Source: a virus. From it: a stretch of 20,899 bases of DNA. Where the stretch lies: positions 1-20,899 of the IMG/VR virus record IMGVR_UViG_3300021371_001263, one strand, 5' to 3'. The first letter of the stretch is position 1; every line of letters starts with the position of its first letter. The notes beneath the pieces were generated by a model, which saw only the letters and a program-made list of their open reading frames with translations, was not told the DNA's origin and did not search any database. The position numbers and the translations under genes are program-made. Of the stretch, positions 1 to 20,899 are shown piece after piece.

Positions 1-962
1 TAATCGTTAAGGGTCACAAGTCTATTCTGAGATGTATAGAACTTAGTTGCTTTAAATTTAATTGATTCAATTGTCTCTTTCTCTGCACCACCAGTTGCTG
101 GTGTTTGAGTAATTACTTGAGCATTTGCAAAACCATTAATTGATTGACCCATTGAAAATATCTTGGCGCCATCTGCATGTTCTTCGTCTACTACAATATA
201 AGTTACAGTAATGATATCACCATCAAGCAACCCTTTACCAAGTACACCATCACCAAAGTAAATCTCTAAGAACCCGTCTTCATTTTCTTGTGTATAATAT
301 ACTTCTGCTGAAGATGTGATACTAGATACGTTAGTTGATAATGCATATGCAGTTGATGAACCATTAGAAGTCACTTCAACTGATAACTTGCTTCTATCTA
401 CTCTTGCATTTGATAGAACGAATTTTGAATTTTTAATTTGATCATCAAAAACATATTGATCAGTTACATATTGTCCTTGAATAATCTCTACATCTTTATA
501 TGAATATGTTGAACCAGATTGAGTTGGTGTATATGTAGATGTTGTTACAAAATTATAAGGAACACTATCAACAACTGACGTGAACATATGACCTCTTGGC
601 ATTAACATATCTTGTAATGCTGGATTTGTTCCGTCTATGTTGTTGACATTATTAATTGTTACTTCTACTGTAGCAGAAGTTGCCTTTTCTGTTGCTGGTG
701 TAAACCCTAAATCTTTTGCACGTGATACTACGTTCTTTCTGATCTGTGCAGAATCTAAAAACATTTCCGAAGCGGCGATGTTTGTATTAACACCACTAAT
801 GTGTGATGCATATGCAAGTGTGTCGATCAACACTGACATTGAAGAACCTTCAAAATCGTAGTCTTTAAACTTGTCTTGACCCTTTAAAAAAATTTTTATA
901 TTCTCTGCAATTGCATCGAAGTCTAAATCTGTTGCGTTTATTTGTGAACTTTTAACTGCCAT
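1..962 (-). CDS. gp6: Baseplate wedge subunit gp6, C-terminus outside window
   Basis: This reading frame begins at the ATG at 962-960 and stays open to the left edge, giving the first 320 codons; the C-terminal part lies outside the window. The N-terminus has the order typical of T4-like gp6: a DLDFDAI segment, then FLKGQDKFKDYDFEGS around residues 25-40, then a stretch near residues 64-75 containing SEMFLDSAQIRKNVVSRA. In T4, gp6 forms the dimeric ring holding the baseplate wedges together around the hub. The start overlaps the stop of the gp25 gene (TAATG), so the two are probably translationally coupled, and gp6 is last in the leftward baseplate operon seen here. I am sure of the family from these N-terminal motifs; nothing can be said about the C-terminus. 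Confidence 0.9.
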   Translation of the reverse strand, partial: MAVKSSQINATDLDFDAIAENIKIFLKGQDKFKDYDFEGSSMSVLIDTLAYASHISGVNTNIAASEMFLDSAQIRKNVVSRAKDLGFTPATEKATSATVEVTINNVNNIDGTNPALQDMLMPRGHMFTSVVDSVPYNFVTTSTYTPTQSGSTYSYKDVEIIQGQYVTDQYVFDDQIKNSKFVLSNARVDRSKLSVEVTSNGSSTAYALSTNVSSITSSAEVYYTQENEDGFLEIYFGDGVLGKGLLDGDIITVTYIVVDEEHADGAKIFSMGQSINGFANAQVITQTPATGGAEKETIESIKFKATKFYTSQNRLVTLND

Positions 963-1390
963 TATCTCACCCTAGTTACTGTAAAATTTGATGTTTGTTG
1001 TTCTAATCCATTTATAATATTGTAAAATACTCTGACATCTAAGTGATTACTATCAGAACCTATATCAGATATTTCTACAAATACGTTTCTGATTCTAGGT
1101 TCATTTGTAACTAATACGTCTACAATGTCTTTTTCTAGTCTTCTCTTTGCTCTGTTATTCTTTAACTCGAAAAGTGAATTTCTAATACTAGCACCAAAAT
1201 TAGGTTTGAATGGTCTTTCAAATTTATTAGTTAGAACTATATTTCTTACCGATCTTTTAATTGCTTCACTATCTTTCTTTGTTGTTACATCACCAGTTAA
1301 TGGGTGTGCCTTAAATAACATATCAAGATCAGTGTAAACATTCTTGCTTACTGCGTTTATTTTTGCATTTGGTTTTAAATAGTCGGCCAT
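962..1390 (-). CDS. gp25: Baseplate wedge protein gp25
   Basis: 142 residues, close to the usual length of T4-like gp25 (about 130). Recognisable features are NVYTDLD near residues 18-24, HPLTGD at about 29-34, the EAIKRSVRNIVLTN helix around 43-56, and the ERPFKPNFGASIR motif around 58-71. These are hallmarks of the gp25 sheath-initiator family, which is shared with type VI secretion TssE. In the virion gp25 sits in the baseplate inner ring and offers the strand on which the first tail-sheath ring assembles. It lies between the unknown 450-residue baseplate gene (8 nt gap) and gp6 (overlapping TAATG), consistent with co-translation. An opposite-strand frame covering the same bases has no coding character. 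Confidence 0.9.
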   Translation of the reverse strand: MADYLKPNAKINAVSKNVYTDLDMLFKAHPLTGDVTTKKDSEAIKRSVRNIVLTNKFERPFKPNFGASIRNSLFELKNNRAKRRLEKDIVDVLVTNEPRIRNVFVEISDIGSDSNHLDVRVFYNIINGLEQQTSNFTVTRVR

Positions 1391-1398
1391 ACTACTAT

Positions 1399-2751
1399 TT
1401 AGACATCTGTATTATATTTTATGGCAGTAACAGTTCCTTTTTCTGGTGCTACATCAAATACTACCTTATTTCCAAAAATGGGGTGAATAGAGTACGTACT
1501 TGGATCTTGTTTTACACCATCAATAAATACCTTCAACTCACTTCCACTACCAGTTGTATCGAAGTCTGTTGTCTCGCCATCGGCATCATAAAGATCAGTT
1601 GCTCTTGCTTCTACAGAATTATTATTTACTTTAATTTTAGGTTTGTAAGATGAAACTGCTAGTACTCCACCAATTGCTGGTATATTTAGATCAATTGATT
1701 TAGGGAATCCCATCAGTGATAAGAAATCGCAAAATGTAAGCATTAAGAAATCAAAGATTTTGCCTATACCAATCGCATCAAAAAACTTCTTAACTATTTT
1801 AACCCAGTCGAACAATAGTTTCTTTTGCCAGTTTGCTTCAAACTCTTTAATTGCTACTATCTTTTCAGCAATTTCTTGTTCAAAACTTTCGACGTTAGAC
1901 CTGATATCTCCACCAATCATTTTAAGAATATCAAAACCACCAATAGTAAATGTATCTAAGAAGTCTCTACACTCTTTTTTGAATTCTTCGATCTCTTCTA
2001 TTGTTCGTTCTTTTAAATCTCCATATCTTTTTTTAATTGATTCTAATCCATTGTTGATCAACTCTTCAAAATTTAAAGTAAGTAAACTTACCAAAGCATC
2101 TAAACCCAATAAGTCCCATATTTCTTCAAAGATTTTTATAAGTTTTCCGAATACTGCATGAGCAGTGTTGTTTAGATATTTTATAATTTCTACTTTGATG
2201 TATTGCCAAGTCATCTTTGCTCGCCACTCATCACACTTAATACTAAACTCTCCAGTAAATTTTTCAAAATCAAATTTGATACTATCAATTTTTTCTACTA
2301 TTTGTGCTTGAACTTTTGCTTGTTCTTCAGCAGTAAATATCTTTATGATGTTAATTTTGATACCAAACAATGTAAGGTTAAAATCAACTGGTACTAAACT
2401 CGTGATGATCTCTAATATTTTTGCTGGTACATAAATGTGAAAGTCTTGTATAAACTTAGTGATTGCCTCGTTTGCTTCTTTTTGCCAATCTCTTACAGAT
2501 AGTTTTTGCCAATAAGGAGATAAAAGTGATTCTAGTTTCTCTACAAAACCCTCAATCTCTTTAATGACATCTTCTATTTGTTGTCTGACCTCTTCTGCTA
2601 TCTCACTACCTGCTTTGGCCAATTCTGCTTTTAGTTTACTTGGGATAGAAAGAATGTCGTTCAATGCACTAACTAACTCTTCTTTAGTTGGTAAAGAAAA
2701 TATGTCATCTGTCGGACAAGGAAAACTTGTTGGTATAGGTTGAGTTATCAT
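1399..2751 (-). CDS. Unknown helical baseplate-associated protein, 450 aa
   Basis: I do not recognise a named family. The first ~360 residues are rich in charged and hydrophobic heptad-like segments (for example residues 24-80 and 230-320) and look mostly alpha-helical with coiled-coil character; a hydrophobic patch around 325-360 does not read as a classical transmembrane helix. The last ~80 residues change character to beta-rich sequence with short turns (GSGSELKVFIDGVKQDPS, then a terminal VTAIKYNTDV), suggesting a separate small beta domain. The gene sits between gp5 (start overlaps the gp5 stop by one base) and gp25, so a virion or baseplate role is inferred from position alone. It could be a tail-fibre adaptor, hub accessory or tail-internal protein. 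Confidence 0.6.
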   Translation of the reverse strand: MITQPIPTSFPCPTDDIFSLPTKEELVSALNDILSIPSKLKAELAKAGSEIAEEVRQQIEDVIKEIEGFVEKLESLLSPYWQKLSVRDWQKEANEAITKFIQDFHIYVPAKILEIITSLVPVDFNLTLFGIKINIIKIFTAEEQAKVQAQIVEKIDSIKFDFEKFTGEFSIKCDEWRAKMTWQYIKVEIIKYLNNTAHAVFGKLIKIFEEIWDLLGLDALVSLLTLNFEELINNGLESIKKRYGDLKERTIEEIEEFKKECRDFLDTFTIGGFDILKMIGGDIRSNVESFEQEIAEKIVAIKEFEANWQKKLLFDWVKIVKKFFDAIGIGKIFDFLMLTFCDFLSLMGFPKSIDLNIPAIGGVLAVSSYKPKIKVNNNSVEARATDLYDADGETTDFDTTGSGSELKVFIDGVKQDPSTYSIHPIFGNKVVFDVAPEKGTVTAIKYNTDV

Positions 2752-3788
2752 TACGAATTAAGTTTTAGTACCCCACCATTTACGTCAACGATAGGTGCTA
2801 TGATTGATAAAGTTTCTGATGCACTGATATCTAAGTTTTTATCTGAATGAAGTTTAGCATCGCCTTTTACAAGCATATCTGCATCACCATGAATGTCTAT
2901 ATCTGCATCGCCTAATATTTTAATAGTACATTTGCCACCAATCAACACTTCGTCATCTTTGCATATAACTGTGTAGTTGTCGTTGACAACTCTATGTACT
3001 TGTGATCCGTCTTTATGTATTTCATAAAATGTTCCAGATCTATGTTCTACTGCTAATCTTTCATATCCTCTAGTATCGTCCATCTCAACCATGTGGCCAG
3101 ATTCTGTATACAATACTTTGTTAAATGGATATAGTGATTGTCTTTCTATTTCTTTTGGTTTAACTGGTACGTCATCTCTATGCTCATAGGTTCCCGTACC
3201 TCGTGCAAATCTGTTGATGTCTGACTCATCATAGTAATCAGATAAAGGGTAATATGGTAATGTCTTATCTGCTTCTGTGTACTCATCTATCTCACTACCT
3301 TTACCTTCATAGTCTAACTTAAGTGCTTTAGGAGTTTGAGGCGATGTATCAAGTGCTAAAGTCAATTCGTTTGGTCTTGCACCTGCAGGTGGATTTAGTC
3401 CGTCTGTTGTACTTGCATACTCTGATTGTGTCTTTCTTCTTGGATCATTAAATCCTGCTTCAACTGTTCTGTTTATGATTTCGCCTTTTGGTGTTTCTTT
3501 ATATCCACTTTGTGATACACCAGGTGCAACACCCATAACTATAAAGTCTTGCTGATCGTTATCTCTAAACATACCAAAGACTGTTGAACCTTCAACAAGA
3601 CTATGATTGAAACCAAAACCAGATAGACCAGCACTTGTTGTTGGAATTATTACTTGCGACCATGGTAGATCAGGTGAAGCAATGTATTGTTTATTATCAG
3701 TATGTACACCTCGAACACGAACTCTAACTCTACCCACTTTTAGAGGATCATTACGATCTTCAACGACCCCATAATAAAAATTATTCAT
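2751..3788 (-). CDS. gp5: Baseplate central spike gp5, no lysozyme domain
   Basis: 345 residues from the ATG at 3788. The N-terminus (YYGVVEDRNDPLKVGRVRVRV) is the OB-fold of gp5/VgrG-type spike proteins, with DLPWSQVIIPTTSAG following at about 58-72. The C-terminus is a run of short alternating segments (GDADIDIHGDADMLVKGDAK) typical of the triple-stranded beta-helix that forms the cell-puncturing needle. T4 gp5 is 575 residues and carries a lysozyme between these parts; here no lysozyme domain is seen, so the spike is probably purely mechanical. The frame is open for 16 codons further upstream, but the shorter start has a GAGGAG ribosome site ten bases ahead and begins the OB-fold correctly. 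The start overlaps the end of the gp27-like gene by 8 bases. Confidence 0.88.
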   Translation of the reverse strand: MNNFYYGVVEDRNDPLKVGRVRVRVRGVHTDNKQYIASPDLPWSQVIIPTTSAGLSGFGFNHSLVEGSTVFGMFRDNDQQDFIVMGVAPGVSQSGYKETPKGEIINRTVEAGFNDPRRKTQSEYASTTDGLNPPAGARPNELTLALDTSPQTPKALKLDYEGKGSEIDEYTEADKTLPYYPLSDYYDESDINRFARGTGTYEHRDDVPVKPKEIERQSLYPFNKVLYTESGHMVEMDDTRGYERLAVEHRSGTFYEIHKDGSQVHRVVNDNYTVICKDDEVLIGGKCTIKILGDADIDIHGDADMLVKGDAKLHSDKNLDISASETLSIIAPIVDVNGGVLKLNS

Positions 3789-5241
3789 TTGGTAAAAACT
3801 CCTCAGAAAGATTTTTAGCAAAACTTTCTTTTGCACACATCATTGTCATAGTGCCTCTAAATTCACCTGGTGAAAAACTGTGCCTAATCTTAGTGACTAG
3901 ATAACGATTATCATTTAATAAGTCTTCACCCTCTGCACCAACTTCTGGTCTTGGCAATTCTAAATGAATAACTTGCCCTACTGAAACGTCATCTCTCATA
4001 GGAACTGTAACTTTTACAGTATATTGTGATAAGTTCTCTCTAGCGGCAATACCCTCTAAGAATGAGTTATCAGTGTGTTCTTCACCAGTGTATTGACTTG
4101 TATCTTGAAGTTTTGGCGAATCTGAATATGCGTTAGAGTTATTAACTTTGTAATGAGTTTTACCACCTATAAGATATGCTTGATTTAAACTTGTATCAGA
4201 TTGTATTTTGTTTGCTTGATATTCATCATCTGCTACTGGTTCTTGGACACTGTAAATGTCTTCATACTCTTCTGTTCTAATTAAAGGAAATCCAGATAGA
4301 TGCTTATCTTTATTACGATCAAAAGTTTCTTGCATATCATAATAAATTTCTTTTTCTATATTTCTTATAGGATCAAAGACTCTTAAACTCGATGAATACG
4401 TTCCTGTCTTAACACCAGCAAGTGTATCGCCTTTGTGTGGGTATTCAAACTGTAAGATTTTTGAATTGTGTCCACCTTGAGATACATTAGGAGTTTCTTC
4501 TTGTCCCATAACTGCATTCTTTGGTCTGTATGAAAATGACACTGCATGTTCTGTATTGCCAGATAGCATTGTATCTAATGCCATAAATCTAAAACCTCTA
4601 TGCATTGCTTGATAGAAAAACATTGAGTTTCTCCAACCAGCATTTTCTTCATAGTTAGCATTCTCATTTATATACCTAATCAATCTGTTCAAAGACCAAT
4701 TGCCACATACTATTTGTTTGTTTTCTGGATACGACTTATCCCAATATTCGATTGGTGAACTTCCTGTTTGTTGTTCGAACCCACCATGCTTAAGTAGTGA
4801 CTTAAGTAAAATCTCAGAGTACGATCCTCTGAATGTTTGACTGATTCTTTTTTGTTCGCATTGAAAATATCTAGGATCAATAAAATGTATTGCTAAAGAA
4901 TCAGTAGTATAACCAGGCATATTTTGTACATTCGAAGTCTTATAGATTCTAAATGTTTTCTCTGCTTGTTTACCGAATTGTGTACCGTCTTCTTTAACAC
5001 GATACTTAATAGTTAATGATTCTTGACCATAGACTTTATAGTTTCTATGAAAGTTAACACCATCAAAAATAGAAACTCTGCCAGATAAAAATGCATTATC
5101 AATTCCCTCAAATATATCTACTTGAGCAGTGATATTTTTTAATTCGACAACTTCTCTTTCTTGGTTAACAAGAGAAATAGTATCTATTGTAATTTCACCT
5201 GGTAAGAAGTTTCCTTCTTGTGGTTGTGTTCGATCATTCAT
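3781..5241 (-). CDS. gp27: Baseplate hub protein, gp27-like
   Basis: 486 residues, longer than T4 gp27 (391). The beginning (ITIDTISLVNQEREVVELKN, then VDIFEGIDNAFLSGRVSIFDG) is the tube-like beta domain opening of T4-like hub proteins. The end carries a VgrG/gp27-type domain with DDVSVGQVIHLELPRP, then DNRYLVTKIRHSFSPGEFRGTM near residues 440-465. In T4, a gp27 trimer forms the hub cylinder that joins the gp5 spike to the tail tube. Placement directly upstream of gp5 (8-base overlap) and after gp53 matches this role. Similarity to T4 gp27 itself is distant, so the assignment rests on the end motifs plus position; a related hub or gp44-type protein is the alternative. Confidence 0.78.
   Translation of the reverse strand: MNDRTQPQEGNFLPGEITIDTISLVNQEREVVELKNITAQVDIFEGIDNAFLSGRVSIFDGVNFHRNYKVYGQESLTIKYRVKEDGTQFGKQAEKTFRIYKTSNVQNMPGYTTDSLAIHFIDPRYFQCEQKRISQTFRGSYSEILLKSLLKHGGFEQQTGSSPIEYWDKSYPENKQIVCGNWSLNRLIRYINENANYEENAGWRNSMFFYQAMHRGFRFMALDTMLSGNTEHAVSFSYRPKNAVMGQEETPNVSQGGHNSKILQFEYPHKGDTLAGVKTGTYSSSLRVFDPIRNIEKEIYYDMQETFDRNKDKHLSGFPLIRTEEYEDIYSVQEPVADDEYQANKIQSDTSLNQAYLIGGKTHYKVNNSNAYSDSPKLQDTSQYTGEEHTDNSFLEGIAARENLSQYTVKVTVPMRDDVSVGQVIHLELPRPEVGAEGEDLLNDNRYLVTKIRHSFSPGEFRGTMTMMCAKESFAKNLSEEFLPNE
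3799..3804 (-). promoter_or_regulatory. Ribosome binding site deciding the gp5 start
   Basis: On the minus strand this reads GAGGAG, with ten bases to the ATG at 3788-3786. It lies inside the end of the gp27-like gene. It supports the 345-residue gp5 product over the 361-residue alternative starting at 3836. Confidence 0.7.
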
Positions 5242-5978
5242 GATGACATTACTTTTTCAAATCTTCTAACTACCTTTTGTATGATTGCAGGATCGATTAC
5301 TTTAATCAATCGTTTTTCTTCATTCAATTCATATTCATAGTCGTAAAGTGTTACACTAGTATATCCAGCAGTCGGAACATTAGTATAAAGTCCGTTTGTT
5401 TTATTATAATAATGTTTGACACCATCTCTATGTTCTATTATACTTGTTGGTGTCATTGTTTTGTTACTTATTTTTCCTGTGATAGTTTCGCCTGATACAA
5501 ATCCCCTACCTTCAATTGCAATTCTTTTATTTTGAGAATCTACTTCTATGACATTTCCTGTACCACTAATACTAGTTACTTTTTCTCCTAGTAAAAACTT
5601 ACTGACTACGTGTTGACCTGTGTTTGAAGTAGATGTAGATAATATATCTGTTGTATTTGATGCTATTGCATAAACACCAGCATACTTCTGACTGATATAC
5701 TTTTCAAAGGTTTCGTTGTCTTTATGCCAATCGTAATAGTTATCAAAGTCGTTTACTAAGTAGAATGTCCAATGAAGATCACCATCACCATAAAGTTTTG
5801 ATGCTACAATATCTGGTCTTTCACCATCTTGAATCTCATACCTTGTATATTGTACGATACTATCTACTGCTTCTTGCTCAATCTTTGACTTTCTAAAAAA
5901 GTCTTTGATAGATACAATCTTACCATTAGATAATTTATATTGTAATTCTGGAAAGTTTTGAAAGTATTGATTTGCCAT
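5238..5978 (-). CDS. gp53: Baseplate wedge protein gp53
   Basis: 246 residues; T4 gp53 is 196. The N-terminal half shows the gp53 family signature: YFQNFPELQY near residues 5-14, then DIVASKLYGDGDLHWTFYLVND around 57-78, which resembles a LysM-like fold, followed by the DYYDWHKDNETF segment. The middle (about 120-170) is beta-rich (VVSKFLLGEKVT, RGFVSGETITG). The C-terminus contains the KRLIKVIDPAII motif and a final basic helix. In T4, gp53 clamps neighbouring wedges so that the star-shaped baseplate can close. Its stop overlaps the start of the gp27-like gene (ATGA), and its start shares one base with the stop of the gp48-like gene. Confidence 0.85.
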   Translation of the reverse strand: MANQYFQNFPELQYKLSNGKIVSIKDFFRKSKIEQEAVDSIVQYTRYEIQDGERPDIVASKLYGDGDLHWTFYLVNDFDNYYDWHKDNETFEKYISQKYAGVYAIASNTTDILSTSTSNTGQHVVSKFLLGEKVTSISGTGNVIEVDSQNKRIAIEGRGFVSGETITGKISNKTMTPTSIIEHRDGVKHYYNKTNGLYTNVPTAGYTSVTLYDYEYELNEEKRLIKVIDPAIIQKVVRRFEKVMSS

Positions 5979-7138
5979 TAGAAACTAGGACCTCTGCCTT
6001 TATTAGAAGTTGTTCCACTATCTTGTTTATCACTTGTTGATTTTGGTTCAGTATATTTGTTAAGATTAGTATCTTCTCCTAATCTCTTGGTTTCATTTTC
6101 AAATGAATTATTTTCAATTGCTGAAATCTCTCTATAATTACTTTGAGTAAGCATTTTGATTTCTTGAAACTGAAGTGTAAGTGTTGTTTTAACTGGCATA
6201 CCATTTTCATAGGTTGAAAATTTTAAACCACCTGTATGATCTACTTGAGCATTTGTACACACTGCTGGTAGAAACCCATCAATCGCACTTCCTAATGGGC
6301 CATCAAAATAGATATCAAACACATTTGGATATGTAAAATAATCGGCAGTGACACTGTTTGCTTTTAGTACATCACCCACTGCTTCTCCAACACCCTCAAC
6401 ACTTGTACCATCTGTTGTTCCAGGTAGCATTGCCGTTCTGAATGTGTGTATAATGTTTTGCACTTGTGTTGCTTCGTCTTGTGATCTAGGAAAGAATTCA
6501 AAAGTGAAATCCCATGTTCTGAAATCTAGACCTTGAAGTAATTGCTCTTTAAGTGGATTAACTGCAATACCCTTTTTTAAGTTTTCTTGACCACCAGTCA
6601 ACTTGTTAATACCTTGTTGTATCATAGTGGGTAGTACAGTTGCCGCGGCACTTCTCGTTGCTAATCCCAAGTCTGCTTGTGGTGATGCAATTGCTGAAGC
6701 AATCTGCATTAATGCGGCACCCATTCTACTCATATCAGTACCACCATAAGATACACTTGCTTGAGATATTAAAGTGTCTGGTACATATAGTGCAACTGCT
6801 TTACGGCCTTCTGGATCAGTTCCCTCTGTTCCCGTATGTCTTGATCTTGTTTCAAAGACGATGTAATTATGTAAATCGTCGTGATAAGGATAAGTAAACT
6901 CAATCGTTGTATTGCTAGGCGTTTTCTTAATTGCTCTCTTAGTTTTGTTAGATGTGAGTTTATCTAACTCTTTGTTACGACTTAAGATATCTTTGATTGC
7001 TTTTTCTTTCTCTTCACCCAAGGCATCAATTGCAGTATTGTAGTTAATGTTCTGCAATTTACTTTGAATGCCTTTGAATGAATCAACTGCACCTTTGATT
7101 TTATTGAATTTTCCGATTAATTTGTCTATATATGCCAT
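5978..7138 (-). CDS. gp48: Baseplate tail-tube cap protein, gp48-like
   Basis: 386 residues, near the length of T4 gp48 (364). After a charged N-terminal ~75 residues comes a tube-protein-like region: the stretch around DLHNYIVFETRSRH (about 88-101), QLLQGLDFRTWDFTFEFFPRSQDEA (about 199-223), then YPNVFDIYFDGP and LKFSTYENGMPVKTTLTLQFQEI. This pattern (W.FTFEF.PRS..EA, then beta strands) is found in the gp48/gp54 tube-cap and initiator family, which tops the hub so the gp19 tube can polymerise. The last ~35 residues are polar and gly/ser rich. It is the first gene of the leftward operon; a near-consensus late promoter lies about 40 bases upstream. gp54 is the alternative name. Confidence 0.75.
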   Translation of the reverse strand: MAYIDKLIGKFNKIKGAVDSFKGIQSKLQNINYNTAIDALGEEKEKAIKDILSRNKELDKLTSNKTKRAIKKTPSNTTIEFTYPYHDDLHNYIVFETRSRHTGTEGTDPEGRKAVALYVPDTLISQASVSYGGTDMSRMGAALMQIASAIASPQADLGLATRSAAATVLPTMIQQGINKLTGGQENLKKGIAVNPLKEQLLQGLDFRTWDFTFEFFPRSQDEATQVQNIIHTFRTAMLPGTTDGTSVEGVGEAVGDVLKANSVTADYFTYPNVFDIYFDGPLGSAIDGFLPAVCTNAQVDHTGGLKFSTYENGMPVKTTLTLQFQEIKMLTQSNYREISAIENNSFENETKRLGEDTNLNKYTEPKSTSDKQDSGTTSNKGRGPSF

Positions 7139-7141
7139 GAG

Positions 7142-7149
7142 TATAAATA
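7142..7149 (+). promoter_or_regulatory. T4-type late promoter, rightward
   Basis: TATAAATA is an exact match to the T4 late promoter -10 element used by the gp55 sigma factor with gp33 and the sliding clamp. Transcription would begin about 24 bases before the gp4 start at 7180. The position in a 41-base divergent gap, and gp33 encoded in this window, support it. Confidence 0.75.
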
Positions 7150-7174
7150 CACTTAAAATGAATTGTAATACTGT

Positions 7175-7182
7175 TATTTATG
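7175..7182 (-). promoter_or_regulatory. Near-consensus late promoter, leftward
   Basis: On the minus strand this reads CATAAATA, 7 of 8 matches to the T4 late element. It would start transcription about 30 bases before the gp48-like start at 7138. It overlaps the gp4 start codon on the other strand, so the two late promoters face away from each other with overlapping transcribed ends. Confidence 0.55.
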
Positions 7183-7620
7183 TCGTATAGTGGCCGTTTT
7201 AAACCGAAGAACTACAAAAAATATAAAGGTGACCCTACCAAAATCTTTTATCGATCTCTTTTAGAACGTCGATTTATGAAATGGTGTGATGATAATGATA
7301 AAATTATTGAATGGGGAAGTGAAGAAATCGTTATACCATACAGATCGCCTGTTGACAAGAGAGTCCATCGTTACTTTCCTGACTTCTACGTAAAGTACGT
7401 GAACAAAGACAAGCAAACTGTACGAGAAATTATAGAAGTTAAACCTTACAAGCAATTATTTCCCCCTAAAAATCCAAATAGGAGAACTAAGAGATATCTT
7501 ACTGAGGTAACTACATACATGGTCAATCAGGCCAAGTTTAAGGCCGCACAAGAGTATTGTGATGATCGTAAGTATGTGTTTAGAATATTAACTGAGAAAG
7601 AAATCTTACCAAAAAAATGA
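7180..7620 (+). CDS. gp4: Head completion protein gp4 (gp50)
   Basis: 146 residues, close to T4 gp4 (150). Visible family features are the SYSGRFKPKNYKKYKGD start, IFYRSLLERRFMKWCD (about 22-37), IIEWGSEEIVIPY (about 42-54), then HRYFPDFYVKY (about 63-73) and IIEVKPYKQ (about 84-92). The last two resemble a PD-(D/E)XK nuclease core (D...EVKP), as recognised for the T4 gp4 and Tn7 TnsA-like nucleases. In T4, gp4 acts in head completion before tail joining. It is the first gene behind the rightward late promoter, and its stop overlaps the HAD start (ATGA), so the sugar-related genes that follow are probably co-expressed with it. Confidence 0.88.
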   Translation: MSYSGRFKPKNYKKYKGDPTKIFYRSLLERRFMKWCDDNDKIIEWGSEEIVIPYRSPVDKRVHRYFPDFYVKYVNKDKQTVREIIEVKPYKQLFPPKNPNRRTKRYLTEVTTYMVNQAKFKAAQEYCDDRKYVFRILTEKEILPKK

Positions 7621-8228
7621 AAAAATTATATGTATTCGATCTCGATGGTGTAATCATCGACTCTCTCCCAAATATGAAAATATCCTGGGGTGTTGTACAA
7701 CTCAATCATAAGATTGATGTGCCTTTTGAAGAATATGCCAAGCACATTGGTAAACCCTTTTATGATATACTTACAGAAATTGGTATAACAGAAGATCAAA
7801 CCAACATAAAGGCAACTTATGATAAGTCATCATCACAAGGTATTGACGAAGTTAAAATTTATCCTGGTGCTATCGACACTTTAAACACCTTGAAAGAAAG
7901 GGGGTGTAAAATAGCAATCTGTACATCTAAAGATGGAACTAGAGTTAGAGAAATACTCAAAGGTCTAAGAGACGACGGAAAACTATTGCCAGAATTCGAC
8001 TTTGTATGTTCGCCAAAAAGTGGTTTACGTGGAAAACCTTCACCTGATCAATTACTAAATACTATTGCATTCTGTAATGAAGACCCCAAAGACACAATTT
8101 ACATCGGGGACATGATAAGTGATTACGAATGCGCCCTACGAGCAGGGGTAGATTTTATACATGCAAAATATGGATATGGACAAGTGAAATGCGAACACTC
8201 AGTGGACCAGATAAACAAATTAATTTAA
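7617..8228 (+). CDS. HAD-superfamily phosphatase, capped
   Basis: 203 residues with all four HAD motifs: DLDGV (nucleophile D8, acid/base D10), the ICTS strand (T103/S104), K140 in GKPSP, and GDMISD (D165, D169). Residues ~15-80 form a small helical cap (C1 type), as in phosphoglycolate phosphatase and beta-phosphoglucomutase relatives. It probably removes phosphate from a small sugar or sugar-acid phosphate. The gene overlaps gp4 by four bases and is followed directly by a CMP-Kdo synthetase gene, which suggests it dephosphorylates an ulosonic acid 8-phosphate ahead of CMP activation. However, the cellular enzyme for that step, KdsC, lacks a cap, so this cannot be called KdsC from sequence. 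Substrate unknown. Confidence 0.85.
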   Translation: MKKLYVFDLDGVIIDSLPNMKISWGVVQLNHKIDVPFEEYAKHIGKPFYDILTEIGITEDQTNIKATYDKSSSQGIDEVKIYPGAIDTLNTLKERGCKIAICTSKDGTRVREILKGLRDDGKLLPEFDFVCSPKSGLRGKPSPDQLLNTIAFCNEDPKDTIYIGDMISDYECALRAGVDFIHAKYGYGQVKCEHSVDQINKLI

Positions 8229-8941
8229 CAGTTGGTATGATACCTGCGAGATGGGAGTCATCTCGTTATCCTGGTAAACCACTAGAACTCATCAATGGTA
8301 TACCCATGTTGAGACGTGTATATGATCAAGTACACATGTGTAAAAACATCGACACTATTGTTATATTAACAGATGATAATCGTATTCGACAATATTGTTC
8401 TGCAAATGAGTTACGTTGCATTGTAATTGAAAGTGATTGTGCTACAGGTACAGATAGATGTGCCCATGCACTTCAGTTATGTGATGGAAATAGATTCGTC
8501 AATATACAAGGTGACGAACCTCTGATCAACCCAGAAGCAATTGATAAATTAATAGAAGAACATGACGATAACATTGGTGTATCAAATGCTTATGTTAAAG
8601 TAAACGATGATTATAAACTGCATGATAAGAACGTTGTCAAAGTCATAACTAATAAAGGTAACATGGCACAATATTACAGTAGACTGCCTGTACCTTACAA
8701 TCAAAAAGAAGAGACTGACTTTAAACAACAACTAGGATTATACTGCTTCAATCGTGAATCGTTAGAGATGTTTAATAAGATAGAACGAGGTCCACTAGAA
8801 AGAGCAGAAAGTGTAGAAATGCTAAGATATCTAGAAATGGGGTTTAATGTAAAAATGGTAGAAGTCGATGATGAGGGTTTATCAGTTGATACACCTGAAG
8901 ACTTGAAAAGAGTAGAGGAACATTTGAATGCGTTTAACTAA
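8189..8941 (+). CDS. kdsB: CMP-Kdo synthetase (3-deoxy-manno-octulosonate cytidylyltransferase)
   Basis: KdsB joins CTP and Kdo to give CMP-Kdo and pyrophosphate, the activated sugar used in lipopolysaccharide core synthesis. From the 8189 start the product is 250 residues (E. coli KdsB: 248). Family motifs are in order: the nucleotide loop MIPARWESSRYPGKPL (17-32), ATGTDR (85-90), VNIQGDEPL (104-112, metal ligand D109), YYSRLPVPY (162-170), and GPLERAESVEMLRYLE then LSVDTPEDL (second metal Asp, D234). It reads as KdsB rather than the sialic-acid enzyme NeuA. In-frame starts exist at 8129, 8189 and 8237; 8237 would cut the first beta strand (LTVGMIPAR), so 8189 is preferred although it overlaps the HAD gene by 40 bases. 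No obvious catalytic loss. Confidence 0.92.
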   Translation: MRTLSGPDKQINLTVGMIPARWESSRYPGKPLELINGIPMLRRVYDQVHMCKNIDTIVILTDDNRIRQYCSANELRCIVIESDCATGTDRCAHALQLCDGNRFVNIQGDEPLINPEAIDKLIEEHDDNIGVSNAYVKVNDDYKLHDKNVVKVITNKGNMAQYYSRLPVPYNQKEETDFKQQLGLYCFNRESLEMFNKIERGPLERAESVEMLRYLEMGFNVKMVEVDDEGLSVDTPEDLKRVEEHLNAFN

Positions 8942-9860
8942 ATCTGAACCCATAGTTGCTGATACAGATTTTTCTGAGTTCAGACACTTCAACTTTCAAT
9001 GGGAACATCTAACTCAAGAGGCAAAAGACAAACACTTTGCTGATTTTAAAGCATGTTTTGAACAACTATCACAAACAGTAAAACCATATGTTGTAACTTA
9101 TGGTCAATTAGACAATGATGGCATGTTTGGTAACTACAGTTATACAGATGAACAGTTAAACAAGTACGTCGAACACTTTTTCAACAAAATGGACTTACGA
9201 ACAACTATAGATAATAAAACTGACTTACAAGATACAGATCATAACTGGGTATTTCATAAAATTAAGGTGCAATGGTTAGTCAATCAAGCACGTACAGTAG
9301 GTCTTTATAGTTTTATACAAGCAAGATTTAAGAAAATCCCTAATTACAATTTCAAACCATGGAAACAGACGAATCACGAAGGTGAAGTACATGTCCATCC
9401 CGGAATGTCGAGGGTTCATGCTATCAGACACATGAGAGATTGGGACCAAAAAGTAATTCTTTGGGATAAATGTGGTTACATGAGAGAATATGACCAAAAA
9501 CCATTAACGTTTGATGAATGGTATGGGTTATTTGACAATATAAACAAAACAATATTTGGTGCAATCATACCAGACGAGATTCTCGAAGTACATGTACAAG
9601 AAGATAGAAAGGGCATGTATAATGCAGTCAAAGACATTAAAGAAGGAATGTATAAGTCACTTAGGCCTTTACTAAAGGGTAAATGTGACGATGATATCAA
9701 AGACTTGTTTAGACACGAGGGAGAAGAGACAGGCGTTATTCTAGAAACACATAACGACTACATATTTACAAGAAACGATCTAAGAATGTTCTTAGACTTA
9801 TATCCAGGAGAGGTAGAGAGAGTACAAGATGGCAACAAATTCACAATCACAACCAAATAA
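8928..9860 (+). CDS. Unknown protein, HxHPG..R paralogue A, 310 aa
   Basis: Family not recognised. A central motif, HVHPGMSRVHAI (residues 155-166), is followed by a strand-like VILWD and then PLTFDEWYGLF (192-202). The C-terminus has a second conserved block, GEETGV (265-270) and YIFTRNDLRMFLD (278-290). All of these blocks recur in the same order in the next gene, so the two are diverged tandem duplicates. No signal peptide or membrane segment is seen; it is probably cytoplasmic. The start overlaps the end of kdsB by 14 bases, with a GAGG-type ribosome site in the kdsB end, so it is probably translated with kdsB. A role in using the CMP-sugar is possible by association only. Confidence 0.7.
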   Translation: MRLTKSEPIVADTDFSEFRHFNFQWEHLTQEAKDKHFADFKACFEQLSQTVKPYVVTYGQLDNDGMFGNYSYTDEQLNKYVEHFFNKMDLRTTIDNKTDLQDTDHNWVFHKIKVQWLVNQARTVGLYSFIQARFKKIPNYNFKPWKQTNHEGEVHVHPGMSRVHAIRHMRDWDQKVILWDKCGYMREYDQKPLTFDEWYGLFDNINKTIFGAIIPDEILEVHVQEDRKGMYNAVKDIKEGMYKSLRPLLKGKCDDDIKDLFRHEGEETGVILETHNDYIFTRNDLRMFLDLYPGEVERVQDGNKFTITTK

Positions 9861-10656
9861 AGAATACGAAACACTTGGCAGTATCAATGATGCAGGTGTA
9901 TTAGACGAAGTAAAAAGATTATGGAATGAAACTACATGTAAACCCAAGATTATGTCTTTGAGACATGCTATTGATCTGGGTTATGTTACAGATAACTTTT
10001 CAAAATGGACAGATCAACCATTTTCAAACTTCTTCGAAGATACTTGGGACCACAAAGACCATAAACTGCTTACGCATAAGCATTGGTTTTTACACCACGA
10101 CATTTTAGAGAAGGGATTATGGTCACCCCCTAATGGTGTGTTACGTAACGGAAACTTTATACACTTCCATCCTGGTGGAAATAGAATTAGAGCATTAGTT
10201 AGTGCTGATCTACTAGATGTTGATTTAATGATATGGGACCCTCTAAACAAATACGATAGTAAAGAATTAAACTTCGACGAATGGTTAAGTTACTTCGATA
10301 CAGACGATGAAACTAAAGATGAGAAAAACGATGTATGGTTCTCAAGGGTTCGTAAGTTCATTGGCGAAGAAGATACTTTGTTTATGTTAGAAGCACACAT
10401 CACACAAGGTTTAGATAAATTTAAAGATTGGGGTGAGACCATGGAGTCCATGCTCAATCATACAAAACCTAAACTACTCAATTACTACGATGAAGAACTT
10501 GCAAGTGTAGTACACTTTGATGGCGAAGAGCATGGTGTTGAAATCTATGTTAAAGACAATCAAACGTTTACTAAGAAAGATTTGAACTTGTTAATTCACG
10601 TATCTGATAAAATTAAAACTTTTGAAAATAATAAGGTAATTATTACAGTCAAGTAG
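9829..10656 (+). CDS. Unknown protein, HxHPG..R paralogue B, 275 aa
   Basis: Family not recognised; paralogue of the preceding protein. Shared blocks: FIHFHPGGNRIRAL (110-123), LMIWDPLN (133-140), ELNFDEWLSYF (146-156), then GEEHGVEIY (232-240), TFTKKDLNLLI (246-256) and a similar terminal strand (VIITVK against FTITTK). Identity outside these blocks is low, so the duplication is old or the pair came in together. An additional His-rich stretch, HKHWFLHHD (83-91), sits before the motif. The invariant histidines, Pro-Gly and Arg could form a catalytic or ligand site. The start lies 32 bases inside the previous gene in another frame; the two are co-transcribed. Not membrane-bound by sequence. 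Confidence 0.7.
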   Translation: MATNSQSQPNKEYETLGSINDAGVLDEVKRLWNETTCKPKIMSLRHAIDLGYVTDNFSKWTDQPFSNFFEDTWDHKDHKLLTHKHWFLHHDILEKGLWSPPNGVLRNGNFIHFHPGGNRIRALVSADLLDVDLMIWDPLNKYDSKELNFDEWLSYFDTDDETKDEKNDVWFSRVRKFIGEEDTLFMLEAHITQGLDKFKDWGETMESMLNHTKPKLLNYYDEELASVVHFDGEEHGVEIYVKDNQTFTKKDLNLLIHVSDKIKTFENNKVIITVK

Positions 10657-10670
10657 TCATAAATAGTAGT

Positions 10671-11255
10671 ATGAGTCTACTAGAAAGATTACAGAAAGAA
10701 AGTCCTAAAGAACTTGCTAAACGATCATACGATAGTATGAATTGGTTTAGAAAAAGAGTTCAAAGAATGCGTATTCCTGCTAGACGATTCTATCAAACAT
10801 CGGGCATAGAAAAAACTGACCGATATATTGATGGTAAGATGTACATGTATTTCTATGATGCTAAGACACAAGACAAATTGCCTTATTGGGACAGATTTCC
10901 TTGTGTAATTGTAATCGAAGATTATAGAGATGGTTCGTTTTTAGGAATGAACTTACATTATATACCACCAAGATATCGTATTCGTTTATTAGACGGATTG
11001 TTTGAATATACAAATAACGAAAAGTTTGATGAGACTACTAGAATACGTATGACTTACCAATTACTCACTTCAGTAGCAAAATTAAAGTGGGCAAAACCAT
11101 GTATCAAAAAGTATCTCAAGTCAAACATTGTTGGCAATGCGTTAGATGTCGATCCAGAATATTGGGATCTCATTGCGTTATTGCCAGTAACACAGTTTCA
11201 AAAAGAAAATGCTAACAAAGTTTATGCATATGCTAAAAAAGAAATATACGGGTAA
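10671..11255 (+). CDS. Conserved T4-like phage protein, 194 aa, function unknown
   Basis: The N-terminus is basic (NWFRKRVQRMRIPARR, about 24-39). The middle carries a distinctive block, DKLPYWDRFPCVIVIEDY (about 68-85), then FLGMNLHYIPPRYRIRLLDGL (about 90-110). I have a memory of this PYWDRFP...GxNxHYxPP pattern as a recurrent protein in marine T4-like phages, near head-completion and tail genes, but cannot name its function. A DNA-end protector (gp2-like) or a neck/tail protein would fit the location, with low confidence. It begins 14 bases after the second paralogue and ends 3 bases before the tube-family gene. No transmembrane segment. Confidence 0.65.
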   Translation: MSLLERLQKESPKELAKRSYDSMNWFRKRVQRMRIPARRFYQTSGIEKTDRYIDGKMYMYFYDAKTQDKLPYWDRFPCVIVIEDYRDGSFLGMNLHYIPPRYRIRLLDGLFEYTNNEKFDETTRIRMTYQLLTSVAKLKWAKPCIKKYLKSNIVGNALDVDPEYWDLIALLPVTQFQKENANKVYAYAKKEIYG

Positions 11256-11258
11256 AAC

Positions 11259-12032
11259 ATGGCAAGAAGATTAGAAATAGAAAACATTAGACACCAATTT
11301 GATCAGGGTGCAAGAGCAAACAGATTCGAAGTAAACGTATTTGGTCCGTCAGCACTTATGGGTGCAACTGAGGGTGACTTCTCTATGAGAGGTATCAGAT
11401 GTGTAAATGCATCTTTACCTGGTAGAAGTTTAGAAGTTGCTGACTTTTCAGAATATGGACCTACAAGAAAAATGCCATATCAGGTCAATCATGGCGGGGA
11501 AGTAACAATGTCATTCTTATGTGATTCTACGTTTGCAGATAGATTCATAATACAAGCATGGCAAGAAACTATCTTCTCTGCTCAAGGTGAAATCGAGGGC
11601 AATGCTTTTTTACCTGTATACGAATGGTATAACAATTACATAGGCAGAGTAGAGATAAACCAACTAACTAGATCAGATAAAAAGTCTCTATCATACACTT
11701 TGCATGAAGCATACCCTGTAGGATTTGCTCAACAAGACTTAGACTCATCTACTACAGATGACATTATGAAGTTTGAAGTAACATGGGCATACAGATCATT
11801 TACAACAGAATACAAAAATCCTGGACAACTTTCTGGATTCAATCGAGGTGCAAGGGCACTTGGTGCATTGAATGATTTACTTGGAGTGTTTGGTAAGTCA
11901 AACAGTAAAATAACAAAATTCCAGGAACGACTAAATAGATTACATGGTACATTTGGTCCATCTAAGACTAAAGATAAAACACCCAATAAGTCTGTACAAT
12001 CAAGTAAAGGCGGAAGAGGTGGTTCTTTTTAG
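11259..12032 (+). CDS. Tail-tube family protein (gp19/gp54-like)
   Basis: 257 residues. After the N-terminal helix the sequence is a tube-protein beta barrel: RFEVNVFGPSALMG (about 22-35), then RCVNASLPGRSLEV, KMPYQVNHGGEVTMSFLCDSTFADRFIIQAWQETIF (about 72-107), and a closing MKFEVTWAYRSFTTEY (about 169-184). The pattern of a P-Y-x-V/N...F.CD...R.....W followed by F.V.WAYR is shared by T4 gp19 (163 residues) and the gp54 initiator. The extra ~70 residues at the C-terminus are basic and Gly/Ser-rich. Its size and place just ahead of gp26 favour a gp54-type tube initiator; the main tube protein is the alternative. Confidence 0.75.
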   Translation: MARRLEIENIRHQFDQGARANRFEVNVFGPSALMGATEGDFSMRGIRCVNASLPGRSLEVADFSEYGPTRKMPYQVNHGGEVTMSFLCDSTFADRFIIQAWQETIFSAQGEIEGNAFLPVYEWYNNYIGRVEINQLTRSDKKSLSYTLHEAYPVGFAQQDLDSSTTDDIMKFEVTWAYRSFTTEYKNPGQLSGFNRGARALGALNDLLGVFGKSNSKITKFQERLNRLHGTFGPSKTKDKTPNKSVQSSKGGRGGSF

Positions 12033-12065
12033 ATAGATCAGTATAATTGAAGGAGAATATAAATT

Positions 12066-12767
12066 ATGGGATTACCAGTACAAAAGGCACCAGAATATTT
12101 TTGTGAGTTGCCTTTAAGTGAGATCAAGGTCAAGTTTAGACCTTTCTTAGTATCAGAACAAAGAAACTTAGTTTTGATGCAAGAGGGAGAAAATCAGGCC
12201 GAGATTTTTAATGCAATAGCATCAGTCATAAATGCAGTGACTTTTGGAGAAGTTGATGCTGGCAAATTGCCTATTGGAGATTTAGAATATCTATTTCTTC
12301 AAGTGAGAGGTAAATCTGTCGGTGAAACTGTTGACATGAAACTATCGTGTGCTACAGAAGGTTGTAGTGGCGAAATAGATGTCAAAGTTGAAATAGCAGA
12401 TATCAGTATTAATACAGATGATCTGCCTGATCCAAAGTTACAATTGAGTGAAACATTAGGTGTAGTTATGAAATACCCTAATGCTTCAGTTCAAAGTGAA
12501 CTTGAGCAAAACCCTCAAGATTCATTTATGACTATTATTAAAAACAGTATCGATCAAATATTTGATGAAGATGATGTGTACGATCTTATAGATTACTCAC
12601 CACGTGAAGTTGATACATTTATAGAAAGTTTAACTGTTCAGCAGTTAGAAATGTTAAGCAATTGGGTTGAATCAATGCCAACACTTGAACATAATGTAGA
12701 TTATACATGTGACCAGTGTAAAAAAGATCACTCAATTCCTGTAAAGGGTTTAGAGAATTTTTTTTAA
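12066..12767 (+). CDS. gp26: Baseplate hub / tail assembly protein gp26
   Basis: 233 residues; T4 gp26 is 208. The start (LPLSEIKVKFRPFLVSEQRNLVL, about 15-37) and the GDLEYLFLQVRGKSVGE block (71-87) are typical of the T4 gp26 baseplate family. Four cysteines in two pairs, C95/C100 and C215/C218, could form a zinc ribbon. A strong AAGGAGA ribosome site (12050-12056) stands nine bases ahead of the ATG. The final codons read AAT TTT TTT TAA, where eight T in a row (12758-12765) form a T TTT TTT slippery heptamer in frame; slipping back one base would extend the product into the next frame. Its role may therefore be that of a tail assembly chaperone for the tape measure encoded downstream. Confidence 0.85.
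   Translation: MGLPVQKAPEYFCELPLSEIKVKFRPFLVSEQRNLVLMQEGENQAEIFNAIASVINAVTFGEVDAGKLPIGDLEYLFLQVRGKSVGETVDMKLSCATEGCSGEIDVKVEIADISINTDDLPDPKLQLSETLGVVMKYPNASVQSELEQNPQDSFMTIIKNSIDQIFDEDDVYDLIDYSPREVDTFIESLTVQQLEMLSNWVESMPTLEHNVDYTCDQCKKDHSIPVKGLENFF
12758..12764 (+). promoter_or_regulatory. Putative -1 programmed frameshift site T TTT TTT
   Basis: Seven bases TTTTTTT in the X XXY YYZ register of gp26, one codon before its TAA at 12765-12767. A one-base backward slip gives the open frame beginning TTA at 12764. A small hairpin (GGTGT at 12787-12791 with ACACC at 12804-12808, extended by three A-T pairs across a bulge) lies 22 bases downstream, farther than most stimulatory structures. No proof of slippage from sequence alone; a homopolymer sequencing error would look the same. 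Confidence 0.55.
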
Positions 12768-12946
12768 TCGCCCTTTCACATGAGTCGGTGTATAACTATT
12801 ATAACACCAACTTTCAGTTAATGCAACACCACAAGTATTCATTAACTGAATTAGAAAATATGATGCCATGGGAAAGGGAGGTATACATGAAACTTCTGCT
12901 TCAACATTTAGAAACTGAACGTGAACGTTTAAAAAATAGGAAGTAA
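12764..12946 (+). CDS. gp26 -1 frame extension (60 codons), probably read by frameshift
   Basis: In the -1 frame the sequence stays open from the slippery site to TAA at 12944-12946, adding 60 residues to gp26 (a 293-residue fusion). The peptide starts LIALSHESVYNYYNTNFQL and continues with QHHKYSLTELENMMPWERE, then a basic, charged helix. This looks coding from the first codon, well before the only in-frame ATG (12821), and that ATG has no ribosome site. The MPWE...LL end resembles the frameshifted C-terminal part of tail assembly chaperones (lambda G-T, P2 E-E' style). The alternative is a separate 41-residue protein from 12821. It ends one base before the next gene's start. T4 gp51 (249 residues) is much larger, so I do not use that name. 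Confidence 0.6.
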   Translation, partial: LIALSHESVYNYYNTNFQLMQHHKYSLTELENMMPWEREVYMKLLLQHLETERERLKNRK

Positions 12947-12947
12947 C

Positions 12948-13337
12948 ATGGCAGAAGAAACAGTCAAAACAGGAAGTGGTCAAGCAACTGTAGACCTTGA
13001 GAAATATACTGAACTTGTTCTAAAAGTAGATGAAGCACAAGACAAGATCAGAGAAATGGAGAAGATGTCCAAAGAACTCAAGATCGCAACTGCGGCCGCA
13101 CAACCCGTAGAACGATTTTCATTTGGGGCATTGTTCCGTGATGAAAACGACATCAACGAAAAATCAATTATAGGTTTTATATCGTTTGCTATTATGGTAG
13201 CATTTGGTATGTGTGACCTAATCACTGCATTTTGGGGTATGGATTTACAGATATCAGATACAATCTATACATCATTTGTAGTTGTTACACTTGGTGCATT
13301 TGGTATCAGTGAAGCAGGAAAGGCATTCGGTAAATAA
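12948..13337 (+). CDS. Two-helix membrane protein, 129 aa, possible holin
   Basis: Residues ~17-48 are a charged, coiled-coil-like helix (LEKYTELVLKVDEAQDKIRE). Two hydrophobic segments follow: about 73-97 (IIGFISFAIMVAFGMCDLITAFW) and about 106-123 (IYTSFVVVTLGAFGISEA), joined by a short acidic loop. No signal peptide. Small size with two transmembrane helices suits a holin, but its place between the gp26 chaperone and the tape-measure gene also suits a tail or membrane-entry accessory. The start is one base after the gp26 extension's stop, and the TAATG at its end links it with the next small membrane gene. Function unassigned. Confidence 0.7.
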   Translation: MAEETVKTGSGQATVDLEKYTELVLKVDEAQDKIREMEKMSKELKIATAAAQPVERFSFGALFRDENDINEKSIIGFISFAIMVAFGMCDLITAFWGMDLQISDTIYTSFVVVTLGAFGISEAGKAFGK

Positions 13338-13465
13338 TGGATCCAGTAAGTGCTTGGCAAAATCTAACCTACTTTGATGGAATTATATTTTCCATCTGGT
13401 TAGGTATTCTGTATTTTGGCAAGTGCTGGATCGACGACTATTTCTGGAATAAAAAGGACAAGTAA
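13337..13465 (+). CDS. Small single-span membrane protein, 42 aa
   Basis: A short gene joined on both sides by TAATG overlaps (previous stop at 13335-13337, next start at 13465). The product begins MDPVSAWQNLTYFDGIIF and has one hydrophobic segment at about residues 15-30 (GIIFSIWLGILYFGKC), then an aromatic/charged tail ending WNKKDK. The perfect packing between two real genes and the clean membrane segment support it as coding. Together with the preceding two-helix protein it may form a membrane pair, perhaps related to lysis or to genome passage, but there is no motif to prove it. Confidence 0.65.
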   Translation: MDPVSAWQNLTYFDGIIFSIWLGILYFGKCWIDDYFWNKKDK

Positions 13466-15522
13466 TGGCAGAAACATTATCACAAGAAAAGGTAGACGGT
13501 CTCTTAAATAAATTCGGTTCGTTCTTCAGTAAGAAGAATGAAATGAATCAAAAGCAACTTAATAAGCAGAAGATTATAACACAAGAGACTGCTAAACAAT
13601 CGCAACTCGTACAAAAGGTTTCTATGAAAATGGAAGTCATGGCAGGCAAGAGTAGTAGTGATCTGTTCAATTCAGGTGTTAAAGAGTTGTCTGGTGGTTT
13701 TATCGATCTCGATAGCACTTCTGAAAAAGTTTCTGATAAGTTTAAAGCAATCAGTAACATTTTACAAGCAACTGTCATTCTACCACTTGCAAGATTTGGT
13801 TTAGCAATCAAAGATTACAATAAAGGTGTAAAAGAAAGAAAAGAGAACGATGAGAAACAAATCTCACTCACTAAAGAAATACAAGATGAAGAAAAAGAAC
13901 TTCTTAAACTCGATGAATTAAACGAGAAACACAAAGGTAAACTTGCTAAAGGTTATACGATGGACGACAAGAAACGTCGTAAGCACCTTCAAAAAGAATT
14001 ACCAGAGAAAAAGAAACAACTTGCCAATCTTAAAGATAATAATAAGAATATGGGCAAATTTAGTGGTTTAATGAGAGGACTAATCCCTTCATTAAGCACC
14101 TTCGTCGGGATATTAGCAATTATTGGTGGTCTAAGTATCTATTTTCTTGGTTTAGAAAAAACAATAGAATTAGTTACGACTGGATTTAGACGATTCATGA
14201 ACTTTATTGATAAGTTCTTACTCTTTATCGATGACATTCCAGGTATCGATATATTTAATCAATCACAAAGAGACGATGTAGAAAGAAAAATCTATGTAAG
14301 AGAGTCTCAAATAGAAATGCAGAAGAGAAGTACTCGAATGTCTGACGATATGTTTGCTCAAGGATATCGATATGACTCAATGCTTAAAGGTGGACCAGGG
14401 TTTGTCAAAGAGAATGCTGATGGCACAAAAGACATACAAAGACCAGATGCTTTATTTCAATACATAGACACAGATAAAAAATCAGAAACATATGGACAAA
14501 TTCTAGATAGCAGAATCAAAACAGACACAGGTGCAGATGGTGTAAACCTAGAAGCAAACCAAGAAGTTGCCGAAGTTGTATTACAAAACCAAACAGGCAC
14601 TGCTGGTGATCAGTTGATCATCGATAGAATGGGTCTTGATGAAAATGATGCGAATACTGAAAACATTGTTAAACAAACAAGAAAATTATTAGCAAAAAAA
14701 TCTCAAACAGTTTTCCAATTGATGTTGGCAAGAAAACAATATCTTGATCTTTCTAACTTTATAGTCGGTCTAAGAGGAACTGGTGATGAGTTCACAAGAA
14801 CTGAAGAATATAAAGAACTTATTGACCGAAGAACTGCTCTTGGTAGATACTTAAATAACAATAAAGATTTCTTCGAAGAAACAACAGGCATGACATATAA
14901 ACAGTTAGATTCTAAATTGCCTTCAGAAAGTCTTGACAATGTTGTTGATCAAAGTCAATTTAACGAATCTACATTAAACAAAGTTATAGATTTGTATAAG
15001 CAACAAGATAGTTCTGCAATGTTCTTAGATAAATTTGAAGATAGATATGGTGTGGCCTTTAGTTCTGAAGGATTACAAACTGCTGAAGACAAAAATGCCT
15101 CAGATTATGATATGGGAAAAAGAGCAAGTAGTATGCCCATGGGTAGAGGAAATGAATTTGGATTCATTACTGACATGATGGTAGGTGATGGTGTATTTGC
15201 TGAAGGTGTTGGTGATGAAAAAGAAGGTTACCTAACACTTTCTGGATCAGGTTCTTCTGCAAGTCTTAAAAGAATGTTAAACACATTTGACCCATCGGGC
15301 AATTTAATGAGTAGTATTGAAAATGCTAATGGCGAAGTACTTGATCTAAACAATCTATCTGGAAATGGCAGTGGCACTAACGTAGTAACAGATAACAGTG
15401 ATAATAGTAATGTTACTGTTAATCAAGAACCGCCACAACCTGCTGTGACTGACATGTCTGTAAAAGAATCTGCTTTACATCAATTTGGTGCAGTCTCTAC
15501 CCCAATGCCTTGGGATCAGTAA
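13465..15522 (+). CDS. Tail tape-measure-like protein, 685 aa
   Basis: Long helical protein with a charged coiled-coil N-terminal third (residues ~10-60 and ~118-195) and one strong hydrophobic segment at about 206-230 (LIPSLSTFVGILAIIGGLSIYFLG), a common tape-measure feature. The final ~100 residues are Asn/Ser/Gly rich and end with VTVNQEPPQPAVTDMSVKES and TPMPWDQ, which recalls the C-terminal tails of phage tape-measure proteins. Position agrees: it follows a probable chaperone with a frameshift site, as tape-measure genes do in lambda-like and P2-like phages. The functional counterpart in T4 is gp29 (590 residues); I cannot show direct similarity to it. It is last in the rightward operon, ending 3 bases from an opposing gene with no terminator visible between. 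Confidence 0.68.
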   Translation: MAETLSQEKVDGLLNKFGSFFSKKNEMNQKQLNKQKIITQETAKQSQLVQKVSMKMEVMAGKSSSDLFNSGVKELSGGFIDLDSTSEKVSDKFKAISNILQATVILPLARFGLAIKDYNKGVKERKENDEKQISLTKEIQDEEKELLKLDELNEKHKGKLAKGYTMDDKKRRKHLQKELPEKKKQLANLKDNNKNMGKFSGLMRGLIPSLSTFVGILAIIGGLSIYFLGLEKTIELVTTGFRRFMNFIDKFLLFIDDIPGIDIFNQSQRDDVERKIYVRESQIEMQKRSTRMSDDMFAQGYRYDSMLKGGPGFVKENADGTKDIQRPDALFQYIDTDKKSETYGQILDSRIKTDTGADGVNLEANQEVAEVVLQNQTGTAGDQLIIDRMGLDENDANTENIVKQTRKLLAKKSQTVFQLMLARKQYLDLSNFIVGLRGTGDEFTRTEEYKELIDRRTALGRYLNNNKDFFEETTGMTYKQLDSKLPSESLDNVVDQSQFNESTLNKVIDLYKQQDSSAMFLDKFEDRYGVAFSSEGLQTAEDKNASDYDMGKRASSMPMGRGNEFGFITDMMVGDGVFAEGVGDEKEGYLTLSGSGSSASLKRMLNTFDPSGNLMSSIENANGEVLDLNNLSGNGSGTNVVTDNSDNSNVTVNQEPPQPAVTDMSVKESALHQFGAVSTPMPWDQ

Positions 15523-15525
15523 GAC

Positions 15526-15759
15526 TTAATGATTTCCGTCCCAGTTCAAATCAGTCATTGATGCCTGTTTGACTTTCTGATTTTTACGATTGTATTTTGT
15601 TTTGTCCGAATGGACTTTAGATGTGCCGTGTTTAGGTGTTTCTTTACGAACTTTGATTTCAGGTTCTTTCTTACCAAAAATCTTTTCCCAATTATCAGAA
15701 TACAATTTCTCGTCTGAGTTCCTTCTTTTAGAACCTTTGCCACCATGCCAGTTAGACAT
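15526..15759 (-). CDS. Small basic conserved phage protein, 77 aa
   Basis: The product starts MSNWHGGKGSKRRNSD and has YSDNWEKIFGK (about residues 20-30), then a Lys-rich tail ending TDLNWDGNH. I recall the GGKGSKxR...NWdkIFG pattern as a widespread small phage protein of unknown function. It is strongly basic and likely binds nucleic acid. An AGGAAAT-type ribosome site lies before the ATG. It follows the bS21 gene by 2 bases and is last in the leftward replication operon. A second open frame on the same strand is displaced and less natural. Confidence 0.65.
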   Translation of the reverse strand: MSNWHGGKGSKRRNSDEKLYSDNWEKIFGKKEPEIKVRKETPKHGTSKVHSDKTKYNRKNQKVKQASMTDLNWDGNH

Positions 15760-15761
15760 TT

Positions 15762-15995
15762 TTATTTCCTACGATAACCTTTAAGGGTTGCCCTTTTAGC
15801 ATCGAGTTTACGTTTTCTTTTGATGTATTGATTCTTTTCATTTTTCTTAGAAGAAGGTTTCTCGAAGTACTGTCTCTCTCTGACCTCTTTAACAATACCC
15901 TTTCTATCACATGCTTTTTTAAATCTACGTAGCATACGATCAAACGGTTCAACGTTATTCGTCTTCGGATGTATTCTTGGTTTTACAATTGGCAT
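15762..15995 (-). CDS. rpsU: Ribosomal protein bS21, phage-encoded
   Basis: 77 residues with the bS21 signature: EPFDRMLRRFKKACDRKGIV (16-35), then VRERQYFEKPSSKKNEK (37-53), and a basic end with KRKRKLDAKRATL. Cellular bS21 (about 70 residues) sits near the 3' end of 16S rRNA on the small subunit and helps initiation. Ribosomal proteins, bS21 above all, are known in aquatic phages, and the protein would enter host ribosomes and perhaps favour phage messages. The first ~13 residues (PIVKPRIHPKTNN) are slightly longer than in many bacterial copies. No Shine-Dalgarno-like run precedes the ATG; the 24 bases ahead are nearly pure A/T and follow a structured leader (16020-16168), so translation may be specially controlled. 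Confidence 0.93.
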   Translation of the reverse strand: MPIVKPRIHPKTNNVEPFDRMLRRFKKACDRKGIVKEVRERQYFEKPSSKKNEKNQYIKRKRKLDAKRATLKGYRRK

Positions 15996-16019
15996 ATATT
16001 TTCAAATAGTTAATTAAAA

Positions 16020-16168
16020 TGTAGAGTCGCCCCAATTCACTTTACAGCAATCCCGCTCTCTACAAGAATCTCCGCGTTTTCTTAGATTCTTTACCCTTAC
16101 TGAGTTACCCCCATTCCACGGCCTCAGTCCGTGATGCTAACATCATCACGCCCGACTAAGAAATCTTA
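16020..16168 (-). ncRNA. Structured intergenic RNA between gp32 and rpsU
   Basis: About 150 bases without a gene, near 48% G+C by hand count of 16021-16140, clearly above the flanks. In the minus-strand RNA I see: hairpin A, CGTGATG/CATCACG (16130-16150, 7 pairs, 7-base loop); hairpin B, CACGG/CCGTG (16117-16133), whose loop ACTGAG can pair with CTCAGT at 16099-16104, an H-type pseudoknot; hairpin C, AAGAATCT/AGATTCTT (16064-16091, 8 pairs); and an outer stem D, TGTAGAG/CTCTACA (16020-16064), followed by TTTTAATT. A and B share 16130-16133 and exclude each other, as in a switch. It could be a bS21 leader, a gp32-bound element, an attenuator or a ligand-sensing RNA. No known class is recognised. 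Confidence 0.6.
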
Positions 16169-17065
16169 CTACTCGGTAGCAAGTTTCTTAAAGTAATCCA
16201 TCGCATCGTCTTCACTCTCATTCATTGGTGTAGATTCTGCTGATGAGATTACGGGTTCGTCTGCTACGTTCTCGTTAACACCAGACCATGGCACTTCTTC
16301 CATGTCTTCTGCTATTGACTCCGCAGTAGATGTAGCAACTCCACCTGCTAGTCCTAGAACTCTGTCTAGTTTAGTCTTCAACTCTTCATAAGACTTGAAT
16401 TTTTCAGGTGAAATGATCTCATTCAATGAGTTCAGTGAAGTATATATATCATTTAACTGATTTTCATCTTCAAAAAGTGCAGATTGTGAATCAAACTCTG
16501 ACTTGTCGTAGTTCCAATAACCATCAACTTTTCTGATTTTGATTTTAAAATTTGCCCCTTCATTTCTGAGATCAAATGGGTTGATAGCATTCTCATCTTC
16601 AAAAGCAGGTGAGATTGCTTCTTTCAACATTTCAAAAATTTTCTTTCCATATCTGTACTTGAAAACTTTTCCTTCATTGTGAGGATTTTTAGGGTCTGAA
16701 ACAACATAGATGTTAGACACATAATGTAAACGTCTTTTCTGTTTACGTGCTTGTTCTTTGTTTGCTTCTAGTCCTGTATTCCACAATGAAGTGTTGTACT
16801 CAGACACTGGGTCTTTTTTACCGATAGTAGTTAGTGATTTCTCAATATACCAACCACCTGGTCCTTGAAACCCGTGATCGAAATAAGATACCCATGGCAT
16901 CTCTTCTCCTTCGGGTGTTGGTAAGAAACGAATTATTGCATAACCATTACCTGACTTATCAAGTTCTGGTTTCCAATAGTTTTCGTCTCCGTAAGATTTT
17001 TTTTCACCACCTGATGGTGAGGCAGATTCCATTGCTGCCCTGAGTTTATCTAAAGATGTCGACAT
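16169..17065 (-). CDS. gp32: Single-stranded DNA-binding protein gp32
   Basis: 298 residues (T4: 301). gp32 coats ssDNA during replication, recombination and repair. Seen in order: the basic N-terminus (TSLDKLRAAM), the OB-fold core with YAIIRFLPTPEG (about 42-53), GWYIEKSLTTIGKKDPVSEY (71-90), KRRLHYVSNIYVVSDPKNPHNEGKVFKYRYGKKI, and GANFKIKIRKVDGYWNYDKSEF, then an acidic tail ending DDAMDYFKKLATE. T4 gp32 binds zinc through H64 and three cysteines; here the equivalent stretch has DPVS where T4 has CPVC, and no cysteines remain, though H64 is kept. An AAGGAGA ribosome site (17071-17077) lies five bases ahead. It follows the GT42-like gene by 32 bases. Confidence 0.95.
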   Translation of the reverse strand: MSTSLDKLRAAMESASPSGGEKKSYGDENYWKPELDKSGNGYAIIRFLPTPEGEEMPWVSYFDHGFQGPGGWYIEKSLTTIGKKDPVSEYNTSLWNTGLEANKEQARKQKRRLHYVSNIYVVSDPKNPHNEGKVFKYRYGKKIFEMLKEAISPAFEDENAINPFDLRNEGANFKIKIRKVDGYWNYDKSEFDSQSALFEDENQLNDIYTSLNSLNEIISPEKFKSYEELKTKLDRVLGLAGGVATSTAESIAEDMEEVPWSGVNENVADEPVISSAESTPMNESEDDAMDYFKKLATE

Positions 17066-17094
17066 TGTATTCTCCTTGTATTAAACATTGTATC

Positions 17095-17100
17095 GCATTA
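17095..17100 (-). promoter_or_regulatory. Possible gp32 promoter -10 box
   Basis: TATAAT on the minus strand overlaps the stop of the upstream gene, about 30 bases before the gp32 start. No clear -35 or MotA-type box is seen 17 bases farther up, so this is weak. Confidence 0.25.
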
Positions 17101-17847
17101 TATTAGCATTTTATCTAAAGACTCTAGACCTTGACCTAGAATCCACTTATCTTCGACATTAAATCGAGATACTATATCAGTATACTTGATTCTGTCGAAT
17201 CCGTCAATAGGGTTTTTAAAGTATAACTCTACATTCGGATACTCTTTATTTATGTATTCTAAAAGAGCAATAAATTGTGCTTTTTGCACATCACCAACTC
17301 CAGAATGATACGTATAATTATCTCTGTAGTTGTATTGTCCTTTGAATACATTCTCTACTTGATCGAACTGTAATGAGTCATAACCAAGTAAACATATCTC
17401 TTTATAACCGTGATCTACTGCATAACCTAGAGCATACATGCCTGATAACATGTTCTTGAACTCTGGTTTTTTATATATAACTATGTTATCTTGATGGGTA
17501 GTACTATATCCAGTGAAGTAATGTCTCCCATCACATGCACCTGTAGTCAACTCTGACTGCATCACAAATGCATTGTCGTCTGGTCGGCGAGTCTCGACTG
17601 TCTCACCATCTATTCCCATCTTAATCATTTCCCATGCATCAATAGGCAGTTCGTTCCATTCTCCCATTACTACTTTGTTAGTCTTGTAGTATTCATCTTC
17701 TATGATTTTATGTTGTGGATATACGTCACCACAAAACACTAAGTCAGGTGTATGAGTAGTGTAGATCATGTTAAACCCCCACCATTCACCTAGTGCATCT
17801 AAGTCCAGATCTTTCCTTGATGGTCCATTACCTACTAAGTAGAGCAT
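17098..17847 (-). CDS. GT42-like (sialyltransferase-type) glycosyltransferase candidate, 249 aa
   Basis: The N-terminus has a nucleotide-binding strand and turn, YLVGNGPSRKDLDLDALG (3-20). Farther on come LSGMYALGYAVDHGYKEICLLGYDS (134-158) and YHSGVGDVQKAQFIALLEYI (180-199). The order and wording match what I recall of Campylobacter CstII (family GT42): GNGPSLKEID, then SGVYMCAVAIALGYKEIYLSGID, then GHSKNTDIKALEFL, where the histidine is catalytic; the counterpart here is H181. GT42 enzymes transfer sugars from CMP donors, so a CMP-Kdo-type donor from the KdsB encoded here is a fair guess. Alternatives are DUF115/MptE-like proteins of the same fold. It is placed between gp59 (13-base overlap) and gp32, which are adjacent in T4, so it looks like an insertion. 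Confidence 0.62.
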   Translation of the reverse strand: MLYLVGNGPSRKDLDLDALGEWWGFNMIYTTHTPDLVFCGDVYPQHKIIEDEYYKTNKVVMGEWNELPIDAWEMIKMGIDGETVETRRPDDNAFVMQSELTTGACDGRHYFTGYSTTHQDNIVIYKKPEFKNMLSGMYALGYAVDHGYKEICLLGYDSLQFDQVENVFKGQYNYRDNYTYHSGVGDVQKAQFIALLEYINKEYPNVELYFKNPIDGFDRIKYTDIVSRFNVEDKWILGQGLESLDKMLI

Positions 17848-18428
17848 AGTTGTATTAGTTGTTGTTTAAACTTGGGGAAGTCATAGTTAAGAAACGATTT
17901 GTATTTCTGTATCTTTGCTATTACTTCTGGGTATACAATAGTTTCAGTTATTAGATCATTCCACTTCTTACTATACCCTGTTACATCATCTAGTATACAC
18001 ATCGTTTCAATAGAAACGTTTTTTGCCATATACTGCTTAAGTAAATAGGGGTGTTGACCGTTTTTAACTGTTAACACTTCTTGTATAGATTTTTTGTCGA
18101 GGAGTCTTGATACATCTAGATCAAATAGATAGGACATTTTTTGATTTCTTTTCTTCCATTCTGTAAATCTCTTATGAGATTCGTTCTCTAGCATTTCACC
18201 TGCCCACATATCTTTAACTGATAAATTCGCAATGTAGAAATGTTTCAATTCTTCTTTATACTTACGTGATAATTTTGCGAAGTGAAACTTGTCATTACGT
18301 TTTAGAAAGGATGGCAAATCTGCTTTTACTTTGCCATTGTATTTGACAAAGTTATACCCTGCAGAATTAAAGTGTAACTTAATTCCAAGGTATAACAGAT
18401 ATGCATCGTACCCTTCTCTGCTTGTCAT
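17835..18428 (-). CDS. gp59: Replicative helicase loader gp59
   Basis: 197 residues (T4: 217). Similarity to T4 gp59 is visible over NFVKYNGKVKADLPSFLKRNDKFHFAKLSRKYKEELKHFYIANL (26-70; T4 has VIKYNW, KRRDKYFFQKLSEKYK and IFISNL at the same places), DMWAGEM (about 73-79, against AWIGDI), and the late helical part with SIETMCILDD. gp59 binds replication forks, associates with gp32 and loads the gp41 helicase. All-helical, basic, no membrane segment. The start overlaps the stop of the 98-residue gene (TAATG), and the end overlaps the GT42-like gene by 13 bases. In T4 the gene lies directly next to gp32. Confidence 0.9.
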   Translation of the reverse strand: MTSREGYDAYLLYLGIKLHFNSAGYNFVKYNGKVKADLPSFLKRNDKFHFAKLSRKYKEELKHFYIANLSVKDMWAGEMLENESHKRFTEWKKRNQKMSYLFDLDVSRLLDKKSIQEVLTVKNGQHPYLLKQYMAKNVSIETMCILDDVTGYSKKWNDLITETIVYPEVIAKIQKYKSFLNYDFPKFKQQLIQLCST

Positions 18429-18724
18429 TACTTATTGACAATAACTTTTTTAGGTTTTGGTGCAACGATACTCGATGTTGCTTGTGTCCACCCTTCTACT
18501 ACTTTATCGTTAGTGGGTGTTACGAATGTGAAAGTATCAAAAGTCATTGTATCAGGATTTTCTACACCCGTCATAGCAACACCTTTTGCAAAACCCATAC
18601 TTGAATTCTCTGGGTTAGTTACAATCATTCTAGGATCTGCAAGTGTAAGTGGTTCTACTGAATCCACTTTACCAACAAACTCGCCGTTTAACGTTACGAC
18701 TGAAACGATATCACCTTTTTCCAT
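18428..18724 (-). CDS. Conserved phage protein, 98 aa, small beta-barrel type
   Basis: The N-terminal half reads as short strands with turns: GDIVSVVTLNGEFVGKVDSV (4-23), LADPRMIV (28-35), then MGFAKGVAMTGVENPDTMTFD (43-63), TFTFVTPTNDKVVEGW (64-79), and a Lys-rich tail. This SH3/Sm-like beta pattern is something I recall from marine T4-like phages next to gp33 and gp59, without known function. It may bind RNA or protein. It lies between gp33 (2-base gap) and gp59 (TAATG overlap). A comparable slot is empty in T4, where gp33 follows gp59 directly. Not dsbA by sequence as far as I can judge. Confidence 0.62.
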   Translation of the reverse strand: MEKGDIVSVVTLNGEFVGKVDSVEPLTLADPRMIVTNPENSSMGFAKGVAMTGVENPDTMTFDTFTFVTPTNDKVVEGWTQATSSIVAPKPKKVIVNK

Positions 18725-18726
18725 AA

Positions 18727-18966
18727 TTACTCCTTATCAAAAAACGTTTGTAGAGAACCTCTACTACTTTTAACCCTGTTGATAAGTTTGAGACTTTCTG
18801 CTTCTGCTTCAAGTTTCTCTTTCAATGGATTAGAGAGCAAACGTTTGGCACCCTCTGGTTCAATATTGTTATCTTCACATATCTTAAGTATAGCACTCAT
18901 GACATCGGTACGTTTATCTACAATTAGACGTTCAACTTTTTCTGTAAACTCTTTTTTACTAATCAT
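18727..18966 (-). CDS. gp33: Late transcription co-activator gp33
   Basis: 79 residues (T4: 112). gp33 bridges RNA polymerase and the sliding clamp so that gp55 can start late transcription. The helical core DVMSAILKICEDNNIEPEGAKRLLSNPLKEKLEAEAESLKLI (about 21-62) carries the pattern of marine T4-like gp33 proteins (C..N.IE.E....L...LK.KLE.EA..L). The last residues, SLQTFFDKE, hold two adjacent Phe with a Gln ahead and an acidic end, which resembles a clamp-binding tail. Position beside gp59 is as in T4. It starts one base inside the stop of the 108-residue gene. The late promoters at 7142-7149 and 7175-7182 are its expected targets. Confidence 0.75.
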   Translation of the reverse strand: MISKKEFTEKVERLIVDKRTDVMSAILKICEDNNIEPEGAKRLLSNPLKEKLEAEAESLKLINRVKSSRGSLQTFFDKE

Positions 18967-19292
18967 TATACTAGTGGTGCTCCTGATTGTTCATCGAATA
19001 GTATGTTTTCTCTCCAATCTCTGACAACACTATAGTACCCATAATACGTAGGACTACTATCATGAACTCCAAGACCACCTTCTGCATAATCTGTTTCTAA
19101 GAATTCTATAAGGTGTTCTGCTTCTTCTATTAGGCCAAGTGTAAGTTCATCTTGACTTTCAATTTCGAGATAATCTAATAAAGAGTTATATGCATTATCG
19201 TATGCTTGTTGATGAACCCAATCATCTGCTTTATAGATCATCTTACTCCAATTCCAATCTTGCTTTAGATTGAATTCTTTTTTATCTGACAT
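18966..19292 (-). CDS. Unknown acidic protein, 108 aa
   Basis: No family recognised. The sequence is acidic and rich in aromatic residues, with NLKQDWNWSKMIYKADDWVHQQAY near the N-terminus, a helical stretch LTLGLIEEAEHLIEFLETDY (about 50-69), and a C-terminal WRENILFDEQSGAPLV. No cysteines and no membrane helix. It overlaps gp33 by one base and follows the exonuclease gene by 5 bases, so it belongs to the replication/late-control operon. It could be a partner of the exonuclease or of gp33, or a host-takeover protein; the sequence does not decide. Confidence 0.6.
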   Translation of the reverse strand: MSDKKEFNLKQDWNWSKMIYKADDWVHQQAYDNAYNSLLDYLEIESQDELTLGLIEEAEHLIEFLETDYAEGGLGVHDSSPTYYGYYSVVRDWRENILFDEQSGAPLV

Positions 19293-19297
19293 TATTA

Positions 19298-19981
19298 TTA
19301 TACTCCGTATAGATTCTCATATTGCTTACGTAATTGTACCAACTCTTCGATATGATCTTGAGGGTTTGATGTAAACAACTGAAAACCTGATTGCCCTTCA
19401 ACTGCAACGATGGCAGTCACTTCTTCAATTTCTTGACCTGTTAATTCTTCAACCATAAGTGCATATGCAGTCATTTGGACATACCACCCTGTTGCCATGC
19501 TTTCAGTCTTCATCTTACTAGAAGTCTTAAAGTCGATGATTGATAAGACATTATCAAATAGACCTACACAGTCTACTCGTCCTGCCATTTTAAGTTCTGT
19601 TGAATAAAGAGGTGCCTCTAAGGCAATAGGTATGATTTCATCTAGTACTGGTTGTACACCTTTAAACATACTCTCTTGTAAGATATCATCAAACTCTATG
19701 TACTCTTTTTCTTTTCTAAGATAGTCTTCTACGAGTTGATGAAACTTTGTACCTCTTCGTGTTGCTCGTGCTGATACTCTGTTTGCTTCTTCCGCACCAA
19801 CACGTTCTCTCCACAATTTAATCTGTTCTCTGCTTCGAAGACCTGTAACTGTCGTTACTGATGGGTACTTGATAGTACCAGTAGGATCAACATAGAAACG
19901 TTTTCCATCTTCTTGTATGGTGTTTAGTTGAATGTCTTCGAGTTCATGTAACTCTACTTTGTTTAGTTTTAATTTAGTCAT
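19298..19981 (-). CDS. PD-(D/E)XK exonuclease, RecB/Cas4-like
   Basis: 227 residues with the RecB-family nuclease motifs in order: TRRGTKFHQLVEDYL (74-88, metal ligand H81), E129 in STELKMAGRVDCVG (127-140) with D137, LSIIDFKTSSK (146-156, D150-x-K152), and YVQMTAYALMVEEL (167-180, with Q169 and Y173). The FYVDPTGTIKYPSVTTVTG start (about 29-47) is common among phage proteins of this kind. It would degrade or trim DNA using two metal ions, acting in recombination, repair or host DNA breakdown. No cysteines of a Cas4-type iron-sulphur cluster are seen, so it is not Cas4 itself. It stands before the 108-residue gene and after the FmdB-like gene, with short gaps. Confidence 0.85.
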   Translation of the reverse strand: MTKLKLNKVELHELEDIQLNTIQEDGKRFYVDPTGTIKYPSVTTVTGLRSREQIKLWRERVGAEEANRVSARATRRGTKFHQLVEDYLRKEKEYIEFDDILQESMFKGVQPVLDEIIPIALEAPLYSTELKMAGRVDCVGLFDNVLSIIDFKTSSKMKTESMATGWYVQMTAYALMVEELTGQEIEEVTAIVAVEGQSGFQLFTSNPQDHIEELVQLRKQYENLYGV

Positions 19982-19989
19982 AATCTATT

Positions 19990-20301
19990 CTACTTCTTTT
20001 TGCTCTGTAGGTCAACATGTTTTTTGATAGTATCTCTAGTCTTCACTTCTTTTGCAGACTTTCTATGATACCTTTCACCAAGTGGTGTGTCGATATTGTT
20101 TGATGCAATCTTAGACATCACTTCTTTAAATCCAGAATCTGGTTTAACTCTGTCCCCAATCCCACCCACTGTAGTTGGGGCAGAAAGAACTTGTTGCTTT
20201 AGATGTGGGTTATTTGCTTTGAATTCATCTAACTTAGTGTAAGACATGATATGTTCTTCCACCTCATTAGTATCAGTGTTTAGAAAGTCGTATGCTGGCA
20301 T
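19990..20301 (-). CDS. FmdB-like small protein without zinc cysteines, 103 aa
   Basis: From the ATG at 20301 the product begins MPAYDFLNTDTNEVEEHIMSY, the same layout as the FmdB zinc-ribbon start (MPxYxFxC..CG), but cysteines are absent (LNTDTN where C..C would be). Then come DEFKANNPHLKQQVLSAPTTVGG (about 25-47) and KPDSGFKEVMSKIA (about 53-66), a pair of blocks common among marine phage versions, and a Lys-rich end. A longer frame starting at 20364 is open, but the shorter start gives the family N-terminus and overlaps the previous stop by one base (TAATG). Function unknown; perhaps nucleic-acid binding. Confidence 0.65.
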   Translation of the reverse strand: MPAYDFLNTDTNEVEEHIMSYTKLDEFKANNPHLKQQVLSAPTTVGGIGDRVKPDSGFKEVMSKIASNNIDTPLGERYHRKSAKEVKTRDTIKKHVDLQSKKK

Positions 20302-20477
20302 TAGATTGGGTTTCCTTGTATTCGTTTCTCTACAAGTTCTTTCACTTTCTCTTCTGAATACCAAAGACCACTAAACATTTCTTCGTGATCTGGCCAAGTA
20401 ACTATGTAACGTTTGTAACCGAATGGTCTTTCTGAGAAGATTCTTACATCTCCGTATGATTCAACTAATACTCTCAT
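20301..20477 (-). CDS. Small unknown protein, 58 aa
   Basis: A short gene held between neighbours by ATGA (start) and TAATG (stop) overlaps. The product begins MRVLVESYGDVRIFSERPFG, followed by KRYIVTWPDHEEMF and a helical KVKELVEKRI before the end. The beta-then-helix pattern and exact packing support it as coding. No family is recognised, and no signal peptide or membrane helix is seen. Confidence 0.6.
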   Translation of the reverse strand: MRVLVESYGDVRIFSERPFGYKRYIVTWPDHEEMFSGLWYSEEKVKELVEKRIQGNPI

Positions 20478-20899
20478 GCTAACATAAACTCTGGTACAGG
20501 TCTACCTGTCCATTTTGCGAAATCTTTTTTGTAGATTCTATAGTATTTATGATACGCCTCAACAGTTGATTCTGTCTTGACATCATCAGGCATACACTGA
20601 GGTGGTTCTGACCATCTACCAAGTTTGATATTGTCAGGTAGATTATTAAGAACATTTCTAAGTTTAGTATCTGTCAGGTGTTTCTTTTCATACCTGTAAG
20701 TATACTCTTCACATAGATTAACAAACATATCGTATGCAAATTGATATTGAATAGCATTCTCACGTACCCATCGTGTAGAGGGGTGATTGATATGACTTGC
20801 TTTGTATAAGATGCCTTCACGATCTGGATCGAGACGCCATCTTTGTATTCTACGTCCACTAGATGCATCAGTGTATTGATCACCATCGCATATAAGATG
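20474..20899 (-). CDS. Conserved phage protein of unknown function, 5' end outside window
   Basis: The frame is open from the right edge to TGA at 20476-20474, giving 141 residues with the N-terminus missing. An internal Met at 20728 is not the start, since the conserved sequence continues upstream: INHPSTRWVRENAIQYQFAYDMFVNLCEEYTYRYEKKH spans both sides of it. I recall the HP...W.R.N........LC.EYTYRYgK.H pattern from a T4-like and marine phage protein family annotated either as hypothetical or loosely as a DNA glycosylase-like protein; I cannot confirm an enzymatic role. The end overlaps the next start (ATGA). It is the most upstream gene seen of the leftward operon. Confidence 0.72.
   Translation of the reverse strand, partial: HLICDGDQYTDASSGRRIQRWRLDPDREGILYKASHINHPSTRWVRENAIQYQFAYDMFVNLCEEYTYRYEKKHLTDTKLRNVLNNLPDNIKLGRWSEPPQCMPDDVKTESTVEAYHKYYRIYKKDFAKWTGRPVPEFMLA

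Follow-up and report, generated by a model that had tools for sequence, protein, structure and literature searches.

Background

Kdo-8-phosphate phosphatase (KdsC) is a capless (C0) HAD protein of the YrbI type. In solved structures of KdsB, the C-terminal domain binds Kdo (PMC3149649). Phages are known to carry LPS genes (PMC9529941, PMC3037559), and the glycosyltransferases of pelagimyophages are usually read as tools of host-surface remodelling (PMC7029224). Cytidylyltransferases found in cyanophage virions were described as glycerol-3-phosphate or NMNAT-like (PMC9146016, PMC9602691); we rejected them as relatives of the protein studied here, as they are of different types and not of the KdsB-like family. 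Here we describe a gene cassette in a 20,899-base record of an uncultured virus from IMG/VR, a marine T4-like phage; this whole stretch of DNA is called the window below. The gp4 and single-strand-binding proteins of the window are at most about 66% and about 54% identical, respectively, to their counterparts in the best-ranked isolates.

Gene layout of the window

The features discussed below are the following.

7142-7149, + strand: TATAAATA, T4-type late promoter motif, the sole + strand copy in the window
7180-7620, + strand: gp4, head completion/closure (PHROG 218, 5.6e-58)
7617-8228, + strand: HAD phosphatase with helical cap, proposed ulosonic-acid-phosphate phosphatase (PF13419, 1.2e-28)
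8189-8941, + strand: KdsB-like protein, putative CMP-ulosonate synthetase of the non-canonical Asn121/Gln169/Met199 type (PF02348, 2.3e-41; residues; tree)
8928-9860, + strand: ORF310, the constant third gene of the cassette, possible ParB/sulfiredoxin-like fold (54-sequence alignment; model)
9829-10656, + strand: ORF275, paralogue of ORF310 (BLASTP, 26% over 171 aa, 9e-14)
10671-11255, + strand: gp2, DNA end protector, right border of the cassette (PHROG 429, 3.8e-50)
17098-17847, - strand: candidate CMP-sugar transferase with GT42 (CstII-like) fold, overlapping gp59 (Foldseek, VIA, profile, co-occurrence)

The six + strand genes from gp4 to gp2 are consecutive, and gp4, HAD and KdsB-like also overlap; both the positions of the two enzyme genes and their coupling to gp4 agree with a preliminary description of this DNA. 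The HAD ORF has 203 aa. The KdsB-like ORF opens at 8129, and a start at ATG 8189 gives 250 aa with the end at 8941; this start is the likely one, because the resulting overlap with HAD (40-52 nt) recurs in relatives. The preliminary description did not contain ORF310 and ORF275, which lie between the KdsB-like gene and gp2, nor the sialyltransferase-fold ORF at 17098-17847.

The gp4-gp2 block in other phages

An alignment-based scan of IMG/VR returned 529 KdsB relatives, the best 80 of which were inspected for arrangement. As far as their contigs extend, all of these 80 have the same arrangement, at 55-100% identity. They collapse to 56 distinct loci from uncultured marine T4-like phages with the order gp4–HAD–KdsB-like–ORF310(–ORF275)–gp2, and gp4 overlaps HAD by 4 nt (ATGA) in 53 of them. 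A control search was started from gp4 instead of the KdsB-like protein. HAD, KdsB-like and ORF310 were present in 9 of the 80 gp4 relatives so obtained, one of them ending at the contig edge after HAD; apart from this contig, no partial block was found among the 80. Many gp4 relatives without the block have gp2 immediately behind gp4. The cassette is all-or-none and is passed on as a unit in the slot from gp4 to gp2. It is absent from a collection of 50,697 phage records, in which the closest KdsB is 37% identical and has different surroundings. Neither ORF310 nor ORF275 was found in the INPHARED phage records.

The late promoter motif noticed earlier ahead of gp4, HAD and KdsB-like is present 38 nt upstream of gp4 and was kept in relatives: in 42 of 55 related loci, TATAAATA stands no more than 120 nt ahead of gp4, where simple arithmetic gives an expectation of about 0.8. 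A conserved TATAAATA upstream of a late gene is what characterizes a T4 late operon. On motif and operon position alone, the HAD and KdsB-like genes would be expressed late. Between gp4 and the divergent gene at 5978-7138, TATAAATA (+ strand, 7142) and CATAAATA (- strand, 7175) stand back to back, and this placement suggests a bidirectional late promoter.

The two enzymes

The four HAD motifs are invariant in 21 relatives of the HAD protein. It matches models and structures of capped HAD_2 proteins and phosphoglycolate phosphatases, of the helical-cap type; it does not have the capless C0 fold and does not belong to KdsC. These matches bear out the earlier remark that the HAD is not of KdsC type.

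The KdsB-like protein passes the broader NCBIfam model NF003952 (243.9 bits, cut-off 193), and its best matches among solved structures are KpsU/KdsB entries of the PDB (1.9e-38). It stays below the equivalog cut-offs of TIGR00466 (144.7 against 155.2) and NF003948 (168.3 against 281). Residues are numbered with the Leu codon at 8225 as 1. Both metal aspartates, D97 and D222, are intact, as are K18, R9, R14, Q95 and R153, and the CTP/metal residues R9, K18, Q95, D97 and D222 are invariant in all 55 phage sequences (one truncated row has a gap at D222). The C-terminal domain also contains three positions that are fixed in the 55 phage sequences: Asn121, versus Thr or Ser in most cellular KdsB; Gln169 (55/55), versus His in 78 of the 80 closest cellular KdsB; and Met199 (55/55), versus Gln in 73 of the 80. 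None of the 55 has the His169 and Gln199 of canonical KdsB.

In a maximum-likelihood tree (a larger quick tree was also run), the phage KdsB-like sequences form one clade with 100/99 support. Together with bacterial sequences of the Gln169 type (Q-type) described below and one from Streptomyces, they are split from all 46 canonical rows, again with 100/99, and so from the LPS-type KdsB clade. By these trees, the phage enzyme is a single old clade and not the result of repeated recent capture from hosts. The preliminary description had called the protein a complete-looking KdsB and had proposed a tree as a check. The catalytic residues are invariant and the CTP/metal residues intact; yet the name of a complete KdsB does not hold, as the clade lies outside all sampled canonical KdsB, below TIGR00466 and NF003948, and differs at residues 121, 169 and 199. 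The enzyme class is strongly supported by these comparisons, whereas the substrate and target are inferred.

The median dN/dS of close pairs is 0.15 for HAD, 0.145 for the KdsB-like gene, 0.18 for ORF310 and 0.04 for gp4. By this measure, the HAD and KdsB-like genes are under purifying selection. The comparisons support the view that the cassette encodes two putatively intact enzymes of CMP-ulosonate supply under selection. One might also regard them as passengers, that is, a host-derived metabolic cassette kept for lying between essential genes and without a role in glycosylation, and the absence of the cassette from most gp4 relatives is consistent with that. However, a median dN/dS of about 0.15, the invariant catalytic residues of both proteins and the single old clade in place of repeated host capture all argue against passenger genes, and we consider this explanation highly improbable.

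At L005:5907-8737, Marine virus AG-345-D19 has a strongly divergent KdsB-like gene that again encodes Gln at 169 and adjoins small ORFs that, judged by eye, are sugar-isomerase-like and HAD-like.

Aldolase-associated cytidylyltransferases in bacteria and viruses

Among the 80 closest cellular sequences, Asn121/Gln169 is found only in Streptomyces mashuensis (with Met199) and Halomonas salipaludis (with Ile199). In Halomonas, the gene is a second copy, besides another KdsB, and its neighbors encode an HMGL-like aldolase, a HAD protein and a capsule-synthesis protein (aldolase/KdsB-like/HAD operon at L130:3361-8493; similar loci L375-L387). In 391 genomes of the same order, 15 loci of the Asn/Gln/(Ile,Leu) type were found, Halomonas included. 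Of these 15 Q-type loci, 13 have an aldolase neighbor and 12 a HAD neighbor, and in some of them the HAD gene directly precedes the cytidylyltransferase, as in the phage. In five canonical KdsB loci, neither an aldolase (0/5) nor a HAD gene (0/5) is adjacent. BLAST gave a single weak match to the phage HAD near KdsB at the 80 closest cellular loci; the HAD of Halomonas was missed in this search because it is too divergent for BLAST. Another scan yielded 29 distinct proteins from viruses that fuse an aldolase to the cytidylyltransferase (L395-L437; for example, L401:1014-2726 in a 271 kb IMG/VR contig). Residues 121/169/199 are Asn/Gln/Ile in 39 of 40 such viral loci and Asn/Gln/Val in the remaining one.

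The cytidylyltransferase subfamily works beside a pyruvate-type aldolase; therefore, its substrate would be a 3-deoxy-ulosonic acid, which need not be Kdo. The preliminary description had suggested that the true substrate may be another ulosonic acid, and this suggestion is strengthened by the separate clade, the altered residues of the sugar domain and the bacterial subfamily with its adjoining HAD. A search of 17 phage contigs turned up no aldolase (PF00682), KdsA or SIS isomerase; the acid would therefore have to be supplied by the host.

These data bear on a simpler possibility, namely ordinary CMP-Kdo synthesis, with the HAD in the place of KdsC and the phage topping up or altering the Kdo of host LPS late. 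The residue changes would then reflect lineage drift or dimer contacts. The pass of NF003952, the fully intact nucleotide and metal residues, the KdsA/KdsB pairs carried by phages (S-SCSM2R) and the phage LPS genes cited above count in its favor. Against it count the failed TIGR00466 and NF003948 cut-offs, the place of the phage enzyme outside all sampled canonical KdsB (100/99), the exchange of the cellular His and Gln for Gln and Met in every phage sequence, and the retention by Halomonas of the Asn121/Gln169 type beside another KdsB. We regard CMP-Kdo synthesis as rather unlikely; judged from sequence, the product is more likely another CMP-3-deoxy-ulosonate.

In the open-access literature, we found no description of the bacterial aldolase-cytidylyltransferase-HAD operon, and none of a distinct Q-type subfamily or of the block at gp4-gp2. 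As far as this literature goes, the block and the subfamily appear to be new; phage KdsB and LPS genes were already known.

The HMGL aldolase of the bacterial operons (L130, L375-L387) carries an extra C-terminal domain. Kinship of this domain with GT42 was considered and is taken as unproven, as the single sequence failed and the family profile gave only a 29-column match at 45%; kinship with ORF310 was rejected by profile comparison. In the Gram-positive S. mashuensis (L128:2775-5705), the phage-type KdsB-like gene adjoins S-adenosylhomocysteine-hydrolase-like and sugar-epimerase-like genes, and this locus is perhaps a secondary-metabolite cluster.

ORF310 and ORF275

ORF310 has 12 invariant columns in 54 sequences, including HPGxxR, WD and ExH. 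Its AlphaFold2 model (pLDDT 88) has no strong structural match. The weak fold matches are mostly to Noc, ParB, Srx and PadC (Z 2-4, none with E < 0.001), and in a comparison of motifs by eye, HPGxxR sits about where ParB has its GERR motif. From this model, a ParB/sulfiredoxin-like fold is possible. Seven cassette contigs contain ORFs of 515-560 aa that join the ORF310 domain to a GT24/GT8-like glycosyltransferase (L114:5284-6849 and L125:10434-11978, both on the - strand, and L474-L478), which ties ORF310 to glycan transfer. The glycosyltransferase part is similar (31%) to the glycosyltransferase near KdsB in S-SCSM2R. Three large contigs without the cassette yielded no homologue of ORF310.

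On their contigs, these fusions are encoded at a long distance from the cassette. ORF275 is a second ORF310-type copy in tandem with ORF310 and is present in a minority of the related phages. Hypothetical proteins beside the S-SCSM2R KdsB have similar motifs, but their homology to ORF310 was dropped at a profile comparison probability of 0.3%.

A candidate transferase

The model of the protein encoded at 17098-17847 is of low confidence as a whole (pLDDT 62), with core parts at 80-90. This low-confidence model has a CstII-like fold. CstII or Pasteurella sialyltransferases fill the first eleven places in its Foldseek ranking (3e-5 to 7e-4; probability 1.00 for CstII), and VIA alignment with CstII gives Z 8.7 over 172 residues. 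CstII also comes first among solved structures in a search with a 22-member family profile (0.004). The Pfam model CST-I (PF06002) matched one of the 22 members, below cut-off (14.5 against a gathering threshold of 25 bits). By fold, Maf glycosyltransferase comes out almost as high, as do thiamin pyrophosphokinases, which belong to the same superfamily; therefore, the fold alone is no proof of transfer. The family has no invariant His, and its alignment is ambiguous at the catalytic His188 of CstII.

Judged by contig ends, 15 cassette contigs reach far enough to contain the candidate gene; 13 of them have it, 7.5-10 kb downstream of the cassette, against 2 of 15 cassette-less contigs (Fisher p 1.5e-4, or 4.4e-4 without near copies; kinship is ignored, so that the counts are not independent). 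It also occurs in the cassette-less phages HTVC008M, G017 and G027. In HTVC008M, a distant homologue lies near gp59 and gp32, and a search of the phage collection found no KdsB or ORF310 match in this phage. Another virus has a homologue of the transferase (hhalign 98.6%) whose gene overlaps a KdsB-like gene at the start of the latter. In a third virus, the gene two places ahead of an aldolase-cytidylyltransferase fusion encodes a GT29 sialyltransferase (Pfam 2.6e-13). The candidate transferase and the cassette are associated, not inseparable.

The candidate gene lies beside replication genes, antisense to gp59 and outside the late operon. Its place among replication genes and not virion genes and the published reading of pelagimyophage glycosyltransferases (PMC7029224) both favor the host surface over the virion as the target. 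The CMP-ulosonate would then be used on host glycans, excluding sister phages or freeing progeny from debris. Yet in every related locus the cassette lies between two virion-completion genes, and its position in the late operon between gp4 and gp2 slightly favors virion components. We rate host-surface remodelling as a serious contender, if somewhat short of even odds.

Proposed pathway

Our main reading, to which we give a probability of roughly 55%, is a late-expressed module that makes a CMP-sugar donor, together with a transferase; the sugar is probably not Kdo, and the acid is supplied by the host. The HAD would strip the phosphate from a host-derived 3-deoxy-ulosonic acid phosphate. The KdsB-like enzyme, going by its residues, would use CTP to attach CMP to the freed acid through a two-metal mechanism. 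The clade, the sugar-domain residues and the association with aldolases suggest that this acid is probably not Kdo. The GT42-fold protein, considering its fold and co-occurrence, may move the sugar to the acceptor, and ORF310, whose domain is elsewhere fused to a glycosyltransferase, could conceivably aid acceptor recognition or tailoring. Late expression behind TATAAATA would fit decoration during virion assembly or a late change of the host surface. A bolder version of the main reading, with an own CMP-ulosonate pathway for a sugar that is neither Kdo nor a known sialic acid, late decoration of virions, and ORF310 as a new glycosylation protein of ParB/sulfiredoxin-like fold, appears doubtful as a whole.

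The analysis turns a vague phage "KdsB" label into a testable pathway: a step that makes the CMP-sugar donor, a candidate transferase that can be named, and ORF310 as a third protein that constantly accompanies the donor genes across a large uncultured phage group. It also sets apart, in bacteria and viruses, a subfamily that database models score as KdsB from the true CMP-Kdo synthetases. Separating this subfamily would correct annotations as well as Kdo-based inferences on viral metabolic genes. If the virions carry an ulosonic acid, this would bear on phage adsorption and decay in the ocean.

Comparison with known systems

CstI and CstII (GT42) have the fold and the N-terminal GNGPS and SG...G.D motifs in common with the 17098-17847 protein; however, the latter is below the Pfam cut-off, and the catalytic His is not clearly conserved in it. 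Cyanophage S-SCSM2R, likewise marine and T4-like, has a KdsB-like gene close to that of a glycosyltransferase, but its KdsB is 28% identical, has the canonical His, is accompanied by KdsA and lies outside the gp4-gp2 slot. The viral fusions are of the phage residue type, also viral, and 36-39% identical to the KdsB-like protein of the window, but they are fused to an aldolase and also lie outside the gp4-gp2 slot. The bacterial HMGL-aldolase/KdsB-like/HAD operons share with the phage the clade, Asn121/Gln169 and a HAD that is usually adjacent. Unlike the phages, they have Ile or Leu at position 199 and encode an aldolase, and the Halomonas operon is set in a capsule-type cluster. Finally, canonical KdsB/KpsU (EC 2.7.7.38) and the phage enzyme have the family and the CTP/two-metal residues in common, whereas the phage enzyme is distinguished by its HAD neighbor, its place in a phage late operon, its separate clade and Asn121/Gln169/Met199.

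Follow-up and report, generated by a model that had tools for sequence, protein, structure and literature searches.

In the DNA analysed here (a virus record of 20.9 kb, 20,899 nucleotides at full length, from a T4-superfamily phage that is a marine relative of T4, referred to below as the window), a programmed -1 ribosomal frameshift very probably joins the product of gene 26, gp26, to a 60-residue extension that resembles gp51, and the resulting proteins would have a role like that of tail assembly chaperones. This is the explanation that best accommodates what was computed, namely the conservation of a slippery heptamer together with its frame relation, upstream and downstream signals that stand out against synonymous null models, and the homology of the extension to gp51 of T4; from these findings we infer the slippage itself, its rate and the chaperone role. 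A frameshift of this kind is already known (lambda G/GT), and what would be new is its occurrence in T4-like phages. A full-text literature search brought up no description of a gp26/gp51 frameshift; subscription papers were thinly covered by this search, so there may be an earlier one. The available portions of PMC5009743, PMC10885494, PMC3004832 and PMC3037559 do not mention it either.

The features of the region are collected in Table 1. In profile searches, the product of gene 26 matches the T4_baseplate family (PF12322) with an E-value of 7.1e-53 and 180 bits, above the curated cut-off of 24.5, and phrog_150 with an E-value of 1.3e-55. The 3' end of the gene reads, in frame, GAG AAT TTT TTT TAA, with eight T's at 12758-12765. 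The preliminary description of this DNA, made from the letters alone, had placed a T TTT TTT heptamer in the gp26 frame one codon before the stop; the heptamer and its frame are as described, whereas the distance has to be corrected, the heptamer (12758-12764) touching the stop codon (12765-12767). After a slip of one base back, the next codon would be 12764-12766, and from there the -1 frame is indeed open for 60 codons (12764-12943) up to a stop at 12944-12946. The extension had also been said to contain a single ATG; we count four in-frame ATG codons, the first of which (12821) falls within a conserved FQLMQHH stretch, and one GTG at 12788.

Table 1. Features of the proposed frameshift region and its neighbours in the window
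Feature	Position	Strand	Evidence
Tail tube protein gene, directly upstream of gene 26	11259..12032	+	phrog_45 tail tube, E 2.3e-32
Gene 26, zero-frame product gp26, 233 aa, short 'G-like' chaperone (proposed role)	12066..12767	+	PF12322, phrog_150, AlphaFold2
SD-like AAAGGG, 9 nt 5' of heptamer	12743..12748	+	anti-SD match; weak in the window, -4.5 kcal/mol
Slippery heptamer T-TTT-TTT	12758..12764	+	sequence; directly abuts the gp26 stop TAA
-1 frame extension, 60 codons and stop, C-terminal (gp51 / 'T-like') part of the proposed fusion	12764..12946	+	phrog_634
5' arm of proposed stimulatory stem, CCCUUUC-A-CAUG, 6 nt 3' of heptamer	12771..12782	+	covariation, base-pair probability
Pair of predicted hairpins within the long-range stem, 12787-12808 and 12813-12850	12787..12850	+	MFE fold
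3' arm of proposed stem, CAUG-G-GAAAGGG, within the part of the extension that codes for PWERE	12867..12878	+	covariation, base-pair probability
685-aa gene, putative, in tape-measure position	13465..15522	+	position; equivalents match tape-measure PHROGs

The extension matches the profile of phrog_634, 'baseplate hub assembly catalyst' (gp51), with an E-value of 2.8e-25, and also the C-terminal end of phrog_150 (E 7.9e-5). A tblastn search with the extension (E limit 10) matched 612 phage records, 562 of these over at least 80% of its length; with a T4-type gp51 as the query, 1339 phage records were matched, 1334 over at least 80% of the query. Both gp26 (208 aa) and gp51 (249 aa) of T4 match PF12322 (8.8e-64 and 3.9e-52, respectively), and phrog_634 is matched by T4 gp51 only (residues 147-246, 1.2e-23), not by T4 gp26. 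Judged from these sequence comparisons, the extension corresponds to the C-terminal part of T4 gp51, and T4 gp26 and gp51 are paralogues that both belong to PF12322. Because PF12322 and phrog_634 both match gp51 of T4, the latter can be read as a one-frame gp26-like protein with the extension attached. T4 gp26 is thus of the same family as the zero-frame product of the window, and T4 gp51 shares with the fusion proposed for the window both the family and the C-terminal extension; the difference is that T4 has two genes, on opposite strands, with gp51 encoded in a single frame and the heptamer absent from T-even gp26. With the extension being part of a single-frame gp51, T4 would obtain a short and a long form from two genes, where the relatives would use one gene and a slip. 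According to the T4 annotation, gene 26' (L090:4303-4590) yields a further short form, gp26', by internal in-frame initiation.

The conservation of the slip site was assessed in two sets of loci. Set 1 comprises the window and 84 viral contigs (85 loci, the nearest relatives among the matches listed) along with 18 named isolates, 103 loci altogether, from which L001 (the window itself) and the T-even loci L090, L100 and L101 were left out; the second set consists of 80 loci, again the nearest relatives among the matches listed, from a search with a cyanophage extension, and shares some contigs with set 1. The -1 relation of the extension to gp26, with an xxT-TTT-TTN run shortly 5' of the gp26 stop, is found in all 85 loci of the window and contigs (among the matches listed), and the -1 relation also in all 18 isolates. 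A T-TTT-TTN heptamer lies by the gp26 stop in 100 of the 103 set-1 loci and in 80 of the 80 loci of the second set (among the matches listed in both cases), so that heptamer and -1 frame are kept together in the relatives. In set 1, the spelling is TTTTTTC in 46, TTTTTTT in 37 and TTTTTTA in 17 (100 loci, among the matches listed), and the stop follows the heptamer after 0 codons in 39 loci, 1 codon in 55, 2 codons in 2 and 8-9 codons in 4 (among the matches listed). The isolates with the heptamer include Kyanoviridae, pelagiphage Mosig, Methylophilales phage Melnitz, KVP40, CC2, S13, pf16, YB07, phiM7 and IG49, as well as Aeh1, phiAS5 and Ah1. The extension stands in the -1 relation without the heptamer in phiA8-29 (L095) and TSW001 (L106), which have CTT TTC, in K444 (L098), with CTT TTT, and in phiEa2809 (L124), with ATT TTC; these four phages may depend on re-initiation or on the slip of a single tRNA at the final Phe codon.

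The first alternative on which these counts bear is that the T homopolymer was misread or misassembled and that the gene is in truth one fused frame. Homopolymers are error-prone and T4 gp51 is just such a one-frame fusion; nevertheless, the same frame relation in 103 loci and in the 80 partly shared loci of the second search (among the matches listed), the agreement of many separately deposited isolates and the recurrence of the heptamer in three spellings exclude such an error in practice, and we regard its probability as negligible. Moreover, around the slip site the window agrees letter for letter with two other metagenome contigs (L002 and L003), over a stretch that runs from 10 nt upstream to 30 nt downstream of the first base of the heptamer.

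Could the T run simply follow from conserved residues and codon usage? In the rest of the set-1 gp26 genes, Phe is encoded by TTT in 714 of 1000 cases and codons for N, S and D end in T in 2783 of 4149; therefore, were only the residues conserved, codon usage alone would be expected to produce the T run in about half of the loci. A stronger argument for the conservation of the heptamer as such comes from the T-even phages, which constitute a natural control: their gp26 mostly keeps the aligned Phe-Phe, spelled TTC TTT (for example, GAG TTC TTT GAG), and the heptamer is found in none of the 12 complete gene ends, two of which belong to the same phage. This agrees with the earlier remark that no slip is known at gp26 of T4 itself. 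In the T-even phages, the -1 frame stays open into the gene that follows, which is annotated as gp25 in T4.

The bacterial -1 frameshift cassettes of the dnaX and IS type consist of an SD sequence, a heptamer and a stem, and the region analysed here resembles them in all three respects, with an SD-like sequence about 9-10 nt upstream of the heptamer and a structure about 6 nt downstream; it differs in that the heptamer is U-UUU-UUN and in that, in the lineage of the window, the stem closes over ~90 nt with inner hairpins rather than forming a simple hairpin. In many relatives, the upstream element reads GAGGG or, frequently, GGAGG, some 10 nt ahead of the heptamer. In 79 sequences (set 1 minus those at least 90% alike, among the matches listed), the mean anti-SD energy at this site is -6.17 kcal/mol, compared with -4.83 kcal/mol in a synonymous-codon null (z -8.3). 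There is no such excess at seven control positions, and the excess was found again in the second set (z -5.8, among the matches listed).

The RNA downstream of the heptamer is predicted to be strongly folded. In the window, the pairs of the stem (12771-12777/12872-12878 and 12779-12782/12867-12870) have base-pair probabilities of 0.93-1.00, and the minimum free energy fold of 12765-12883 reaches -35.6 kcal/mol, compared with a mean of -17.7 kcal/mol in synonymous recodings, none of the 1000 being as low (z -4.5). Among the 79 sequences (among the matches listed), the segment from +6 to +50 relative to the heptamer is more structured than its synonymous recodings at p<=0.05 in 29, and control windows further 3' show no structure excess over such recodings. 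For the longer segment +1..+119, the mean z is -2.52 over 69 sequences, with p<=0.05 in 48 (among the matches listed). A single consensus hairpin for all relatives was considered and rejected: a 7-bp local stem at +6 is perfect in 7 of 100 loci and has three or fewer pairs in 37 of 100 (among the matches listed), and RNAalifold returned no consensus structure for the 69 gapless set-1 sequences (alignment A3, from which 10 of the 79 without WER at the common position were left out).

The arm at +6 can pair with the WERE codons some 100 nt downstream (z about -2 there, compared with -0.5 to +0.5 elsewhere). When all column pairs of A3 were scanned for covariation against permutation of codons within each residue, that is, among synonymous codons, columns 18-117 ranked first (z 5.8), 19-37 second and 15-120 third (z 5.7); the first and third pairs fall at wobble positions within a single helix (14-20 with 115-121). 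Within this helix, 84.6% of the cells can pair, compared with 80.5% in shuffles and 42-68% in slid registers, and 48 cells show double changes compared with 22.6 in shuffles, with none of the 500 shuffles as high. On a tree built from the gp26 protein, columns 15/120 require 12 joint changes against 3.4 expected, nine of them between C-G and U-A, and columns 18/117 require 4 against 1.3 expected. All seven outer pairs of the helix can form in 36 of the 69 set-1 sequences, and four or fewer in 17 of the 69 (among the matches listed).

Because the second set overlaps set 1 in some contigs, the structure statistics were limited to 40 of its 80 loci, all of them more than 10% different from set 1 as well as from one another, and covariation to 37 of these 40. 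There, the long-range helix shows no covariation (columns 15-120 rank 5846 of 6555; 37 loci, among the matches listed), so the long-range stem is lineage-specific. What the second set does have is a strong local hairpin just 3' of the heptamer (z -2.87, p<=0.05 in 35 of 40, among the matches listed). The Leu wobble base at column 18 covaries in this set with columns 33-39 of the extension, which fits a local hairpin in the cyanophage-like relatives. Thus, the heptamer, the upstream element and a downstream structure are general to both sets, and the form of the structure depends on the lineage.

A fusion could also be produced by slippage of the RNA polymerase, rather than of the ribosome, on the T run. 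Other genes are known in which long T runs give rise to slippage, and the window has eight T's in a row; by contrast, the run is only TTTTTT followed by C in 46 of the 103 set-1 loci and in 76 of the 80 second-set loci (among the matches listed), and the 5' SD and the 3' structure are signals of ribosomal slippage. We therefore consider transcriptional slippage highly improbable.

Somewhat different evidence is required for the possibility that gp51 is a separate small protein, whose translation begins at a start codon of its own or by termination-reinitiation at the stop of gp26, with the -1 overlap reflecting ordinary gene packing. In P-SSM2, S-PM2, KVP40 and Mosig, among others, a separate gp51 coding sequence is annotated, and gp51 has a gene of its own in T4, albeit one that joins this segment to a gp26-like domain. 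Between the preceding stop of the -1 frame and codon 14 of the extension, 50 of 100 set-1 loci have no ATG, GTG or TTG, 28 have GTG or TTG only and 22 have an ATG, and an SD-like sequence lies 5' of such a start in 2 of the 100 (among the matches listed); in the 40 second-set loci, the same stretch has no start in 9, GTG or TTG only in 12 and an ATG in 19 (among the matches listed). In CC2, there is no start codon from the previous -1-frame stop to codon 21. A clear internal start with a ribosome site, which the preliminary description had named as evidence that would speak against the slip, is therefore rare among the set-1 relatives. Furthermore, in codons 4-21, which precede the first common Met, divergence at the three codon positions is 0.334, 0.237 and 0.562, and since third positions diverge more than first and second ones, this stretch has the pattern of translated sequence. 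Finally, under separate initiation, there would be no reason for the heptamer, the 5' SD and the 3' structure to be conserved. In view of the start-codon counts, re-initiation is possible in part of the phages and is not the general route; as an account of the gene pair as a whole, independent translation of gp51 is very unlikely. The heptamer, the SD-like element and the RNA structure, all conserved, and the many relatives without a start in the -1 frame support the original proposal of a programmed -1 frameshift in a gene resembling those for tail assembly chaperones.

What could the two products be doing? In phage lambda, a low-level -1 shift yields gpG and gpGT, of which the G part binds the tape measure and the T part a tail subunit, and both proteins are absent from the virion, according to the available part of PMC5009743. 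As in lambda, there are two overlapping frames in the -1 relation, with a heptamer at the 3' end of the first; the differences lie in the protein family (PF12322, T4 superfamily), in the U-rich heptamer, in the stop that mostly lies within one codon of the heptamer in the relatives, in the 3' structure and 5' SD signals, and in the fact that the T4 superfamily includes a T-even branch with the pair as two genes. Xu, Hendrix and Duda reportedly described in 2004 the tail-assembly-chaperone frameshift as conserved.

An AlphaFold2 model of gp26 (pLDDT 91) was compared with known structures. Foldseek found no match in the PDB at E<=0.001 for this model or for a T4-type gp51. In a VIA structural alignment, the best matches of the gp26 model are 3fgx (Z 7.6) and 2ob9 (Z 7.4), followed by rows at 4.6 and 3.8, with the reservation that a Z below 8 may reflect a common arrangement. 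The second of these is the HK97 tail assembly chaperone, to which residues 1-85 of the predicted gp26 align over 83 residues with an rmsd of 4.0; the identity is 11%, and the further C-terminal part of gp26 is left uncovered. The resemblance of the predicted fold to the HK97 chaperone is suggestive.

The preliminary description stated that a tape-measure-like gene follows, which is borne out only in part, by the position of the 685-aa gene and by weak matches to tape-measure PHROGs in two of its seven positional equivalents (Melnitz, 1.6e-6; phiM7, 1.6e-5); two small genes intervene, however, and the 685-aa gene itself has no family match below E 0.08 in the Pfam and PHROG profile searches, so that its identity as a tape measure is unproven. 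The small genes are located at 12948-13337 (129 aa, with hydrophobic stretches by eye) and 13337-13465 (42 aa, phrog_9048), and in pelagiphage Mosig, too, this place is occupied by two small genes. Elsewhere in the window, a gene for a HAD-type hydrolase (7617-8228; PF13419, 1.2e-28) overlaps by 100 nt one for a cytidylyltransferase (8129-8941; PF02348, 2.3e-41), which possibly form a phage-borne sugar-nucleotide pair; the adjacent overlapping genes at 8928-9860 and 9829-10656 encode proteins of 310 and 275 aa with no Pfam match at E<=0.001.

These observations have to be weighed against the possibility that the frameshift is real and that its products act in hub assembly, unrelated to the tail assembly chaperones of the lambda type. 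In the available part of PMC3004832, T4 gp51 is described as essential for assembly yet missing from the particle, with a function that is unknown, and gp26 is listed as a hub assembly chaperone, with other cited work placing gp26 in the hub. The suggestive nature of the fold match and the 685-aa gene of the window, without a tape-measure match, point the same way. Conversely, gene 26 is located between the tail tube gene and a large gene with equivalents, in two phages, that weakly match tape measures, and one of the two best VIA matches is the HK97 tail assembly chaperone. On balance, we find an unrelated hub function rather unlikely and favour the chaperone-like role.

The following scenario best accommodates these findings. 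Gene 26 would encode a tail-assembly-chaperone-like protein, and most ribosomes would stop at the TAA after U-UUU-UUU, releasing gp26. A minority would be paused by the downstream RNA structure (in the window, two hairpins enclosed by a long-range stem 6 nt past the heptamer) and, aided by the upstream SD-like sequence, would slip back one base and go on to make a protein of about 293 aa that consists of gp26 and the 60-residue gp51 extension. By analogy with gpG and gpGT of lambda, gp26 would coat the tape-measure protein, and the C-terminal part of the fusion would recruit subunits of the tail tube or hub. In T4, the two forms would be made by two paralogous genes, 26 for the short one and 51, in one frame, for the long one.

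Among 25 annotated regions (3 of the T-even type and 22 of the frameshift type), the frames are joined in none of the 22 frameshift-type annotations, and in 7 of the 22 there is no gene over the extension (S-H9-1, S-WAM1, CC2, S13, Aeh1, Ah1 and phiEa2809). The loci with a conserved, unannotated extension are L121 (Aeh1), L096 (CC2), L097 (S13), L123 (Ah1), L086, L087 and L124 (phiEa2809). In the available part of Sullivan et al. 2010 (PMC3037559), gp51 is reported missing in Aeh1 only, and cyanophage gp51 has ~20% of the full length. Aeh1 does encode the extension, unannotated, immediately 3' of GAT TTT TTC GAC TGA (L121:1501-1662). In a phylogenetic tree, unrooted and with long branches flagged, frameshift-type gp26, T-even gp26 and T-even gp51 form three separate groups; because of these properties of the tree, a duplication followed by loss of the slip is inferred from the distribution of the forms. 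We consider it probable that, in much of the T4 superfamily (marine cyanophages, pelagiphages, vibriophage KVP40, large Aeromonas phages, and phages of Sinorhizobium, Stenotrophomonas and Pseudomonas), what T4 has as the essential genes 26 and 51 is a single chaperone gene with a frameshift; that the T4 gp51 'catalyst' is a hard-wired long form, born by duplication and slip loss; that it is an artefact of annotation when gp51 is called 'truncated' in cyanophages and 'missing' in Aeh1; and that the RNA stimulator was rebuilt in different lineages, as a local hairpin in one and a ~90-nt long-range stem in another.

T4 serves as the textbook example of a contractile phage, and relatives of it abound in the sea. 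A frameshift at the 3' end of gene 26 would account for the mere 'stump' of gene 51 that many T4-like phages seemed to have compared with the full-length copy of T4, and would resolve both the short gp51 of cyanophages and the missing gp51 of Aeh1; it matters for the annotation of hundreds of genomes. It would also give gp26 and gp51 a likely job, that of short and long tail assembly chaperones, a role that can be put to the test in T4 itself, where the short and long forms may be separately deleted or titrated.
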